From IMG/VR virus record IMGVR_UViG_3300017917_002434, positions 62,001 to 126,000 of that record: a DNA stretch of 64,000 bases; one strand, 5' to 3'. A model generated the notes under the pieces. The model saw only the letters and a list, made by a program, of their open reading frames with translations. It did no database searches and was not told where the DNA came from. Numbering within the stretch: the stretch's first letter is position 1; the number at the start of each line of letters is the position of its first letter. Both the position numbers and the translations under genes were made by a program. Positions 1 to 64,000 of this stretch are shown here, one piece after another. The DNA comes from a virus.

Positions 1-1
1 A

Positions 2-1036
2 GCCGGCAACACTCAAGGCTGGGCTAGAAAGTCCAACATTTATTATATGGAATTTAATTATCCCGGATGGAGTCAACCGCAGGGATGGGCACTATATCTA
101 TTTGATTTTGTTAGAGCGTGGCACAACAGTAAACCGATCAATCCGCTTACTGGTCGTAGAAACCCCACGGTCACAAACAATAGTTGGGGATATAGTTACG
201 GCGGCATATCGCTTCCAAGCATTAACGAAGTTACATATCGAGGTAACACAACTAATTTAGTTGGACAAACCAACGCAGCTAAAAGAGTTGTGTTAGAAAA
301 CAACGGTGTTCCGGTGCCAAATGGAACTTCTCTTTTTAGGACACCGGCAAGGGTTCCGGCGTTAGATGCTGATATCGCCGATGCTATTGATGACGGGATT
401 ATTGTTGTAGCTTCAGCAGGAAATAGTTATTGGTATGTTACCGACGATCCCGGACACCCGGATTACAATAATAGTGTTACACTTTCTAGCGGTCTTTTAT
501 ATCATTCTAATGGTTCTAGTCCGGGATCAGCTCCCGGAGCAATATGTGTGGGGGCATTAAGTACATCCACTCAAGAATATAAAACAAATTTTAGTAATTA
601 CGGTGACAGAATAGATATTTGGGCACCTGGACAAAACATAATATCAGCTGTTTTTAATTCTACAGCATCTAGTGAATTTGGTATTTCATTGGCGGACGAT
701 CCAAGAAACCCCACTTTTAAGCTAGGATCGATATCAGGAACTAGTATGTCGGGTCCTCAAGTAGCAGGAGTAATCGCCTGTATCATGAGTAGATATCCTA
801 ATTTTACTCCGCAGGATTTGTATGATTATCTAATCGCTAAATCTAAAACCGGTCAAATAGGAACTACTAGCGGAAATTACGGAGATTTTACTAATCTTAG
901 AGATAGTAAAAACAAATATCTGTATTTTCCAGTAGAAAGATCACAGCAAGGCTCGGCGTTTCCAGACACTAGTTACAATTTACGCCCGGCTACAGGAAAC
1001 GTATATCCTCGACTACGTATTAGAAGACGCGGATAA
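2..1036 (+). CDS. Subtilisin-like serine peptidase (S8), 5'-truncated by the window edge
   Basis: The reading frame is open from the first bases of the window, through an internal ATG at 47, to a stop at 1034-1036, so the gene starts upstream. The first visible residues (AGNTQGWA...) look like the stretch just after the catalytic His motif of subtilases, which would lie outside the window with the catalytic Asp. Visible subtilase landmarks are NNSWG, ASAGN (the oxyanion-hole Asn region) and GTSMSGPQVAG, which carries the nucleophilic Ser. The fold is S8 by family knowledge. Fibre-type genes follow directly, so a virion-associated protease that degrades surface protein or matures a fibre is a reasonable inference. 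Whether it is active cannot be judged without the missing residues. Confidence 0.85.
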   Translation, partial: AGNTQGWARKSNIYYMEFNYPGWSQPQGWALYLFDFVRAWHNSKPINPLTGRRNPTVTNNSWGYSYGGISLPSINEVTYRGNTTNLVGQTNAAKRVVLENNGVPVPNGTSLFRTPARVPALDADIADAIDDGIIVVASAGNSYWYVTDDPGHPDYNNSVTLSSGLLYHSNGSSPGSAPGAICVGALSTSTQEYKTNFSNYGDRIDIWAPGQNIISAVFNSTASSEFGISLADDPRNPTFKLGSISGTSMSGPQVAGVIACIMSRYPNFTPQDLYDYLIAKSKTGQIGTTSGNYGDFTNLRDSKNKYLYFPVERSQQGSAFPDTSYNLRPATGNVYPRLRIRRRG

Positions 1037-1041
1037 ATATT
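1032..1041 (+). promoter_or_regulatory. T4-type late promoter
   Basis: GATAAATATT matches the T4 late promoter core (TATAAATA) and has no -35 partner. It overlaps the TAA stop of the peptidase gene and lies about 20 bases before the next ATG at 1059. The same core recurs before other late modules in this window. Confidence 0.6.
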
Positions 1042-1058
1042 AGATAGAAACAAAAATT

Positions 1059-1778
1059 ATGGCTATAGAAACAGTAAACATTGGAAATTTAGTAAACGAC
1101 GGCCTCGGGGACGATCTACGCACGGCGTTTCAAAAGGTTAATAACAGCCTACAATCGTTAAACAACGAACTTGTATTAACGGGCCGAAACTTGGGCGACG
1201 GTGCTAATTTGTTTAAAAGAAAAGCAAATGCGTTAGGTACCGAAACTATAGTTCCAGAATCCGATGCTGATCGATTAGAATTTAGATCTATAAAAGGATC
1301 AGCAAATATTATAGTAACTGAGAACGCTAATGATATTACGATCGCTACTCCTTTACAAAATGTTTTTACTAAGATTTCTGTTCCCGAAGCTAGTGTAATT
1401 ATTGGAGCCGATACTGCTGATACAACATTAACTTTAGTAGGCGGAGTTAACACCAACTTAAACGTTAACGGAAAAACAATAACAATTAATACCGATCCTG
1501 TAGGAAATATTTTGTTACAGAATCTAGATTTAAACACAAACAATATTATCGGTACTGGTAATATAACAATTAACGGAAACATTACTGCTAACAATTTTAA
1601 TGGAGATCTTTGGGGCTACGATGGTTTTGAATCGGTGAGTGCTTTGTATTCTTTTGATTTTGGAACTTATACAAATATATTCAACAATGCTCTACAATTT
1701 CTTGTTTCCAACAGTGATTTTGATATGGGAACGATAGTAGTCCCAACTGATCTAGAAATAGATCTCGGAACGTTTTAA
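1059..1778 (+). CDS. Virion fibre/adhesin-like protein with GDDLRTAF N-terminus
   Basis: 239 residues. The N-terminus carries GDDLRTAFQKVN, a module I associate with fibre-type structural proteins of marine T4-like phages. The middle and C-terminal parts are rich in N, T, G and I with short beta-repeat phrases (NIIGTGNITINGN, ITANNFNGD) typical of beta-helical fibre shafts. No catalytic motif is seen. It has its own late promoter (1032-1041) and lies between the subtilase and an Mtd-like fibre. A minor structural or adhesin protein is the best reading; the exact virion position is unknown. Confidence 0.55.
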   Translation: MAIETVNIGNLVNDGLGDDLRTAFQKVNNSLQSLNNELVLTGRNLGDGANLFKRKANALGTETIVPESDADRLEFRSIKGSANIIVTENANDITIATPLQNVFTKISVPEASVIIGADTADTTLTLVGGVNTNLNVNGKTITINTDPVGNILLQNLDLNTNNIIGTGNITINGNITANNFNGDLWGYDGFESVSALYSFDFGTYTNIFNNALQFLVSNSDFDMGTIVVPTDLEIDLGTF

Positions 1779-1791
1779 CGGAGAATTATAA

Positions 1792-3162
1792 ATGGCTCTA
1801 AGATTAAAAAGAGGAACCACAGCTGAAAGATTAACCTATACTCCACTCAATGGAGAATTGGTCTATGACACGGATCAGAAAGCGATCTATATAGGAGACG
1901 GAGCCGTAGTCGGCGGAAAACTATTAGCCAGCGGTGGAACGATTATTGACGATATCATCCTTAACGGGAATGATATTACAGGCACAGGTAATATAGATAT
2001 AACTGGTGACATCGACGTAACTGGAAACATTCATGCTACAGGAAACATCACATCCGACGGAGCTATTACACTAGGCAATAATGATGCTGACTCTGTTGAT
2101 TTCAAAGCTGAGATTATTTCTAATTTAGTACCCGACACTAATAATACATACGATTTAGGAACTACTTCAAAGAAATGGAATACGGTTCATGCTAATGTAG
2201 TCAATGCTACAACTGTAAATGCCAATACCTCAGGTTATCACACTGGCGATGTCACAGGTTCAGTGTTCGCCGGTGATTCTACATTATTAGTAGATGCTAC
2301 TTCTGGTAGAATCGTAGGACCAGTGTTTGCTAATGTTACAGGAAACACTACAGGTACACATACTGGCAACGTGATAGGTAACGTGCTAGGAGATATCAAC
2401 GGAAATCTCAATGGAGTTGTTACAGGATCATTCATCGGAGCTGTACAGACTCCCAGCGGAGATGTTCTGTTCGACACTAGATTAAGCGGAGATATTACTA
2501 TTCCTGCTAATATTGTAGGAGATCTATACGGATCAGTATTTGCCAGCGACTCTACCGTGTTGATTAACAGCAATGATGCTATAATTAATACTGACGGAAC
2601 TGTAATTGAAGTTATTCCATCAGCAAACGGACTATATAGATTAGGTACTAGAGAAGCTAGATTCACTAGAGGTTATTTCACAGAAGGGTTAAATCTAGAA
2701 GATAAACATCTTAGATTAGAAAATAATAGAATCTCATCATGGGGTGGAGTTAGACATAACGTAGAAGTCGTCACAACATTAAGTGCTGATATCCCAGATG
2801 GTGTTCCTACTACCAACTTTACCATTACGGCTGCTTCCGGAATTAAAAACGGAGCTAAGTTTTATCTAAACGGAACTTCCGAGCTTGAAGTTCAAAATAT
2901 TGTTGGCAATACCGTAACTACTACAGGCCAATTTACTCCTTCGGGAAACCTTAATGGTCAGACTGTGAGATTTTACAACTCGTCAACTGACACACCCGGA
3001 GTAACATTTAGAGATGTTGTTCCTGCTACTTCCAAAGGACTGAACGGAGATAGACCCGGAATGGTATTTGCCAATTCTAACTATATCTATTTCTGCGTAG
3101 CACCATGGGATGGCACTAGCGATATCTGGGTAAGACTTCCTGTTATTTTAGCTACATTCTAA
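1792..3162 (+). CDS. Tail fibre protein with Mtd-type N-terminal domain
   Basis: 456 residues with GGAG before the ATG. The first 50 residues (LKRGTTAERL, GELVYDTDQKAIYIGDG) match the N-terminal domain known from the Bordetella phage major tropism determinant and many tail fibres. A long beta-repeat shaft follows with HTGNVIGNVLGD-like units and the phrase YDLGTTSKKWNTVHA, which recurs in the minus-strand fibres near 56 and 59 kb. The C-terminal part ends in WDGTSDIWVRLP. I see no C-type lectin signature or diversity-generating repeat. Role: host recognition or fibre structure. Confidence 0.7.
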   Translation: MALRLKRGTTAERLTYTPLNGELVYDTDQKAIYIGDGAVVGGKLLASGGTIIDDIILNGNDITGTGNIDITGDIDVTGNIHATGNITSDGAITLGNNDADSVDFKAEIISNLVPDTNNTYDLGTTSKKWNTVHANVVNATTVNANTSGYHTGDVTGSVFAGDSTLLVDATSGRIVGPVFANVTGNTTGTHTGNVIGNVLGDINGNLNGVVTGSFIGAVQTPSGDVLFDTRLSGDITIPANIVGDLYGSVFASDSTVLINSNDAIINTDGTVIEVIPSANGLYRLGTREARFTRGYFTEGLNLEDKHLRLENNRISSWGGVRHNVEVVTTLSADIPDGVPTTNFTITAASGIKNGAKFYLNGTSELEVQNIVGNTVTTTGQFTPSGNLNGQTVRFYNSSTDTPGVTFRDVVPATSKGLNGDRPGMVFANSNYIYFCVAPWDGTSDIWVRLPVILATF

Positions 3163-3172
3163 GGAATCATGG

Positions 3173-5923
3173 ATGGCACTGTCTTGGATAACACCCCCTG
3201 GATCTCTAGGGAGCATAAATGAAAGAGACAGGCAAGAAATAACTTTACTTGCTACGTCTACTCAAGGTCCAGTGACCTTTTCTTTACAGGCAGGATCATT
3301 GCCACGGGGCCTAAGATTAGAAGAAAACAAAATCTTAGGCACGCCTTTCGAAGTTTCAAAACCTACTACAACTAGATTTGTTATAAGAGCATTTGACGGC
3401 TCTGAAAAGAAAGATAGAACTTTCAGTATTTCTGTAGGCGGATATGACGAACCTAAATGGGTAACAACCGAAGGTCTTTTACCTGTAGGTCCTAATTCAA
3501 CATTCTTTGTCTTAGACAACGATAAGGTCGATTTTCAGTTAATGGCGATGGATCCGGATATGCCGGCTGGGGATACGATAGAGTATTATATTCCTTACAA
3601 CGGTGGTGAACTTCCGCCAGGGCTTACTCTTTCTAGATCAGGTCGAATCACAGGTTTCACTGATCCTATCTTTGCCTTAGAATATAAAATATACAGCGGT
3701 AATTATGATCTCAACTTGTTTGATTCAGAGCCTTACGATTTAGGTACTAGACCGATTAACGGTTTTGACAGTTTCTCGTTTGACGAAAGAACTTTTGATT
3801 ATTTTGACGAAACAGGATTCCCAAGACGGTTGACTAGGTATTATCAGTTTACTGTTGTTGCTACGGACGGGTTATTTGAGGATCGCCGAACATTCCAAAT
3901 TTATGTAGTCAGCGAAGATTTTTTAAGATCTGATAACACAATAATGCAGGTTGGCACAGGTATATTCCGTGCGGATAACACCTATGTTAGACAGCCGATA
4001 TGGATCACTGAACCAGATCTAGGACAACGACGTGCTAACAACTATGTTACAATATACCTCGATGTTTTCGATCCCCCATCGATGCCTGGATATATTTCAT
4101 ATAGGTTTGAAATAATCAATCCAGAATTTAGCGGTAAAACCGTAAGAATTTTTAAAGACGAATCTGATTATATCGAAGTCGATATGATACCTGATATAAA
4201 AGGTGTTACAGGCCTCCCAAGAAAAAATCAAAAATTCAGTGTTGCCAATGTTTACAATTTCTTAGACAGTACACTGGGCACTTACACGATTCTCAATGTA
4301 GAGAAAATTGATGGGTATACTGATCGTTACGGAATAACATTTAATCCTAGCCTAGGCGAACGTGTTATACAAAATGCTGAAATTATATTCGGCAACGACA
4401 GTGCATTACCGCCCGGACTTGATCTAGACACGATCACTGGAGAGCTAGTAGGTAGTCTTCCATACCAGCCGAGAATTACTAAAGATTACAAATTTACTGT
4501 TAGTGCTGTTAATACCTACGACAACGGTGTATCAGCATCAACTCCTCGTACATTCAGTTTACGAGTATTAGGAGAAATAGAAAGCGGCATCGTTTGGATC
4601 TCTGACAGAGATTTAGGTTCTATTAGTCCTAACAAAGATAGTATGATATTTGTTGAAGCGTTGTCTAAACTAAATGGCGGAAACGTATTTTATCAATTGA
4701 GATCCGGTCAATTACCACCAGGACTGAGATTATTACCATCAGGAGAAATATACGGTAAAGTAAATCAGATAGGAACTTCTTCGTTATCGGGCATTACTAG
4801 ATTTTACAACAACTTTATTTTAGTTACTGGAATAACAGGTACCTTTACAATTGGTAGTGTTATTACTGGTTCAAATAGTCAGAATACCGCAAAAGTTATT
4901 GCGGTAGATTCTGACAAGATTTTTTATAAAGATTTATCAGGCAACTTTATAGTAGGTGATGTTATAACAGCCACAGGTGCTAGTGCTACATTTGTTAGTC
5001 ACAATAAGGATTTTACATCTACCACATACGATAGTAACCTAACATCCTTTGATAGAGTTTATACCTTTGTTATAGAAGCTAGAGATATATTAAACTATAC
5101 TGAAAGTGCTAAAACTTTTCAAATCACTGTACAGACACAGGCCGACATAGTTTACAGTAATCTCTATTTCAAAGCATATCAGAAAAAATCAAAGAGAGAA
5201 TTGTGGAATAATTTTATTTCTGACTTTTCAATCTTTACTCCTGAAAAAATATATAGATATGGTGATCCGGCTTTTGGTGTACAAGACGAAATAAAAATGT
5301 TGATGTTTGCGGGAATAGAAAGTAATAATGCCGAAACATTCATCCAAGCACTGAGTCGAAATCATTATTTTAAAAGGTTAAATTTTGGTTCTATCAAAAA
5401 AGCTGTAGCCAAAGATACAGCTACGCAATCAGTAATGTACGAAATCATATATGTGGAGATCGTCGATCCTTTAATTAAAAAGGGCAAAAGTATCTCGAAC
5501 GTAGTTACATTATCCGATAATATAAACAGTAGATTTCTAGTAAACAATACTAAAATCAATGTCAGTAGTGATATACCGTTAGCCAGCGATAGAGATCATC
5601 AACGTGTATTTCCAAACTCAATTAAAAACATGCGTAAACGAATTAAACAAACTGGAATACGAGATCGATCATATCTACCTCTATGGATGAGAAGCATCCA
5701 AGAGGATCAATTCGCAGAGCCGGGATTTGTCAGTGCGATGCCGCTGTGTTTTGCCAAACCTGGGCAAGCTGACGATATAATATTGAATATCCAGAAAAGC
5801 GGGTTTGATTTTAAAGTATTAGATTTTGAAGTAGATAGATATATCATAGATGCTTTAGATAGAGAAATCGAGGATAAATATCTCGCATTTCCAACATTTG
5901 AAGCGGACAAATTTAGACAATAA
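3173..5923 (+). CDS. Large virion protein with Ig-like (He_PIG-type) repeats
   Basis: 916 residues. The start is ATG 3173 with AAGGA seven bases upstream. Four copies of the He_PIG-type phrase LP[RP]GL followed by a strand and a G-[TE]-type turn occur at about residues 42, 146, 412 and 515 (LPRGLRL, LPPGLTLS, LPPGLDLD, LPPGLRLL). These mark tandem immunoglobulin-like folds common in phage adhesins. The last 230 residues lack the repeat and look like a separate attachment domain (from about YSNLYFKAYQKKSKRELW). It sits in the fibre block. Probable baseplate or fibre adhesin; no enzyme motif is seen. Confidence 0.6.
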   Translation: MALSWITPPGSLGSINERDRQEITLLATSTQGPVTFSLQAGSLPRGLRLEENKILGTPFEVSKPTTTRFVIRAFDGSEKKDRTFSISVGGYDEPKWVTTEGLLPVGPNSTFFVLDNDKVDFQLMAMDPDMPAGDTIEYYIPYNGGELPPGLTLSRSGRITGFTDPIFALEYKIYSGNYDLNLFDSEPYDLGTRPINGFDSFSFDERTFDYFDETGFPRRLTRYYQFTVVATDGLFEDRRTFQIYVVSEDFLRSDNTIMQVGTGIFRADNTYVRQPIWITEPDLGQRRANNYVTIYLDVFDPPSMPGYISYRFEIINPEFSGKTVRIFKDESDYIEVDMIPDIKGVTGLPRKNQKFSVANVYNFLDSTLGTYTILNVEKIDGYTDRYGITFNPSLGERVIQNAEIIFGNDSALPPGLDLDTITGELVGSLPYQPRITKDYKFTVSAVNTYDNGVSASTPRTFSLRVLGEIESGIVWISDRDLGSISPNKDSMIFVEALSKLNGGNVFYQLRSGQLPPGLRLLPSGEIYGKVNQIGTSSLSGITRFYNNFILVTGITGTFTIGSVITGSNSQNTAKVIAVDSDKIFYKDLSGNFIVGDVITATGASATFVSHNKDFTSTTYDSNLTSFDRVYTFVIEARDILNYTESAKTFQITVQTQADIVYSNLYFKAYQKKSKRELWNNFISDFSIFTPEKIYRYGDPAFGVQDEIKMLMFAGIESNNAETFIQALSRNHYFKRLNFGSIKKAVAKDTATQSVMYEIIYVEIVDPLIKKGKSISNVVTLSDNINSRFLVNNTKINVSSDIPLASDRDHQRVFPNSIKNMRKRIKQTGIRDRSYLPLWMRSIQEDQFAEPGFVSAMPLCFAKPGQADDIILNIQKSGFDFKVLDFEVDRYIIDALDREIEDKYLAFPTFEADKFRQ

Positions 5924-5927
5924 ATAC
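5873..5927 (+). promoter_or_regulatory. Two T4-type late promoter cores
   Basis: ATAAATA occurs at 5874-5880 and again at 5920-5926. The second copy overlaps the TAA stop of the preceding gene and lies 22 bases before the next ATG, so it is the likelier functional one. No -35 element is seen. Confidence 0.55.
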
Positions 5928-5947
5928 CTATAAGGTGGAGATAAAAG

Positions 5948-6538
5948 ATGCCAACAAACAGTAATATTAACGCAACAGCTATTGATGAAGCATATCCTGT
6001 TGCCGGTGTAGACAACGATACACAGGGTTTCAGAGACAATTTCTCTTATATTAAAACTGCGTTAAACGTTGCTAAAACAGAAATCACAGAACTTCTAAAT
6101 TTTACAGCCCGTCTGGATCGTGATAACAGCTACAATAACAAATTCTTATCAAATGCTGTTTTCAAACAGAACCAGCATAGCCTAAACAACTACGGTACTG
6201 GATCAGGTGTTGGTAATAGGATAGATATTAATTTTGGTAATGCTGATTATCAGGTTTATAGATTAGATGACGATGTAACATTTGAGTTCGAGGGCTTTTC
6301 GAATGATAACGTTAATAAAGTCACTATAGAATTACTATCCGATGGTGGAACCTATAATGTTTCATTTTTTACAGACGGTGCCTATCCTATTAAGAAAAGC
6401 AGTAATTTTCCAACATCGTTAACTGTATCCAGCACATCAAACCCAATCCTGATAGAAGTTATTACTAGGGCCAAGAGTCAAGATCCTGGATCATTAGGTA
6501 GAACTGTATTCCTTAACTATCTAGGACAATTTGTATAA
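5948..6538 (+). CDS. Virion structural/fibre-like protein
   Basis: 196 residues with GGTGGAG as a strong ribosome site. The N-terminal phrase YPVAGVDNDTQGFRDNFSYIKTAL is an attachment-type module of marine T4-like fibre and neck proteins (family recognition by memory). A heptad-like helix follows, then a beta-rich C-terminus (FEFEGF, VTIELLSDGG). It has a private late promoter at 5920. The next gene starts at the last base of its stop codon. A small fibre or whisker-like structural protein is the best guess. Confidence 0.5.
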   Translation: MPTNSNINATAIDEAYPVAGVDNDTQGFRDNFSYIKTALNVAKTEITELLNFTARLDRDNSYNNKFLSNAVFKQNQHSLNNYGTGSGVGNRIDINFGNADYQVYRLDDDVTFEFEGFSNDNVNKVTIELLSDGGTYNVSFFTDGAYPIKKSSNFPTSLTVSSTSNPILIEVITRAKSQDPGSLGRTVFLNYLGQFV

Positions 6539-6780
6539 TGTTTCATCCGCTTGAAGGTGATCTTAGTAAACTAAAAGATTCCGAAGTGGAATCTAAACTT
6601 CAAGAACTGACTAGAAAATACTATCAAGCATCTCGTTTAGGCAATCGAGAGCTATTGACACAACTGTCAACATTTGTTACAATATATAGAGAAGAAATGC
6701 GTAGCCGACAAGCCAAAGCATTATCTATAAACAATAATGTAACGAACGAAGACTTGGGTCAATTTATTAATGTCGATTAA
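6538..6780 (+). CDS. Conserved small helical protein, function unknown
   Basis: 80 residues, coupled by TAATG to the upstream structural gene and overlapping the downstream gene by 11 bases. The sequence is mostly amphipathic helix (LSKLKDSEVESKLQELTRKY) with a basic centre. There are no Cys residues, membrane segments or catalytic motifs. Tight coupling argues it is a real gene. Confidence 0.55.
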   Translation: MFHPLEGDLSKLKDSEVESKLQELTRKYYQASRLGNRELLTQLSTFVTIYREEMRSRQAKALSINNNVTNEDLGQFINVD

Positions 6781-7243
6781 TACAAACGAAAATCTATTAC
6801 AAGGAATATTGAAACATGGTCCAAATATATTGGAGCATTGCCTTGTAGAAGAAAACAATCCAAATATCGAAAACTATATCCAAAGGATAAAGGAAGAAAA
6901 GCTCCTTTATCCTTTCCCGCTTACACAAGAACCTCAGGGTCGAAAATGGTTCATTCCTAAAGAGTACCGAGATTTTGATATCGAAGAATTTCTCTTAACC
7001 CAATGTCCTGAAGAAAATCTTGATAGGTTAGCGGAAGAATTAAAACTGTATAAAAAATACGACATGCTAGATCTTCTCAAAATGATGAAATATCTAGTAG
7101 ATAGCCTAAGAAAAAACAATATAGTATGGGGTGTAGGGCGAGGAAGTTCCGTTTCTAGCTACTGTTTATATCTAATAGGCATACATAAGATAGACAGCGT
7201 TAAATACAGATTACCAATATCTGACTTCTTTAAAGGAGAGTAA
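6770..7243 (+). CDS. DnaE-like fragment: orphan piece of a PolIII alpha palm
   Basis: 157 residues. The C-terminal third (about residues 97-155) reads like the region of bacterial DnaE that begins the palm: a helix, then WGVGRGSSVSSYCLYLIGI, then a KIDSVKYRLPISDFF-type tail, matching the DnaE pattern GRGSGAGSLVAY...DPL.F.L.FERFLN. The protein stops just before the PDFDVDF motif that carries the catalytic aspartates, so it cannot be a polymerase. No continuation of DnaE is found downstream in any frame. A decoy or regulator of host PolIII, or a domesticated nucleotide-binding fold, is inference only. Confidence 0.55.
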   Translation: MSINTNENLLQGILKHGPNILEHCLVEENNPNIENYIQRIKEEKLLYPFPLTQEPQGRKWFIPKEYRDFDIEEFLLTQCPEENLDRLAEELKLYKKYDMLDLLKMMKYLVDSLRKNNIVWGVGRGSSVSSYCLYLIGIHKIDSVKYRLPISDFFKGE

Positions 7244-7244
7244 A

Positions 7245-7466
7245 ATGGGAAAAACTTATAGAACTATGCAGGGCAAAGAAATCGACATGGAAAAACTTGC
7301 TCTATTAAACGAACTAACTCCAGCAGTAGGAAATGCTAGAGTAAACGCCAGAGGCGACGAACTAGGTCCCGGTGGCCAAATCATCAGAAAGCGTGAAGAC
7401 ATCGTTTCGGATTATTACGAAAAAAATCCTAAGAGTGTAAAATCGGAAAAGAAAGCTCAGGAATAA
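7245..7466 (+). CDS. Conserved small phage protein, function unknown
   Basis: 73 residues with AAAGGAG directly before ATG. The sequence is hydrophilic with a conserved-looking core (MQGKEIDMEKLALLNELTPAVGNARVNARGDELGPGG) and a lysine-rich tail. The glycine-rich GDELGPGGQI phrase resembles proteins seen next to co-chaperonin genes in marine myoviruses, from memory. No function can be assigned. Confidence 0.5.
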   Translation: MGKTYRTMQGKEIDMEKLALLNELTPAVGNARVNARGDELGPGGQIIRKREDIVSDYYEKNPKSVKSEKKAQE

Positions 7467-7467
7467 C

Positions 7468-7827
7468 ATGGCTGCGTACGAACCTAAAAAAATACAAATC
7501 AAAGCTATCCGAGATAATGTTCTTGTCACTGACATGGATTTCGGAGAACAAAAAACTAGCTCTGGTATTATTTTAAAATCCGACGACGGTAAAGTACACG
7601 GCATCAAACCTCGTTGGGGCAAGGTTTACAAAATTGGGCCTGAGCAGACAGATGTAAAAGAAGGGCAGTGGGTCTTAATCGAGCACGGAAGATGGACCAG
7701 AGGCATGGAAATAGATGATGGCAACGGTAAAAAAACTATCCGTAAAGTCGATGTTAATGCCATGTTAGCAATCTCCAACGAGCCCCCAACATCTGAAGAT
7801 CTTTATATACCACCAGTAAATTCGTAA
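7468..7827 (+). CDS. GroES-like co-chaperonin (T4 gp31 analogue)
   Basis: 119 residues. The GroES beta-barrel pattern is visible: IRDNVLVTDMDF near the N-terminus, a mobile-loop-like segment (GEQKTSSGIILKSDDG), then WGKVYKIGPEQTDVKEGQWVLIE, which matches GroES 'G.V..VG.G....V..GD.V'. In T4, gp31 replaces host GroES so that GroEL can fold the capsid protein. That role is inferred here, since no GroEL is seen in the window. DnaJ-like, ClpA-like and peptide deformylase genes lie 8-11 kb away and extend the proteostasis theme. Confidence 0.75.
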   Translation: MAAYEPKKIQIKAIRDNVLVTDMDFGEQKTSSGIILKSDDGKVHGIKPRWGKVYKIGPEQTDVKEGQWVLIEHGRWTRGMEIDDGNGKKTIRKVDVNAMLAISNEPPTSEDLYIPPVNS

Positions 7828-8072
7828 TGGGCTTTAGGAAAAGTTGGGATGCTGCTGATATCGCTAATCAGCTACATTCTCTCTCTAGAGAATGTTCTAG
7901 TGCCTATAACGATGGCTTCACAGCGTTTGAATGTAAAAAAGATCTTTATTTGATAAAACATTTAGTAGATGCTGCTCTAGCAGACGCACCTAATTTCGGT
8001 GTTATAGAAGAACGATGGCTCGAAGAACAAGAGAAGAAAAAAGTAATTAAATTTCTTAAGGAAAAACCATGA
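7827..8072 (+). CDS. Hypothetical helical protein
   Basis: 81 residues, starting at the last base of the GroES-like stop and overlapping the next gene by 4 bases (ATGA). It is predicted all helical (DIANQLHSLSRECSSAYNDGFTAFECKKDLYLIKHLVDAAL) with two Cys, and ends in a lysine-rich tail. I recognise no family. Confidence 0.5.
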   Translation: MGFRKSWDAADIANQLHSLSRECSSAYNDGFTAFECKKDLYLIKHLVDAALADAPNFGVIEERWLEEQEKKKVIKFLKEKP

Positions 8073-8464
8073 CCAACCCATTTAGAGATCAAGAAAAATT
8101 TATGCGGGCTTGCGATCAAAGTACTGACATAGAAAACTATGATCAATACAAAATGTACCTGAGTCTGATAAAAGAAGAATATAACGAGCTTCTAGTTGCT
8201 CAGGGCATTGATCTAACAACTATGGAACAGGTCAATCCTGCGGATCCTGTAGAAGTTCTAGATGCTTTGATAGATATTCTTGTTGTAACTATTGGTGCTA
8301 TCCATAGCATGGGTGCTGATGGAGAAGGTGCTTGGAAAGAAGTCATGCGTACCAACTTTGCTAAAATCGACAAAGATACCGGCAAGGTTCGTAAGCGTGA
8401 AGATGGCAAAGTACTCAAACCCGTAGGTTGGAATCCACCGGATCTTAAACCCTTTGTTAAATGA
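8069..8464 (+). CDS. MazG/PRA-PH-like nucleotide pyrophosphohydrolase
   Basis: 131 residues. The all-alpha NTP pyrophosphohydrolase signature is present: IKEEYNELL (the EExxE-type metal site) and EVLDALIDILVVTIGA (the D..D helix). A tail with GKVLKPVGWNPPDLKPF is typical of the phage subgroup often annotated phosphoribosyl-ATP pyrophosphohydrolase-like. Such enzymes hydrolyse (d)NTPs to monophosphates, feeding dNTP salvage or removing modified or signalling nucleotides; the substrate here is unknown. A second member of the fold lies at 42378-42656. Confidence 0.7.
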   Translation: MTNPFRDQEKFMRACDQSTDIENYDQYKMYLSLIKEEYNELLVAQGIDLTTMEQVNPADPVEVLDALIDILVVTIGAIHSMGADGEGAWKEVMRTNFAKIDKDTGKVRKREDGKVLKPVGWNPPDLKPFVK

Positions 8465-9219
8465 AACGATCATTACTGATAGTAATATCAGTACTGGTGA
8501 TATCAAAGGCTCATGCTAGAAATGAGCCTTCTCATTTAGTCCTCGATATTAGCAAAAAGGAAACAATATCTTCTGCTTACGAAGATAAACTCCGTCCTAT
8601 TGCTTCTATTACCAAATTAATGACTGCCCTAATTGTTGTAGAATCAAAGTTAGAAATGTCAGAAGAAGTCGCTTATAAAGGCGGAATATGGCGACACAAA
8701 AAAGTAAAGAGATCAGACCTATTAGAATCCTTGTTGATTAAAAGTGATAATCAAGCCGCTGAAGCTTTGGCGAATTCTTATCCGGGAGGCAGAGAAGCTT
8801 TTATAACAACTATGAATTCCAGAGCTAGATCGTTAGGCATGCTCAATACTAGTTTCGAAGATCCTAGCGGTCTCGGTAGATACAATATCAGTACAGCTAG
8901 AGATTTAACTTTGCTAGTTTCTAAAACTTATCAACATCCAGAAATCAGTAGTACATCATCATCCAAATTTTTTAAAGTAGAAATTAAAAATAAGAAAAAA
9001 ATTACATACATGACTGTTGGAAATACCAATAGCCATCTATTGAGCCTTTTTGATAATATTACTTTGAGTAAAACCGGCTATACGGATCCAGCAGGTCGCT
9101 GTTTGGCATTAATAGTTGAGAAAAATAATAACAAGTATGCTATAATAATACTAGGAGAAAGAACGTCTGGTGATAGATTTTATCGTGCCAGAAACTTGAT
9201 TAATATGGTGTCAGAATGA
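8461..9219 (+). CDS. D-alanyl-D-alanine carboxypeptidase-like (peptidase S11)
   Basis: 252 residues with an N-terminal hydrophobic signal peptide (about residues 1-19, ending AHA). All three penicillin-binding motifs are present: SxxK as SITK (residues 49-52), SxN as SDN (95-97) and KTG (204-206, in LSKTGYT). The family trims the terminal D-Ala of peptidoglycan stem peptides in the periplasm. The C-terminal anchoring helix of PBP5 is absent, so the enzyme would be a soluble periplasmic form. It sits in a nucleotide/replication operon rather than with the lysis genes at 13.6-15.6 kb, which suggests wall remodelling during infection rather than lysis. Confidence 0.8.
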   Translation: MKRSLLIVISVLVISKAHARNEPSHLVLDISKKETISSAYEDKLRPIASITKLMTALIVVESKLEMSEEVAYKGGIWRHKKVKRSDLLESLLIKSDNQAAEALANSYPGGREAFITTMNSRARSLGMLNTSFEDPSGLGRYNISTARDLTLLVSKTYQHPEISSTSSSKFFKVEIKNKKKITYMTVGNTNSHLLSLFDNITLSKTGYTDPAGRCLALIVEKNNNKYAIIILGERTSGDRFYRARNLINMVSE

Positions 9220-9650
9220 AAATTGGTTTTACTTGCTCAACCTTCGACTTGTTTCACGCAGGGCATATTATAATGCTCAAGGAAGCTAAATCACAATGTG
9301 ATTACCTTATAGTAGGGTTACAGACAGATCCTACTATCGACCGACCCGTGGAGAAAAATAAACCAGTTCAAAGTATATTTGAACGATTTGTCCAATTACA
9401 GGCCTGTAAGTATGTAGATGAAATCGTAGTCTATGCTACAGAAAAAGAGTTAGTTGACATCTTGCTTTCTTATCCTATTGATGTTAGAATATTAGGTAAT
9501 GAGTACGAGAATAAATCGTTTACTGGTAGAGCAGAATGTGTAGACAAAGGTATCAAATTCTATTTCAATAATAGAGCACACAGTTTTTCTACTACTGAGT
9601 TAAGACAACGTGTTATCGAGGCAGAAGCAGAAAAGGTATTGAGATTATGA
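9216..9650 (+). CDS. Cytidylyltransferase-like nucleotidyltransferase (TagD type)
   Basis: 144 residues. The N-terminus GFTCSTFDLFHAGHIIML carries the HxGH motif of the nucleotidyltransferase alpha/beta phosphodiesterase superfamily, and the C-terminal SFSTTELRQRV matches the second nucleotide-binding motif. Length and layout fit glycerol-3-phosphate cytidylyltransferase-like proteins, which make CDP-activated alcohols for surface polymers. The substrate is not readable. It overlaps the carboxypeptidase gene by 4 bases, so both may act on the host envelope. A second, more divergent member is at 21017-21703. Confidence 0.7.
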   Translation: MKIGFTCSTFDLFHAGHIIMLKEAKSQCDYLIVGLQTDPTIDRPVEKNKPVQSIFERFVQLQACKYVDEIVVYATEKELVDILLSYPIDVRILGNEYENKSFTGRAECVDKGIKFYFNNRAHSFSTTELRQRVIEAEAEKVLRL

Positions 9651-9862
9651 GCATGGATCAGGCGGCTATTTTTTTAGCCAGTAGTGTATTAGTGATGCTA
9701 GGATTTACTGTGATAGTTATCGGGTGTGTAACTATCAATAATATTATTCACAAATACTGGAAAAATCTTGGATGGAGAATTTTTCCGTCGCATTGGGACG
9801 AACATTCACCCAGATTCGCAGAGCCTCATGAATTAAATCAAATTAACAAGGATAAAAAATGA
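9647..9862 (+). CDS. Small single-pass membrane protein
   Basis: 71 residues. One hydrophobic segment (about residues 7-32, AIFLASSVLVMLGFTVIVIG) is followed by a basic/aromatic stretch (HKYWKNLGWRIF) and a charged tail. It overlaps both neighbours by 4 bases. An inner-membrane location is inferred; the function is unknown. Confidence 0.55.
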   Translation: MSMDQAAIFLASSVLVMLGFTVIVIGCVTINNIIHKYWKNLGWRIFPSHWDEHSPRFAEPHELNQINKDKK

Positions 9863-10779
9863 GAGAGCTATGGGTAGAAAAATATCGACCTAAAAGTGTA
9901 GATGGTTATGTATTTAGGGATGATCATCAAAGAAAACAAGTAGAAACTTGGATCAAAGACAAGAGCATCCCGCACTTACTATTAAGCGGCAATGCCGGCA
10001 TTGGTAAAACAACATTAGCTAAGATTCTAATAAACGAACTTGGCATAGAAGAATATGATGTTTTAGAACTAAACGCATCACGTACTAACTCTGTCGAAGA
10101 TGTGCGTGATAAAATTACTAACTTCGTCCAGATGATTCCATTTGGACCTTTTAAGGTGGTGCTATTAGATGAAGCTGATTATCTTAGTCCGAACGCTCAG
10201 GCGGCGTTACGTGGGGTCATGGAGGAGTATCATTCAACTGCTCGTTTCATCCTCACCTGTAACTACCCTAATCGCATTATCCCTGCTTTACACTCACGAT
10301 GTCAAGGATTTCACGTTGAGCGAACGGATCTTACTGAGTTTACCGCTCGTGTTGCTACTGTTCTTGTTGAGGAGGCTGTGGATTTCGATCTTGAGACGCT
10401 AGACAACTATGTTAAAGTAACTTATCCCGATTTAAGAAAGTGTATTAACCTTGTTCAACAAAATGTTCAGGAAGGAAAACTCATGTCTCCAAATAAAGGT
10501 GATGAAGGTACAGCAGATTGGAAATTCGATATGGTCGAACTCTTCAACGCAGGTAAACTCAACGAAGCACGTAAATTACTCTGTGGCAAATTAAGAGCCG
10601 AGGAGATGGAAGAAGTCTATCGATGGCTCTACGATAATATCAACATTTTTGGCGACGAAGCAAAACAAGACAATGCTATCCTTATTATCAAACAAGGTTT
10701 AGTCGATCATACATTGATTTCCGATCCCGAAATTAATCTTTCAGCAACATTAGTTAAGTTGGCAAAACTAAAGGCATGA
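9859..10779 (+). CDS. 44: DNA polymerase clamp loader large subunit (gp44)
   Basis: 306 residues (T4 gp44 is about 319). It begins LWVEKYRPKSVDGYV, the RFC/gp44 N-terminal box. It has Walker A GNAGIGKTT (about residues 44-52), Walker B LLDEADYLS near residue 100, a sensor-1-like ILTCNYPNR and the SRC motif HSRCQGF that holds the arginine finger. It loads the gp45 clamp (encoded at 30.5 kb) onto primer-template DNA. No recognisable gp62 small subunit or RegA gene accompanies it, unlike the T4 cluster 43-regA-62-44-45, so the replication genes are dispersed. Confidence 0.93.
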   Translation: MRELWVEKYRPKSVDGYVFRDDHQRKQVETWIKDKSIPHLLLSGNAGIGKTTLAKILINELGIEEYDVLELNASRTNSVEDVRDKITNFVQMIPFGPFKVVLLDEADYLSPNAQAALRGVMEEYHSTARFILTCNYPNRIIPALHSRCQGFHVERTDLTEFTARVATVLVEEAVDFDLETLDNYVKVTYPDLRKCINLVQQNVQEGKLMSPNKGDEGTADWKFDMVELFNAGKLNEARKLLCGKLRAEEMEEVYRWLYDNINIFGDEAKQDNAILIIKQGLVDHTLISDPEINLSATLVKLAKLKA

Positions 10780-11288
10780 AACAAAAATTTATTAATCTCT
10801 ATATGGACTGGGCCAAGAGATGTTCTAAGCTCAGTCATGCTATGAGATTACAGGTAGGGGCAGTTATCGTAAAAGATGATTCGGTTATAAGTTACGGTTA
10901 CAACGGTATGCCTGCGGGATGGAATAACGACTGCGAAGATAAGGTATTCGATCCCGGTGCTGGAGGTTGGCTCAGCCCTAAAGAATTTAAAGATCAATAT
11001 CCTTATAGTGAATGGCACCCTGAAGTACAACGCGAAGTCCACTATGGGTTAAAAACCAAACCCGAAGTCTTACATGCTGAATCTAACGCTATAGCTAAAT
11101 TGGCAAGATCGTCTAACAGTGGGTTGGACGCAGATATCTTTATCACTCATGCCCCATGTATCGAATGTGCTAAATTAATCTATCAGTCTGGAATCAGACG
11201 TGTGTTTTATGGACACGATTATCGAGACGATGCTGGTATTAAATTTTTAAAAAAATCTAATATAAAAGTTGAAAAGGTAGAAACTTGA
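10776..11288 (+). CDS. cd: dCMP deaminase
   Basis: 170 residues. The zinc-dependent deaminase signature is complete: HAESNAIAKL (HAE zinc ligand and proton shuttle) and APCIECAKLI (PCxxC zinc ligands). The N-terminal region AKRCSKLSHAMRLQVGAVIVKDDSVISYGYNG is typical of the dCMP deaminase subfamily. An insert of about 30 residues (CEDKVFDPGAGGWLSPKEF) also occurs in T4 Cd-type enzymes. It makes dUMP, the substrate of the ThyX encoded at 47.8 kb. It overlaps gene 44 by 4 bases. Confidence 0.9.
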   Translation: MKQKFINLYMDWAKRCSKLSHAMRLQVGAVIVKDDSVISYGYNGMPAGWNNDCEDKVFDPGAGGWLSPKEFKDQYPYSEWHPEVQREVHYGLKTKPEVLHAESNAIAKLARSSNSGLDADIFITHAPCIECAKLIYQSGIRRVFYGHDYRDDAGIKFLKKSNIKVEKVET

Positions 11289-11524
11289 AGTACAGATATA
11301 TGCTTGTCTCCTATCACCCCAGACGTGATGGAAAATATGATGAACTAACTGAATTTAAAAACAGTCTAAAATTTAAGCACAGACATCATGCTAAGGTCAT
11401 CTTAGACCTTAAGAAAAAAACTGTTCTCAAAAACGAGTTGAACCCCAACGCCTCTTTTAATGATTTGTTGGAGTTCTATAAGAAAGTTATTGGTTCTACT
11501 CTGCTCGATTACCTCCCGTCATAA
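11285..11524 (+). CDS. Hypothetical protein, TTG start
   Basis: 79 residues. The frame opens with TTG overlapping the stop of the dCMP deaminase gene (TTGA). The sequence is basic with a YMLVSYHPRRDGKYDELTEF start and no recognised motif. Its last 16 bases overlap the 3' end of the convergent phoH gene. Translational coupling supports it being real; the start codon is the less certain part. Confidence 0.45.
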   Translation: MKYRYMLVSYHPRRDGKYDELTEFKNSLKFKHRHHAKVILDLKKKTVLKNELNPNASFNDLLEFYKKVIGSTLLDYLPS

Positions 11525-12249
11525 TCTCCGTAGATTGCTAATATCTCTTTGACCGCTTGGTGTCTTTCTACATCTTCGACACTAAACTGGCAGATATCAA
11601 CATGTTTGTGGTTTTTAAAATTATCGTATAATTTTAAGAACTCAAGAAGCCCGTTTGATGCTGGTCTGTCTGCCTGTTGTAAATCTCCCGTCACTATCAT
11701 CCTAGAGCCTTCGCCCAATCTAGTCAGTAGCATCTTCATTTGACTAGGGGTCGCATTCTGCATCTCGTCAGCGATAATAAAACTCTTTTTGAATGTTCGT
11801 CCTCTCATATATGCTAAAGGACTGATCTCAATCACCCCCTCTTTTATAAAATTTTCTATTTCTTTAGCATAATAGTATTCTTCGAATACATCAAAAATCG
11901 GGCGAGTCCAAGGTTCCATCTTTTGCTGTAAGGTTCCTGGCAGGAATCCATGCTGCTCATCCACACTTACAGCGGGACGAGTAACCACGATCTTATCGAT
12001 CTCTCCTTCTTGGAACAGTTTGACTGCCCACTGACAGGCCAGCATAGTTTTGCCCGTACCCGCAGGTCCTATAGCAAATACTATGTTTTTCTGTTCTTCT
12101 TGGAGTTTTAAGAGATAATTCTCTTGATTGAGGTTTTTAGGATATATCAGTACCCTGTTTTTCTTTTTTGGAAGGAATTTATTTAGTTGAACTACGTTAT
12201 CATGCTCTTGTACAGCCAGATTTTTAACTGATTTTCTTTGTTTTCTCAA
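11509..12249 (-). CDS. phoH: PhoH-family ATPase
   Basis: 246 residues on the minus strand, isolated among plus-strand genes. Walker A is GPAGTGKT (residues 61-68); VVTRPAVSVDEQHGFLPGT, RGRTFKKSFIIADEMQN and MIVTGDLQQAD are classic PhoH motifs. The start codon is TTG at 12249, supported by AGGAGG seven bases upstream. PhoH-like genes are very common in marine phages; a link to phosphate stress is suspected but the biochemical role is unsettled. Its gene ends inside the convergent neighbour, and transcription diverges from the late operon at 12394. Confidence 0.9.
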   Translation of the reverse strand: MRKQRKSVKNLAVQEHDNVVQLNKFLPKKKNRVLIYPKNLNQENYLLKLQEEQKNIVFAIGPAGTGKTMLACQWAVKLFQEGEIDKIVVTRPAVSVDEQHGFLPGTLQQKMEPWTRPIFDVFEEYYYAKEIENFIKEGVIEISPLAYMRGRTFKKSFIIADEMQNATPSQMKMLLTRLGEGSRMIVTGDLQQADRPASNGLLEFLKLYDNFKNHKHVDICQFSVEDVERHQAVKEILAIYGDYDGR

Positions 12250-12276
12250 AGGATAGCCTCCTAATTAAGTGATCGG

Positions 12277-12304
12277 CACGGACCTTTAAACCGTTGTGTC
12301 CGTG
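12277..12304. other. Hairpin in the divergent region before phoH
   Basis: CACGGAC (12277-12283) can pair with GTCCGTG (12298-12304) across a 14-base loop. On the minus strand it lies just upstream of the phoH ribosome site, so it would be in the phoH leader. A regulatory leader or structural role is possible; there is no T-tract, so it is not an obvious terminator. Confidence 0.4.
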
Positions 12305-12328
12305 GTCGAACACAAAAGTATTTAAGAC

Positions 12329-12358
12329 TTGAGACAAAAAATAATAACTTAAGATAAT
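12329..12358 (+). promoter_or_regulatory. Possible weak sigma70-type promoter
   Basis: TTGAGA (12329-12334) and GATAAT (12353-12358) are spaced 18 bases apart, directly upstream of the late promoter at 12366. The region is AT-rich, so chance is a real alternative. Confidence 0.3.
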
Positions 12359-12365
12359 ATTTTTG

Positions 12366-12374
12366 CGATAAATA
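12366..12374 (+). promoter_or_regulatory. T4-type late promoter
   Basis: GCGATAAATACTATT: the ATAAATA core (12368-12374) is preceded by GCG, the same extension seen at 19915-19925 and on the minus strand at 56955-56964. It lies 20 bases before ATG 12394, with GGAG at 12380-12383 as ribosome site. Confidence 0.7.
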
Positions 12375-12393
12375 CTATTGGAGATTAAAAGCT

Positions 12394-12912
12394 ATGCGTG
12401 ACGCCCGCGAAATACTACAAAATATAGAGAATATATATGGGTCAAATAACAGCCTTAATATTCTTAAGGACTTTGAACGTGTCCTAGACGAGCTAGATAT
12501 ATATGTTTACGAGAATTGGATCGATGGGGAACTTATTGAGGGTCCTGAAGAGTCTAGGTACTTCATCACCTGTAAGTTTATGTGGCCCGAAAAGAAGATG
12601 CCTAACCCTAAGGGTGGCATGCGATTACTAGACTACGGTTGTAGAGTATTCTTTGAAAAAGATGATATCGCTGATGTACGAAAGATTAGAACACCGGACG
12701 ATATTCGTCCTGGAACCAAACAGGGAAAAATAGATCATAAGCCTGTATGGATCGTAGAAATACGTATGCCTAAGAAACTAATGTTTGATATCGACAAGGG
12801 CTACAGAAAACTTACTAAGAATAAAACAGAAAGTCCAATGGCTGGTGTGACTACTGCTGTACCGCCCTCTCAACAGAGCCAAGCTGAACCAGTCGAAGGA
12901 GCAGCACAATAA
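12394..12912 (+). CDS. Late-expressed hypothetical protein
   Basis: 172 residues behind a clear late promoter and GGAG. The body is mixed alpha/beta (LDIYVYENWIDGELIEGP, FITCKFMWPEKKMP, VWIVEIRMPKKLM), ending in a proline/glutamine-rich flexible tail (VPPSQQSQAEPVEGAAQ). The next gene starts at its final base. Late timing suggests a structural or assembly role, but I recognise no family. Confidence 0.55.
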   Translation: MRDAREILQNIENIYGSNNSLNILKDFERVLDELDIYVYENWIDGELIEGPEESRYFITCKFMWPEKKMPNPKGGMRLLDYGCRVFFEKDDIADVRKIRTPDDIRPGTKQGKIDHKPVWIVEIRMPKKLMFDIDKGYRKLTKNKTESPMAGVTTAVPPSQQSQAEPVEGAAQ

Positions 12913-13652
12913 TGACACAACTACAAGAAGGTCTCAGACCAGAAGATTTAGTTGATATGATTTTTGACAGCATCGAGATCGATTCATTTAAAAGTAAGAT
13001 GGGTGAAGATCGAGATGTCTGTGTTGTTTCTTTCAAAGCTAGAGAAAGAGGTCCAGCTAAGGATATGATGGAGTTTATCGAAAAAGGTTACAACTTTGTT
13101 CTAGATGCTGACGTTAGTTCAGGCGAAGATCGAAATGGTCTATATCATGTGTTCATCGAATTAAAGAGAACTCCAGCATTGTACGATCAGATTAACGAAT
13201 TAATAGACGGTATCAAAAGATTAACAGCTATAAATGAATGGAAATTTAAATACCACAAAAGTAATAGGTATCAACCCTTAGATGAACAGACATTAAAATC
13301 AGCTATTCCCGGAACGCCCGATGCTTACGATATGATGGTTGAAAATATTAGAGTAGAAAGTATCAAACGTTTCTTTTCTAAAACATTCAAAAACGAATTA
13401 GTAATCGAAGGAAATAAAATAACGATTACTAAACCATTCGGATCTAAATTTACATTCAATCTAGTAGATTTCGGCCAGGCCGACGATTTACAGGTTAAGA
13501 TTACTGAAACAGTAAAAATTGATACAAAAAGTATGGCCGAAGTGATGTGGCTAACCAAAGTCTTAGGAGACTTTAACATTACGAAATATGGTGATCAATT
13601 CGTCTTAGAGGACGGAAAGAAATCCATGATTATTAAAATGGAGGAGCAATAA
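12912..13652 (+). CDS. Late-expressed hypothetical protein
   Basis: 246 residues, TAATG-coupled to the previous gene and to the endolysin gene after it. The N-terminal half is alpha/beta (DVCVVSFKARERGPAKDMMEFIEKGY, LYHVFIELKRTP); the C-terminal half is beta-rich (ELVIEGNKITITKPFGSKFTFNL). No catalytic or nucleotide-binding motif is seen. Probably acts with its upstream partner late in infection; the function is unknown. Confidence 0.55.
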   Translation: MTQLQEGLRPEDLVDMIFDSIEIDSFKSKMGEDRDVCVVSFKARERGPAKDMMEFIEKGYNFVLDADVSSGEDRNGLYHVFIELKRTPALYDQINELIDGIKRLTAINEWKFKYHKSNRYQPLDEQTLKSAIPGTPDAYDMMVENIRVESIKRFFSKTFKNELVIEGNKITITKPFGSKFTFNLVDFGQADDLQVKITETVKIDTKSMAEVMWLTKVLGDFNITKYGDQFVLEDGKKSMIIKMEEQ

Positions 13653-14281
13653 TGAGTTTTAATTTTGAATTTACTAAAGCACATCTAAAAGAGATGATCG
13701 GTAACAATCCGTATTTGGATAACTGGCACAGTGCGTTAAGTGAAATCCTTCCAGAATATGAAATTAATACCAAAGAGCGTGTGGCGGCGTTTATCGCTCA
13801 ATGTGCTCATGAATCAGGTAATTTTAGATTCTTAAAAGAAAATTTAAATTATAAAGCACCGAGTTTACGCAAAGTTTTTCCTAAATACTTCCCCGACGAT
13901 GCTATCGCTGCCCAGTATGCTAATAAACAAGAAAAAATCGCTAACAGAGTCTATGCTAATCGTATGGGTAATGGTGACGAAGCTTCAGGCGATGGCTGGA
14001 GATACTGCGGTCGTGGATTGATTCAGCTAACAGGAAAAAACAATTATACCTTCTTCGCTGCCAGCTTAGATATGAAAGTAGAAGATGTTCCAGAATATCT
14101 AGGAACATTTGAAGGTGCTGTTCAGTCAGCATGTTTCTTCTGGGAACAGAATAATCTTAACCAGTGGGCAGACAAAGGCGATATCTTAACATTGACTAAG
14201 CGTATCAATGGCGGTACCATTGGCTTAGACGATCGTATTAAGCACTTTGAACATGCCAAGCATGTGTTAGGAGTTCATTAA
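13652..14281 (+). CDS. Endolysin, GH19 chitinase/lysozyme family
   Basis: 209 residues. The glycoside hydrolase family 19 core is clear: AAFIAQCAHESGNF with the catalytic Glu (about residue 54), GNGDEASGDGWRYCGRGLIQLTGKNNY, and the C-terminal TKRINGG. It degrades peptidoglycan glycan strands at lysis. There is no signal peptide, so export needs a holin, and membrane proteins follow directly (14283, 15038). A spanin pair next door completes a Gram-negative lysis cassette. Confidence 0.9.
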   Translation: MSFNFEFTKAHLKEMIGNNPYLDNWHSALSEILPEYEINTKERVAAFIAQCAHESGNFRFLKENLNYKAPSLRKVFPKYFPDDAIAAQYANKQEKIANRVYANRMGNGDEASGDGWRYCGRGLIQLTGKNNYTFFAASLDMKVEDVPEYLGTFEGAVQSACFFWEQNNLNQWADKGDILTLTKRINGGTIGLDDRIKHFEHAKHVLGVH

Positions 14282-14282
14282 T

Positions 14283-14750
14283 ATGTGGCTGACAGGGTGG
14301 ATGCTGAGCTTTATACCAGACAGCTTCTTTCTCTGGGTGTCCTATACCCTAATAGGAATAGGTGTAGGACTTTATGTTCTTAGCAAAATAGTTAAATGGC
14401 TTCCTATTATAAGTCAATACAAATTTCCAGCAGAAATTCTTGGAATTATAATTTTGACTGTAGGAGCCTATGTGTTTGGTAGTTACGGTACCGAAATGGT
14501 ATGGCGTGAACGTGTTCGCGAACTAGAAGAAAAAGTAGCTATCGCTGAGCAAAAATCTAAAGAAACTAACACGATCATCAAAGAAAAAATTGTAACTAAG
14601 ATTAAAGAAATAAAAGTGTTCCAAGATCGTATCAAAGAAGTCATAGTAGAAAAGGAAAAGATCATAGACGCACAATGTACAGTTCCACAAGAAGCTCTAG
14701 ACATTTTAAATGATAGTGCTAAAGGAGTACCGGAGGGAGAAAAGAAATGA
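14283..14750 (+). CDS. Membrane protein with coiled coil, candidate i-spanin
   Basis: 155 residues. The first 75 residues contain two to three hydrophobic segments (FFLWVSYTLIGIGVGLYVL; AEILGIIILTVGAYVFGS), followed by a long charged heptad helix (REREL-type, about residues 78-140, rich in K, E and I) ending near a Cys (IIDAQCTVP). A membrane anchor plus periplasmic coiled coil is the i-spanin (Rz) layout. The next gene is a lipoprotein overlapping by 4 bases, which fits an Rz/Rz1 pair. The extra membrane segment is unusual for Rz, so a combined holin/spanin role is conceivable. Confidence 0.65.
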   Translation: MWLTGWMLSFIPDSFFLWVSYTLIGIGVGLYVLSKIVKWLPIISQYKFPAEILGIIILTVGAYVFGSYGTEMVWRERVRELEEKVAIAEQKSKETNTIIKEKIVTKIKEIKVFQDRIKEVIVEKEKIIDAQCTVPQEALDILNDSAKGVPEGEKK

Positions 14751-15019
14751 GATTTTTACTTTTATTAATCCCTGCTTTTTTACTAACTGGTTGTTTTTCA
14801 ACTACTGCTCCTGTGAAACGAAATTTTCCAGAAGTTCCAGCAGAACTAATGGCAACTTGTCCGGATCTTAAAAAGATAGAAAAGGGAACACAGCAGTTGA
14901 GTAAAGTCATCACAGTTGTCACTGAAAATTATTCTCAGTATCATGAGTGTAAAGTTAAAGTTGATAATTGGATTTTATGGTATGAGTCACAGAAAAAAAT
15001 CTTCGACGAAGTCAAATAA
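14747..15019 (+). CDS. o-spanin-like outer membrane lipoprotein (Rz1 type)
   Basis: 90 residues. The signal peptide ends in the lipobox LTGC (Cys 16), followed by VKRNFPEVPAELMATCPDL, the proline/Cys pattern common to Rz1-like o-spanins and DUF-type partners. The mature part is helical (KVDNWILWYESQKKIFDEV). It overlaps the candidate i-spanin gene by 4 bases. Together they would fuse inner and outer membranes at the last step of lysis. Confidence 0.75.
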   Translation: MRFLLLLIPAFLLTGCFSTTAPVKRNFPEVPAELMATCPDLKKIEKGTQQLSKVITVVTENYSQYHECKVKVDNWILWYESQKKIFDEVK

Positions 15020-15037
15020 AAGAGTTAGGAGCGGTAA

Positions 15038-15328
15038 ATGGTAACTTTAATGGACAACGACAAAGACGGTAAAATTAGTAAAGAAGATATCGAGACTAGT
15101 GACGCTAGACTAGAATTAGAATTACGTGAAGAGAAAGCAGATGCACATAGAAAAATGGCTTGGGTAGCTATGATTTCTATGATAATCTTCAGCGGTTTTC
15201 TATTTTCACCGATGGTGGAAGTTGAAAGGGTCAAAGCATTGGCCGATCTATTAGGCATGTTCTACATTGCTCAAGCTGGTGTAGTAGGTGCGTACATGGG
15301 TGTAACAGCTTGGATGAGTAGGAAATAA
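15038..15328 (+). CDS. Two-TM candidate holin with N-terminal EF-hand
   Basis: 96 residues with AGGAG before ATG 15038. Residues 6-17 (DNDKDGKISKED) form a near-perfect EF-hand calcium loop: acidic positions 1, 3, 5 and 12, Gly at 6 and Ile at 8; position 12 is Asp instead of the usual Glu. A charged helix follows, then two membrane segments (AWVAMISMIIFSGFLF; LLGMFYIAQAGVVGAYMGVTAW). Position after endolysin and spanins makes holin or holin-associated membrane protein likely by context. Confidence 0.6.
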   Translation: MVTLMDNDKDGKISKEDIETSDARLELELREEKADAHRKMAWVAMISMIIFSGFLFSPMVEVERVKALADLLGMFYIAQAGVVGAYMGVTAWMSRK

Positions 15329-15342
15329 TCAAGGAGATTTAT

Positions 15343-15567
15343 ATGAAATTATTTTTAACAGCACTATTTTTAAGCGTGATGGCTAGCACTTCAGTGTATG
15401 CCGATAATCACGATAAGAAACCAGAAACTAAAAAGGTCTGCGTTGATGTACAGGGCAAAGACGGGAAGCCTGTTATTGATCCAAAGACTAAAAAACCAAA
15501 ACAAGAATGTAAAGAAGTTAAGAAACATCAAAAGCATGAAGGTACAAAAGTTCCAGAAAAGAAATAA
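15343..15567 (+). CDS. Small secreted lysine-rich protein with a Cys pair
   Basis: 74 residues with AAGGAG upstream. A signal peptide (LTALFLSVMASTSVYA) is cut after about residue 20. The mature part is short, highly basic and contains KVCVDVQGKDG and KQECKEVKK, allowing one disulphide. It closes the lysis cassette and is followed by a terminator. A periplasmic role at lysis is inferred; I recognise no family. Confidence 0.55.
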   Translation: MKLFLTALFLSVMASTSVYADNHDKKPETKKVCVDVQGKDGKPVIDPKTKKPKQECKEVKKHQKHEGTKVPEKK

Positions 15568-15575
15568 TTCTGTTT

Positions 15576-15604
15576 TTGACTTTTCTCAAAGGGTATAGTA
15601 TAAT
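15576..15604 (+). promoter_or_regulatory. Sigma70-type early promoter before dnaJ
   Basis: TTGACT (15576-15581), a 17-base spacer, then perfect TATAAT (15599-15604). The -10 box lies on the 5' arm and loop of a terminator hairpin, and the predicted start near 15611 is within its 3' arm, so transcripts from here lack the full hairpin. The spacer begins TTTCTCAA, like the gene 45 promoter at 30410. Confidence 0.75.
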
Positions 15605-15623
15605 TACTACTATACCCTTTTTT
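15588..15623 (+). terminator. Rho-independent terminator after the lysis cassette
   Basis: Perfect 13-bp stem AAAGGGTATAGTA (15588-15600) with TACTATACCCTTT (15608-15620), 7-base loop TAATTAC, and a run of T to 15623. It lies 20 bases after the small secreted protein gene and coincides with the -10 box of the next promoter. Confidence 0.85.
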
Positions 15624-15628
15624 ACCCT

Positions 15629-16438
15629 ATGATAGATTACTATAAAACTTTAGGTGTAGATAGATCTGCTACATCGGACGATATTAAAAAAGCCTACAGA
15701 AAGTTGGCTATGAAGTATCATCCTGACCGCGGCGGTGATTCAAAAAAATTCCAAGAAATACAGGAAGCCTATGCTACACTAGGTGACGACGAAAAAAGAT
15801 TTCAATACGATAATCCCAATCAACGCCACTTCCATACCGGTAATATGGGAGATGATATATTTTCAACGTTCTTTGGGGGCGGTAGTCCGTTCGGTTTTGG
15901 ATTTCAACAACAGCAAAGAAATTCCAATATAGGTGCGACAGTTACCGTAACCTTAGAAGATATTCTAACTGGTAAGACTATAGACGCAGAAATCAGTTTT
16001 AGAAACGGACAAAAGAAACTAGTATCAATTAACATTCCGGCAGGTGTCGATGACAACATACAGATCAGATATCCAGGAATGGGCGATCAAAGTATTCCTA
16101 AATTTCCGGCCGGTGATTTAATCGTAACCGTTAGAGTATTACCTCACGCAGTATGGCGTAGAGAGCACAATAATCTAGTAGCGGAAAAAGAAATCAGCGT
16201 ATGGCAAGCATTGCTAGGATGCGATATTACGTTTGAAACTATTGAAAATAAAACTCTCAGCATAACGATTCCTCCGGGAACACAGCCCGGAACTGTGTTT
16301 AGTTGTAAAGGTGAAGGACTTCCCCATCCTAGGTCTGGCGTCAGAGGTGCTATACTGATTAAAGTTAAAGTCAATATACCAAGGAATCTTTCTGAAGAAT
16401 CTAAAAAAATGATAGAGGCATTAAGCAATGGAATTTAA
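15629..16438 (+). CDS. DnaJ-family co-chaperone (CbpA-like, no zinc finger)
   Basis: 269 residues. The J domain is complete ([24 protein letters not shown] at 31-33), followed by a Gly/Phe-rich linker ([12 protein letters not shown]) and two C-terminal substrate-binding beta domains (about residues 105-260, [22 protein letters not shown]). The CxxCxGxG zinc-finger region is missing, as in CbpA/DnaJ type II. It would recruit host DnaK through HPD. The ATG has no good ribosome site (ACCCTATG). First gene of the proteostasis operon; overlaps def by 11 bases. Confidence 0.92.
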
Positions 16439-16919
16439 ATTAGGCCCCCATGAAAGCCTAGCACAGGTCAGCGACGACTGGAATTTCGCTGCTGATGGTA
16501 ACGCAGAAGAATTAGAAAAATCTATGATAGATTTTATGCTGAATAACAACGGCATAGGATTAGCAGCTAATCAAATAGGATTAACAAAAAATGTATTTGT
16601 GATTGGTAGTAAAAATATTCCCGGATATGAACCGATGGCAGTGTTTAATCCTAAAATCTTAGAGGTGAGTAAAGATACAGAGCTATTCAAAGAAGGATGT
16701 CTTAGCTATCCTGATCTTTGGTTAACTATTAAAAGACCAAAAGCTATTATAGCAGAATTTCAGAACAGCAAAGGAGATGTAGTCACTGCCGAGATGGATG
16801 GTCTTATTGCTAGATGCTTTCAACACGAATTCGACCATCTAAAGGGCATCTGTTTCGTTGACAGAGTGTCTCAGATGAAGTTACAATTAGCTATGAAAAA
16901 AATTAATAAGAGAAGATAA
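16428..16919 (+). CDS. def: Peptide deformylase
   Basis: 163 residues. All three deformylase motifs are present: [10 protein letters not shown] (residues 42-51), EGCLS (89-93) and QHEFDH (132-137), giving the Cys/His/His metal site and catalytic Glu. It removes the N-formyl group from nascent proteins. Phage deformylases are known in marine myoviruses and usually lack the C-terminal extension, as here. The gene lies between dnaJ-like and clpA-like genes in one operon. Confidence 0.92.
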
Positions 16920-16922
16920 TCA

Positions 16923-19262
16923 ATGCTAGAACCAAGTAGAAAACTCCAAGCAGTCTTTGAAAAAGCGATCGATATCGCACAGAGACTTGAACACGAATAC
17001 GTTACTATCGAACATTTAACTTTTTCTATCATCTTAGATGAAGAAACTTTCAATGGTCTTAGCCAAGCTGGTTTTGCTAGTGAATTCTTAAAAGTTAATT
17101 TAGAACACTTCCTCAAGACTAAATTAGATGATATCAGAACAGGTACGTCTAATCATAAACCTAAAAGAACAACATCTGTCGAACGTGTATTGAACAGAGC
17201 GTTTACTCAGGCATTGTTCAGTGGGAGACAAGTTATAGAAGTAGAAGATGTTCTTATCGCTATTATAGGTGAAAGAAAAAGCTTCAGTTTCTTTTACATG
17301 ACAAAAGCAGGAATTACCAAAGAAAAATTAATCGAGTATTTCCAAACTAAATTTGAAAACAGCGTCGAAGCAGACGAAAGCCCAAGACTTAATCATAATC
17401 AATTGGATAAAATTCTAAATCAGTTTTGTACTAACTTGAGCCTACTGGCCAAACAAAGAAAGATCGATCCTGTTATTGGCAGGGACGATGAATTGGAAAA
17501 AATACAACTTATTCTCGCTCGCAGATCTAAGAGTAATGTTCTGTTAGTTGGAGAACCCGGTGTAGGTAAGACTGCTATCGCGGAAGGCCTAGCACGTAAG
17601 ATATTTGAAAAGAAAGTTCCTAAATTCATATTAGATCACAGTGTTTACACACTAGATATTTCTGCTCTACTAGCAGGTAGCAAATATCGTGGTGATTTTG
17701 AAGAACGTATCAAAGCAGTCCTGACTGCCTTAGAAAAGAAAGGCAAAATCATCCTGTTCATCGATGAGGCTCATATGATGAACGGTGCTGGTGCTGCTAA
17801 CGGTTCAGCAAATGACCTAGCTAATATTCTAAAGCCTATGCTGACCAAAGGTACTATGAAAGTTATCGCTTCTACCACCTGGGAAGAATATCGCAAGCAC
17901 TTCGAAAAAGATCGTGCCCTAATGCGTCGATTCCAACGTGTTACAGTTGACGAACCTACGCCAGAGCTTACTGTTAAAATTGTTAAAGGTATAAGAAAGT
18001 ATTACGAACAGTTCCATACAGTAAAAATTACCGATGCGGCTATTGAACAGGCAGTTAAGATGAGCATCAAATATATGCCGGATAAGAAATTACCGGACAA
18101 GGCTATTGATATCATCGACTGTGCTGCGGCTCGTTATAAAATAAAAGATAATGACGCAGAAACCGCGGTTAGTATCGTTGACATTGAACAGATCATGTTC
18201 GAAGTTAGTAAAATGACTAACATGCCGTTCGAAACTGTCAGCGAAAAAGAATCTAAAAATCTTTCTGACCTAGAAAGCAATCTTAAAAATTCTGTGTTCG
18301 GACAAGAATCAGCGATTTCTAATCTGTTAGATAAGATTTTTGTAGCACAAGCAGGTATGAAAGTACCTAACAAGCCTATCGGATGCTTCTTATTCGTAGG
18401 ACCGACTGGCTGCGGTAAGACAGAAACAGCTAAACAGCTCAGCGATAAAATGGCTATGCCATTAGTTCGATTTGATATGAGTGAATATCAAGAGAAACAT
18501 AGCGTGGCACGGTTGATTGGTGCTCCTCCCGGCTACGTCGGCTTTGAAGATAATGCTGGTCAGCTGATTACTAAATTACAAGAAACTCCAAATTGCGTAC
18601 TGTTGTTGGACGAGATCGAAAAAGCACATCCAGACGTTAGTAACATCTTGCTACAGTTTATGGATAATGGATTCGTAACCGGTTCAAATGGTAAACAGGC
18701 AGACGGTCGTAACACTATTCTTATTATGACATCAAACTTAGGTGCCGCTGACAACGAAAGAAATAGTATTGGATTCGGAGATCTAGAAAAAGATGGGGAA
18801 GATGACAAGGCAGTTAAAAAATTCTTTGCTCCGGAATTTCGAAATCGTCTAGATGCTGTCGTAAAATTTGGCAGTTTATCTATGGATACTGTTAAAGTTA
18901 TCGTTGACAAGTTTATGCGTGACCTTAATCAACAAATCAAAGAGAAGAGAGTCGAAATAATCTTAACTGACGACTCGAGAGATTGGCTGGCAAAGCATGG
19001 CTATAATTCAAAATTAGGTGCTAGGCCGTTAAGTAGACTTATCGATAACGAAATTAAGTCTCCGATTAGTAGAAAAATACTGTTTGGAGAACTTAAGAAT
19101 GGAGGAAAAGTCTTCGTCAATGTGGTTGACAATAAGCTAGACTTTGTTGTAAAATTACAGGAAGAAGAGCTGGATAAATTTGAAAAACGTGCTTTCAAAC
19201 ACCACAGAAGGATTCAAGAGGGTGCTCCATTAATAAAAGATGATACAGTACAAGCCAACTAA
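16923..19262 (+). CDS. ClpA-like AAA+ unfoldase
   Basis: 779 residues (E. coli ClpA 758). Order: Clp N domain (residues 1-145), AAA-1 with Walker A GEPGVGKT (about 208) and DEAH, AAA-2 with Walker A GPTGCGKT (about 493) and [12 protein letters not shown]. The ClpB coiled-coil middle domain is absent, so it is ClpA/C type. Around residue 613 the sequence [10 protein letters not shown] aligns with the ClpA ERKSIGL loop that docks on ClpP. No clpP or clpS is in the window, so host ClpP may be the partner (inference). Confidence 0.88.
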
Positions 19263-19890
19263 AAAACTATTCTACGGTAAATGGCTATACAAAGTTAGCT
19301 ACAACATCGATGGCTGCTCATATATACGGCATAAGTCTTTTGATGGCTTAGAACGCTCTATAGACCAATTGATGCCTAATAGTACTTACAATCGTAAAAT
19401 TTTGGGCAGCAAGGAAGAATTAATTAGACTTACATCTAATCTCAAGGCGATTCCTAGAGAGTCTTACGATATCCGAGTAGAAACAAATATCATCGATGTT
19501 TATACCAACGATGAGGCTTTTTTTAACTCGTTAATCCTATTACTGCCAGGAAGAATAAGATACGCTCAAAAACCATCAACAATATCCGAACAACAGTTAA
19601 CGGATAAAAGAACTATCCTTGTAAAAAAATATCCTCAAGATAGATTTACTATGCGTGTATATCTTAAACCGCATAAGATGGAGTTATCTGATAAAGGGCC
19701 ATATATCGCATGGCTTAAAGAAATCAACGGCGTTTCTATTTCTGATGCTGTACAACAATGGTTTATAACCACTCATTGGAACTGGGACCGCAGATATATC
19801 CTCGTAGATAACGAAAAAACACTGTTATTTCTTAAATTAAAGAATTCAAGCGTTATTGGTACGGTCTATAACCTGGTTTTACAGGATTAA
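19240..19890 (+). CDS. Hypothetical protein
   Basis: 216 residues, beginning inside the last codons of the clpA-like gene. Aromatic and basic, with phrases KLFYGKWLYKVSYNIDGCSYIRH, RFTMRVYLKPHK and WFITTHWNWDRRYILV. It looks like a mixed alpha/beta soluble protein; there are no membrane segments, signal peptide or catalytic signature. The function is unknown. Confidence 0.55.
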   Translation: MIQYKPTKKLFYGKWLYKVSYNIDGCSYIRHKSFDGLERSIDQLMPNSTYNRKILGSKEELIRLTSNLKAIPRESYDIRVETNIIDVYTNDEAFFNSLILLLPGRIRYAQKPSTISEQQLTDKRTILVKKYPQDRFTMRVYLKPHKMELSDKGPYIAWLKEINGVSISDAVQQWFITTHWNWDRRYILVDNEKTLLFLKLKNSSVIGTVYNLVLQD

Positions 19891-19914
19891 TACAATTTCC
19901 GCTCAAATATAGTC

Positions 19915-19925
19915 TGCGATAAATA
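19915..19925 (+). promoter_or_regulatory. T4-type late promoter
   Basis: TGCGATAAATATAGT contains the ATAAATA core (19919-19925) with the GCG extension. It lies 27 bases before ATG 19952, opening the head-protein-like island. Confidence 0.7.
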
Positions 19926-19951
19926 TAGTATCATCTTATAAGAGAGATACT

Positions 19952-20680
19952 ATGCGAGACATTCTTAATAAACTAACAGCGATCAGCGAAACTGCCCTTA
20001 GAGACAAGGAAGATCTAGACGCTAAACGCCAAGCATTGCAGGACTTAGAATCTGATCCTGTAGCTTCCGAAGACCCTGAAATTTCTAGTGCTATAGCACA
20101 ACGCAGAGCAGATCTAGAAAAAGAAGCTAAATCTAAAGGATTCACAGAGTCTTTAGAAATAGGAGACGGGTTTGGCATTAGCTTTTCTGAAGATTTTGAA
20201 ATTGCTACTGAGATTGTAGATATTTTAGAAGACGGAATCGTTATTGATTTAGATGATACAGCATTAGACATGCTAACCAAAGAAGGTTTAGTATTCTTAG
20301 AAGGCGAAATAGTAGAGGGCGAACAGCACGGTAACAGTAAAATTTACGATAAGTGCTGGAAAGGCCATAGAAAAGTCCCAGGTAAAGCAAGAGGCGAAAA
20401 AGGTTCTTGTAAAAAGATCGGTGAGGATAAGGAAGTCGACGAAGCCGAGTATCAAGGTAAAGAAGTTCCGCTAGGTAAGAAGTTACCGGGCGATGTAAAG
20501 AAATCAAAAGTATATGTACGCAAACCAAACGGTAAAGTTGTCAAAGTAAACTTTGGCGATAAGAAGATGCGTATTAAAAAATCAAATCCAGCACGTAGAA
20601 AATCTTTCCGTGCTAGACACAACTGTAAAAATCCAGGACCACGCTGGAAGGCACGTTACTGGTCATGTAGGAGCTGGTAA
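19952..20680 (+). CDS. Virion-associated protein with DUF5872-like C-terminal cassettes
   Basis: 242 residues. The N-terminal part is acidic and helical (MRDILNKLTAISE...). It is followed by a Cys/Trp cassette IYDKCWKGHRKVPGKARGEKG and a very basic C-terminal cassette VKVNFGDKKMRIKKSNPARR continuing RKSFRARHNC...WSCRSW. I recall these cassettes from structural or head-associated proteins of marine T4-like phages. A DNA-contacting internal head or core protein is plausible given the basic C-terminus and late promoter. Confidence 0.6.
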   Translation: MRDILNKLTAISETALRDKEDLDAKRQALQDLESDPVASEDPEISSAIAQRRADLEKEAKSKGFTESLEIGDGFGISFSEDFEIATEIVDILEDGIVIDLDDTALDMLTKEGLVFLEGEIVEGEQHGNSKIYDKCWKGHRKVPGKARGEKGSCKKIGEDKEVDEAEYQGKEVPLGKKLPGDVKKSKVYVRKPNGKVVKVNFGDKKMRIKKSNPARRKSFRARHNCKNPGPRWKARYWSCRSW

Positions 20681-21027
20681 TGAGATTATTTGAATTATTT
20701 GGTCCTGAGCCTGAAAATAAAGACGAAAGAGTAAATTCAGACATAGATTATGTATCTGATTTAAAATTTTTTATCGATAACGATAATGAATTAGTTAGTC
20801 ACAGTTTATTTCCTGCTATCAAGAAGCACAAAAAATTAGGCGGAGAGCCAGGACAATATCATGTCTACCTAGACGCTGTTAGATCCGCTATACCAAAATA
20901 CTGTGCCGAATACGATATGACCGATATCCAAGAAGATGTGTTTACCAATGAAGTCATTGAAGCAGTCTGTAAAAAATTTGCTGAAGAACAGTGTAAGTAT
21001 CTAGAACGCGGCGATTATGAGAATTAA
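20680..21027 (+). CDS. Acidic protein with capsid-targeting-like N-terminus
   Basis: 115 residues, TAATG-coupled to the previous gene. The N-terminus MRLFELFGPEPENK resembles the T4 capsid-targeting leader MKTYQEFIAE. The rest is acidic and helical (DLKFFIDNDNELVSHSLFP, KKFAEEQCKYLERG). No catalytic motif is seen. A possible internal head protein by N-terminal pattern and neighbourhood. Confidence 0.5.
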   Translation: MRLFELFGPEPENKDERVNSDIDYVSDLKFFIDNDNELVSHSLFPAIKKHKKLGGEPGQYHVYLDAVRSAIPKYCAEYDMTDIQEDVFTNEVIEAVCKKFAEEQCKYLERGDYEN

Positions 21028-21703
21028 TGAATTATTTGAAGACGCTGGTAAAACAGTAGCAGTCGCCTTTGGCAGACTGAATCCACCTACGATTGGTCAT
21101 GAGAAATTAGTCGAGGCCGTATTAAAACAAAAAGCCGACGATCATTTTTTATTTGTTTCTCAGACAACTAAGACTACAGGTAAAAATGATACGAGATTTA
21201 AAAATCCTATACCATTTAATATCAAGATACATTTTGTAGAAAAAGCATTTACTAATATCCCAATAGGAGATACATCTGTTAAAACAGTTATACAGATGAT
21301 GCAATATTTAGAAGACAAAGGATATGAAAATGTAATCTTCGTCTGCGGTAGTGATCGTGTTCCAGAGTTTACACAATTACTTAATGCTCAAAATGGCGTA
21401 GATTATAATATTAAAAATTTAAAGATCGAGTCTAGCGGTGCTAGAGATCCAGACGGCGAAGGAGCAGAAGGAATGAGTGGGACTAAGCTCAGGCAGGCAG
21501 CGATCGATAATGATCTAGAAAAATTTAGATCAGGTTTAGCATCAGGTCTACAGGCAGATGCTGAGGCAGTATTTGCAGCAGTTCGAGAAGGTTTACAACC
21601 GTGGATTACAGAAAGTGTTGTTGAAGGCTACGGTCGTTATTGGTGTTCTACAGATAAAAAATGGAAAACACGCAAAGGTCCTAAACAAAAGAGATCATCA
21701 TGA
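21017..21703 (+). CDS. Nucleotidyltransferase-like protein with capsid-targeting-like N-terminus
   Basis: 228 residues. After MRINELFEDAG comes VAVAFGRLNPPTIGHEKLV, with TIGH standing in for HxGH of the cytidylyltransferase superfamily, then FVCGSDRVPEF and the C-terminal MSGTKLRQAA (second nucleotide-binding motif). The tail YGRYWCSTDKKWKTRKGPKQK is a basic Trp/Cys cassette like those in its neighbours. NMN/pantetheine-phosphate adenylyltransferase or a related activity is possible. The leader suggests packaging in the capsid. Confidence 0.6.
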   Translation: MRINELFEDAGKTVAVAFGRLNPPTIGHEKLVEAVLKQKADDHFLFVSQTTKTTGKNDTRFKNPIPFNIKIHFVEKAFTNIPIGDTSVKTVIQMMQYLEDKGYENVIFVCGSDRVPEFTQLLNAQNGVDYNIKNLKIESSGARDPDGEGAEGMSGTKLRQAAIDNDLEKFRSGLASGLQADAEAVFAAVREGLQPWITESVVEGYGRYWCSTDKKWKTRKGPKQKRSS

Positions 21704-23178
21704 GAGCAAAAGAATTTATCGTAAAGAAAAGAGATCCTAATTGGCAAACACTACAGGCCAAACGCACTAGCGGTGCTGCTGGGGCTCATAAAAATAAAAA
21801 GAAAGCTGCGAAGCAAGGTGATGTCAAACACAAAGCCAAATCTATGGCAGAGGGTTACAACCTAGGTGGTCTTGAGAAAGGCAAGTATTATCTCCACAGC
21901 ATTTACTCTGACAGTGAAATATTTACAGATCCCCGATCTGGCGATCCTATGTCATTTGACAGTTACGACGAAGCGGAAGATTTTCGCAGCGGTATGAGTG
22001 GTCGTGAACATGACGAATACCAAGTATCAGTATTCAATCAAGGGCAGTTGCTGCCTGTAGATGAAAGTGTATCAGAAGGTTCAGATTCTACCATTGCCAC
22101 CTTAGATGATGTTTTTAATGAACATGATTTTTATCGTTTAGAACACATCTGGCCCGCTTTAGAAGCAGGAGATAAAAAAGAAGCCCTAAGACAGATCAAT
22201 CATTATCTTCGCAAAGGTAAGAACCGTGCGTGGTGGGGAGACCTACAAGCCGTTGATATTAAAATAGATTCTAGCGATGTCGAGAACTCAATGGTGATGT
22301 GGAGTAAACCTATCAAGCAAGGCGTAGAGGAAGGTTTACTAACTGAAGATCCAGTAACTGCATTTGCAAGTAAAGCACATGACGAGTGGCGTCAAGGATG
22401 GATCAAACAAAACGGTGGCAAAAATCTTCCTAGAGTTAAGAAAAACAGCGACGGATCCGAGGGCGATATCAACGTTCCATTTAATAAACTTCACCCAGAC
22501 TGGCAACGAGAAAATTTGGCGGCGGGGAAGGCTGCTGAAGCCGCTGTGAAGTCGTATCCGAACGCACTTTCGGATCCCGACGAAATGGAAAAAGCTGCCG
22601 AATTTATTCATGTTGAATGGATGAAACGTAATCCCAAGGCTGATTATAATGCGGCTCAACACGTATCTTATGATCAACTGCCTGAGCCAGAAAAAGAAAA
22701 GGATCGTGTTCACGTTCGAACTATGGCTAAACTTATGGGTAAAACCGGAGGCTCTGTACAAGAATACGGAGATACTGCTAAAGGTCAGAAGATGTTGACT
22801 AAAGTTCATAAGCGAGCAGTTGATCGTATGATTAAAGCAGACGATAAGAGAGATGCTAAAGACGCTAAAAAGAATCAGCAAAGTGCTAATCGTGCTTGGG
22901 ATAGATTTGGCGAGAAAGAAAAGTATGGCGAAGATATAGAAATGGAAAGGGTAAGAGATCCCGAAGACTGGGACGAAGGCAACACCGAACCGCCAAACAA
23001 TATGGCAATCTATATTAACGGCAAGAAATGGAAAGTATTTCCAGGTCGTGGTCGATATGCCGACGACGAAAGAGAGATGAAACAGTTCTACGACTTAAAG
23101 GCATGGTGCCAAAGAAAATCAGAAGCAACAGGCAAGAAATGGGAAGTTTCTAGAACAGGCGAGCCTGCTACAGCATAA
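21700..23178 (+). CDS. Multidomain head-island protein with RyR-like segment
   Basis: 492 residues, mosaic. Leader MRAKEFIVKKRDPNW; a basic stretch SGAAGAHKNKKKAAKQGD (about residues 25-45); a middle region with two acidic repeats; a segment around residues 220-280 (HDEWRQGWIKQNGG...INVPFNKLHPDWQRENLAAG) resembling RyR-type domains; a lysine-rich linker (KADDKRDAKDAKK); and a C-terminal IYINGKKWKVFPGRGRYAD domain found in other marine phage proteins. Likely a virion-internal protein; no catalysis is predicted. Confidence 0.5.
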   Translation: MRAKEFIVKKRDPNWQTLQAKRTSGAAGAHKNKKKAAKQGDVKHKAKSMAEGYNLGGLEKGKYYLHSIYSDSEIFTDPRSGDPMSFDSYDEAEDFRSGMSGREHDEYQVSVFNQGQLLPVDESVSEGSDSTIATLDDVFNEHDFYRLEHIWPALEAGDKKEALRQINHYLRKGKNRAWWGDLQAVDIKIDSSDVENSMVMWSKPIKQGVEEGLLTEDPVTAFASKAHDEWRQGWIKQNGGKNLPRVKKNSDGSEGDINVPFNKLHPDWQRENLAAGKAAEAAVKSYPNALSDPDEMEKAAEFIHVEWMKRNPKADYNAAQHVSYDQLPEPEKEKDRVHVRTMAKLMGKTGGSVQEYGDTAKGQKMLTKVHKRAVDRMIKADDKRDAKDAKKNQQSANRAWDRFGEKEKYGEDIEMERVRDPEDWDEGNTEPPNNMAIYINGKKWKVFPGRGRYADDEREMKQFYDLKAWCQRKSEATGKKWEVSRTGEPATA

Positions 23179-23396
23179 TGGAACTATCAGACTTAAAACG
23201 CCTTGCTGGCATTAAGGAATTTAAAGGTTACCAACCCTATGGTGGTAGCAATATCAGCATCACTGGTACTGAAAAAAGACAATTAGAAAAGAAACACAAC
23301 ATTAGGCCCGGGACACCAGAATGGTTTAAGTTATGGTTTAGTTTGCCGTACCTAACAGGAGAAAAACCAGTAGGAGACGATCAATGGTCGAGATAA
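23178..23396 (+). CDS. Small head-island protein
   Basis: 72 residues, TAATG-coupled. The N-terminus [18 protein letters not shown] is a leader phrase seen in core-type proteins, and the C-terminal [19 protein letters not shown] is a compact aromatic motif. It overlaps the IscA-like gene by 13 bases. The function is unknown; it is probably structural by context. Confidence 0.5.
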
Positions 23397-23710
23397 GCGA
23401 ATCAGCAAAAGCTAAAGTAATTGATTTATTAAATGAGGAAAATAATCCCGATTTAAAATTAAGAACATTTGTACAAGGTGGCGGCTGCTCTGGATTCCAA
23501 TACGGCTTTACTTTTGACGAAGAACAGAATGATGATGATTGGGAAATAAATCTAGACGGTAAGTGGAAGCTATTAGTAGATTCGATGAGCATGACCTATC
23601 TTAACGGAGCCCAGATCGACTACACCGATGATATTAATGGTAGTCAATTTACAATTAAGAATCCCAATGCTCAAACAACATGCGGATGCGGAAGTAGTTT
23701 TACAATATGA
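23384..23710 (+). CDS. A-type iron-sulfur carrier (IscA/ErpA/HesB-like)
   Basis: 108 residues, full family length. The three conserved cysteines are present: GGGCSGF (Cys 35) and TCGCGSSF (Cys 100 and 102). The family carries or inserts Fe-S clusters. It sits inside a head-protein-like island without other Fe-S assembly genes. Two radical SAM proteins in this phage (QueE-like, 42643; twitch-type, 48412) could be clients; that link is inference. Confidence 0.88.
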
Positions 23711-23781
23711 ACCAATATCCAGTATATCCAGAACAACAAGGCGAACAAGATCGCCCTTTAAATCCCTACGGACAACACTAA
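23707..23781 (+). CDS. Micro-ORF of 24 residues
   Basis: ATG 23707 overlaps the IscA-like stop (ATGA) and its own stop TAA (23779-23781) overlaps the next ATG (TAATG). The peptide is proline, glutamine and tyrosine rich ([17 protein letters not shown]). Perfect coupling on both sides argues for translation, if only to pass ribosomes on to the HAD gene. It could also be a chance ORF. Confidence 0.4.
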
Positions 23782-25142
23782 TGAGAGCAAAAGAAATTCA
23801 GCCTAAGACATTAGTGGTCTTTGACATAGATGATACTCTGGTTCATACTCAGACCAAAGTTCATGTAGTCAAGGACGGTGAGGTAGTAAAGAGCTTAAAC
23901 AGTCACGACTTTACACATTACAAACTACAACCAGGTGAAAGTTTTGACTTTGAAGATTTTCGCAATGCTAGAGAGTTCTTTGAAAAATCTCGTCCTATCA
24001 TTCCTATGATGAATCAACTCAAGCGTGATATCGCTAGAGGAAACAAAGTTGTTATGGTCACTGCTCGTGCTGATTTCGATGACAAAGAATTGTTCTTAGA
24101 TACTTTCCGTAAGTACGGAGTAGACATTGATAAAGTACATGTCTATCGTGCGGGAAACAGTAAACAGGGAACCACAGAGGAACGTAAAAAAGCTATCATA
24201 AAAACTCTGTTAGATAAAGACAATTATAGCAAAGCTATCATGTATGATGATGCTAAACCTAATCTACATACATTTATAGAATTAAAAAATGACCATCCTA
24301 AGACACGCTTTTATGCTTGGCATGTAAGCCTAGAAGGAGAAGCCTCAGAATATATGAGAGAAGGAATGGTCAGCGAAAAGAGACGCCGACGCAAATTCAG
24401 AGGAGCAGCCTACGGTCCGGGACCATTCGGCGGGTATGGATATGCTACAGGATACAGCGGAGATGGTGGCGGTGCTGTGGGAGAAGCTAGTTACGCAGGT
24501 AACATCGGTGCTATGGAAGTGTTCAAGTTCATGCAGAAAGCAGGACCTGAAGAAAAAGAAATCCTAAAACAATTAATTGCTAGAAAGGATTATAGTCGTG
24601 CGTGGGCATTGATACAGGGGCTAACTGGTGTTAAACTTCAAGGTAAAGAATTTGAGGATCAACATCCTAACGAACAGCCCAGAGGTCCTGAAACTAAACC
24701 AACTATGCCCAAAGGTACAGTCAAAGTAGATGTATCCGATGTCTACGATTGGTACAAATTAGGTCAGCATATTAGTAATATGCGAGGACTGGGCAAACAC
24801 GATTTTGGACAAGGTCCGCCTAGCACTATTTTTTCATTCGGGGACGAAGAATTAGAACACAAATATATTCAGGCATTGCTAAAGACAGGATTAACAACGA
24901 CCGACATCGACCCTGCTGGTCACAAAAAACGCAAAGGACAAAAAGTAGATCCTACTTATAATGTTGAAAATTTTGCTGATGGTAAAGTAAAAGGCAAAAG
25001 CCGACCTGGTCGTGTAAAACGTGCCGGTGCTAGCTGTGACGGATCTGTAACTGACCTAAGAAAACGTGCTAAAAATTCATCAGGCGAAAAAGCCAAGATG
25101 TATCACTGGTGTGCTAATATGAAATCAGGACGCGGTAAATAA
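23781..25142 (+). CDS. HAD-superfamily phosphatase fused to head-type basic cassette
   Basis: 453 residues from ATG 23781; longer upstream frames run through the IscA-like gene and are not credible. HAD motifs: VVFDIDDTLVHT (DxDxT), VMVTARAD, and IMYDDAKPN. This layout resembles 5'-nucleotidase or polynucleotide-kinase-3'-phosphatase domains. A Gly/Tyr-rich linker (GGYGYATGYSGDGGG) follows, a helical domain, and a C-terminal cassette GRVKRAGASCDGSVTDLRKR ... MYHWCANMKSG seen in marine phage structural proteins. Leader MRAKEIQPK. Possibly a packaged enzyme acting on nucleic acid ends. Confidence 0.65.
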   Translation: MRAKEIQPKTLVVFDIDDTLVHTQTKVHVVKDGEVVKSLNSHDFTHYKLQPGESFDFEDFRNAREFFEKSRPIIPMMNQLKRDIARGNKVVMVTARADFDDKELFLDTFRKYGVDIDKVHVYRAGNSKQGTTEERKKAIIKTLLDKDNYSKAIMYDDAKPNLHTFIELKNDHPKTRFYAWHVSLEGEASEYMREGMVSEKRRRRKFRGAAYGPGPFGGYGYATGYSGDGGGAVGEASYAGNIGAMEVFKFMQKAGPEEKEILKQLIARKDYSRAWALIQGLTGVKLQGKEFEDQHPNEQPRGPETKPTMPKGTVKVDVSDVYDWYKLGQHISNMRGLGKHDFGQGPPSTIFSFGDEELEHKYIQALLKTGLTTTDIDPAGHKKRKGQKVDPTYNVENFADGKVKGKSRPGRVKRAGASCDGSVTDLRKRAKNSSGEKAKMYHWCANMKSGRGK

Positions 25143-25145
25143 ATT

Positions 25146-25331
25146 ATGAAGATTGAAGAAATCACTGGACAGTTCAAATTCTTTGCTGCTAAAGTTAAAA
25201 TTAAGCAGAGCGGTTATAGCCAGATCATCGATACTACTATAACTGCTAAAAATCAAGAAATGGCTAGAAGGTTGATTAAGGCACAATATGGAAAAACTGC
25301 CCTAGTAAGTAACGTTAGAGAAATCAAATGA
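25146..25331 (+). CDS. Small protein with capsid-targeting-like N-terminus
   Basis: 61 residues. Leader MKIEEITGQF, then alternating beta strand and helix (FFAAKVKIKQSGYSQIIDTTITAK; NQEMARRLIKAQYG), a small alpha/beta fold. It overlaps the next gene by 4 bases. Function unknown; probably part of the same head-island set. Confidence 0.5.
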   Translation: MKIEEITGQFKFFAAKVKIKQSGYSQIIDTTITAKNQEMARRLIKAQYGKTALVSNVREIK

Positions 25332-25594
25332 AAATCGCAGAAATTATATTAGAGTCAGGTACTGAGGGCGGAACTACAACAGACATGATCGCTAAAGTAG
25401 TAAACCCGCAAGTTGCTATCGGTAACGATCGAGGAAACCGCAGCTACACTGGTAGTCCAGGAAAATCGGGTACTAAAGCACCCCGTGTGCCCAAGGCTGT
25501 ACAAGCTAAAAACCCAGACGGTACTGCTAAAAATGCCCTAGATATCGATACAAACATATTTGGTTCTGGGTCTGCTATCAAAAGATATAAATAA
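25328..25594 (+). CDS. Small low-complexity protein with capsid-targeting-like N-terminus
   Basis: 88 residues. Leader MKIAEIILESG, followed by a flexible Gly/Thr/Lys-rich body (GNRSYTGSPGKSGTKAPRVPKAV) and an IFGSGSAIKRYK end. It is basic and probably unstructured, like internal head proteins. No motif of known function. Confidence 0.5.
   Translation: MKIAEIILESGTEGGTTTDMIAKVVNPQVAIGNDRGNRSYTGSPGKSGTKAPRVPKAVQAKNPDGTAKNALDIDTNIFGSGSAIKRYK
25586..25593 (+). promoter_or_regulatory. Exact TATAAATA late-promoter match
   Basis: TATAAATA at 25586-25593 is the full T4 late consensus but lies over the last codons of the upstream gene and only 6 bases before ATG 25599. A start of transcription there would leave almost no leader, so it may serve the gene at 25942 or be a coding coincidence. 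Confidence 0.4.
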
Positions 25595-25598
25595 TACT

Positions 25599-25937
25599 AT
25601 GAAGAATAATGTGTTAAATGAAGACAACGATCTAGGTCCGCAGGACCATGAAGCTTCTATGGCTAGAGCAGAGCTTTACAAATCTGCTGAATATGCCATC
25701 AAAATATTTCATATGATCCAACCAGGAGACAATCTCGAAGGATGGGTAGCTGCTAAAATTACTAAAGCTGCTGATTATCTAGATTCTGTAGCACATTATA
25801 TGGAATATCAGAAAAAATTTGAAGAGCCTAAAATGGACGACAAAATGTCCTTAGACTCGGAACCAGAAGAATCACTGACTGCTGAAGTTGCCGAAAACCT
25901 CGCAGATCAATGGAAAAAATTTAAGACACAAGGATAA
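25599..25937 (+). CDS. Hypothetical helical acidic protein
   Basis: 112 residues from ATG 25599; an upstream in-frame ATG at 25560 lies inside the previous gene and is less likely. Helical, acidic, with GPQDHEASMARAELYKSAEYAIKIFHMIQPGDNLEGWVAAKITKAADYL-type sequence (a phrase common to marine phage head-region proteins, by memory). No ribosome site is visible. Confidence 0.5.
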   Translation: MKNNVLNEDNDLGPQDHEASMARAELYKSAEYAIKIFHMIQPGDNLEGWVAAKITKAADYLDSVAHYMEYQKKFEEPKMDDKMSLDSEPEESLTAEVAENLADQWKKFKTQG

Positions 25938-25941
25938 GAAC

Positions 25942-26895
25942 ATGGATTTCAAATCTATACTAAGCAAACTAGACAATTTGTCTGCTCCTCCAAAGGGAGT
26001 CCAAGCACCAAAGCAAGCCGAACCTATTAGATTAGACGAAGGCACAGAATTACGTGTTCTAGCCGGTGTTACAGCATTAACTGAATCCGTTATTGCTGAA
26101 AAGAAATTAACAGCTGGTGAAAAGAAAAAGAAAGAAGAAGTTGTTAAGTCTATGAAAAAAGACAAAGAGGGCTTCAGCAAGCGTTATGGTAAACGTGGCG
26201 AAGAAGTTATGCACGCTACTGCTACTAAGATCGCTAAAAAGAAAGCTGAGAGTGTCAAGTCAAGCGACGAAACTATCGAAGAAGAAATGAAAGTCGGCGA
26301 TACAAAAAAGACACAACACGGCACTTTAACTAAAACAGCTACAGGTGTTAAGCATACAAGAGATCACAAACCAGAAGACGACGACGATTATGTACCTCCA
26401 AAGAAAGAAAAGAAAACTGCTATGACTGGAGCAGAGCGTCGAGAGCAGAAAGCTAAAGACAAAGAACAAGCTAAAGCTTCTAAAGAATACGAAAAGAAGA
26501 ATCCAGGTTCTGTAAAAAAATATGTTGATGGTAAGCTAGTCAAAGAAGCTAACAAACTAGATCCAGTCGGCAAAGAAGACGATGATGTCAACAATGATGG
26601 CAAGAAAGACAGTTCAGATGAGTATCTGAAGAAACGTAGAGCTGCTGTTTCTAAAGCAGTCGGTGGCAAGAAAGCAAATACTAAAGAGTCGCTATCATTC
26701 ATCACGGCATTGAAAGTAGTAAAAGAAAGTCGCGGCGAATTCCAGATCGATCCTATGGACAAGGAATTATGGGCATGGGCAGAACGTGTTGGTAAGACCA
26801 AGTTTACTGAATCAGTTCAAGCACAGGCATTTGCTGCTGCTACTTACGAAAGAATGGGCGGCGAGTGGAACTTACATAAAATTATCAAAGAATAA
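25942..26895 (+). CDS. Lysine-rich core/scaffold-like protein
   Basis: 317 residues from ATG 25942 (AAGGATAAG upstream). The N-terminus MDFKSILSKLDNLSA resembles MRDILNKLTAISE at 19952. The body is extremely charged (KKKKEEVVKSMKKDKEG) and includes the phrase KRYGKRGEEVMHATATKIAKKKA known from marine phage core-type proteins. The C-terminal 60 residues form a folded unit (ELWAWAERVGKTKF, AATYERMGGEWNLHK). Highly charged composition fits a prohead core or internal DNA-binding protein. A terminator follows. Confidence 0.55.
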   Translation: MDFKSILSKLDNLSAPPKGVQAPKQAEPIRLDEGTELRVLAGVTALTESVIAEKKLTAGEKKKKEEVVKSMKKDKEGFSKRYGKRGEEVMHATATKIAKKKAESVKSSDETIEEEMKVGDTKKTQHGTLTKTATGVKHTRDHKPEDDDDYVPPKKEKKTAMTGAERREQKAKDKEQAKASKEYEKKNPGSVKKYVDGKLVKEANKLDPVGKEDDDVNNDGKKDSSDEYLKKRRAAVSKAVGGKKANTKESLSFITALKVVKESRGEFQIDPMDKELWAWAERVGKTKFTESVQAQAFAAATYERMGGEWNLHKIIKE

Positions 26896-26912
26896 AAGTT
26901 CATTTGGTAAAC

Positions 26913-26943
26913 AAAAGCCGGTTAATCATTGACCGGCTTTTTT
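26913..26943 (+). terminator. Rho-independent terminator
   Basis: AAAAGCCGGT (26913-26922) pairs with ACCGGCTTTT (26932-26941); the loop can shorten through extra A-T and G-T pairs, and a T-run follows to 26943. It closes the head-protein-like island. Confidence 0.88.
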
Positions 26944-26957
26944 ATTGACTATATAAT
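26929..26957 (+). promoter_or_regulatory. Sigma70-type early promoter before the dsbA-like gene
   Basis: TTGACC (26929-26934), 17-base spacer, perfect TATAAT (26952-26957). The -35 box is part of the terminator hairpin loop and 3' arm. The predicted start near 26964 gives a short leader with CGGAG before ATG 26983. Confidence 0.75.
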
Positions 26958-26982
26958 GTACATTATTAACCGGAGTTAACAA

Positions 26983-27243
26983 ATGGCAAAAATGTACGGC
27001 CCAGAAGAAAAGGCAAAGCTCGAAAGATTGATTACCGAAGGCGGCAATGTCCTTCGAGAGATTGAAGATCTACAAGAAGGTCTCAAAGAAACTGTAAAAG
27101 CTGTAGCCGAAGAATTACAAGTTAAACCTAGCATTATTAACAAAGCAATTAAAATCGCACATAAAGATAATTGGAAAGACCACGAACAAGAATGGGACGA
27201 AATCGAAATGATCTTAGGTGTAACCAAAAGATTACCTGAATGA
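26983..27243 (+). CDS. DsbA-like double-stranded DNA-binding protein
   Basis: 86 residues. The C-terminal half (VKAVAEELQVKPSIINKAIKIAHKDNWKDHEQEWDEIE) follows the pattern of T4 DsbA (KDELGV...FNRLL.LYHKDN...E.E.EEV..LYD), a small helical protein that binds dsDNA and helps late transcription. The match is by remembered family pattern and is moderate. It sits just before the polymerase gene and has its own early promoter. Confidence 0.6.
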   Translation: MAKMYGPEEKAKLERLITEGGNVLREIEDLQEGLKETVKAVAEELQVKPSIINKAIKIAHKDNWKDHEQEWDEIEMILGVTKRLPE

Positions 27244-27530
27244 TAGATATATTAAATGGAACAGTCAATTGGATCAAACAAGATTACTCGAGCAATAGAA
27301 TACGTTTTTGCCTTGAGGTCCTTGCTTGGGCTATCAGCATTGGCTGTTCTATCACTATGGCACTCACCGTTCCAACACCACCTCTCATCATACTTTACCC
27401 AATCTGGATTATTGGTTGTGCTATATACGCTGGGTGTGCTCTTAGTCGTGGTTCCTTTGGTATGTTGGCTAATTATCTCTTACTGGTCACAATCGACACA
27501 GTAGGATTGGCCAGGATGATACTTCAATGA
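27240..27530 (+). CDS. Membrane protein, three predicted TM segments
   Basis: 96 residues, overlapping its neighbours by 4 bases. Hydrophobic segments at about 25-45 (CLEVLAWAISIGCSITMALTV), 48-68 (LIILYPIWIIGCAIYAGCAL) and 74-92 (GMLANYLLLVTIDTVGLA). No signal peptide or catalytic motif. The type is common in marine myoviruses next to replication genes (from memory); function unknown. Confidence 0.55.
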   Translation: MIDILNGTVNWIKQDYSSNRIRFCLEVLAWAISIGCSITMALTVPTPPLIILYPIWIIGCAIYAGCALSRGSFGMLANYLLLVTIDTVGLARMILQ

Positions 27531-27658
27531 CTGCTATAGCACTAGAAATTATTTTCAACTGGGTGTTAATGGGAATAATCCTATCAGCTGTAATGGTAAT
27601 CGGTTTATATTTTGCTATTCTATGCGAAAAATTTATTGACTACTTACGCAGTCAATAA
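27527..27658 (+). CDS. Small single-TM protein (43 residues)
   Basis: ATG 27527 overlaps the previous stop (ATGA) and the frame closes at TAA 27656-27658. The peptide has one long hydrophobic span (IIFNWVLMGIILSAVMVIGL continuing to about residue 33) and a short basic tail (EKFIDYLRSQ). Coupling to another membrane protein gene supports it. The stop overlaps a late promoter core. Confidence 0.5.
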   Translation: MTAIALEIIFNWVLMGIILSAVMVIGLYFAILCEKFIDYLRSQ

Positions 27659-27661
27659 ATA
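27655..27661 (+). promoter_or_regulatory. T4-type late promoter core
   Basis: ATAAATA within CAATAAATATATTAG. It lies 74 bases before the polymerase start, longer than the usual leader here, so any transcript would contain the tandem hairpins at 27678-27722. Confidence 0.45.
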
Positions 27662-27677
27662 TATTAGAGTAAGGTTT

Positions 27678-27722
27678 GATCAGCCATAAATGATCCGTTT
27701 GGTTTGCCAGCCGCAAGTGGCA
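27678..27722 (+). promoter_or_regulatory. Tandem hairpin leader, candidate gp43 translational operator
   Basis: Two hairpins, each with a 5-bp stem and 8-base loop: GATCA-GCCATAAA-TGATC (27678-27695) and TGCCA-GCCGCAAG-TGGCA (27705-27722). Each follows GGTTTG, so the unit is a 28-base tandem repeat. Both loops read GCCNNAAN. The second ends one base before AGGAG, the ribosome site of the polymerase gene. T4 gp43 represses its own translation by binding a 5-bp/8-base hairpin in the same position; the geometry matches, the sequence does not need to. Confidence 0.6.
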
Positions 27723-27734
27723 TAGGAGAAAAAT

Positions 27735-30401
27735 TTGAGTTACGTTGACGCATTCTATAATCGCGATCAGGATACTATCCATATTGTCGAACGAGACGAT
27801 AAAGGAATTAGGCATTTTAAAGAATATCCTGCTCGACACATCTTTTACTTTCAAGACCCTAAAGGAAAATACACTAGTACTCACGGAGAACCGCTGAGCC
27901 GTGTAACCTGTAAAAATCTCAAAGATTTACATAAAGAACTTAAAATACATAGTGGCATGAAGCTCTACGAATCGGACATAAATCCGATTTATCGCTGTCT
28001 CGAAGACAATTATCTAAATCAAGATTCTCCTAAATTACAAGTAGCGTTTTTTGATATTGAAGTTGACTTTGATCCGGAACGTGGTTACGCATCGCCTGAA
28101 GATGCTTTTATGCCGATTACTGCTATAGCTATTCATTTACAATGGCTGAATACTCTAGTTTGTTTAGCCCTACCTCCAAAAACGCTAACTTTAGAAGAAG
28201 CCAAAAAACAAGTATCTGAATTTCCTAATACATATATCTTCGAAACAGAGGCTGAACTATTAGATAACTTCTTAAATCTCATCCAAGATGCTGATGTGTT
28301 AAGTGGTTGGAACTCAGAAGGCTTTGATATTCCTTACACAGTTAATCGTGTTACCAAAGTTCTCAGCAAAGATGACACAAGACGTTTCTGTTTGTGGGAT
28401 CAATATCCTAAGAAGCGTGAATACGAGAAATATGGTAGAACTTCTGTGACCTATGATCTCGTAGGTAGAGTACATCTAGATTTATTAGAAATCTATAGAA
28501 AATATACCTACGAAGAAAGACATTCGTATCGACTAGATGCTATCGCCGAATATGAATTAGGAGAAACTAAAACAGTCTATGAAGGTACATTAGATCAACT
28601 TTACAATAATGATTTCAAAAAGTTCATCGAATACAATAGACAAGACTGTGCTCTACTAGATAAACTAGACAATAAACTTAAATTCTTGGATCTCGCTAAT
28701 AAGATCGCACACGAAAATACAGTATTACTACAGACTACAATGGGTGCTGTAGCTGTTACAGAGCAGGCTATCATTAACGAGGCACATCGTAGAGGGATGA
28801 TAGTACCCAATCGGGTAAGAAGAGAACCTGGCTCTGAGCCAGCTGCTGGTGCTTATGTCGCTTATCCTAAGAAAGGCATCCACGAATGGATTGGTTCAGT
28901 TGATATTAACTCACTGTATCCTTCAGCAATTCGTGCCTTAAACATGGGACCAGAGACTATCGTAGGACAGTTGCGTCAAGACTACACTAAAAACTATATC
29001 GATCAAGAAATGGGCAAAGGAAAATCTTTCGCCGCTGCTTGGGAAGGTATATTTGGTAGTCTAGAATACGAATATGTGATGGAAAGAAACGTTGCCAAAG
29101 AAATTACTATCGACTGGGAAGGTGGGGGTAGTGATACACTCAGCGGTGCTCAGATCTATGATCTTATATTCGAAAACAATCAACCTTGGATGCTATCAGC
29201 AAACGGTACTATCTTTACCTACGAAAAAGAAGGTATTATTCCCGGACTGTTAAAGCGTTGGTATGCTGAACGTAAAGAGATGCAGGCCAAACTTAAAGAA
29301 TGTATCGCTGCTGGTAATAAAGTAGAAGAAGAATACTGGGACAAGCGACAGCTAGTTAAGAAGATTAATTTGAACAGTTTGTACGGTGCTATTCTTAATC
29401 CGGGTTGTAGGTTCTTTGATAATAGGATCGGTCAGAGTACTACACTCAGTGGTAGACAGATCGTCAAACATATGGCTAGTAAGATCAATGAAATAGCCAC
29501 AGGAGAATATGATTACAAAGGTAAAGCTGTAATCTACGGTGATACAGACTCATGTTATTTCTCAGCCTATCCTGTATTAAAGAAAGAAATTGAATCTGGA
29601 CAGTTGCCGTGGACCAAAGAAACTGTGGTTCAACTCTATGATCAGATCGCCGACGAAGTAAATGCCAGCTTTCCAAAAATGATGCAGGATAAGTTTCATT
29701 GTCCTAAGACTCGCGGAGAAGTTATTAAAGCAGGTAGAGAACTTGTTGCTTCAAAGGGGCTGTTTATTACCAAGAAGCGTTATGCTGTACTTTATTATGA
29801 TAAAGAAGGCAAACGTACAGATGTTAATGATAAACCTGGTAAAATCAAAGCCATGGGTCTTGATCTGAAACGTTCAGATACTCCTGTTGTAATTCAAGAC
29901 TTCCTTAGCAAAGTACTCGAGATGGTACTTAATGGTGTTCCTAGAGAAGAAGTTCTAGAATACATCACTGATTTCCGTACAGAGTTTAAGACTAGACCTG
30001 GTTGGGAGAAAGGTTCACCTAAACGTGCCAACAACATTACCGAGTATCAGGCTAAAGAAAAGAAACAAGGCAAAGCCAACATGCCCGGCCATGTTCGAGC
30101 TAGCTTAAACTGGAATACTCTGAAACGTATGCATGACGACAAGTACTCTATGGGGATCACTGACGGTGCTAAGGTTATTGTTTGTAAAGTCAAAGATAAT
30201 CCAATGGGCTATACTTCAGTGGCATACCCTGTTGACGAACTTAGATTGCCGCAATGGTTCAAAGATCTTCCGTTCGATGATTCCGAGATGGAGACTACAG
30301 TCATCGACGAAAAGCTAGAAAACCTTATTGGTGTTTTGGAATGGGACATCAGTTCAACAAGGTCAGATAACACATTCAGCAAATTGTTTGATTTTGAGTA
30401 A
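27735..30401 (+). CDS. 43: Family B DNA polymerase (gp43), TTG start
   Basis: 888 residues (T4 gp43 898). TTG start with AGGAG six bases upstream. Exonuclease motifs: FFDIEVDFD (Exo I), LSGWNSEGFDIPY (Exo II) and YNRQDCALLDKL (Exo III region). Polymerase motifs: SVDINSLYPSAIRA (A), KKINLNSLYGAI (B), YGDTDSCYF (C) and ITKKRYAV. The C-terminal tail ends in SKLFDFE, resembling the clamp-binding end of T4 gp43 (LFDMFDF). All catalytic residues look intact. No intein or split is present. Confidence 0.96.
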   Translation: MSYVDAFYNRDQDTIHIVERDDKGIRHFKEYPARHIFYFQDPKGKYTSTHGEPLSRVTCKNLKDLHKELKIHSGMKLYESDINPIYRCLEDNYLNQDSPKLQVAFFDIEVDFDPERGYASPEDAFMPITAIAIHLQWLNTLVCLALPPKTLTLEEAKKQVSEFPNTYIFETEAELLDNFLNLIQDADVLSGWNSEGFDIPYTVNRVTKVLSKDDTRRFCLWDQYPKKREYEKYGRTSVTYDLVGRVHLDLLEIYRKYTYEERHSYRLDAIAEYELGETKTVYEGTLDQLYNNDFKKFIEYNRQDCALLDKLDNKLKFLDLANKIAHENTVLLQTTMGAVAVTEQAIINEAHRRGMIVPNRVRREPGSEPAAGAYVAYPKKGIHEWIGSVDINSLYPSAIRALNMGPETIVGQLRQDYTKNYIDQEMGKGKSFAAAWEGIFGSLEYEYVMERNVAKEITIDWEGGGSDTLSGAQIYDLIFENNQPWMLSANGTIFTYEKEGIIPGLLKRWYAERKEMQAKLKECIAAGNKVEEEYWDKRQLVKKINLNSLYGAILNPGCRFFDNRIGQSTTLSGRQIVKHMASKINEIATGEYDYKGKAVIYGDTDSCYFSAYPVLKKEIESGQLPWTKETVVQLYDQIADEVNASFPKMMQDKFHCPKTRGEVIKAGRELVASKGLFITKKRYAVLYYDKEGKRTDVNDKPGKIKAMGLDLKRSDTPVVIQDFLSKVLEMVLNGVPREEVLEYITDFRTEFKTRPGWEKGSPKRANNITEYQAKEKKQGKANMPGHVRASLNWNTLKRMHDDKYSMGITDGAKVIVCKVKDNPMGYTSVAYPVDELRLPQWFKDLPFDDSEMETTVIDEKLENLIGVLEWDISSTRSDNTFSKLFDFE

Positions 30402-30409
30402 TTTCTAGG

Positions 30410-30438
30410 TTGATTTTTTCTCAAGATCTAAATATAAT
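30410..30438 (+). promoter_or_regulatory. Sigma70-type promoter before gene 45
   Basis: TTGATT (30410-30415), 17-base spacer, TATAAT (30433-30438). The spacer contains TTTTCTCAA right after the -35 box, as in the dnaJ promoter at 15576. The leader carries TGGAG before ATG 30464. Confidence 0.65.
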
Positions 30439-30463
30439 CTTAATATACATGGAGACTCTCTAA

Positions 30464-31201
30464 ATGAAAGATATTTTACAAGACATCGTAGGTCACACAC
30501 AGAATCTAGGCTTCTTAACAACTGTTAAAGTCACAGGCTCAGAAGAAGGTACAGCAATTTTTTCAATGGCGGATGATCGTTCTGTGATCATGGAAGCTAC
30601 TACACACAATCCATATCCAGATATGATTGGTACATTTGGTATGCCGCAACTACAGAAACTCAAGTATCTGTTAGATGGGCCGGAGTATAAAGAAGATGCT
30701 AAGATCAATATTACCACAGCAGAACGCAATGGCGAAACTATTCCTGTAGGCATCCACTTTGAAAACAAAGACGGCGACTTCAAGAACGATTATCGTTTCA
30801 TGAATCAAGAAATCATCAACGAAAAGATGAAGACAGTCAAGTTTCGTGGTGTTAAGTGGGACGTAGAATTAGAGCCAAGCGTGGCCGCAGTACAGCGTTT
30901 CAACTTTCAAGCAGGTGCTCACAGCGAACATCCGACATTTCTCGCTAAAACAGACAGCGGTAATCTAAAGTTTATCTTTGGTGATGCTTCTACACACGGT
31001 GGTGAGTTTGTATTCGCACAGAATGTAGCAGGTAAACTTGATCGCGGTTGGACTTGGCCAGTCAATCCAATCCTAAGTATCTTGAAAATCGCAGATGTTA
31101 ACAATACAAAAATGGCTCTAAGTAATGAAGGTGCCATCCAGATTACTCTAGACAGCGGTTTAGCTACTTACAAATACATTATTCCAGCACAACAGCAATG
31201 A
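30464..31201 (+). CDS. 45: DNA polymerase sliding clamp (gp45)
   Basis: 245 residues (T4 gp45 228). Two-domain clamp layout with the phrases VTGSEEGTAIFSMADDRSV, FNFQAGAHSEHPTF and a C-terminal IQITLDSGLATYKYIIPAQ; position directly after gene 43 supports it. In T4 it also tethers late-transcription machinery (gp33/gp55), matching the late promoters seen here. It has its own early promoter, allowing expression beyond that of gene 43. Confidence 0.9.
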   Translation: MKDILQDIVGHTQNLGFLTTVKVTGSEEGTAIFSMADDRSVIMEATTHNPYPDMIGTFGMPQLQKLKYLLDGPEYKEDAKINITTAERNGETIPVGIHFENKDGDFKNDYRFMNQEIINEKMKTVKFRGVKWDVELEPSVAAVQRFNFQAGAHSEHPTFLAKTDSGNLKFIFGDASTHGGEFVFAQNVAGKLDRGWTWPVNPILSILKIADVNNTKMALSNEGAIQITLDSGLATYKYIIPAQQQ

Positions 31202-31205
31202 TATT

Positions 31206-31448
31206 ATGAAAGAGTGGCGTGACGCAGATCATAAGGTTTCTTATTATTTTGAAAAAGATAATGGTAGGATCATCGGTCAAGTATACAATCTAGCACATAC
31301 AAATATCTATGGTGCTAAAGTTTACAGCGAACGCAACGAAGAATTATATCTAGGTCAATATATCAGCTATGAATTCGCTAAAAAGGCCACTGAACATTTT
31401 TGGAACGTACAAGAGAGAACACTAACACATGAAGAAGCCACCAGTTAA
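31206..31448 (+). CDS. Hypothetical protein
   Basis: 80 residues starting 4 bases after gene 45. One beta-rich domain (KVSYYFEKDNGRIIGQVYN, IYGAKVYSERNEELYLGQYIS) ending in a helix that carries AKKATEHFWNVQERTL. It overlaps the DpdA-like gene by 20 bases. Similar small genes follow clamp genes in marine T4-like phages, from memory. Function unknown. Confidence 0.5.
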   Translation: MKEWRDADHKVSYYFEKDNGRIIGQVYNLAHTNIYGAKVYSERNEELYLGQYISYEFAKKATEHFWNVQERTLTHEEATS

Positions 31449-32955
31449 TTTAACCCCACTACAGAAAGACTACGCAGTATATCTACCTGCGATCAGTTGT
31501 TTCTTTTCAACATACATTAGCAAACAGAGATTTGACGAATTCGTTCCGCAAGATCGTATTCCTAAAGGATTTGATCGAGGCATCGAAGGTATGAACTTCT
31601 TAAATCCAGAACAGGGTTACTTTACCTACAAATATGGCTTATATTCAGCTGGTCACGCACAATTAGATCTAAATAAGACTATAACACAAGATGCTATGAT
31701 ACAAGATCGTGATCGTGCTAATACTTTGATCGTAGGCGATTCCGGCGGATATCAGATTGGTAAAGGTGTTCTTAAATTTGATTGGCAGAATTTCGAAGGA
31801 GCAGCAGCGAACAAGGTTCGCGACAACATCCTTAATTGGTTAGAATTAACTGCCGATTGGTCAATGTTGCTAGACGTCCCTACCTGGGCTTGTGATCATA
31901 TTCATGGTCCAAAAACAGGATTAAAAAGTTTCAATGATTGTTTAGAAAAAACACTTCACAATAACGACTATTTCATTAGAAATAGACTAGGTCAAACTAA
32001 ATTTTTAAATGTTCTTCAAGGTAGTGACTGGGAAACAGCACAGGCTTGGTATGAAGCAGTTAAACACTTGCCCACAGAAGGTTGGGCGATGGGTGGAAAG
32101 AATATGTGCGATATGGAAATCGCACTAAAAAGACTTATCATTCTAAGAGACGAAAAACTTTTAGATGATAGGAATTGGATGCACTTCTTGGGCACCGCTC
32201 AATTAGATTGGTCCTGCTATCTAACTTCTATTCAACGCCAAGTGAGGGAAAACATCAATGAAAACTTTACCATATCTTTTGACTGTGCCAGCCCATTTAT
32301 CGCAACAGCACACGGACTCGTCTATACTAACGCCCAGCACACAAACAAACGCTGGTCAGTCATCATGGACAAAGCACCAGACAACAAAGCCCTTAGCCAG
32401 GCTTTTCATGTCCCGTTCCCCTTTGAATCAGAAATCGGAAGAAGACTCACTCAAGGTGACATCTGCTGGTACAAGCCGGGAATGTTAAACAAAGTAGGCA
32501 AAGAAGGCAAAACATCTTGGGATAGTTTTGGTTACGCCCTAATGATGGCACATAATACCTACTGTCATATTGTTGCTGTACAACGTGCTAATAATTTGAT
32601 GGATATCGAAACTGCTCGATTCGCTCCCGATTGGAGAGAGTGGAAGAAGATCAAAGACTCGGACATGAGTGACGAGTATTCAGATTGGGTACCTAGAAAT
32701 ATACTTTACTTTGATCGTTTTGTAAAAGAATTATTCAAGAGCGAAACACCTATGCAGATGATCGAAGATGCTAAACCTATGCTATCAAATATGATGGGTA
32801 TGAGACTTAAAGGTGGGGTGGCTAAGAACCAATTTAACAGTTTGTTCGACGAAGAACAAAAAACCGGCGATGTAGAAGATTTCATGGATCCCGAAGATCC
32901 TAAGTTGAAAGAATTGGAAGAACTTTATTACGAACAGGAGGCTCAGAATGTATGA
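31429..32955 (+). CDS. dpdA: DpdA-like DNA transglycosylase (TGT superfamily)
   Basis: 508 residues. The tRNA-guanine transglycosylase pattern is readable: VGDSGGYQIG (Asp 104, equivalent to the TGT general base), LLDVPTW (Asp 149), GWAMGG (residues 218-223) and FDCASPF (Asp 285, equivalent to the TGT nucleophile in DCVxPTR). The CxCxxC zinc site of tRNA TGT is missing. Phage and island DpdA proteins use this fold to exchange guanine in DNA for preQ0-type bases. FolE, a QueD-like protein and QueE lie 2.4-11 kb downstream and could supply the base. Confidence 0.72.
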   Translation: MKKPPVNLTPLQKDYAVYLPAISCFFSTYISKQRFDEFVPQDRIPKGFDRGIEGMNFLNPEQGYFTYKYGLYSAGHAQLDLNKTITQDAMIQDRDRANTLIVGDSGGYQIGKGVLKFDWQNFEGAAANKVRDNILNWLELTADWSMLLDVPTWACDHIHGPKTGLKSFNDCLEKTLHNNDYFIRNRLGQTKFLNVLQGSDWETAQAWYEAVKHLPTEGWAMGGKNMCDMEIALKRLIILRDEKLLDDRNWMHFLGTAQLDWSCYLTSIQRQVRENINENFTISFDCASPFIATAHGLVYTNAQHTNKRWSVIMDKAPDNKALSQAFHVPFPFESEIGRRLTQGDICWYKPGMLNKVGKEGKTSWDSFGYALMMAHNTYCHIVAVQRANNLMDIETARFAPDWREWKKIKDSDMSDEYSDWVPRNILYFDRFVKELFKSETPMQMIEDAKPMLSNMMGMRLKGGVAKNQFNSLFDEEQKTGDVEDFMDPEDPKLKELEELYYEQEAQNV

Positions 32956-33160
32956 ACGCAGAATTAAACATTTGGAAGAAGCACACAGAGCACTGGATAA
33001 ACAGATCGAAACTTTGGAAAGAACTGGTAATTTTACAGACCAAAGATTAACTGATTTGAAGAAACATAAGTTGACATTAAAGGATGAAATTGCTATACTA
33101 AAGCGTAAGCAATGGGAACACGACCACGAAACTATCCATTATGACGACGACGAAAGATAA
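32948..33160 (+). CDS. Coiled-coil protein, DUF465/YdcH-like
   Basis: 70 residues. LEEAHRALDKQIETLERTGNF followed by a TDQRLTDLKKHKLTLKDEI-type helix matches the short coiled-coil DUF465 family, usually about 70 residues. No enzymatic role. It overlaps both neighbours. Likely a small protein-protein interaction module. Confidence 0.65.
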   Translation: MYERRIKHLEEAHRALDKQIETLERTGNFTDQRLTDLKKHKLTLKDEIAILKRKQWEHDHETIHYDDDER

Positions 33161-33374
33161 GAAATCTAAACCTCATCAATTTGCTCTTAATCGAAGCCAA
33201 ATTGAAAAACTTGCCAAGATGGCCGCTCACTTTAAAGAAGTCGAGTGGTTCACTCTCGAAGAAAACAATAGCAGCGGAATCGGTCCTACCGTTGTTGTTA
33301 AGTTCAACCTATTCAACGATATCGATAAGGACATCGATACTACCGTTGATATCACTGATGTGAGTACCTGGTGA
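33141..33374 (+). CDS. Hypothetical protein
   Basis: 77 residues. Basic N-terminus (TTTKDKKSKPHQFALNRSQIEKLAKM), then a beta hairpin with VEWFTLEENNSSGIGPTVVVKF and an Asp-rich tail (DIDKDIDTTVDITD). It overlaps the upstream gene by 20 bases in another frame. Function unknown. Confidence 0.5.
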   Translation: MTTTKDKKSKPHQFALNRSQIEKLAKMAAHFKEVEWFTLEENNSSGIGPTVVVKFNLFNDIDKDIDTTVDITDVSTW

Positions 33375-33835
33375 ATCAAGATCTTGATAAAAAACTCTGC
33401 GAAAAATATCCAAAAATTTTTAAAGACAGGCACGGTGATCCTAAACAAACTTTAATGTGTTTTGGTTTTGAATGCGGAGACGGATGGTATAGTATTCTCG
33501 ATGCTCTGTGTTCTAATATCCAACATCACATCGATTGGAATAATCAGAATCATGCCAAAGGTTTTAAACAATATAAAGAAGTACCGCAAGTAGTAGCTGT
33601 ACAGATCAAAGAAAAATTTGGAGGTCTTCGTTTTTATTACGACGGTGGCGATGATCACATTAGCGGTATGGTACGGATGGCTGAGTCATGGGCCGATCGT
33701 ACCTGCGAAGAATGCGGAGGACCAGGATATGCAAGACGAGGTGGTTGGATCAAGACTCTTTGCGATCACCACGAAGAAATTAGACAAGAACATTATCGCC
33801 AACGTGAAATGAAACTATCAGGACTTGAAGAATGA
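33371..33835 (+). CDS. Zinc-ribbon-like hypothetical protein, GTG start
   Basis: 154 residues. GTG start overlapping the previous stop. A common marine phage protein type with FGFECGDGWYSILDALC, VQIKEKFGGLRFYY, and a C-terminal CEECGGPGY...LCDHH cluster that could hold one zinc ion (two Cys, then Cys/His). No catalytic motif. It may be nucleic acid or protein binding; inference only. Confidence 0.55.
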   Translation: MNQDLDKKLCEKYPKIFKDRHGDPKQTLMCFGFECGDGWYSILDALCSNIQHHIDWNNQNHAKGFKQYKEVPQVVAVQIKEKFGGLRFYYDGGDDHISGMVRMAESWADRTCEECGGPGYARRGGWIKTLCDHHEEIRQEHYRQREMKLSGLEE

Positions 33836-34290
33836 GAACCTGCGGAGAATGTACAGAATGCTGTACAGGAACATTACAGGGCGAAGTCCGAGGTTATAAA
33901 TTTGATAAAAATTCGCCCTGTTTCTTTTTAAAAGAAAATAAATGTAGCATTTATGAATCCCGTCCAGATCATCCTTGTAAAAATTATAGCTGTATGTGGT
34001 TAAACGATATTAGTATTCCTGATTTCATGAGACCAGATATTTCGAAGGTAGTTTTAACTAAACGGTCTGTTGATAATTTTGATTACATAGAAGCAGAAGA
34101 AGCTGCTCGAAAAATTATGTCTGCTGAAACCCTAGCTAACGTTATCAATTTCGCTGTCCAAACTAAACAGAATTTAGTATACAGAGTTTCGGGCAGACTA
34201 AGATGGTTTGGAGATCCAGAATTTATAAACTTTATGGATAATCAAAAAATAGTTACTAAAATTATTGAGGTAAAACCTTATGAAGCGTGA
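33832..34290 (+). CDS. CxxCxxCC (YkgJ-like) cysteine cluster protein
   Basis: 152 residues. N-terminal CGECTECCTGTL plus CFFLKENKCSIYESRPDHPC and NYSCMWL give the eight-Cys pattern of the YkgJ/UPF0153 family, thought to chelate zinc or iron. The family's role is unsettled. The C-terminal 80 residues are phage-specific. It lies among the preQ0 pathway genes, but a functional link is not shown. Confidence 0.7.
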   Translation: MRTCGECTECCTGTLQGEVRGYKFDKNSPCFFLKENKCSIYESRPDHPCKNYSCMWLNDISIPDFMRPDISKVVLTKRSVDNFDYIEAEEAARKIMSAETLANVINFAVQTKQNLVYRVSGRLRWFGDPEFINFMDNQKIVTKIIEVKPYEA

Positions 34291-34813
34291 TTACAGACAA
34301 GGTGAAGCAGAAAACATTACGTTTTTTGTAGGAGAAGAAATTGAAAAAACACCAGCATTTGGGCTTCGTACACTTTTTGTTGTCGGTGTTCACGATCCCT
34401 ATATTATTCTTGAGCTTGCTCGCAATAATAATTGTCGTCATATCTATTTCGGTGCTAACCAGAGTTTTAGAACTAACGGCGTCAATGACGCAGAAACTTG
34501 GCGGCCGTGGGAAGATATGATCTATGTCTGTCTCGATGCTGAAGATGGATTCTGGTGTACTTTAGATTTTGATGTACGCGAAACGGAAGGATTGCTAGAG
34601 AGCGGTCTTACCGAAAAGCGTAGATTTATTCCGCAGATTAGTGTAAAATTACCATATATTAATCAACTAGGCTATAACGCTACACTGAAGATTGATGATA
34701 AGAATTTCGCAGCAACTAATCCTGGGGTTTGGTGCCATAACCTACAGGATCTAATGGGTAGAGATAAGTTTACCAATTGGGATCAATATGGCAAGGATGA
34801 GATAATCAAATGA
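34280..34813 (+). CDS. Conserved hypothetical protein
   Basis: 177 residues. Beta-rich, with the phrases FFVGEEIEKTPAFGLRTLFVVGV, RHIYFGANQSFRTNG, WEDMIYVCLDAEDGFWCTLDFD and GVWCHNLQDL. From memory this family is frequent in marine myoviruses near folE/queE genes. No known catalytic signature. A role in the nucleotide or modification block is possible by context only. Confidence 0.55.
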   Translation: MKRDYRQGEAENITFFVGEEIEKTPAFGLRTLFVVGVHDPYIILELARNNNCRHIYFGANQSFRTNGVNDAETWRPWEDMIYVCLDAEDGFWCTLDFDVRETEGLLESGLTEKRRFIPQISVKLPYINQLGYNATLKIDDKNFAATNPGVWCHNLQDLMGRDKFTNWDQYGKDEIIK

Positions 34814-35166
34814 GTGGTTACGGACAGGCGATAGGGTATGCTAATACGTCAAAAGGTATAGGTATCAAACCTGCTCGCAAGATAAGGAAACAAAAAGTGA
34901 AACTTACATTTAGACAGCGTATTCGTAATTGGTTGAACAGTGACGACTACGATCAAGATGTTCCTCAAGTAGTGGAAGCAGATCGACTTTCTAGTGAAGG
35001 CATGCGTCTACAAATTTACAAAGCTAATGGCGGTTATGTAGTTGAGACTCGTAGCTATGACAGTCATAAAGATCGTCATCACCATACAATGCATGTAATT
35101 ACTGAAGAAAGCGATCTTGGTGATTCTTTGGGTAAAATCGTAATGATGGAGGCACTGAAAAGATGA
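34810..35166 (+). CDS. Hypothetical protein
   Basis: 118 residues, ATGA-coupled on both sides. Basic N-terminus (KPARKIRKQKVKLTFRQRIRNWL), then beta strands (MRLQIYKANGGYVVETRSYD) and a His-rich loop KDRHHHTMHVI. Function unknown. Confidence 0.5.
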   Translation: MSGYGQAIGYANTSKGIGIKPARKIRKQKVKLTFRQRIRNWLNSDDYDQDVPQVVEADRLSSEGMRLQIYKANGGYVVETRSYDSHKDRHHHTMHVITEESDLGDSLGKIVMMEALKR

Positions 35167-35366
35167 AAGAGTTTACAGTAAAACAAAGTTCAGCATTTAG
35201 ACTGCGTGTTAAAAGTTGGAAATGCCTTAATCCTTCTGATCTAAATAGTATTGAATTTATTAACGAATCTCTCGACAACAAGGGAGAAGTTAGTCAGAGT
35301 TCTGTATATAATTTCTTCATGACTGACGACGAAGTTAAAACACTCTGCGAAGGAATGTTAAAGTGA
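35163..35366 (+). CDS. Hypothetical protein
   Basis: 67 residues, overlapping both neighbours by 4 bases. Beta strand pair (FRLRVKSWKCL) and a C-terminal helix (FFMTDDEVKTLCEGML). No family recognised. Coupling to the QueD-like gene suggests co-translation. Confidence 0.5.
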   Translation: MKEFTVKQSSAFRLRVKSWKCLNPSDLNSIEFINESLDNKGEVSQSSVYNFFMTDDEVKTLCEGMLK

Positions 35367-35758
35367 TTGTTAAACAAGATATAAGACCCAACAAAATGAT
35401 TTGGGTTACATTCCGTAAAGAAGGAATCCATAAGTATCCAGCAGCCGCAACAGATCCCAATCTAGCAACAGGAGATGAATATGATGTATCGTTTTTGGCT
35501 AATCCCCATCGCCATATTTTTCATTTTAGGGTATGGCTTAGTGTCACCCATAATGACAGAGATGTGGAATTTATACAATTTAAGCGATGGCTCGAAAAAC
35601 TGTATTCTAGCAACGAAGGTGTATTGTCGCTAGACTATAAAAGTTGTGAGATGATGAGCGACGATTTATATGCTCAGATTCACGCAAAGTATCCAGACCG
35701 TGAGGTTTGGATTGAGGTCTCCGAAGACGGAGAAAATGGTTCATTCATCAAATATTAA
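35363..35758 (+). CDS. QueD/6-pyruvoyltetrahydropterin synthase-like T-fold protein
   Basis: 131 residues (QueD about 120), GTG start. The T-fold pattern fits: WVTFRKEGIHKY (His 23), PHRHIFHFRVWLSV (His 49 and 51, as the HGH zinc pair), DRDVEFIQFKRWLE (QueD 'GMVVDF..LK') and a C-terminal VWIEVSEDGENGSFIKY resembling the Glu-containing end. All three zinc histidines are placed correctly. The catalytic Cys normally four residues before HGH is not there, so chemistry may differ or use another residue. Lies between DpdA-like and FolE genes. Confidence 0.5.
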   Translation: MIVKQDIRPNKMIWVTFRKEGIHKYPAAATDPNLATGDEYDVSFLANPHRHIFHFRVWLSVTHNDRDVEFIQFKRWLEKLYSSNEGVLSLDYKSCEMMSDDLYAQIHAKYPDREVWIEVSEDGENGSFIKY

Positions 35759-35767
35759 AAAGGAAAC

Positions 35768-35971
35768 ATGATGAAACAGCAAGTTGAGAAAATCTTTGAC
35801 GATCTCGACCGTTACTTGGATTTTTGCCGTTTTGAGCTTAGGGACTTTAATCCCGCTCATCTGTACGATAAAGATAATGAAAATTATCGTGCGTTTCTAA
35901 ACAGTCAGCGTCCTCAAAGACGCTGGGATAACAACCGTGGCTATAAGCCATATAATAAACGACATGGGTAA
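35768..35971 (+). CDS. Hypothetical protein
   Basis: 67 residues with AAGGA upstream. Helical N-terminus (VEKIFDDLDRYLDFCRFELRDF) and an Arg/Asn/Tyr-rich C-terminus (RRWDNNRGYKPYNKRHG). Function unknown; small genes of this type recur in marine T4-like phages. Confidence 0.5.
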   Translation: MMKQQVEKIFDDLDRYLDFCRFELRDFNPAHLYDKDNENYRAFLNSQRPQRRWDNNRGYKPYNKRHG

Positions 35972-37058
35972 AATATTTCTTGTCGATCTTGAAGCAGTAG
36001 AAACAAGGTACACAGGCGAGTGGAAAACCCACTTGCCTGCCTTGTTAAGAAAGAGAGGTCACGATGTTCAAGTTATTAGTGGTCCTAAAGATATTCCTAG
36101 TGCCACTACTCCTGGTGCCTTTCTTAACTTTGGCGGCACTAATATCTATAAGTCTCGCCAAGTTGAAGAATTTAGTAGGTTATTTACATCCGGAGCAGTT
36201 AAGTCTGGGGATCATTTTATTTTTACTGATGCTTGGCATCCTGGTATCATAAACTTAAAATACATGAGTGAACTACTTAATATCAAAGTAGTTATACATG
36301 CTCTCTGGCATGCCGGATCATATGATCCCCAAGATTTTCTAGGTAGACTGATAGGCAATGCTCCATGGGTTAGACACGCTGAAAAGAGTTTCTTTCATGC
36401 CATAAATCATAACTATTTTGCTACTGACTTCCATATTAGAATGTTCGACAATAATCTTCTAAACGACGGTCTGATGGAAAATCCTTGGCGTTATGAAGAT
36501 ATGAAAGAATATCTAGAGAATAAAAAGATTATTCGATCAGGCTGGCCTATGGAGTATATGCCCGACACTCTATTAATGTATAAGAATATGCCTAAGCGTA
36601 ATCTTATCCTTTTCCCTCATCGTATAGCACCAGAAAAGCAACTTCCGATATTTGAAGATTTAAAAGAAAGATTGCCTCAATACGAATTTAAAGTATGCCA
36701 GGAATATCCGTTAACTAAGAATGAATATCACAATATGTTAGGTGAAGCTAAATTAGTTTTTAGTGCTAACCTACAAGAAACACTAGGCATCAGTTGGTAC
36801 GAAGGTGCTCTAGTAGACGCTATACCTATGGTTCCAAATAGGTTAAGCTATTCAGAAATGGCTTTAGATGATTTTAAATACCCTTCTGAGTGGACAGAAT
36901 CTTTCGAATCATATCACACACATAGAGAAAAGGTAGTACATCAAATTATCCAGTATATGGAAAATTATGAAAAATTCTTACCAAGCCTAAATAAACAGGT
37001 AGATGTATTAACTAAAAACTTCTTTAGTTGCGATAATCTATTAGAGATGTTAAAATAA
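35964..37058 (+). CDS. Glycosyltransferase-like protein (GT-B fold)
   Basis: 364 residues from ATG 35964; a GTG 27 bases earlier is possible but lies in the previous gene. N-terminal Rossmann-like half (KIFLVDLEAVETRYTGEWKTHLPALLRKRGHDVQVISGP) and a C-terminal half with NLILFPHRIAPEKQLPIFEDL and FSANLQETLGISWYEGALVDA, the GT1/GT4 donor-binding pattern with E-x7-E spacing. Acceptor unknown: DNA, host glycan or a virion protein are all possible. Neighbouring base-modification genes make DNA glycosylation worth considering. Confidence 0.6.
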   Translation: MGKIFLVDLEAVETRYTGEWKTHLPALLRKRGHDVQVISGPKDIPSATTPGAFLNFGGTNIYKSRQVEEFSRLFTSGAVKSGDHFIFTDAWHPGIINLKYMSELLNIKVVIHALWHAGSYDPQDFLGRLIGNAPWVRHAEKSFFHAINHNYFATDFHIRMFDNNLLNDGLMENPWRYEDMKEYLENKKIIRSGWPMEYMPDTLLMYKNMPKRNLILFPHRIAPEKQLPIFEDLKERLPQYEFKVCQEYPLTKNEYHNMLGEAKLVFSANLQETLGISWYEGALVDAIPMVPNRLSYSEMALDDFKYPSEWTESFESYHTHREKVVHQIIQYMENYEKFLPSLNKQVDVLTKNFFSCDNLLEMLK

Positions 37059-37093
37059 TATGTCATCCACGACTATAACTCGGAGAAATTTAA

Positions 37094-37918
37094 TTGACAA
37101 CAAAATTTACACCAGATCCTGTCTTAAATGAAAAGATAGATAGAGAATTCAAACCAGACGAATACAAAGACGAATATGTGCCTCTAGACAAACCAGTATA
37201 TGTAAAGGCACAGGATAGAAAACAAGATGGAGCATATCTAGCCGATATCATCCGTGTTAAGATGAAACACGATGGTAAGAGATATTGGGCAGGTGATAAT
37301 ATTTCCGAATACGTCACTGAAGAAATGAAGCACAAGCTCATCGATGAAGCTACAGAAGCCTTTGAACTTGTATTAGATAGACTCTTGATTGATCGTGAGA
37401 ACGATCCTAACAGCCATGGAACAGCCCGCAGACTTGCAAAAATGTACTTCAACGAAATCATGTCAGGTCGATATGAACCGAGTCCCTCAGCCACAGCGTT
37501 CCCTAATGATACAGAGGACCGTTACGAAGGTATGCTGGTTGTTCGCAGTGAGCTTCGCAGTATGTGTAGCCATCATCACCAGCCCGTTAATGGTGTTGCC
37601 TATATTGGTATTATTGCGGCTTCTAAGCTCATTGGCCTCTCTAAGTACACACGCATCGCACAGTGGTGTGCCCGACGTGGTACTCTCCAGGAGGAACTTG
37701 CTAATGATATTGCTCGCGAGATCTCCAAAGCCACGGGAGCCAAAGACGTAGGCGTTTACATTCAAGCTACACATGGTTGCTGTGAAAACAGAGGCATCAT
37801 GGCACATAGTTCATTGACGCAGACTACAGTATTAAAGGGTGCGTTCAAAGACGATCAAAGTACAAAGAAAGAGTTCTTTGATAATATTAAACTACAACAA
37901 GATTTCGCTCCGAGATAA
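37094..37918 (+). CDS. folE: GTP cyclohydrolase I
   Basis: 274 residues, TTG start with CGGAG upstream. Zinc ligands are present: MCSHHHQP (Cys 158, His 161) and HGCCENRG (Cys 229). The GLSKYTRIAQWCARR and LQEELANDIA motifs of FolE are clear, as is a C-terminal TQTTVLKGAF. It converts GTP to dihydroneopterin triphosphate, the first step to preQ0 and to folates. With QueD-like and QueE genes nearby, preQ0 supply for DNA modification is the likelier use. Confidence 0.9.
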   Translation: MTTKFTPDPVLNEKIDREFKPDEYKDEYVPLDKPVYVKAQDRKQDGAYLADIIRVKMKHDGKRYWAGDNISEYVTEEMKHKLIDEATEAFELVLDRLLIDRENDPNSHGTARRLAKMYFNEIMSGRYEPSPSATAFPNDTEDRYEGMLVVRSELRSMCSHHHQPVNGVAYIGIIAASKLIGLSKYTRIAQWCARRGTLQEELANDIAREISKATGAKDVGVYIQATHGCCENRGIMAHSSLTQTTVLKGAFKDDQSTKKEFFDNIKLQQDFAPR

Positions 37919-37919
37919 T

Positions 37920-38150
37920 ATGAATACAGCAGAACAAGCCACAGCATTTATAAACAGAGTAAAGAATCTCAAAACGTTTGAAGTAAAGCGTATGTTAGAT
38001 GAGCCTTTAGAATTTAGAGGTGGCCGTATACCGTTCGATATCAAGGCTAATCAAGAATGTGCGTGGTTTCAGGTTCTCGCTGTGAGCCAGAAAGAAGCAG
38101 AAGAAATGGTCGATGCTTGGATGCGAGGCGATGATGATTACGAGGCTTAA
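37920..38150 (+). CDS. Hypothetical protein
   Basis: 76 residues from ATG 37920, TAATG-coupled to folE; an upstream in-frame ATG lies inside folE and is rejected. A central strand (GGRIPFDIKANQECAWFQVLAVSQKEAEEMV) resembles small ferredoxin-like folds. Function unknown. Confidence 0.5.
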   Translation: MNTAEQATAFINRVKNLKTFEVKRMLDEPLEFRGGRIPFDIKANQECAWFQVLAVSQKEAEEMVDAWMRGDDDYEA

Positions 38151-38589
38151 AGACGAATTGATGGTCCAGCAGCAACTACCCGACGGCCTAGATACTGTTA
38201 ACGGTGCTTGGCAACATATGGTAGCTGTAATTATGTTGAACCAAACTGGTCGTGGTCCTGTAAAAAATGTTTTTCCTATTTTCATAGATAGATGGAGGAC
38301 TCCAGGGGCATTTTATAGAGCCTTTAAGCATTTTGGTCAAGACGAAGATATACGAGATATTATCTGGCCCCTAGGACTAGTTAGTGTAAGAGCAAAACGT
38401 CTCAAGCGTATGACGGAAGATTTTTTAACCTGGGATCATAACGATGCTACTAAACTCTACGGCATTGGCAAATACGGTTCTGATTCATACGAAATTTTCT
38501 TTAAAAAGAATTATACAGTTCAACCAACAGATAAAGAGCTACAACGTTATCTAAAAGAAGAGGTATTTAATGTTTCTGAGATTACTTGA
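38134..38589 (+). CDS. MBD4-like helix-hairpin-helix DNA glycosylase
   Basis: 151 residues. The core matches the HhH-GPD glycosylase domain of MBD4: MVAVIMLNQTGRGPVKNV, IIWPLGLVSVRAKRL, and the hairpin LYGIGKYGSDSYEIF, against MBD4 LHGIGKYGNDSYRIF. The catalytic Asp is kept (PTDKEL, Asp 133, against MBD4 PEDHKL). No Fe-S cysteines. MBD4 removes T or U opposite G. The start is placed at ATG 38134; ATGs at 38113 and 38131 are alternatives. A role in repair of deaminated or modified DNA is inference. Confidence 0.72.
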   Translation: MITRLKDELMVQQQLPDGLDTVNGAWQHMVAVIMLNQTGRGPVKNVFPIFIDRWRTPGAFYRAFKHFGQDEDIRDIIWPLGLVSVRAKRLKRMTEDFLTWDHNDATKLYGIGKYGSDSYEIFFKKNYTVQPTDKELQRYLKEEVFNVSEIT

Positions 38590-39034
38590 ACGACTAGGTC
38601 GTAAACGTATTATAATGGATCGTGTTGACAACGAACCGTACCTAGAAAGATATTATCTATTTCTAAAAGATCGTAAAACTTTTCCCTTTAATATCTTTCT
38701 ACATAAATTTTTAAAAGGGGATCCAGATGACGTCCATGATCATCCGTGGTCTTACGCTACTCTAATTTTGAAAGGTGGTTACTATGAATGGACTCCGACG
38801 TTTGATGAGCATAACAACCAAGTTGGAGAAACTAGGCATTGGCGTGGCCCTGGCCATTTTCGTATTTGCAGTCCTAATAGCTATCATCGCATCGAACTTA
38901 AAGATGGGGTAACTGCTTGGACTCTGTTTATGCCGGGGCCTCAGAAACGAGAATGGGGATTTCTCGTAGATAACAAATGGATTCAAAACGAACAATACAT
39001 AGCACAACGCAAGGAGTCAAATGTTAAAACGTAA
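38570..39034 (+). CDS. Cupin-domain protein
   Basis: 154 residues. Cupin motif 1 is seen as DVHDHPWSYATLILKGGYYE (two metal His) and motif 2 as FRICSPNSYHRIEL. Likely a metal-binding beta barrel, of the type often annotated as a dioxygenase-like or sugar-related cupin. The substrate is not readable. It overlaps the glycosylase gene by 20 bases and the phosphoribosyltransferase gene by 14. Confidence 0.7.
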   Translation: MFLRLLERLGRKRIIMDRVDNEPYLERYYLFLKDRKTFPFNIFLHKFLKGDPDDVHDHPWSYATLILKGGYYEWTPTFDEHNNQVGETRHWRGPGHFRICSPNSYHRIELKDGVTAWTLFMPGPQKREWGFLVDNKWIQNEQYIAQRKESNVKT

Positions 39035-39614
39035 AGTAAGTTGGCACGAATTTCAGAATTTAGTTTCTAAAATCTGCAGAGACATCAGTCTAAGTAACTG
39101 GCGTCCTGATTATGTAGTAGGCATTACTAGAGGTGGATTATTACCAGCGGTGATGATAAGTCAGTATTTCAAAGTACCTTGTGAGACTCTAAAAGTTAGC
39201 TTACGAGGTAATGCCGGAGAAGTAGATACAGAAAGTAACCTCTGGATGGCGTCTGACGCTTTAGGTTACAATAGAACTAAAGAAGTCGCTGATGAAAATG
39301 ACATTGAAGCAATTTTTGAAGCTGCGACTGAGTTATTAGAAAACGGCGAAACATATAAAAATATATTGATAGTAGACGATATTAACGATACTGGTGCTAC
39401 AATAAACTGGATATTAAAAGACTGGCCGTCTAGTTGCTTTCCATCCGATCCTATGTGGCAAGATGTTTGGAATAATAATGTTAGATTTGCTACAGTATTC
39501 GATAATCTAGCCAGTCAAGCAGAAGTCTCTATGGATTATGTAGGTGAGGAAATAAACAAAGCCGAAAATCCTGTTTGGATAGAATTTCCTTTCGAAGAAT
39601 GGTGGACTAAATGA
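39021..39614 (+). CDS. Phosphoribosyltransferase-like protein
   Basis: 197 residues. VVGITRGGLLPAV and the PRPP-binding signature ILIVDDINDTGAT identify a type I phosphoribosyltransferase, closest in layout to xanthine-guanine enzymes (WHEFQNLVSKICRDI start). It may salvage purine bases, including a deazapurine, but the substrate is unknown. It sits in the middle of the modification and nucleotide block. Confidence 0.78.
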   Translation: MLKRKVSWHEFQNLVSKICRDISLSNWRPDYVVGITRGGLLPAVMISQYFKVPCETLKVSLRGNAGEVDTESNLWMASDALGYNRTKEVADENDIEAIFEAATELLENGETYKNILIVDDINDTGATINWILKDWPSSCFPSDPMWQDVWNNNVRFATVFDNLASQAEVSMDYVGEEINKAENPVWIEFPFEEWWTK

Positions 39615-39838
39615 TAGATGCCAAAGTAAAGATACGCTGCACTGACAACGGTAAAGATGTAGAAGCACATATTTTAAATTATAAGCCTAAAGCATTTTTA
39701 GAAGTTGCTTTCCAGACTGTAAAATTACGTATGGTATACAAAGAGAATACTAAAGTATTTTTTGGTAATCTTATGGGTAGAGAATTTGTTATTAAAGAAG
39801 ATTCGTTACCTCAAGAACGCAAGGAGTTTCAGCGATGA
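39611..39838 (+). CDS. Hypothetical protein
   Basis: 75 residues, overlapping both neighbours by 4 bases. Small beta barrel-like sequence (AKVKIRCTDNGKDVEAHIL, FLEVAFQTVKLRMVYKENTKVFFGNLMGREFVI). It could be a small binding fold; no family is recognised. Confidence 0.5.
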   Translation: MIDAKVKIRCTDNGKDVEAHILNYKPKAFLEVAFQTVKLRMVYKENTKVFFGNLMGREFVIKEDSLPQERKEFQR

Positions 39839-40233
39839 AAGGCGATAATGTTAAAGTCATAAAAGATCAACCTCCATTTATAGAAGATGGAGATGCTCCA
39901 TGGGATAATCTTTTAGAAGAAGATTATCATGTAAAGGTATTTGCTGACAAATATCCAGTTACAGAAGGACACGTTTTATTTGTGCCTAAATATAACACCG
40001 TAGCTGTGCTCATGGATGCGTTTGAAGATGCTATTACTGATGGTATAAGAATGGTCCAAAATGGTAAATGCGATGGCTTTAATGTCGGTTTCAATTACGG
40101 CAGTGCGGCAGGGCAGACAGTTCCGTGGCCGCATGTACATTTAATTCCCCGGAGGTCGGGAGATATGGAGGACCCTACAGGTGGCGTAAGACACGTCATT
40201 CCTGAAAAGGGCAATTATAGGAAAACAAAATGA
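39835..40233 (+). CDS. HIT-family nucleotide hydrolase
   Basis: 132 residues. VTEGHVLFVPK and QTVPWPHVHLIPRR give the HIT signature; the first His of HxHxH is Trp 98, while the nucleophile-equivalent His 100 and His 102 remain. The C-terminal GGVRHVIPEKGNY is typical of bacterial Ap4A-hydrolase-like members. It likely cleaves nucleoside polyphosphates or nucleotidyl adducts; the substrate is unknown. Confidence 0.8.
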   Translation: MKGDNVKVIKDQPPFIEDGDAPWDNLLEEDYHVKVFADKYPVTEGHVLFVPKYNTVAVLMDAFEDAITDGIRMVQNGKCDGFNVGFNYGSAAGQTVPWPHVHLIPRRSGDMEDPTGGVRHVIPEKGNYRKTK

Positions 40234-40433
40234 GAGACAAGATGATCAGTGTTCTAAAACAACACTTTGAAGCACATATTTTGAAGCATAGAATGAATGT
40301 AGATATCATGTTAAGTAACCCTATGGCTATTCATGATCATACAGATTTAATGGAAGCTATTGAAAAGGAAGTTGATAAAATTTCTGAGTACATGGATAAA
40401 CTAGAAGTAATGGAAAAATATTTCCGTGACTGA
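40230..40433 (+). CDS. Hypothetical helical protein
   Basis: 67 residues, all helical (VLKQHFEAHILKHRMNVDIML, MEAIEKEVDKISEYMDKLEVM). It overlaps both neighbours. Function unknown. Confidence 0.5.
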   Translation: MRDKMISVLKQHFEAHILKHRMNVDIMLSNPMAIHDHTDLMEAIEKEVDKISEYMDKLEVMEKYFRD

Positions 40434-40620
40434 GATTAAAGTTCGCTGGAAAAATCAATCGAACACTTGGTGGAATGAAACCTGTGCTCGAATACTTGAA
40501 CGGTTTGGTCTTCCAGGAGATCGATATACTACTGAAGTCGGTGCCGACGAAATGATATTTTTCTTTAAAGACGATCGAGATGCTTTTTTTTGTAGACTAA
40601 TGATCAGCGAGGAACTATGA
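40426..40620 (+). CDS. Hypothetical protein, GTG start
   Basis: 64 residues with GTG start inside the preceding gene. Aromatic-rich (VRWKNQSNTWWNETCARILERFGLPG; EMIFFFKDDRDAFFCRLM). Alpha/beta, ferredoxin-like in outline. Small proteins of this pattern recur in marine myoviruses; function unknown. Confidence 0.5.
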   Translation: MTEIKVRWKNQSNTWWNETCARILERFGLPGDRYTTEVGADEMIFFFKDDRDAFFCRLMISEEL

Positions 40621-40826
40621 GTATGCGTGATAGAATTATCGTAATAATAGCGTTGGCATTTTGTGTCTATATATTATTCAACTCAGATCTTAGTAATAAT
40701 AGAACAAAAATTTACGATTGTACTATTTCCGAGATCAGTCCCGATTTTCCTATAGAAGTAAGAGAGGAATGTCGCAGATTAAGAAAAGAATATCACGAAA
40801 GACATAATAACAAGTATACAACATGA
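40617..40826 (+). CDS. Small protein with N-terminal TM segment
   Basis: 69 residues. Hydrophobic span at about residues 5-22 (RIIVIIALAFCVYILF), then a polar domain with two Cys (DCTISEISPDFPIEVREECRR) and a basic end. Probably inner-membrane anchored with a periplasmic tail. Function unknown. Confidence 0.5.
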   Translation: MSMRDRIIVIIALAFCVYILFNSDLSNNRTKIYDCTISEISPDFPIEVREECRRLRKEYHERHNNKYTT

Positions 40827-41641
40827 GTAGAGCATTATTTTTAGGTGATAGTCATACTTGCGGATACGTAACTATCCCAGGAAAGACCGGATTTGGTAGT
40901 TATAGCATGTGGAATGACAATAACTACGCCGAATCATATGCTAAAGAGTATTCTAAACCTACAGCGGTGTATGCGTTGCCTGGAGTATGTAATAGAATCT
41001 ACCCAGACTGGTTGAGATCTATGTTAGACAAACATCCTGATATAGATGAAGTATTTGTTCTTTTAGCTAGTTTCAACAGATTTGTACTAGCATTTAACGA
41101 AAAGTTATCACAGGACGTTTTGCCAGCAGACTATTTTACACTACAACATGAGAAAAAAGATCCTCTCATCGACTTGTATTACGATCAAATTTTTAAAGAC
41201 GACCGGTTCCAACTTCTTAATAAGCCGACCTATGAAGATTTTGGAAAAATAGCAGATATAAGTTTTGATTATAAAAATGGACTTATTAAGCCGGATCTGA
41301 GGAAAGACACATTTATGGATGTAAAATTATTCTTTGATCTAAATACTCATCTGGAACAAAGAGATTTTTTCAAAGATATTTTAGTTATGGACAGAATGTG
41401 CGAAGATCACGGATGTAAAATTTATCTTTTTAACATGACTGACCGTGTACAGTTTCCGGATCGTTTTGATTTTTACACAAAATTAAAATCTACAGTAATT
41501 TCACCAATTACTATAGAATCGTTCTTTAGACAAAGATTCATCGATCATAGAAAATACTATCTCGATGATAATGAACATTATAATAAATCGTTTCACGATT
41601 TGATTGCTACCAAATTTATTCCATGGCTAAAAACAATTTAA
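40823..41641 (+). CDS. SGNH-hydrolase-like protein A
   Basis: 272 residues. FLGDSHTCGY at the N-terminus is SGNH block I with the nucleophilic Ser; LLASFNRF fits block III, and DDNEHYNKSFHDLIA fits the C-terminal D-x-x-H block V. Members are esterases or acyl-transferases for lipids, polysaccharides and acetylated sugars. The next gene is a second, divergent SGNH protein overlapping by 19 bases. Substrate unknown; host surface or virion glycans are candidates. Confidence 0.65.
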   Translation: MSRALFLGDSHTCGYVTIPGKTGFGSYSMWNDNNYAESYAKEYSKPTAVYALPGVCNRIYPDWLRSMLDKHPDIDEVFVLLASFNRFVLAFNEKLSQDVLPADYFTLQHEKKDPLIDLYYDQIFKDDRFQLLNKPTYEDFGKIADISFDYKNGLIKPDLRKDTFMDVKLFFDLNTHLEQRDFFKDILVMDRMCEDHGCKIYLFNMTDRVQFPDRFDFYTKLKSTVISPITIESFFRQRFIDHRKYYLDDNEHYNKSFHDLIATKFIPWLKTI

Positions 41642-42225
41642 AAATCTTATTAGCAGGAGATAGTTTTTCTGCGAAATGGCCCGACGGTCCCTCAGGATGG
41701 CCAGAATTATTACGGAAAGAGTTTAACATAACGAATGTATCACAGGCAGGTGTAGGCGAATATAAAATCTTAAAGCAGATCGAGAGTCAAGATATAAAAA
41801 AATTCGATCTAGTAATTGTTAACCACACTAGCCCTTTTAGAGTACATACATCTAAACCTATCCATAATAGCAAATTACATGCTAACTGTGATCTTATCTT
41901 TACAGATGTTGAATCGAATTTAGATATTAAAAACGAAAGCACAGTGACCGCATATAATTGGTTCAAGTATCATTACGACGAGCTGTATCAAAAAGACATT
42001 TACGATTTACTTAGAAAAGAAATTCATAGATCTATTACTGTTCCTTACCTAGCTATAGATCACACAGATACAAGTTTCAAACATTCTTTCGAGGAACCGC
42101 ATATTGATTTTACTAATCATTGGAGATTCCATCGAGGTTTAGTAAATCATTATACAGAAGAAGGTAATAAAATCGTCGCTCAAAAAATAAAGGAGAAAAT
42201 CAATGAGATGGGTCTTAACTGTTGA
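41623..42225 (+). CDS. SGNH-hydrolase-like protein B
   Basis: 200 residues. LLAGDSFSA (block I), VNHTSPFR (block III) and NHYTEEGNKIVA (block V His) support the fold. It is shorter than the upstream paralogue-like gene and diverged from it. Overlap of 19 bases suggests coupled translation and joint function. Confidence 0.65.
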   Translation: MAKNNLKILLAGDSFSAKWPDGPSGWPELLRKEFNITNVSQAGVGEYKILKQIESQDIKKFDLVIVNHTSPFRVHTSKPIHNSKLHANCDLIFTDVESNLDIKNESTVTAYNWFKYHYDELYQKDIYDLLRKEIHRSITVPYLAIDHTDTSFKHSFEEPHIDFTNHWRFHRGLVNHYTEEGNKIVAQKIKEKINEMGLNC

Positions 42226-42370
42226 TGACGATGGTGTTTTAACTTTTCCGCCAGAGCTGTTAGAAGCTAACGGATGGAAAGAAGGCGATGTGCTAGTTTG
42301 GAAAAATAATGAGGACGGTTCTTGGACATTGTCTAAAAAACTTGACAACGACAAAGAAGAGAGTGTATAA
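42203..42370 (+). CDS. Small AbrB/MazE-like protein (55 residues)
   Basis: ATG 42203 with AAGGAG at 42190-42195, ending TAA 42368-42370. The sequence MRWVLTVDDDGVLTFPPELL then EANGWKEGDVLVWKNNEDG matches the swapped-hairpin AbrB pattern (VD..G.L..P.E.L...GW..GD.L). It could be a DNA-binding regulator or antitoxin-like protein; no partner toxin is adjacent. Its 3' end contains the promoter of the following gene. Confidence 0.65.
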   Translation: MRWVLTVDDDGVLTFPPELLEANGWKEGDVLVWKNNEDGSWTLSKKLDNDKEESV

Positions 42371-42371
42371 T
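42342..42371 (+). promoter_or_regulatory. Sigma70-type promoter, possibly giving a leaderless mRNA
   Basis: Perfect TTGACA (42342-42347) and perfect TATAAT (42366-42371), 18-base spacer, inside the end of the AbrB-like gene. The expected start is about 42378, exactly the ATG of the next gene, which has no ribosome site. Confidence 0.7.
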
Positions 42372-42377
42372 ATAACT

Positions 42378-42656
42378 ATGAACACCAAATCTCACGAAAT
42401 CATGAGCATTCTTCAAGAAGAATGTTCCGAAGTAATCCAAGCAGTTTCGAAAATTAATAGATTCGGAATCGATAATTACAAACCAGGAAAACCAAAAACT
42501 AACAGAGAACATCTAGAAGAAGAATTGGGAGACCTATTAGCAATGGTCGATCTTTTAGAAAAAGATGGTATCATCTCTAAAGATAAAATGGAAGTGGCTA
42601 AGAAAGCCAAATTCGAAAAACTAAAAAAATGGTCAAGTATCTATGAGCAAAATTAA
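42378..42656 (+). CDS. MazG-like nucleotide pyrophosphohydrolase, second copy
   Basis: 92 residues from ATG 42378; an in-frame ATG at 42309 lies in the AbrB-like gene and upstream of the promoter, and is not used in this model. Motifs ILQEECSEVIQAVSK and HLEEELGDLLAMVDLL give the four-helix EExxE/ExxD metal site. It probably hydrolyses a (d)NTP. It overlaps queE by 14 bases. Confidence 0.75.
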   Translation: MNTKSHEIMSILQEECSEVIQAVSKINRFGIDNYKPGKPKTNREHLEEELGDLLAMVDLLEKDGIISKDKMEVAKKAKFEKLKKWSSIYEQN

Positions 42657-43494
42657 AATAGCAGAACTGTTTTACAGCATACAAGGTGAAGGACGTTATA
42701 TGGGCGTGCCTTCTGTTTTCTTACGTACATTTGGTTGTAACTTTAAGTGTGCTGGGTTTGGTATGCCTAAAGGGCAACTTAGTAAAGAAATCGAAGATAT
42801 CGCAGCCAGAGTACATTATTTTAAAACATATGAAGAACTCCCATTGGTTTCTACTGGTTGTGATAGTTACGCTAGCTGGGATCCTCGCTTTAAGGATCTT
42901 AGTCCAATGCTTACTAGCGACGCCATCGCACAAAGAATCTGCGAGATTCTACCGTTCAATGAATGGAGAGACGAGCATCTCGTCATCACAGGAGGAGAAC
43001 CGTTGCTTGGGTGGCAACGTGCTTACCCCGAACTGTTAGATCATCCTAAGATGAAGGATCTCAGAGAAATTACGTTTGAAACAAATGGTACTCAAAAACT
43101 TACTCCAGAATTTAAAAAATATCTATTAGACTGGGGCATGGAGAATCGAGGATATCATAGATTGACTTTTAGTGTCAGTGCCAAACTTAGTTGTTCTGGT
43201 GAGCCGAGACACGAAGCTATACGTCCCGATGTTGTTTGTGAATATGAAGAAGTCGGTTATACATATCTTAAATTTGTCATCGCCACAGAAGAAGATGCCG
43301 AGGAAGCCATCGAAACCTATGACATTTATCGTGCTGAAGGATTTAGCGGGCCTTGTTATCTAATGCCTGTAGGTGGAGTAGAAAGTGTTTACAATTTGAA
43401 TAACCGTCGAGTAGCAGAATTAGCTATGAAGAGCGGCTTACGTTATAGTGACAGATTACAAGTACCGTTATTTAAGAATGAGTGGGGAACATAA
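42643..43494 (+). CDS. queE: 7-carboxy-7-deazaguanine synthase-like radical SAM enzyme (QueE)
   Basis: 283 residues. The QueE start is clear (IAELFYSIQGEGRYMGVPSVFLRTFGCN), with HLVITGGEPLL and EITFETNGTQ later. The cluster motif is split: Cys 32 and Cys 36 (CNFKC) are followed by AGF and 36 intervening residues before TGCDSYASW (Cys 73), where normal QueE has CxxxCxxC-D-T. The GCDS-Y-A-W end is the expected continuation, so an insertion inside the CxxC loop is the simplest reading. It would make CDG for preQ0. Confidence 0.82.
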   Translation: MSKIKIAELFYSIQGEGRYMGVPSVFLRTFGCNFKCAGFGMPKGQLSKEIEDIAARVHYFKTYEELPLVSTGCDSYASWDPRFKDLSPMLTSDAIAQRICEILPFNEWRDEHLVITGGEPLLGWQRAYPELLDHPKMKDLREITFETNGTQKLTPEFKKYLLDWGMENRGYHRLTFSVSAKLSCSGEPRHEAIRPDVVCEYEEVGYTYLKFVIATEEDAEEAIETYDIYRAEGFSGPCYLMPVGGVESVYNLNNRRVAELAMKSGLRYSDRLQVPLFKNEWGT

Positions 43495-43922
43495 TGAAAA
43501 AAATTATAGATAAATTTTTCGGTCTCGAAAAATTAAAAGAAGAGAAAGAGGCATTACAGGCCGCAAGAGATAAAGCAGTTGCTGAAACCGTTCGAGCACA
43601 GGAGGAAGCCGAACTTGCCAAAATGACTCCAAAAGATCGTGCTACCAAAAAAGGCGAGCCTTGGGTCAGTGTATTAGATACCAAAGTAAATCCAGATAAT
43701 ATCCGTAACGGATTTTTCGAACTTGACTGGAACGAACAATTTGTGCTAAAATTAAAGCAAGAGGGTTATGGTTTCGATGGCGACCCTGATGAAGAAATCG
43801 TTGATCGCTGGTTTAGGGATATCGTTAGGCAGATGTTGGCCGAAGAAGGAATGGATGTCAATAGACCCGCAGGTTATATTAATGTAACACCTATCTCTAA
43901 AGGAAAGTCAGAAGTTTCATGA
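43494..43922 (+). CDS. Conserved hypothetical protein with coiled coil
   Basis: 142 residues from ATG 43494 (TAATG coupling). N-terminal coiled coil (LEKLKEEKEALQAARDKAVAE), then a conserved marine phage domain GEPWVSVLDTKVNPDNIRNG and WNEQFVLKLKQEGYGFDGD...IVDRWFRDIVRQM. The start upstream at 43482 is within queE and unlikely. Function unknown. Confidence 0.55.
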   Translation: MKKIIDKFFGLEKLKEEKEALQAARDKAVAETVRAQEEAELAKMTPKDRATKKGEPWVSVLDTKVNPDNIRNGFFELDWNEQFVLKLKQEGYGFDGDPDEEIVDRWFRDIVRQMLAEEGMDVNRPAGYINVTPISKGKSEVS

Positions 43923-44905
43923 CATATATATTAGTCGATACTGCTAACACGTTTTTTCGTGCTAGACACGTAATTCGCGGCGATGCTGATATTAAAATCG
44001 GCATGGCTTTCCATATCACTCTAAATTCTATACGTAAAGCATGGCAGGATTTTAAAGGTACCCATGTTATTTTCTGCTTAGAAGGCAGATCTTGGCGTAA
44101 AGACTACTACGAGCCTTATAAACGCAATCGTAGTGATGCTAGAGCAGCCCTAACTCCTAAAGAACAGGAAGAAGATAAATTATTTTGGGAAGCATTTGAT
44201 ACTTTTAAAGAGTTTGTTTCAGAAAAAACAAATTGTACAGTCCTACAAAATCCAAGATTAGAAGCAGACGATCTTATCGCAGGTTGGATACAAAATCATC
44301 CAAAATCTCAACATGTAATTATTTCTACCGATTCTGACTTTGAACAATTAATCGCACCTAATGTAAAACAATATAACGGTGTAAGCGAAATCACGATCAC
44401 ACACGAAGGCTATTTTGATGCTAAAGGCAACAAAGTCAAAGATAAAAAGACAGGAGAAGAAAAGGCAGCACCAGATCCAGAGTGGCTCCTATTCGAAAAA
44501 TGTATGCGTGGTGATACCAGTGATAATGTCTTCTCAGCGTATCCAGGTGTGCGTACTAAAGGCACAAGCAAAAAAGTGGGTCTTGCTGAAGCGTTCGAGG
44601 ATCGTAAAAGCAAAGGATTTGCGTGGAACAATCTCATGCTTCAGAGATGGACTGACCACGAAGGCAAAGAACATCGTGTGTTAGAAGATTACGAACGTAA
44701 TCGTCGACTTATCGATCTTTCATTTCAACCAGATGATATCAAATCTATTATAAATGAAACTATCCACACAGCTACAACTGCTGATAAAAATATCAGCCAA
44801 GTAGGTATTAGACTGATGAAATTTTGTAACCTGTTCGATCTTAAAAAGATCGCTGATCAGGCACAGAGTTATTCGGAGCCACTTAATGCGAGGTATACAC
44901 AATGA
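43919..44905 (+). CDS. rnh: RNase H / 5'-3' exonuclease (T4 rnh-like, FEN family)
   Basis: 328 residues (T4 Rnh 305). FEN-family acidic residues: ILVDTANTFF (Asp 7), RKDYYEPYKRNR, LEADDLIAGW, STDSDFEQLI and RGDTSDNVFSAYPGV. It removes RNA primers and flaps at Okazaki fragments. A basic insert (KDKKTGEEKAAPDPEW) precedes the fourth acidic motif. Gene order after queE rather than near 43/45 again shows scattered replication genes. Confidence 0.88.
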   Translation: MTYILVDTANTFFRARHVIRGDADIKIGMAFHITLNSIRKAWQDFKGTHVIFCLEGRSWRKDYYEPYKRNRSDARAALTPKEQEEDKLFWEAFDTFKEFVSEKTNCTVLQNPRLEADDLIAGWIQNHPKSQHVIISTDSDFEQLIAPNVKQYNGVSEITITHEGYFDAKGNKVKDKKTGEEKAAPDPEWLLFEKCMRGDTSDNVFSAYPGVRTKGTSKKVGLAEAFEDRKSKGFAWNNLMLQRWTDHEGKEHRVLEDYERNRRLIDLSFQPDDIKSIINETIHTATTADKNISQVGIRLMKFCNLFDLKKIADQAQSYSEPLNARYTQ

Positions 44906-45378
44906 CAGACATCCATGCTAAACCAATTATCGATAATAAATTCTGGATCGTAGAAGAGAACGGCGAAAAAATTGCCACACTTCGAAAGAACGAAGACGAA
45001 CGATTCGTTATGAGTAACGAGAAAGGTGTTAAAATTTATGACACCAAAAAAAGTCTTACTGACCAGTTCGGTAAGGATTTCTTTGTTGTAAAAATTCTTA
45101 AAGAAGCGAGAGATGCCAATCCGATGGAAGTACATGGTTACGCTACCAGTGCCGATCCACACAATGCCATGTACGACATACAAAGAAAACTACCGTTGTT
45201 TACTAAGAGTGGCGACTCAAAGAGTTTGTATTGTGCTGGTTACTATGTCATTCGTTTTGATAAAGGTTGGGTCAAATCATTCTGTCCCAAATTAATTACC
45301 TTACAACGTTATCAGTATGAAGGTCCTTTTAAGACTGAAGTAGAAATGCGTCAAAGGCTATCACATGTCTCAAGATAA
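44902..45378 (+). CDS. Conserved hypothetical protein
   Basis: 158 residues, ATGA-coupled to rnh. A beta-sandwich-like first half (FWIVEENGEKIATLRKNEDERFVMSNEKGVKIY) and a second half with VHGYATSADPHNAMYDIQRKLPLFTKSG and a basic C-terminus. The family is widespread in marine myoviruses by memory; function unknown. Confidence 0.55.
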   Translation: MTDIHAKPIIDNKFWIVEENGEKIATLRKNEDERFVMSNEKGVKIYDTKKSLTDQFGKDFFVVKILKEARDANPMEVHGYATSADPHNAMYDIQRKLPLFTKSGDSKSLYCAGYYVIRFDKGWVKSFCPKLITLQRYQYEGPFKTEVEMRQRLSHVSR

Positions 45379-45613
45379 AATTTCACTACAACTGCCCAGT
45401 ATCGAAAGACTGGTACAAAGACTAGTTGCTGCCGAAAAAACCAATCAAAAAGAAATTCGGATAACTGTACAAGAAGCAAGGGAACTAACTACTGACCTTA
45501 GCCTATTAACTACTAAATTAGGTAAACAAATACAAGAAATACATGCTAGATTGGACAAATTGACCGCAGGGCAAGAACAAATAACAGTTCAGATGGATGG
45601 CGGAACTTTTTAG
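45365..45613 (+). CDS. Coiled-coil hypothetical protein
   Basis: 82 residues. Almost entirely a heptad helix (IERLVQRLVAAEKTNQKEIRI; LLTTKLGKQIQEIHARLDKL) with a short polar tail. No family beyond coiled coil. Confidence 0.5.
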   Translation: MSQDKISLQLPSIERLVQRLVAAEKTNQKEIRITVQEARELTTDLSLLTTKLGKQIQEIHARLDKLTAGQEQITVQMDGGTF

Positions 45614-45615
45614 CG

Positions 45616-45624
45616 AGATAAATA
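45616..45624 (+). promoter_or_regulatory. T4-type late promoter
   Basis: GCGAGATAAATATAT: ATAAATA core at 45618-45624, 28 bases before ATG 45652, just after the previous stop. No -35 partner. Confidence 0.6.
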
Positions 45625-45651
45625 TATGCGTGTATTATTGTAGAGAAATAG

Positions 45652-45945
45652 ATGAGTAGACCTAAGCCAAAAGTACTGCTAGAGTATGCTAATAAAGAAA
45701 ATTTCAAGGTAGAACAGATCCTTGAATCTGATGCCATATGGGCGGTCTTTTATCTAGGAAAACCTTTTAATTTAAAAAGTGGTAGTTTGATATCTAGCTA
45801 TCCTGGACCTAAATACAAAAAGGTAAGTTTTTCTAATCCTGGTCATGCGTATAATCTAGCAAAAAAATTAAACAAGTTATTTAAGACAGAAGATTTCCAA
45901 GTCGTTAAATTGACCCAAGGCGAAATCATCAAGTCTAAGAAATGA
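45652..45945 (+). CDS. Hypothetical protein
   Basis: 97 residues behind a late promoter. Basic alpha/beta protein (VEQILESDAIWAVFYLGKPFNLK; KYKKVSFSNPGHAYNLAKKLNKLF). Late timing points to virion or assembly function; no family known to me. Confidence 0.5.
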   Translation: MSRPKPKVLLEYANKENFKVEQILESDAIWAVFYLGKPFNLKSGSLISSYPGPKYKKVSFSNPGHAYNLAKKLNKLFKTEDFQVVKLTQGEIIKSKK

Positions 45946-46331
45946 AGACCAAAGACGTTTATACCGAAATATTTCTAAAAGCCGCAGAAGAACAAGTAAA
46001 CGAAAATTTAGTAAAATCTAAAAAGAGTACTTGGTGGTGGAATACTAGAAATAAAGATACCGGAGGCCTTAGGCTAACTGAGGAAGGTATAGACTACATC
46101 ACAGACAATGCCAAACTAAAAACATACAAAATAAAATTTCCAAACGAAATAATTATCACTCCACAAATATTAGTATGGCTTGACAATTTCATCGAAAGTC
46201 CGTATTATATAACAAAGAAAGATATTACTGTTATAACTGAAAAAGCTGCGTTTGAATTATACCTGTTTTCTGGAGATATCAGAAAATTTGGGTACGGCAA
46301 AGCTCTAAATCAAAGACTGAACCAAGAATAG
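45942..46331 (+). CDS. Hypothetical protein
   Basis: 129 residues, ATGA-coupled. Basic, Trp-rich N-terminal third (KSTWWWNTRNKDTGGLRLTEEG), then helix-rich part with KIKFPNEIIITPQILVWLDNF and ITEKAAFELYLFSGDIRKFGYG. Function unknown. Confidence 0.5.
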   Translation: MKTKDVYTEIFLKAAEEQVNENLVKSKKSTWWWNTRNKDTGGLRLTEEGIDYITDNAKLKTYKIKFPNEIIITPQILVWLDNFIESPYYITKKDITVITEKAAFELYLFSGDIRKFGYGKALNQRLNQE

Positions 46332-46364
46332 TATATCTATCGTTTTTGTACCGTAAATACTAAC

Positions 46365-46610
46365 ATGAATCTAAACCCTCTAGATGTTTTAAACAAAAGG
46401 TCATTGACTTGGATTCCTCCGCATTTCGCTCGGATCAAAGTTAAGCATCAATTTTTTGAAACTGATCTAGAGGATTGGGTAAAATACAAACTCAAAGGAA
46501 GATACTGTCTGATACAGAATGTAGATGCTAGTACAGCTACTTTAGGGTTTGAAGATGATAAAGAGCTAACTTATTTTATGTTAGCCTGTCCGCATTTTAG
46601 GAGAATATAA
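46365..46610 (+). CDS. Hypothetical protein
   Basis: 81 residues. A weaker late-promoter-like GTAAATA lies at 46353. Alpha/beta sequence (LTWIPPHFARIKVKHQFFETD; WVKYKLKGRYCLIQNV) ending at the first base of the next gene. Function unknown. Confidence 0.5.
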   Translation: MNLNPLDVLNKRSLTWIPPHFARIKVKHQFFETDLEDWVKYKLKGRYCLIQNVDASTATLGFEDDKELTYFMLACPHFRRI

Positions 46611-46840
46611 TGACAGAAGAAGTTAAACAAGAGCAAGCTCAGCCGCAACAGACAGAAGCTAAGGCACCAGAGCTTACTATTAATGATTTGGGTGCCCTGC
46701 GTACTATTATTGATGTAGCAACGCAACGTGGAGCATTCAAAGCAGCAGAGATGGAGTCTGTTGGTAAGGTCTATAACAGATTAGCATCTTTTCTCGAAAG
46801 TGTAACACCAAAACCAGAAGGACAAAAAGAAAATGGTTAA
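46610..46840 (+). CDS. Conserved small helical protein
   Basis: 76 residues. Flexible Gln/Glu-rich N-terminus (EEVKQEQAQPQQTEAK) and a helical core LTINDLGALRTIIDVATQRG then FKAAEMESVGKVYNRL. The core phrase is familiar from many marine phages (memory); function unknown. Confidence 0.55.
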   Translation: MTEEVKQEQAQPQQTEAKAPELTINDLGALRTIIDVATQRGAFKAAEMESVGKVYNRLASFLESVTPKPEGQKENG

Positions 46841-47453
46841 TATTAAACACATAGGCCGTATGAAAGCTAATAAGGCGAAAGTCTTAGTAGTTTTTAAAAC
46901 ATTGCCTAACGACCCAGAGCATTGCCTTGTAGTCGGAACAGCAGGATTGAATGATAATTATCACAATTCAATTATCAGCTTAGTTGAAAGCCAACAGGCT
47001 CAAGATACGTTTGAGTTAGGTGAAATTTTATCAATCCGTTATTTTCCAGATGGAAAACCAATGTTAGCAGCACTACATCAGGGAAAGAATCTAGTTCGTG
47101 TTCCCACAAAAGATGTTGAAATGACTCCTGGTCCAAACACCGCAATGCCGTTAAACGAATTAAACAAGTTAATCGCAGAGCAACGTGGAGTAAGATTAGA
47201 AGATCTAGCTGTTACAGACGGTCCAGCTAAATCCGAAGTAAGAGAAGTAGCTAAAGTTAGAGATCTAATGGAGACTGCTCCAACGGCTCAAGCAAAGACT
47301 GACGGTGTGTTGTCCGACCTTGATCTAGCTAAATCTTATAGAAGCCAAGCAGATGCTATGTATAAAGAAGCCGCAAGACTTCGCAAACAAGCAGATGAAC
47401 TAGATCCGCCGAAGAAAAAGACAGTAAAGGTATCAGAAGACGCTAGTGCCTAA
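46833..47453 (+). CDS. Hypothetical protein, possibly virion-associated
   Basis: 206 residues. N-terminal beta domain (AKVLVVFKTLPNDPEHCLVV; LGEILSIRYFPDGKPMLAAL) and a helical, charged C-terminal half (LAKSYRSQADAMYKEAARLRKQADEL). No enzyme motif. It lies between small genes of unknown role. Confidence 0.5.
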   Translation: MVNIKHIGRMKANKAKVLVVFKTLPNDPEHCLVVGTAGLNDNYHNSIISLVESQQAQDTFELGEILSIRYFPDGKPMLAALHQGKNLVRVPTKDVEMTPGPNTAMPLNELNKLIAEQRGVRLEDLAVTDGPAKSEVREVAKVRDLMETAPTAQAKTDGVLSDLDLAKSYRSQADAMYKEAARLRKQADELDPPKKKTVKVSEDASA

Positions 47454-47760
47454 AAAATACTTCAAGCCGCCCAAAGATGTTATAAAAGAATGGCCTGAAG
47501 TATTCGAAGAGATATACATGAGCTCGATGCCCATTAAGTATATCCATGGAGTAGAACTAACCTTTCACGACGGCAGAGTTTGGGAAATTGATCTTCCAGA
47601 ACAACTAGATCTAGTTGACGAAGATGATATTTTGGAAAAACTTTCTGAAGGTATCAGAGATTTCCAAGATGAAATCGTTACCGTTAACTTTCAAGTTGAC
47701 ATAGACCGACTTAAACAAGATATTTTAAAATTAACAAAAAACATATTAGGTGACAAATGA
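47446..47760 (+). CDS. Conserved hypothetical protein, GTG start
   Basis: 104 residues, GTG overlapping the previous gene. Conserved-looking core YIHGVELTFHDGRVWEIDLP and an acidic region after it, ending in a basic helix (VDIDRLKQDILKLTKN). Small marine phage family by memory; function unknown. Confidence 0.5.
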   Translation: MPKKYFKPPKDVIKEWPEVFEEIYMSSMPIKYIHGVELTFHDGRVWEIDLPEQLDLVDEDDILEKLSEGIRDFQDEIVTVNFQVDIDRLKQDILKLTKNILGDK

Positions 47761-48422
47761 ATGTTAATCTCGTTTCCTATTCACAACCCACAGGTCAATT
47801 TAGACAGTTGGGTATCGAAGACGCACAGGAACTCATCGCGTATTGTGCCCGTGTCAGCAATCCCGCAAACCAACTTAACACCGAGACATCAGAAAAACTC
47901 ATCAGATACTTGGTCAAACACAAACACTGGTCACCACTCGAAATGGTCTCAGCCTGTATCGAAATCACTACAACCAGAGATATCGCAAGACAGATCCTTA
48001 GACACAGAAGTTTCAGCTTCCAAGAATTCAGTCAGCGATATGCTGATCCTACTAAAGACCTCTCGTTTGTGGTTAGAGAAGCACGACTTCAAGACCCAAA
48101 GAATCGACAGAACAGTGTCGAAACGGATGACGAACGCCTACAACGAGATTGGGAACTTAGACAAAACAATGTCATCACAGAAGCCAGAATGGCCTACCAA
48201 TGGGCTATCGATAATGGCATAGCCAAAGAACAGGCTCGTGCTGTACTGCCAGAAGGTTTAATTGAAAGTAAACTTTATATGAATGGAACGCTACGTAGTT
48301 GGATTCATTTTATTGAATTACGTAGTGCTAACGGCACACAAAAAGAACACCAAGAAGTTGCGATAGCCTGTGCTAAAGTTATCTCAGAAATATTTCCGTT
48401 AACTAACGATTTTATTGGTTAG
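47757..48422 (+). CDS. thyX: FAD-dependent thymidylate synthase (ThyX)
   Basis: 221 residues. The ThyX signature RHRSFSFQEFSQRY (RHRxxSxxxxSxR, residues 82-95) is complete, with KHWSPLEM before it and GTLRSWIHFIELRS near the end. It makes dTMP from dUMP with FAD and methylene-tetrahydrofolate, downstream of the phage dCMP deaminase. Last plus-strand gene; its 3' end overlaps the convergent radical SAM gene by 11 bases. Confidence 0.93.
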   Translation: MNVNLVSYSQPTGQFRQLGIEDAQELIAYCARVSNPANQLNTETSEKLIRYLVKHKHWSPLEMVSACIEITTTRDIARQILRHRSFSFQEFSQRYADPTKDLSFVVREARLQDPKNRQNSVETDDERLQRDWELRQNNVITEARMAYQWAIDNGIAKEQARAVLPEGLIESKLYMNGTLRSWIHFIELRSANGTQKEHQEVAIACAKVISEIFPLTNDFIG

Positions 48423-48423
48423 T
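48402..48423. terminator. Possible bidirectional terminator at the convergent junction
   Basis: ACTAAC (48402-48407) pairs with GTTAGT (48418-48423) across a 10-base AT-rich loop. T-rich sequence follows on the plus strand (AATTTTCC). The stem is short and lies in both coding ends. Confidence 0.35.
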
Positions 48424-49800
48424 AATTTTCCACTGATCATATATAGATCGCATTTCGGGGAACGTGCTTAAAAAGTTCGTTCCTCGTCTTTTATCGTGTT
48501 CATCAACAAACGCTACAAAATCTTTTCTGATTGTAGGCAATAAATTTTCGTCGTATCTATGGTCTTCTGCCCATTTGGCTACACGTTGAAATTTTGATAA
48601 TTCCGTGCTATCAAAATGTTTATAACTTAAATTATCAACTTTAGTTTTCATGTAATCAATAGCTTTATATAAACGTTGTATCTGATCGTCGTTGGCTATC
48701 TGTAAACTAAGATGTGGTGGTTCTAAAAGATACGGAGTATCCATCTGTATTCTTCGATTGAATCTTGTATTATATTTTTGTCTTAATTCTAAAATTTTAT
48801 CTAATAATTCTTCGAAATTATAAATGCTTAAAAGATTAACTGTTATCATAAATCCTAATTTACCGTTAGGAACTTCGTTAAGATAACGATGTATATTATT
48901 TTCCCATTGGACTAAATCTAATCCATTTCTAATATATTCTGCTTGATTACCCCAAGTATCAACACTAGTGTAAAGCATAATCTCTTTTACTTTTTTGTTT
49001 TCTTTTAAAGATTTAGCACGAACGATAAATTTATCAAGATTACGCTGCGGTACACTCATATTACTATTAATAGCGAATTGTAAATCTGATCTTGGATGGT
49101 CTTCTATGTAATCTAACATCTTCATGAAATTAGTACTTAATAATGGTTCTCCTCCGGTTACTCTTAGAGTCTCTAAATTTTTATAGCACTCCGGAAACCA
49201 TTGCCAAAAAGCATCAATGTAGGGATTATTCTCTTCTTTATATACAGTACGAGCTTTAGGATTAATTGCGTATTGCCTACGATTAGGCATATATTGTAAA
49301 GGATATTCTCCGTGTTTTTTGATCTCTCCTTCCCAAGCACTGCTAATAGTTGGAGCACAATATATACACTTCATCTGGCATTCTGAACCAAAACTTAATT
49401 CCATATATCTAGGATAAACATCAGCATCCCATGGTAAATTTTTTACATACTCGATACTCGGAATGGTATTTTCAAATTCCCAACTTCTTAAATGTCTGTC
49501 ACTGATTTGGCCTAGATCTTCTAGTGCCCAACAATAACTACATTCTTGAGGACGTTCGCCCTCTAACATCATCTTCCTTTGTTGTTTTTTATAATTACTA
49601 TTGTGTAATGCCGCAGGATTATTGTTCACTTCATCAACACTGACTCTGTGCATAGAAGGATGATAACAACTATGGTTATCTCCGGTATGAAGATGTATTG
49701 TGACCATGTGCCACTTAGCTAGACAAAACCCTTTACCTGTTTTATCTAGTTCATTAGCAATCTTGATATATTTTTTATTCGGGTCTCGACGCCAAAACAT
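48412..49800 (-). CDS. Twitch-type radical SAM protein
   Basis: 462 residues. N-terminal Cys region (HSCYHPSMHR, PQECSYCW), then the SAM cluster motif CQMKCIYC with GGEPLL (VTGGEPLLSTN) and a TIM-barrel body (INSNMSVPQRN, LYTSVDTWG). Such 'twitch domain' proteins are frequent in marine myoviruses; the substrate is unknown. It is the promoter-distal gene of the minus-strand glycosyltransferase cluster, so modification of a sugar or virion peptide is a reasonable guess. Confidence 0.85.
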   Translation of the reverse strand: MFWRRDPNKKYIKIANELDKTGKGFCLAKWHMVTIHLHTGDNHSCYHPSMHRVSVDEVNNNPAALHNSNYKKQQRKMMLEGERPQECSYCWALEDLGQISDRHLRSWEFENTIPSIEYVKNLPWDADVYPRYMELSFGSECQMKCIYCAPTISSAWEGEIKKHGEYPLQYMPNRRQYAINPKARTVYKEENNPYIDAFWQWFPECYKNLETLRVTGGEPLLSTNFMKMLDYIEDHPRSDLQFAINSNMSVPQRNLDKFIVRAKSLKENKKVKEIMLYTSVDTWGNQAEYIRNGLDLVQWENNIHRYLNEVPNGKLGFMITVNLLSIYNFEELLDKILELRQKYNTRFNRRIQMDTPYLLEPPHLSLQIANDDQIQRLYKAIDYMKTKVDNLSYKHFDSTELSKFQRVAKWAEDHRYDENLLPTIRKDFVAFVDEHDKRRGTNFLSTFPEMRSIYDQWKITNQ

Positions 49801-50458
49801 ACTGTTCTTTTAAAAAATTAAAATCGTTGATTTTTCTTAAATCGTCAATGCTGTGTTTATATCTATGACCATATTCTCTTCCTTCACGGGCACCATTTAA
49901 ACATTCTTGAGAAAACTCGTTTCCGTTGGCTTTCTCGCACCAAACGTCTAGTCTATATTCGTCATCATACTTATTTCTATTTTTAATAGCAGAAGACGAA
50001 AGTTTTACGCATTCTCTAAATGCGGTACGCCAAGTATGAAATTCGCTTGAGTTAAATCGATGTATATTTAAAGTTAAATCCACGTGTTCAATTTTACCAA
50101 AAAAACTTGTAGAAAAATCAACAACTTCAGTATCAGTAAAAAAAGATTTTTTAAATATTTTTATAGCACCGTGTCCGTACTCTAGACCATTTATTGGATT
50201 TCTAGCAGAAAAAATATACATCTTGTTTTGGTCAATGATGCTGTCATATACCTTAGACATCTGAAAACTATCTAGCAGATACGCATCAGAATCAATAACT
50301 AAAAACATATCTGTAATAGATCTATCTCCGCAAAGTTTGTGAGATTCAGCTATGTTCGTTTTGGTAGTAAAAAGATTAAGATCATTTATTTTAGATTTTG
50401 CTACTAAGAAATTTTCCGCTAAATTAGGATCGTCGTAGCTTAGGAAGAACTTTTCCAT
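49775..50458 (-). CDS. GT-A-like glycosyltransferase paralogue 1
   Basis: 227 residues, overlapping the radical SAM gene by 26 bases. MFLVIDSDAYLLD has a DxD-like metal site. It shares blocks with the gene before it (YGHGAIKIFKKSF and FHTWRTAFRECVKL against YGNGGLKIWNKEF and YQAWRAGFREGVKM), so the two are paralogues, this one shortened. Substrate unknown. Confidence 0.55.
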   Translation of the reverse strand: MEKFFLSYDDPNLAENFLVAKSKINDLNLFTTKTNIAESHKLCGDRSITDMFLVIDSDAYLLDSFQMSKVYDSIIDQNKMYIFSARNPINGLEYGHGAIKIFKKSFFTDTEVVDFSTSFFGKIEHVDLTLNIHRFNSSEFHTWRTAFRECVKLSSSAIKNRNKYDDEYRLDVWCEKANGNEFSQECLNGAREGREYGHRYKHSIDDLRKINDFNFLKEQYVLASRPE

Positions 50459-51357
50459 ACTGGATCCTTATTATAATAAGTTTGACCTAATGCCACTGTT
50501 TCAGCATATAAGTCTGTGATATATTTGCTTTGTTTAGGATCAAAGGTTGTGAGGTCTAATCCTATACCTGCTCGTATTTCGAAAGCTAAAGAATCTAATG
50601 TTTCTAATATTTTATTTCTGTCACCTTCCATCTCAGCATATTCACTATCGTATATCTGTCTGATACATTCAAAATCTCTTACGTTTATATGATTCCAGTC
50701 AGTACAGTAAGTCATATAACTTCCGGCCCTTGCTCCTAACATAGCATAGATACCATTTTCTACATGATCTCCCACGCAGCTCCATATTTTTAATCTGTGT
50801 AAATTGTGCCAGTAAATTTGAGTAGCTACTGAAGTGCTGTTAACTTTTAATCCATCTTTCAGTAGCATCTTAACGCCTTCACGAAAACCTGCTCTCCATG
50901 CTTGGTATGGAGTGGCATTTATAACTGTCTTGCTGAAAACTGTAGGGTGATTAAGGTACCCTTCTTCCCAACAAAAATCTACCTGTGCTCTAGATTCTAC
51001 AGCAGCTTCGTGTGTACGCATATTGCTTACGAATTCTTTGTTCCAGATTTTTAATCCGCCGTTGCCGTATCTTAAATTATTAATTACATTCTCTCCAGAC
51101 CATCCGTAGACCTGTATTCCTGATGTTTCTTTTATCTCAATTTGAAAAAATTTATCGTCAACAATGTTATCCCCATCTACGGTTACGAACCATTCTGTCT
51201 CGGATATCTCAGCTGCGGCTTTATGAGCGTTATCGCTACCTTTGATTCCGTGTATTCTTTTTGCGTAGGGAACTTTATTACACAGATCCGCATAATTAAA
51301 ATCTGCGTTTGGTTCATCGTAGGAAATAAAAATAATATCTAATTCTGATGTTTTCAT
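50440..51357 (-). CDS. GT-A-like glycosyltransferase paralogue 2
   Basis: 305 residues. N-terminal IIFISYDEPNADFNYADLC, TEWFVTVDGDNIVDD (DxD-type metal site), RYGNGGLKIWNKEF and AWRAGFREGVKML. The pair with the following gene came from duplication. It may glycosylate a virion or host component; inference from fold and neighbours. Confidence 0.55.
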   Translation of the reverse strand: MKTSELDIIFISYDEPNADFNYADLCNKVPYAKRIHGIKGSDNAHKAAAEISETEWFVTVDGDNIVDDKFFQIEIKETSGIQVYGWSGENVINNLRYGNGGLKIWNKEFVSNMRTHEAAVESRAQVDFCWEEGYLNHPTVFSKTVINATPYQAWRAGFREGVKMLLKDGLKVNSTSVATQIYWHNLHRLKIWSCVGDHVENGIYAMLGARAGSYMTYCTDWNHINVRDFECIRQIYDSEYAEMEGDRNKILETLDSLAFEIRAGIGLDLTTFDPKQSKYITDLYAETVALGQTYYNKDPVWKSSS

Positions 51358-51929
51358 GTTATTGTATAAACTATGTTTAATTTTTTTCTATGATAAAAAC
51401 TAATTTGATTAGCGAACAATTTTTTATAATCGCAGCGATCTATATCGTATATCATTTCATCTGAAACAAATTTGTTTAAGTCAAGTTCGAAAGTTTGATA
51501 ATGACAATTAATATCATTTTTTCCAGTCAAATGAATATGAGTTTTATTTTTATAAGAATTTACTTTTAAAGACTCGTCACCTAAAAATTTTATTTTTAAT
51601 ACCGGCTTATTTTCTAAACTAGTCACTTCGAGTTTTATCTCAGCAGTAACATCTTGTGATCTGTGTACATATGGAATTGACAATAATTTATTATATGTGA
51701 GATCAGCAGTCGCTACACGTTGATCGACTAAATCAATCTTACTTCCATTTGTAAAGACTTTAAAATCTGTAAACAATCTAGGTATAGAATCACTGTCATT
51801 AAGTTCATTTAATTTCTTTTGATTTACTTTAAATGACTTTCTAGTATCAACAGAATTTTCTATCTCAGTAGAAGATACTTTTATAATAGTGCCCGAACTT
51901 GTTTCAAATAGAATGTAAAGATTATCCAT
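51354..51929 (-). CDS. Hypothetical beta-rich protein
   Basis: 191 residues between glycosyltransferase-like genes, overlapping both. Beta-strand rich (LYILFETSSGTIIKVSSTEI; LEVTSLENKPVLKIKFLGD; HIHLTGKNDINCHYQTFELD). AT-rich and low-GC compared with the replication block, by eye. It could be a fibre-associated or carbohydrate-binding protein; no family recognised. Confidence 0.5.
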   Translation of the reverse strand: MDNLYILFETSSGTIIKVSSTEIENSVDTRKSFKVNQKKLNELNDSDSIPRLFTDFKVFTNGSKIDLVDQRVATADLTYNKLLSIPYVHRSQDVTAEIKLEVTSLENKPVLKIKFLGDESLKVNSYKNKTHIHLTGKNDINCHYQTFELDLNKFVSDEMIYDIDRCDYKKLFANQISFYHRKKLNIVYTIT

Positions 51930-52776
51930 GAGTTATCTTCATACGTTTTAAAAATTCTGTTTGATAAATTTGTATTAAGGATCCAACGTCTAGATCCTTA
52001 TCCGAATAATGTAAAAGTTCGGTCTGATTAAAAATTCCAATTTTAAAAGTGTTTTCGTTAAAATAATAACCGAGGTCGTCTTTGATAGTTCCCCCATTAA
52101 CACCATCTTGTAAAATAGATTTTAGATGAGTGAATCTAGGAAAGGCTAGGGGATAAGATATTTCATGTTCTATGTCTAAAATTTTTGCGGCAAGAGCAAA
52201 TGATTCATCTGTTCCAACGACTTCAGGAGTTTGTTTAGGTAAAAAGAAATTCTTAAATTCTCTAGGATTTTCTATTATTTTTCTATTTAGATCAAAAAAA
52301 TCTTTAGATTTATCTGTTTTTGAAAAAAAGGTATAAGCAGAATAAAGCATAGGCAGATCGTTGACCTTAAATGCCTTTCTACAATAGTCATTAAGTAGTT
52401 CGTCGCCATTGTACTGAAGTACTCTATTAGCAACATAAAGATAGCTTTCCCTTATAAAATAATCAATCCAATGACTTGTATCTCTAAAGAAAATCATATC
52501 AGTATCTAGGCAAACTGTATATTTCCACGGAGATAATTCATCCATATAAGATCTACCGTCCCAATGTGTTTTCTTATCCCAGAAACCAACTGTGTCAAAA
52601 TAAGGCATTCCTCTGAACCAAGATAGTTTGTCTTTATCATCTGTTATCAAAGCAACACGATCGTACCCATACTTCTGTGTTCTCTTTATAGAAAGTGCTA
52701 ACAACACAGCCATCAGATCGTACCTATGAGCTGTGCTTTTAGATATTATAATAAGGTACCCAAAATCGTTATTCAA
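51922..52776 (-). CDS. GT-A-like glycosyltransferase (GT8-like)
   Basis: 284 residues. ALSIKRTQKYGYDRVALITDD and YTVCLDTDMIFFRDTSHW (DxD site) are typical of nucleotide-sugar GT-A enzymes; TPEVVGTDESFALAA contains a plausible acceptor-site Asp/Glu. Distant from the two paralogues downstream but similar to the next gene in layout. Confidence 0.6.
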   Translation of the reverse strand: MNNDFGYLIIISKSTAHRYDLMAVLLALSIKRTQKYGYDRVALITDDKDKLSWFRGMPYFDTVGFWDKKTHWDGRSYMDELSPWKYTVCLDTDMIFFRDTSHWIDYFIRESYLYVANRVLQYNGDELLNDYCRKAFKVNDLPMLYSAYTFFSKTDKSKDFFDLNRKIIENPREFKNFFLPKQTPEVVGTDESFALAAKILDIEHEISYPLAFPRFTHLKSILQDGVNGGTIKDDLGYYFNENTFKIGIFNQTELLHYSDKDLDVGSLIQIYQTEFLKRMKITHG

Positions 52777-53542
52777 CTACTGCCTCCTGTAGACTAAATT
52801 TATTCATTATATGAACATCTACATCAACAACGATATCATCGATTAAAATATTGTCTTTATCAAATCGTATGTTTTTAAAACTTTCAAGTGCCATCATTGG
52901 ACTTGGTAACAAATTGTCTGTAACAACGAATCCATGTGCTATGTGATTAGCTATGGTAAAAGCAAAGTCATTTCTAAAACTTGTTGGCGGCAAGTTATAT
53001 AGATCAATAAAATAAAACCAATTTTCTTTTACATATTCGACAATTTTAAAAATATGCTCTACAGTGTCAGTTTTTGAAAACATAACAGCCGTGGCCCATC
53101 TCATAGGAATAGTTGTCGGAGATAGTTTTATCGTGTCCTGTGATAATTTGCTACCTATCGGTAACATACTTTCGGTGATAAGAAATTCTTTTTCCGAATA
53201 CCAATAAGAATCTAATCTATCAGTAAGTATAAAAAAATCCGAATCGATTAATAGAGTCCGTTCGTAAGGAGAATAATCAAAGGCCGAGAATCTATTCGTA
53301 TTAATAAAATCAATATGTCGAGCATCTAATAATCTAGTATTTGAACTGTCTGGTCTATCGATAATCAATAGATTATCAATATTTTTTAAATTTGAACTAG
53401 TGTTTGTTACAGATTCTCGATCTGTTATTAACGTCACAGGCACGTTTAAATTTTTCGCAGCGTAGCCAGCTGCGACATTAGACAACTTTACATAATCTAT
53501 GTCTTTAGAATTATGTCCGAATATTACTACACCTTTATCCAT
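52769..53542 (-). CDS. GT-A-like glycosyltransferase
   Basis: 257 residues. NVAAGYAAKNLNVPVTLITD then ERTLLIDSDFFILTD (DxD) and FRNDFAFTIANH fit the GT-A/GT8-like fold. It overlaps its neighbours by 8 bases on each side. With three other GT-like genes and a radical SAM gene it forms a surface or virion glycan cluster (inference). Confidence 0.6.
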   Translation of the reverse strand: MDKGVVIFGHNSKDIDYVKLSNVAAGYAAKNLNVPVTLITDRESVTNTSSNLKNIDNLLIIDRPDSSNTRLLDARHIDFINTNRFSAFDYSPYERTLLIDSDFFILTDRLDSYWYSEKEFLITESMLPIGSKLSQDTIKLSPTTIPMRWATAVMFSKTDTVEHIFKIVEYVKENWFYFIDLYNLPPTSFRNDFAFTIANHIAHGFVVTDNLLPSPMMALESFKNIRFDKDNILIDDIVVDVDVHIMNKFSLQEAVVE

Positions 53543-53858
53543 TTTTTAGATCTTGATATCCAGCATTATATCTTCCTAAAGCCATGAAATATCGATCTAA
53601 GATATCTTTTTGAAATTGAGATAAATTTTCTATTACGACCGGTGTATGATTAATATCTAATAAAATTACGTTCTGCTGTTTGTTTATAGACAGAAGAAAA
53701 TTTACATAAGTTATTAGTTGCTGATCAATCTTAAAAATTCCGCCGTTATAACCAAAAGTGATATCAGCATCAAAACGCTCTCTAAGAAGTTGGCGTTTGA
53801 TTTTTGCTGACAGCAATCTGTCAGATTTTTTAATTATAGATTCAAGAGATTTTTCCAT
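53535..53858 (-). CDS. Hypothetical protein next to tail fibres
   Basis: 107 residues. Helical N-terminus (LESIIKKSDRLLSAKIKRQLL), beta centre (ADITFGYNGGIFKIDQQLITYV) and IENLSQFQKDILDRYFMALGRY. Same size range as fibre assembly proteins, and it follows the fibre gene after a hairpin. A fibre chaperone is possible. Confidence 0.45.
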   Translation of the reverse strand: MEKSLESIIKKSDRLLSAKIKRQLLRERFDADITFGYNGGIFKIDQQLITYVNFLLSINKQQNVILLDINHTPVVIENLSQFQKDILDRYFMALGRYNAGYQDLKNG

Positions 53859-53861
53859 AGT

Positions 53862-53892
53862 TTAGCTCGACAAATTATATATGCCGAGCTAA
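53862..53892. other. 8-bp hairpin between fibre and glycosyltransferase operons
   Basis: TTAGCTCG (53862-53869) pairs with CGAGCTAA (53885-53892), 15-base loop. The minus strand of the loop contains TATAAT, so a -10 box may be embedded, but no good -35 is seen. There is no T-tract in either direction; attenuator, processing site or terminator are all possible. Confidence 0.5.
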
Positions 53893-53897
53893 CCAGG

Positions 53898-55127
53898 TTA
53901 TAGGTTATTTGTGAAGCTAACTAGAAGTTGTGTAGCTGGATCCCATCCTAGAGGAATAGGTGTCTTAGTGTATATGGCATTTACGTTAAATTGAATATCA
54001 GCTGTTACACCGCCAGTGAATGCGTTTGAAACCTGATCTTGTAACAATAGATTAAATTGAATAACATTTGGCTGACCGACTACTCTAAAATGTTCCATCT
54101 TTATATAATTTGATGTATAGGGCGAAGTAGTGGCAAATTTTTCGTAGATCGTTGTGAATCCAACTGTACTAGATGCGAACGCACCTTCCGCTGTAAAATT
54201 ATTTGTATCGCTGGTTCTGTCAGGTAAGAATGTCGTAGAATCGTAACCCATGACTGCCTTAGTAAATCCCGTGTAATACATAGGGAAGTTATTATTGATC
54301 AATGTCTGCCAAGAACCTTCTTTAGCTGCCTGTTGACCTGTGGTCTGAACGTTAGATATGACAATATTAAATCTTATCATACCTCCAGTATTCCAATATT
54401 GGAAAAATCTAAGTTCGTCTGGCCACGAAATAGTAAATGTAGCATCGATACCAGAAGCACCGTCACCCCATGTAGCGGTCTGGCTACGTGTGGCTATTAA
54501 CACATTATCAAAGGTTCTTAAAACTAATTTTTTTGTTAGTGCCTGATCGATGGCGGTATAATATTGATTATACACGTTTCCCTGTATCGTTGTATTTCTC
54601 GTGGGCGACGTAGTGCTGGAATTAATGGCAAAAATATGTTGAAACACAGCATCTAAGTCTAACTTAATACGATCAAACTGACTCTTATGTACGATAGGTT
54701 GAGTTACACTACCATTGCCTGTAGCATATGCGGGCAAACTAGATCCTTGTAAAAAGGTATCTTTTAACGCAAAAGAATTAGTAAGAGCATTAACAACTTC
54801 AAAATACTGCCCCTCTAAGGACGACGATGCCCAAGAACCGGGCAGTCCTGATAGATAAACAATGTCACCGTTTTGGAATCCGTGTGCTGTTTGGGTAGTG
54901 ACCACAGCGGGGTTGGTTTTCGAAATAGTAGAAATTGTTTTAGTGAATGGATAAGGAGCAGAATTTAAAAATGCTGAAGTTAATCCGTAACCGTTGCCTC
55001 TGGCTGAATTTAAAGGTTTCCCAGTATTGTCCACAGCAATAGGACCGATAATACCTAACAGTGTATTATATAAATTGTCCCAGTCACTAAATGATATCGG
55101 TGTTACACCCGGCGTAATTGTCGGCAT
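53898..55127 (-). CDS. Tail fibre/adhesin protein with FCCH-like domain
   Basis: 409 residues. Residues about 75-125 (VVTTQTAHGFQNGDIVYLSGL ... LEGQYFEVVNALTNSFAL) form the E1-FCCH-like domain common in phage tail proteins. The C-terminal half is beta-rich (WPDELRFFQYWNTGGMIRFNI; AFTGGVTADIQFNV) and ends in WDPATQLLVSF. The N-terminus differs from the four fibres upstream. A distal or receptor-binding component is likely. Confidence 0.6.
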   Translation of the reverse strand: MPTITPGVTPISFSDWDNLYNTLLGIIGPIAVDNTGKPLNSARGNGYGLTSAFLNSAPYPFTKTISTISKTNPAVVTTQTAHGFQNGDIVYLSGLPGSWASSSLEGQYFEVVNALTNSFALKDTFLQGSSLPAYATGNGSVTQPIVHKSQFDRIKLDLDAVFQHIFAINSSTTSPTRNTTIQGNVYNQYYTAIDQALTKKLVLRTFDNVLIATRSQTATWGDGASGIDATFTISWPDELRFFQYWNTGGMIRFNIVISNVQTTGQQAAKEGSWQTLINNNFPMYYTGFTKAVMGYDSTTFLPDRTSDTNNFTAEGAFASSTVGFTTIYEKFATTSPYTSNYIKMEHFRVVGQPNVIQFNLLLQDQVSNAFTGGVTADIQFNVNAIYTKTPIPLGWDPATQLLVSFTNNL

Positions 55128-55136
55128 TTTTTTTCC

Positions 55137-56933
55137 TTATAATACTAGAGCTTCTACTATTTTTATTCCTGTGTCATCTGATGATTCTAATGCGATGGCA
55201 AATACTTCAGTGTACTGATGGAAACTAGCATGAACAGCACAGCCATTATTTGATGCTACTAACCTATCTCCCTTCTTAATAGAACCAACTACTTTAACTG
55301 GCACACGGCCCTTTAAAGCTATATATGTTCCGTTTTCTAAATCTTCGTTCATTCTGAACGCTGGTTTCTCTGAAACCACGCCTATGGCTCTATCTCCAAA
55401 TTGTGCTTCTCTAACTTCTGCTGATCCGCCTATGGCTACAACGGTTCCTACTTCATAATCTTTATCTGCTAGATATTTTTCTGCTAAGTCAGCGTAACGT
55501 GAGCTAGTCGATGTACCATTAAAAAATCTAGCATTAATGTCAGCACCAGCTGTTCTTAAAACAACAGTATCTGGATCTTTATCTACTGATGGCAATCTAC
55601 CTTCAACGGCCTGTGTATTTGTTGAAGTACCGTTAAACAATACAGCACTAATAGTTCCAACAGCAGTTCTAATAGGTATTGATGCCGATCCTGGTAAAGC
55701 TAGATCGCTAGGATTATAGATATTCGCACCTACTTGTAATCTCGTAGCTGATATCGCAGACGACGCTTGACCTACTATAGGACCAGCAAATTCACCTTCA
55801 AATCGTCCGTAGAATGTTCTCGTATCAGCATCAAAAGAAATAACATTTGAATTGTCTCTAACACTACCCTTGTGTACTCCTGTGCTGTTACCAAGAACGT
55901 TGCCTTCAACATCACCAAATAAATGATTGGCAAAAATTTTGTTCCACTTCTTTCCAGCATATCCTAGATTATATTTGGATGTAGAACCTGGGAGTATACA
56001 AAATTCAGAATCGGGATCAGCAACATCAAAAATCTGTCTAGAGAAAATCATCATATCATCTTTATCGACGTTAGATCCTCCAGTACTGATTCTAACAAGA
56101 ATTTGACCATTAATCTGATTTTCTATAATAGGCTGTTGACCTACAGATGAATTAACATAAATTTTTAAATCTTTTCTTGTACTAGTTCCAACAGTTAGAC
56201 CTGCTTGAAAGCCGATAGTGTTATTAAATCCGCCCTCGATATCTGAGCGAATATAATTTGACGGAGACACTCCACCTAGTTTAAGAGCATCACTAGCTGT
56301 TCCCCAGAATACCTGTCCGGTACTCACGCCAGTAGAGTTTACGGAATTTAATGTAATACCTTTCTTGACCTGCCTGCCTGTTTCTGAAAAACCAGCGATA
56401 GTATTTGAAGTTGAAAGTGTAAAATCGTCATCATTGCTGAAAATAGCAGTAGTAACACCACCTACCACAGCACGTAATATAACATGGCTGGTATTGTTAG
56501 AGTCTTTTACTACCTGTGTAACGATCTGTGATGTACCGAATCCTGGGGCACTTTGAGGACCAATCAAAACAAAGTTAGATCCGTTCCAGGCCGATAATTG
56601 ATTAGTGTTAGTGTCAAACCAAAGATCGCCTGCGGTCAATCCAGGTGGCGGAGTTGAAGCAATCTCAGCACCGCTGGCTACCTTGAATTTTGTGCCATCG
56701 TAAAATTTTAATTTTTTGTTAACAGAATCAAACCATATCTGTCCTACAATAGGTTTAGAAGGCGGTATTGTATTTGCGAAATTTTCTAGTAAATGGAGGA
56801 AATTTTCGTTTTGTACTTCGCCGTAGCCCGTATAATTTCTACCTACAAACTTAAGATCTGTAGTATTGTCAATGGTGCCATCGGCAACATTCGTTAAAAA
56901 AGTTCCATTATATCTGTCTACGCGGTATGTCAT
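55137..56933 (-). CDS. Tail fibre paralogue 1 (shared N-terminal domain)
   Basis: 598 residues. The N-terminal 130 residues (YRVDRYNGTFLTNVADGTID, GYGEVQNENFLHLLENFA, PIVGQIWFDSVNKKLKFYDG) are shared with the genes at 57926, 60082 and 61717. The shaft has YNLGYAGKKWNKIFANHLFG and VEGNVLGNSTGV units. The C-terminal 110 residues (YADLAEKYLADKDYEVGTVV, GDRAIGVVSEKPAFRMNED) form a domain found at the end of many phage tail proteins, sometimes with autocleavage activity. A late promoter precedes it. Confidence 0.72.
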   Translation of the reverse strand: MTYRVDRYNGTFLTNVADGTIDNTTDLKFVGRNYTGYGEVQNENFLHLLENFANTIPPSKPIVGQIWFDSVNKKLKFYDGTKFKVASGAEIASTPPPGLTAGDLWFDTNTNQLSAWNGSNFVLIGPQSAPGFGTSQIVTQVVKDSNNTSHVILRAVVGGVTTAIFSNDDDFTLSTSNTIAGFSETGRQVKKGITLNSVNSTGVSTGQVFWGTASDALKLGGVSPSNYIRSDIEGGFNNTIGFQAGLTVGTSTRKDLKIYVNSSVGQQPIIENQINGQILVRISTGGSNVDKDDMMIFSRQIFDVADPDSEFCILPGSTSKYNLGYAGKKWNKIFANHLFGDVEGNVLGNSTGVHKGSVRDNSNVISFDADTRTFYGRFEGEFAGPIVGQASSAISATRLQVGANIYNPSDLALPGSASIPIRTAVGTISAVLFNGTSTNTQAVEGRLPSVDKDPDTVVLRTAGADINARFFNGTSTSSRYADLAEKYLADKDYEVGTVVAIGGSAEVREAQFGDRAIGVVSEKPAFRMNEDLENGTYIALKGRVPVKVVGSIKKGDRLVASNNGCAVHASFHQYTEVFAIALESSDDTGIKIVEALVL

Positions 56934-56954
56934 AGTTATTCGTCCAATTCACTG

Positions 56955-56964
56955 TATTTATCGC
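56955..56964 (-). promoter_or_regulatory. T4-type late promoter, minus strand
   Basis: On the minus strand the sequence reads GCGATAAATACAGT, the same GCGATAAATA extension seen at 12366 and 19917. It lies 22 bases upstream of the fibre start at 56933. Confidence 0.7.
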
Positions 56965-56971
56965 AGTTTCT

Positions 56972-57442
56972 TTATTCGAAATTCTGCTTTTTTGCTATGA
57001 TTTCTTTCTCTTCGGCCTCTGAAACAAAGGTAAAAGCACCCGCATTAGACGAATAAGACTGTATCTGATCTTTATGATTTTGCTTGGCAGCATCTAGAAA
57101 CTCTTTCATAGCTGCGAATTCTGGCGTTTTTGCCATATCGCTCTTTTCTAACATATCAATTATTATGTTGATCTGCTTATGTATAGGATACTCAGTAAGT
57201 ATAGTAACGTTAGTATTATACTTTACATAAGATTCTGTGATCACTGGTTTATCTGCCCTAGATCTTACCTCACCTGTGGTGTAGTCTCCGTACCAATAAT
57301 CACCAGCATCTTCGTCAAGCTCTACCGTCTTAGTAACGAAGCTATCAAAATTTAACGCTGAGCGATCTGTATCGGGAGTTATTTCACCTATAAGAACACC
57401 AGTGCTTTTTATAAAAAGTAATTCTCTTGCTATTTTGGCCAT
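56972..57442 (-). CDS. Hypothetical protein, possible tail fibre assembly factor
   Basis: 156 residues from ATG 57442 (TAATG overlap with the oxygenase gene); an upstream start at 57460 is less likely. N-terminal beta part (RELLFIKSTGVLIGEITPDTD; DYWYGDYTTGEVRSR), then helix with INIIIDMLEKSDMAKTPEF. Position between fibre genes fits a fibre-specific assembly protein. No family is certain. Confidence 0.5.
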   Translation of the reverse strand: MAKIARELLFIKSTGVLIGEITPDTDRSALNFDSFVTKTVELDEDAGDYWYGDYTTGEVRSRADKPVITESYVKYNTNVTILTEYPIHKQINIIIDMLEKSDMAKTPEFAAMKEFLDAAKQNHKDQIQSYSSNAGAFTFVSEAEEKEIIAKKQNFE

Positions 57443-57939
57443 TATCCTATCCTTCCCCAAGCTAATACTAAACTGTATTTAGATTTTTCATTGGGTCCTA
57501 TTTCTGTAACTTCATGTTCTAAATGTAAAGGCATGTCTATCAGAGAACCCGGCTCCTCTTCTACTAGATGATCAACACCATGGTCATCATAATACTTAAA
57601 ATGTGGTTTATCACTGCGAAGAAAAATTAATTTAAACTTCCAATAACCGCCTATGCTGTCTTTATGTCTAAGCAGATAATCGCCCGGATCATATCTGTTG
57701 ATAGTCATACTAGTAATAAATCTCGAATCATCTGGAATCGTTCTAGTAATAGCAGACTTAAGATTATCATCCATGTTAAAATGAAATAAACTTTTTAATT
57801 TGCTGCTACCATAGGAAGTCTTAAAATTGTGTGTATCAGTTGAGGTGCGGTTAGAGAACTTATCGCTATGCTTTTCTGCTAGTTCGATAATTTCATCTAC
57901 GTTACTAACATAGTTTTTCACTAGTTTAACCTGAGACAT
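57442..57939 (-). CDS. 2-oxoglutarate/Fe(II) oxygenase-like protein
   Basis: 165 residues. LLRHKDSIGGYWKFKLIFL gives the HxD metal motif; the distal His lies in LHLEHEVTEIGPNEKSKYSLVLAWG, followed by Lys/Arg candidates for the 2-oxoglutarate carboxylate. Prolyl-hydroxylase-like double-stranded beta helix. It overlaps the fibre gene upstream by 14 bases. Hydroxylation of a fibre or receptor is inference. Confidence 0.72.
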   Translation of the reverse strand: MSQVKLVKNYVSNVDEIIELAEKHSDKFSNRTSTDTHNFKTSYGSSKLKSLFHFNMDDNLKSAITRTIPDDSRFITSMTINRYDPGDYLLRHKDSIGGYWKFKLIFLRSDKPHFKYYDDHGVDHLVEEEPGSLIDMPLHLEHEVTEIGPNEKSKYSLVLAWGRIG

Positions 57940-59707
57940 ATTCCCAACTCGATTGTATTGTGTTAACTCGATAAATCAATAGATTGTTTCTCGACGGATT
58001 TGATACAGTTGTGGTAACCGAAACGTTACTAACAAATGAAACGCTGATCCAACTTCCTCTAGACACAGATGTCGATGTTGAAACGTTTTGTATAGTACTA
58101 GCAATATGTGCCAACGTTCCTACACGGAAGTTTAAGGGTGGTGCTAGTTGATTTAATAGACCTGCTACAGATCCCGGACCGGAACCAGTTGTTGACAAAC
58201 CATTAGTGTCTAAACTGAAGTACAGTGTTCTATTAGCTATCTGATCGTCAACATATTTTTTCGTGGCGGCATGTTTCTCATTGATCGGATCATCTACTAG
58301 TGTCAGATAACCGGTCATTATTCCACCAGCTTTAGCTACTCTAGTATCATCAACTACTTCTATATTAGCCGAACCGTCAAATGCTACACCGTTAATAAAT
58401 TTAGGCGATTGTAGTTTTGATGCTGTTTCTGCATTACCAACTAAAGAACCTGTAAATATTTTTGTTCCGGCATTGAACGCAAGTGTGTTATCACTAGCGA
58501 TAATATCACCTTTAACATCACCAACAACTTTATCTATTAGGATTAATAAATCTGTAGTTAAGTTTGTAAATGATCCAGATGCTCCTGTAAATGCTTTAGC
58601 TGAAGAATCAAAACATAGCGAACCATCTGCTGCTCTAACATCACCTTTTTGTGTACCTATATGTGTGCCATAAAATTCTTTTAGGCTACCGTCGAACATA
58701 ACTTGATCGTCTTCGGCTAATAAATCACCTTGAAGAGATCCTACTACGTTTCCAAATACATCTTTGGCGTGTATTTCCTTCCACTTTTTAACATTTGATC
58801 CTAGATTATAAATTTCAGTAGTATTAGGATCCATTCCTGCTTCTGAAAATATCGCGACATCGTTGTTAATAACTCCGTTCTTAATACGAATTTTCAGCGG
58901 ACCATTGAGCTGACTGGATATTACAACCTTGTTAAAATCTTCAACAAATATTTTTAAATCATTATCGTCGCCTACTGTAAACCCTGTATCGCCGAATGTA
59001 GATCCATTCATGCCTCTCATTACAAAATCAGCAGTAGTAAATCCAGAAAATTTATCCGAATTACTAGCTGTACCCCAATATCTATACTGGGTAGACGTTA
59101 CTCCACTGGCAGGTGTATCAACTAAAGTAAATCCTTTTCTGATCGTGGTAAAACCATCAATAGTATTGATAACGCCTATATCAAACTGATCATTACTGAT
59201 AACTGCGATAACTTTATCGTTATCAAAAACTTTAATTATAGGATATTCTACGTTGCTGTTATCCCTGATAGTTCCAGAACTTAGTTTTGTTTCGCCAAAA
59301 CCTACAGCTATTTCCGGTCCGATAATTTTATAATCCACACCATCCCAGATGTTTAATTGATCTAGTGCATCATTATACCACAGATTTCCTTTATCTTTAA
59401 CTGATAAACCCGTAGGAGCAGTCGCAGATACATCTGCCACTGCTACTGTTTTCCATGCCTGTGTATCATCATAGAACTTTAATTTATTGTTTAGTTCATC
59501 GTACCATATCTGGCCGATGATAGGTCTTCTAGGTGCTGCGAAACCTCTAAAGTTTTCTAACAAATGTAATACATTTTCATTTGTGACTTCGCCATACCCG
59601 GCATAGTTTTTGCCGATTAATTTCAAGTCACAGCTAGAACTATCAACCGTCTGATCGGGTACTTCTACAAAAAACGACCCGTTATATCTATCAATCTGGT
59701 ATGGCAT
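57926..59707 (-). CDS. Tail fibre paralogue 2 (shared N-terminal domain)
   Basis: 593 residues. Shared N-terminus (YQIDRYNGSFFVEVPDQTVD, YAGYGEVTNENVLHLLENF, PIIGQIWYDELNNKLKFYDD). Shaft with EIYNLGSNVKKWKEIHAKDVFG and GSLQGDLLAEDDQ repeats, then LTLVDDPINEKHAATKKYVDDQ, a phrase also present in paralogue 3. The C-terminus (SVSFVSNVSVTTTVSNPSRN) differs from paralogue 1, as expected for receptor-specific tips. Confidence 0.7.
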   Translation of the reverse strand: MPYQIDRYNGSFFVEVPDQTVDSSSCDLKLIGKNYAGYGEVTNENVLHLLENFRGFAAPRRPIIGQIWYDELNNKLKFYDDTQAWKTVAVADVSATAPTGLSVKDKGNLWYNDALDQLNIWDGVDYKIIGPEIAVGFGETKLSSGTIRDNSNVEYPIIKVFDNDKVIAVISNDQFDIGVINTIDGFTTIRKGFTLVDTPASGVTSTQYRYWGTASNSDKFSGFTTADFVMRGMNGSTFGDTGFTVGDDNDLKIFVEDFNKVVISSQLNGPLKIRIKNGVINNDVAIFSEAGMDPNTTEIYNLGSNVKKWKEIHAKDVFGNVVGSLQGDLLAEDDQVMFDGSLKEFYGTHIGTQKGDVRAADGSLCFDSSAKAFTGASGSFTNLTTDLLILIDKVVGDVKGDIIASDNTLAFNAGTKIFTGSLVGNAETASKLQSPKFINGVAFDGSANIEVVDDTRVAKAGGIMTGYLTLVDDPINEKHAATKKYVDDQIANRTLYFSLDTNGLSTTGSGPGSVAGLLNQLAPPLNFRVGTLAHIASTIQNVSTSTSVSRGSWISVSFVSNVSVTTTVSNPSRNNLLIYRVNTIQSSWEYVSG

Positions 59708-59719
59708 TACTTGCTCCTA

Positions 59720-60079
59720 TTATTCTGTTATACTATCTGCGGCAGTCTGTCTTTGCTGCTCTAATTCTAAATATTCTTGCTCACTCAATGATGTTGATAT
59801 TCCTAACGCCTTCTCTCTCATATGTCGCAATACTTTCCAATCAGTGCGATTTAAAAATTCTCTATGTACACTGTTAGTGCTGTATGTAGATTTTGCCAAT
59901 GTCTGTTCGGCAGTTAACGCTTTTACTGTATTAGTAACGGTATCAAAATAATGTGTGTCAGAAACAATCTGATCATATTGCTCGTCAGTTATACCAACGA
60001 CCTGTACACTATTCGGTGTGTTTGGTTGATAATTTAATATCGCCGTTATTTGATTATTTTCTAAGCAGACGTAGTGCAT
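59720..60079 (-). CDS. Tail fibre assembly-like protein
   Basis: 119 residues from ATG 60079 with GGAG upstream; a TTG at 60091 is less likely. YVCLENNQITAILNYQPNTP start and a helical C-terminus with HREFLNRTDWKVLRHMREKAL typical of small tail fibre assembly or DUF4376-like proteins. Position between two fibre genes supports it. Confidence 0.55.
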   Translation of the reverse strand: MHYVCLENNQITAILNYQPNTPNSVQVVGITDEQYDQIVSDTHYFDTVTNTVKALTAEQTLAKSTYSTNSVHREFLNRTDWKVLRHMREKALGISTSLSEQEYLELEQQRQTAADSITE

Positions 60080-60081
60080 TC

Positions 60082-61704
60082 TTAACTCCAAATAGCCAGC
60101 CAGTTAGCAGCTGGGGTTGATCTCTGTTCTGTATTCTGTACCCATACACGTATACGATCTCCGAGATTAGACCAAATACATCTCAAACTATCGTTACCAT
60201 CTACACCGCCAGCATAATGTATAACAGCGATTGATGGAATAAATGCTTTAAGATTAGACATTGTTTTACCAGCTGGTGGATAAACATCGAAAAAATTCGC
60301 ACCGTTGTTAAATGATCCAACTTGATTAGTAAATCCTGTAGTACTATATTGTGTATTTCCGTAGGTTATTGTATAATTTGTGGGAAATAAAGCAACAACT
60401 TCATTCTTAATAATCTGATCTCTATCATCGACATATTGCTTAGTAGCAGCACCCAATCCTGTGGTAGGATCGTTAGCGAGTACCAACGGACCTAGTAATG
60501 TTCCTCCTGTAGTAGGAAATTTAGTATTATCAAATATTGTAATACTAGATTGTCCGTTAAAAGAAACATTGTTTATCAAAACATCATTTAATAATCTTGT
60601 AGCCGTCGAAGCATTACCTGTAAAAGTTCCTGTAAATATTTTTGTGTTGCCATCGTAGGCTACAGAATTATCAGCAGCTAACAGGCTTCCTTTAAGATTA
60701 CCTATTACACTGCCTGTTAAAGAACCAGTTACGTCGCCGGTTACATCACCTATAACATTACCTAAAACATTTCCTGTAACATTACCGATAACATTTCCAG
60801 TGACTCCGCCCACTACTGGACCGGTGTGTGTTCCTACAGAATTTCCTGTTAGGTTAGCTACTACTGTATTGGCTGCGAAATTTCCCGATCCGTCTCTTAC
60901 AACAACAGTTCCTTGGACATTATTAGAAGATGCGTTCAATGTCCAAGAAATAGGTGCTGAACCGTCAAAGTCAGAGCCTGTTATATATGTTCCTGCTGTT
61001 AATTTGTTAGTGGTTGATGCTTTAACAGTAATATCGGTAGATCCATTGAATGCTACACCGTTAATATTTCTAGCAGTCGCTAATGCGTTTGCTGAAGTAG
61101 CATTACCAATAACATTACCGTTTAATGCTGATGTGCTAGAAAAGTTAATACCTTTTACAAATGAGGTAAATCCTACAATAGGTGATAAAGGACTAAACGC
61201 CCTATCAGCTACTATAGCTATAATAGCATCGTTTATCAGTGCTTTAATTACAGGAATATCGTTACCTAATGAATCAACAATTTTATCTGAGACAAATCTG
61301 GTATTTCCAAATCCTGCTACTGTTTCTGGACCAACAAATTGAAAATCTGTACCGTCGTACACATAAAATTTTCCAGAATCGCTGTCATACCAGCCATCGC
61401 CTTCCGATGGATCTACTGGTTCCGATGCTGATATTTTTGTACCGCCGACAAAATTCCAAGTAGAACCGGAATAAACTTTTATTTTTTTACTAACTGTGTC
61501 GTACCATATCTGTCCTGTCAACGGTTTGCCCGGAGCGATGCCGCTGGCGAAGTTTTCTAACAACCACACAAAATTTTCATTTTGTGTTTCGCCGTAACCG
61601 GCAAAGTTTTTTCCTACCAAATTTAAGTTGGTAGTAGAATCAAGAGTACCGTCTTCTAGTATTACTAGTCGTTCTCCGTTAAATTTGTTAATTTGATATG
61701 GCAT
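60082..61704 (-). CDS. Tail fibre paralogue 3 with tetrapeptide repeats
   Basis: 540 residues. Shared N-terminus (YQINKFNGERLVILEDGTLD, FAGYGETQNENFVWLLENFA, GQIWYDTVSKKIKVYSG). The centre (about residues 285-330) is a run of near-perfect [TI]G[NDS][VL] units (VTGNVIGNVTGNVLGNVIGD), likely a beta-helical shaft. Then LVLANDPTTGLGAATKQYVDD as in paralogue 2, and a distinct tip (NYTITYGNTQYSTTGFTNQ). It ends in a TAA just before the assembly-like gene. Confidence 0.72.
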   Translation of the reverse strand: MPYQINKFNGERLVILEDGTLDSTTNLNLVGKNFAGYGETQNENFVWLLENFASGIAPGKPLTGQIWYDTVSKKIKVYSGSTWNFVGGTKISASEPVDPSEGDGWYDSDSGKFYVYDGTDFQFVGPETVAGFGNTRFVSDKIVDSLGNDIPVIKALINDAIIAIVADRAFSPLSPIVGFTSFVKGINFSSTSALNGNVIGNATSANALATARNINGVAFNGSTDITVKASTTNKLTAGTYITGSDFDGSAPISWTLNASSNNVQGTVVVRDGSGNFAANTVVANLTGNSVGTHTGPVVGGVTGNVIGNVTGNVLGNVIGDVTGDVTGSLTGSVIGNLKGSLLAADNSVAYDGNTKIFTGTFTGNASTATRLLNDVLINNVSFNGQSSITIFDNTKFPTTGGTLLGPLVLANDPTTGLGAATKQYVDDRDQIIKNEVVALFPTNYTITYGNTQYSTTGFTNQVGSFNNGANFFDVYPPAGKTMSNLKAFIPSIAVIHYAGGVDGNDSLRCIWSNLGDRIRVWVQNTEQRSTPAANWLAIWS

Positions 61705-61716
61705 GTCGCTCTTCCA

Positions 61717-63783
61717 TTATAGTAATCTTGTACCGTATGTTGAATACGGAATAGTGTATGGTGACGGATCTTCGACTAACGGTATTTCAACTGTCCATGT
61801 TAGTGTTGAAGAAATGTTTTCTAATTTTAAAACAATCAGTCCTCTTCTAACAAATAATAGAGGAGGTGCTTTAGCAGGAATCACTACGGGATTTTGTATA
61901 TCTAATACAACACCGTGTGGTGTTTCAGCACCGCCCGGTGTTTCAGATCCGTCGACTTCATACAAAGTAGAATAATTAATCGTAAAACTTTGCTGTGCGA
62001 TATCTTCCTGATAGTATCTAGTTGTTGCTATACGACACAGTGTATTCTCTTCGTACTCGTCTGGCGGACAAATTTGTGTCACAATAGCTATTATCTCTGG
62101 ATCAGTAAGTGGTTGTTCTGCTTGTGTACCTTGACCGCTATTAGTATTTTTTGTAATATCAAGTGTCAACGGTATGCTTCGGGTTCTTACTAAATTTGTA
62201 ACATATTTTTTAGATGTAGCTTCTTTTAATTGATCGGGGTCATTAACAGAAAGATAGGTATAACCTTCTTGCGTCTGATCAGGAGCACCTTCTCCCGAAG
62301 TGGCAATTCCCTGTAACTTAGGACTGCCGACGAACTCAACATCACCTAATGGTTCAAAAACTAAATTATTCGGATTAGCGGGGTCTCCATCTACATATGG
62401 TGTATTACGACCATTGTTAGAAATCCTATTGTCGTCGATAGTTATGTTGTCTGCTGTTAACGCTGTCTGCGATCCAAAACTTATCAGGCCCGGAGCGGCT
62501 GTAACTGCTGAAGATAATTCAATTGTCGTACCATTGTTTCTTAAAACTTCAACGCCGCCAATCTTGTAAGCACGGCTAGCAGGAATATCAATGTTCTCGC
62601 TGAAGTCCCAATCTTGCTCATCGGCTACTGCTGTCTCTGCTGCGTTCCATATGATAAAATGATCTGTGGTTCCTTTTAATACGATACCACCGCCATAGGC
62701 CTGAGCGTCTGTAAGGTTTGTATTGTCGGATTTTTTTCCTAGTTCTATATTTTTATCTTCTACTCTTAGTGTAGAAACATCGACACTGACCATGTTACCT
62801 AAGACTGTCAAATCTCCTGTGATTTCAACACTGCCGCCAATAGTGGTTAGGCTTAATGGATTCGACGGTGCTATCTCTATCGTATCATTACCGCTGCTGT
62901 TAGGTGTTATAACAAAATAATTTAATAGGTTACCAGATCTAGTCGCTCTAAAAGTAATTTTTCCGTCTTCGGAAGTATTTCTTAAAGTTACATCTCTAAA
63001 GTTTTCAACTGCTAATTGACCTTGAGGACCTGTTCCGAAAAATAAACCTTCATTATTCTGGATGGTTAAAGCTGCTGTTAGAACGTTAGCTAGATCCTTT
63101 CTTACGTATGAAGCTGAATCAACATCTCCTAATCTATCAGCATTATAAGTTGTTCCCTGCCATTTAAATGACGGATCTGCTGGATTAAATCCTATCTTAA
63201 TTAATGTATTAGGAATTGCTTCGCCGTTTTGATTAACAGTGTTATAATCAGATATAGGATTTCTTAAAGTAAATTCTTGAGCACTAAAATATCCCATCAA
63301 TCTTCCGGCATTATAAACACCAGAAATAATTTTATTTCGTCTATCTGAATCTTCTACGGTTTCAATTCTGAATCCGCTGATATTCTGAGATGAACTGTAG
63401 ATAGGAGCAACTAATACATCTTGATTGCCGTCAAAGAAAAATAACTGTGCTGTGGATGTATTGAACCAAAAATCTCCTGTGCTTATATCTAAAGGTCTGG
63501 CTATCGATAACGCAGCAGTACCTACAGATTTCCACTCATTGCCAGAATAAACTTTTATTCTATTTTCAGTAGTATCAAACCATAACTGGCCTAATAACGG
63601 TTGGCTAGGTTCTGCCTGGCCTGCGAAATTTTCTAATAAATGTACAAAATTTTCGTTAAGGTAATCTCCGAAGCCGCTAAAATTTTTACCTATTAAGGTT
63701 AAGTCAGTCGACCCTTGATCTATCTGACCGTCAGCTACGGTAGCAACTATCGATCCGTCTGTTTTGTTTACTGTATAGGCCAT
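61717..63783 (-). CDS. Tail fibre paralogue 4 (longest)
   Basis: 688 residues with GGAGCG before ATG. Shared N-terminus (YTVNKTDGSIVATVADGQID, FSGFGDYLNENFVHLLENFA, PLLGQLWFDTTENRIKVYSG). The shaft differs from the other three, with ITGDLTVLGNMVSVDVSTLRVEDKNIELG, a domain typical of fibre hinge regions. The C-terminal part includes a Pro/Glu-rich strand (GGAETPHGVVLDIQNPVVIP). Probably the proximal or long fibre subunit. Confidence 0.7.
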   Translation of the reverse strand: MAYTVNKTDGSIVATVADGQIDQGSTDLTLIGKNFSGFGDYLNENFVHLLENFAGQAEPSQPLLGQLWFDTTENRIKVYSGNEWKSVGTAALSIARPLDISTGDFWFNTSTAQLFFFDGNQDVLVAPIYSSSQNISGFRIETVEDSDRRNKIISGVYNAGRLMGYFSAQEFTLRNPISDYNTVNQNGEAIPNTLIKIGFNPADPSFKWQGTTYNADRLGDVDSASYVRKDLANVLTAALTIQNNEGLFFGTGPQGQLAVENFRDVTLRNTSEDGKITFRATRSGNLLNYFVITPNSSGNDTIEIAPSNPLSLTTIGGSVEITGDLTVLGNMVSVDVSTLRVEDKNIELGKKSDNTNLTDAQAYGGGIVLKGTTDHFIIWNAAETAVADEQDWDFSENIDIPASRAYKIGGVEVLRNNGTTIELSSAVTAAPGLISFGSQTALTADNITIDDNRISNNGRNTPYVDGDPANPNNLVFEPLGDVEFVGSPKLQGIATSGEGAPDQTQEGYTYLSVNDPDQLKEATSKKYVTNLVRTRSIPLTLDITKNTNSGQGTQAEQPLTDPEIIAIVTQICPPDEYEENTLCRIATTRYYQEDIAQQSFTINYSTLYEVDGSETPGGAETPHGVVLDIQNPVVIPAKAPPLLFVRRGLIVLKLENISSTLTWTVEIPLVEDPSPYTIPYSTYGTRLL

Positions 63784-63795
63784 TAAATCGCTCCA

Positions 63796-64000
63796 TTAAT
63801 CATTTGTAGGTCTACCGCTTCTAATAATATAATTCAATGTAATAAAAGGATTCATTACAGTGAAAGGTTTTCCTGTTTGTGAATCGGCAAAACCTGGTCT
63901 TCTCTTGTTCTCATCACTTACTTTTACTAGACCCGATGATGCCATTGCCTGTGCTCCGTTGGCAACAGTACCGCCCTCTATTCTTATATTAGAGATAGCA
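63796..64000 (-). CDS. C-terminal end of a tail collar/fibre protein (cut by the window edge)
   Basis: Minus-strand frame open from the window edge to TAA at 63796-63798, 67 residues visible. The end reads SDENKRRPGFADSQTG then PFTVMNPFITLNYIIRSGRP, matching the 'MNPFIxLNYII' close of phage tail-collar and fibre-tip domains. The gene continues beyond 64000. It would precede the four paralogous fibres in transcription order. Confidence 0.65.
   Translation of the reverse strand, partial: AISNIRIEGGTVANGAQAMASSGLVKVSDENKRRPGFADSQTGKPFTVMNPFITLNYIIRSGRPTND

Follow-up and report, generated by a model that had tools for sequence, protein, structure and literature searches.

A conserved tandem RNA element, a candidate gp43 operator, before the DNA polymerase gene of uncultivated phages

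The polymerase locus

The DNA analysed here is a 64-kb window (by which we mean the whole stretch under analysis) that forms part of an uncultivated virus record of 269,730 b. On its plus strand, a gene starting with TTG (27735..30401) encodes a gp43-like, family-B DNA polymerase of 888 amino acids, which matches phrog_262 (E = 1.9e-203) and contains the Pfam domains PF00136 and PF03104. The next gene, at 30464, occupies what we take to be the position of a clamp of the gp45 type. Near the 5' side of the polymerase gene, positions 26983-27243 encode a small DNA-binding protein similar to DsbA (PF11126, phrog_639), a late-transcription accessory of the T4 type, and at 31429-32955 lies a gene for a 508-residue protein that has no Pfam match and by eye resembles the phage tRNA-guanine transglycosylases (DpdA-like).

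Two units of the same layout, on the plus strand, precede the polymerase gene. The first (27673-27695) reads GGT TT GATCA GCCATAAA TGATC and the second (27701-27722) GGT T TGCCA GCCGCAAG TGGCA, with CGTTT between them. The Shine-Dalgarno sequence AGGAG (27724..27728) follows, then AAAAAT and the TTG start, so that AGGAG lies 6 nt 5' of the start codon. A previous, sequence-only reading had described two repeated hairpins after GGTTTG, with 5-bp stems and 8-nt loops, and this is what the window contains: both units have such a stem, a loop of the form GCCNNAAN and GGTTTG directly on the 5' side. The same reading placed the second hairpin against AGGAG; the two do adjoin, but a single T lies between them.

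In the 64-kb window nothing but these two units fits the pattern made of GGY, a stem of at least 4 bp and GCCNNAAN, where order-1 random sequence of the same length gives 0.2 matches on average, and none of the remaining pattern matches across the 269,730-b record has a stem. Minimum-energy folding of the element gave no signal (z = +0.59) and was dropped as a test of the units; folding energy being no evidence here, the case for them is comparative.

Conservation among polymerase leaders

Four protein-based scans yielded 270 leaders, 210 of them distinct, from IMG/VR relatives with about 69-95% identity in the gp43 protein; the gp43-leader sets share contigs and the sampling is biased to IMG/VR. 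A parser alone recognised both units in 199 of the 210. In two more (L050 and L199) it overlooked the second unit, which has a short stem or a 9-nt loop and was read by eye. Eight leaders had no units near gp43, but for seven of them a class of leaders lacking the element was rejected, since the complete tandem turned up farther upstream, at 133-686 nt, where an inserted ORF separates it from gp43. Both units are therefore present in 208 of the 210 distinct leaders; in the other two, we found no unit (L205) or one (L023). The sequence-only reading had staked itself on the conservation of stems and loops in relatives, and both are kept.

The hairpin stem, called stem 2 below, has the arms GATCA (27678..27682) and TGATC (27691..27695) in the first unit of the window and TGCCA (27705..27709) and TGGCA (27718..27722) in the second. 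Among the leaders the first unit shows 40 distinct arm pairs for this stem and the second shows 25, and the arms covary strongly. We examined this in two ungapped alignments of 21 columns, one for the first unit (A2) and one for the second (A3), from which the linker between GGY and the stem was omitted and units with a bulge or a 9-nt loop were excluded. Paired cells make up 94% of A2 and 97% of A3. In A2, 174 cells are changed on both sides, against 59.6 in shuffles that ignore relatedness, none of 500 shuffles being as high, and in A3 the figures are 49 and 15.5, with shuffles of the same kind; in both alignments the signal is lost when the pairing partners are slid. For stem 2 of the first unit, 92% of cells are paired and the covariation score of the structure is 0.64, versus 0.26 when shuffled. 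The covariation check that the sequence-only reading had proposed was thereby run, and it came out in favour of the stems. Both hairpins are confirmed as real, correctly placed and strongly conserved.

Every one of the 401 units counted has 4-5 pairs, with a loop of 8 nt in 378 cases and 9 nt in 23, and AA is constant at positions 6-7 of the 8-nt loops (invariant columns in A2 and A3). The linker of the first unit measures 2 nt in 158 of 193 units. From GGY to GGY the distance is 27-28 nt in most leaders, with a gap of about 5-6 nt between the units, and about 1 nt separates the second unit from the Shine-Dalgarno core (exactly 1 nt, the modal value and that of the window, in 105 of 202 leaders). 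In about a quarter of the first units one base of the 5' strand of stem 2, the third or the fourth, is bulged (GCGAG/CCGC, GCAGG/CCGC, GCTGG/CCGC and GCGTG/CCGC); unbulged GCGG/CCGC relatives exist.

Pairing between flank and loop

The GGY triplet is constant in 395 of 401 units, including all 202 second units, and lies 0-4 nt (modally 2 or 3) 5' of the stem. When the flank is tallied with the first three bases of the loop, 366 units have GGT/GCC, 26 GGC/GCC, five AGT/GCT and two GGT/ACC. Only two of the 401 depart from pairing, with GGT/TCC (L204) and TGT/GCC (L246). The five AGT/GCT units fall at five separate positions on the gp43 protein tree, each neighbouring GGY/GCC relatives, if it is assumed that the leader is inherited with gp43 (leader exchange is possible). 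A marine relative, L464, has AGC/GCT in its sole unit.

The association was put to an out-of-sample test, with the prediction fixed beforehand that a GCT loop must go with an AGT flank. IMG/VR was scanned for a stem with a GCT loop, the flank being left unspecified, which gave 120 matches. Thirty-two of these sit 40-49 nt before gp43, and AGT is found in 32 out of 32, GGT in none; 28 of the contigs are new, and the remaining four belonged to the first set as well. The 88 unrelated matches have no such bias (AG[TC] in 16, GG[TC] in 7, neither in 65). In the AGT/GCT leaders the second unit is still GGT/GCC, which indicates that flank and loop pair within a unit; pairing of the GGY of one unit with the loop of the other was ruled out on this ground.

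Given the compensatory changes, each unit is an H-type pseudoknot, in which stem 1 is formed by the 3 bp of GGY:GCC, loop L1 is usually 1-3 nt long, stem 2 has 4-5 bp and loop L3 is NNAAN. In the first unit of the window, GGT (27673..27675) pairs with GCC (27683-27685), the beginning of the loop GCCATAAA (27683..27690), whose remaining ATAAA is L3; L1 is the 2 nt at 27676..27677. In the second, GGT (27701..27703) pairs with GCC (27710-27712) in the loop GCCGCAAG (27710..27717), leaving GCAAG as L3 and a single nucleotide (27704..27704) as L1. In such a fold stem 2 directly abuts stem 1, L1 crosses stem 2 and stem 1 is spanned by NNAAN. An L1 of 1-3 nt spanning a 5-bp stem 2 is usual in H-type pseudoknots. 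A stem 1 of 3 bp is weak by itself.

Association with gp43 and a possible transcript start

A scan for the tandem by its sequence, independent of the neighbouring gene, gave at least 120 matches, and all 120 listed lie upstream of gp43, 112 at 40 nt or less and eight with an intervening ORF. No gene other than gp43 is preceded by the element, either among these listed matches or across the 269,730-b genome.

Of 198 distinct leaders, 157 have a TAARTA motif in the 30 nt that precede the first GGY, most commonly at a distance of exactly 11 nt; in a control stretch of 30 nt the motif does not occur. In the window it is part of the octamer AATAAATA (27654..27661, plus strand). The leaders have it in this form and as GATAAGTA and TATAAATA, and the motif is enriched in the noncoding DNA of the window. 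From its sequence the motif resembles a T4-type late promoter. Placed 11 nt before the first GGY, it would put the 5' end of a transcript a few nucleotides upstream of the first unit, so that such an RNA may begin with the tandem.

In seven of the 208 two-unit leaders a small gene lies between the tandem and gp43, and about a dozen leaders overall have an ORF there; the tandem is kept. In the eight listed matches with an intervening ORF, this ORF begins directly 3' of the second unit. With an ORF in between, control of gp43 would require coupling or action on the whole transcript; in L287 and L338 the end of the inserted ORF overlaps the gp43 start (ATGA), which is the arrangement that translational coupling would need. 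Insertions, some of them a small ORF and others a gene whose product has about 200 aa, were seen in L076, L156/L287, L170, L173/L303, L217/L343 and L252, and also in L283, L314, L338, L345, L401 and L403. One product, of 204 aa, has no Pfam match and by eye looks like a 2-oxoglutarate oxygenase.

Distribution among phages

In a marine sister group (L415-L494, gp43 about 66% identical) most leaders have one pseudoknot, which adjoins the Shine-Dalgarno sequence and reads GGT-TAA-GTTG-GCCATAAG-CAAC. At the position of the first unit, some 50-60 nt upstream of gp43, another hairpin is conserved in this group, CGCC...GGCATG, whose inner stem varies (for example GACAAUUGUC); some members have neither the pseudoknot nor this alternative hairpin. 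The leaders L410 and L412, from metagenome-assembled genomes, have the same single-pseudoknot form. No such unit was found in Phosso, Atu_ph07, Vibrio 2.275, 121Q, RaK2, T4, RB69 or RB49, nor in S-CAM9, P-RSM4, Melnitz-1, K575, Slicko01 or RL2RES, so that T4 and its two relatives, the cyanophages searched and the nearest isolates are without the element. A generic pseudoknot descriptor matches 4% of random 120-nt stretches, and its lone matches in S-CAM9 and T4 are therefore meaningless.

The sequence-only reading saw in the doubled element a possible variation on the control known from T4. The doubling is indeed kept throughout the clade and goes with gp43, but it is clade-specific, the marine group having one unit, with another hairpin where the first unit would be. 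We found no report of gp43 pseudoknots in the open-access literature.

Possible functions of the tandem

The comparisons show the pairings of both stems, their conservation, the link with gp43 and the place at the ribosome binding site, which leaves the question of what the two units do. In our opinion the tandem is probably an autogenous translational operator of gp43, a counterpart of the T4 operator with another structure; the ligand would be gp43, the effect repression, and the doubling would provide cooperativity. A gp43 molecule not engaged on a primer-template would bind the second pseudoknot, and the first would be another, probably cooperative, gp43 site. Bound gp43 would hold the second pseudoknot against the Shine-Dalgarno sequence and block 30S binding. 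Since it is unengaged gp43 that would do so, the level of polymerase is proposed to follow demand. There is a direct precedent in the gp43 proteins of T4, RB69 and RB49, each of which binds a hairpin in the leader of its own message (PMC3014915), and RNA competes with DNA for binding to one protein (PMC535899). What counts against the operator is a loop unlike that of T4, the ORFs inserted in about a dozen leaders, the weakness of a 3-bp stem 1 and the lack of autoregulation in some T4-like gp43 proteins. The constant GGY, GCC and AA, carried on freely varying stems, suggest a fold that is recognised, and not a mere barrier. Three other functions, and one other structure, are considered.

The tandem could be a pair of riboswitches, in which a small molecule, for instance a nucleotide tied to DNA synthesis, gates the Shine-Dalgarno sequence in the manner of preQ1 or SAM-II. 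H-type pseudoknots with A-containing crossing strands beside the ribosome binding site are, as general knowledge has it, a common riboswitch architecture, a tandem gives cooperativity, and a small, constant core is conserved. However, the element precedes gp43 only, and never metabolic genes, among the matches listed; neither the window nor five relatives matched a curated covariance model of Rfam at gathering score, and there was no match even at E<=5; and the NN positions of the loop vary freely, which leaves few constant bases for a pocket. We regard a riboswitch as unlikely.

Another replication or regulatory protein (gp32-like, RegA-like or gp45) might be the ligand in place of gp43. There are precedents: T4 gene 32 is autoregulated via an H-type pseudoknot 5' of its ribosome binding site (PMC535899), and RegA represses many replication mRNAs (PMC3014915). 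A general repressor should nevertheless have several target genes, and none was found elsewhere in the genome; moreover, no UUAAA repeats follow the pseudoknots, unlike in the gene 32 operator. An operator for such a protein seems doubtful to us.

A constitutive structure at the 5' end, stabilising the mRNA or positioning the ribosome without any trans-acting repressor, would be in keeping with pseudoknots that probably lie within a few bases of the 5' end, with the conserved TAARTA upstream of them, and that persist where an inserted ORF separates them from gp43. Such protection would not need two copies that share GGY, GCC and AA on freely changing stems, a combination typical of a recognised motif, and we give this explanation little credence. 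Finally, plain tandem hairpins, with GGY conserved only as a protein contact and unpaired with the loop, might be defended on the ground that GGY and GCC are nearly invariant, so that most leaders do not probe the pairing, but AGT comes with GCT every time (five of five in the first set, 32 of 32 in the scan) where elsewhere more than 97% have GGY, and by this comparison that structure is already contradicted and hardly tenable.

Coming back to the gp43 operator, we think the chances slightly favour a broader proposal, that the paired H-type pseudoknots are an undescribed RNA family, a cooperative two-site operator of the replicative DNA polymerase (bound by two gp43 molecules, or by gp43 and a partner) that would be widespread in uncultivated aquatic phages. 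If so, the marine form with one pseudoknot would reveal how one operator became two, or was lost. The tandem is common to this virus and hundreds of relatives: a large uncultivated phage group has a different fold, and a doubled one, where T4 has its hairpin, and the task is probably the same. Rfam does not contain the element, for which a family of its own appears appropriate; its 21-base core is easily recognised, which makes the evolution of polymerase-RNA recognition testable, and natural material is at hand in the one- and two-unit forms, the AGT/GCT variants and the leaders with inserted genes.

Comparison with known systems

To our knowledge, detailed accounts of polymerase autorepression are limited to a few T4-like coliphages, whose polymerase binds a single hairpin. 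The gp43 proteins of T4, RB69 and RB49 repress their own mRNA via a leader hairpin, of 18 bases in T4 and 16 in RB69, with no evidence of a pseudoknot in the T4 operator, and autoregulation is absent in some T4-like gp43 proteins (PMC3014915). The likeness lies in the gene and in a structured leader RNA at the same place before the ribosome binding site, as well as in dimensions, the T4 and RB69 operators having stems of 4-5 bp and 8-nt loops. An A-rich loop is also common to both: RB49 has UAAA, which is contained in the ATAAA of our first unit. However, those phages have one hairpin, whereas here there are two units, each with a GGY:GCC stem. In sequence the T4 operator is AGCCU-AAUAACUC-GGGCU, and its 5 bp and 8 nt match the units, as the sequence-only reading had noted in calling the geometry exactly that of T4; it is the folds that differ, ours being pseudoknots and not plain hairpins, and the loops, GCCNNAAN as against AAUAACUC, with a GCC start unlike that of T4. 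T4-type loops have UAAC, CAAC or UAAA, the 3' AC or AA being important, where our units have the constant AA of loop positions 6-7.

The T4 gene 32 operator is similar in being an H-type pseudoknot just 5' of the ribosome binding site of a replication protein gene. It differs in being a single copy before another gene (Ssb), whereas our units are two, before gp43 only among the matches listed, with a stem 1 of 3 bp; its UUAAA/UAAA repeats over the ribosome binding site, which bind further gp32, have no counterpart in 27696-27740.

Riboswitches of the preQ1-I and SAM-II classes are, from general knowledge, small H-type pseudoknots adjoining the Shine-Dalgarno sequence, as the second unit is; the tandem is unlike them in matching no Rfam family and in standing before the polymerase gene only, among the matches listed. 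Judged from these sequence comparisons, the element is like a gp43 operator by its position, yet is not the same element as that of T4.
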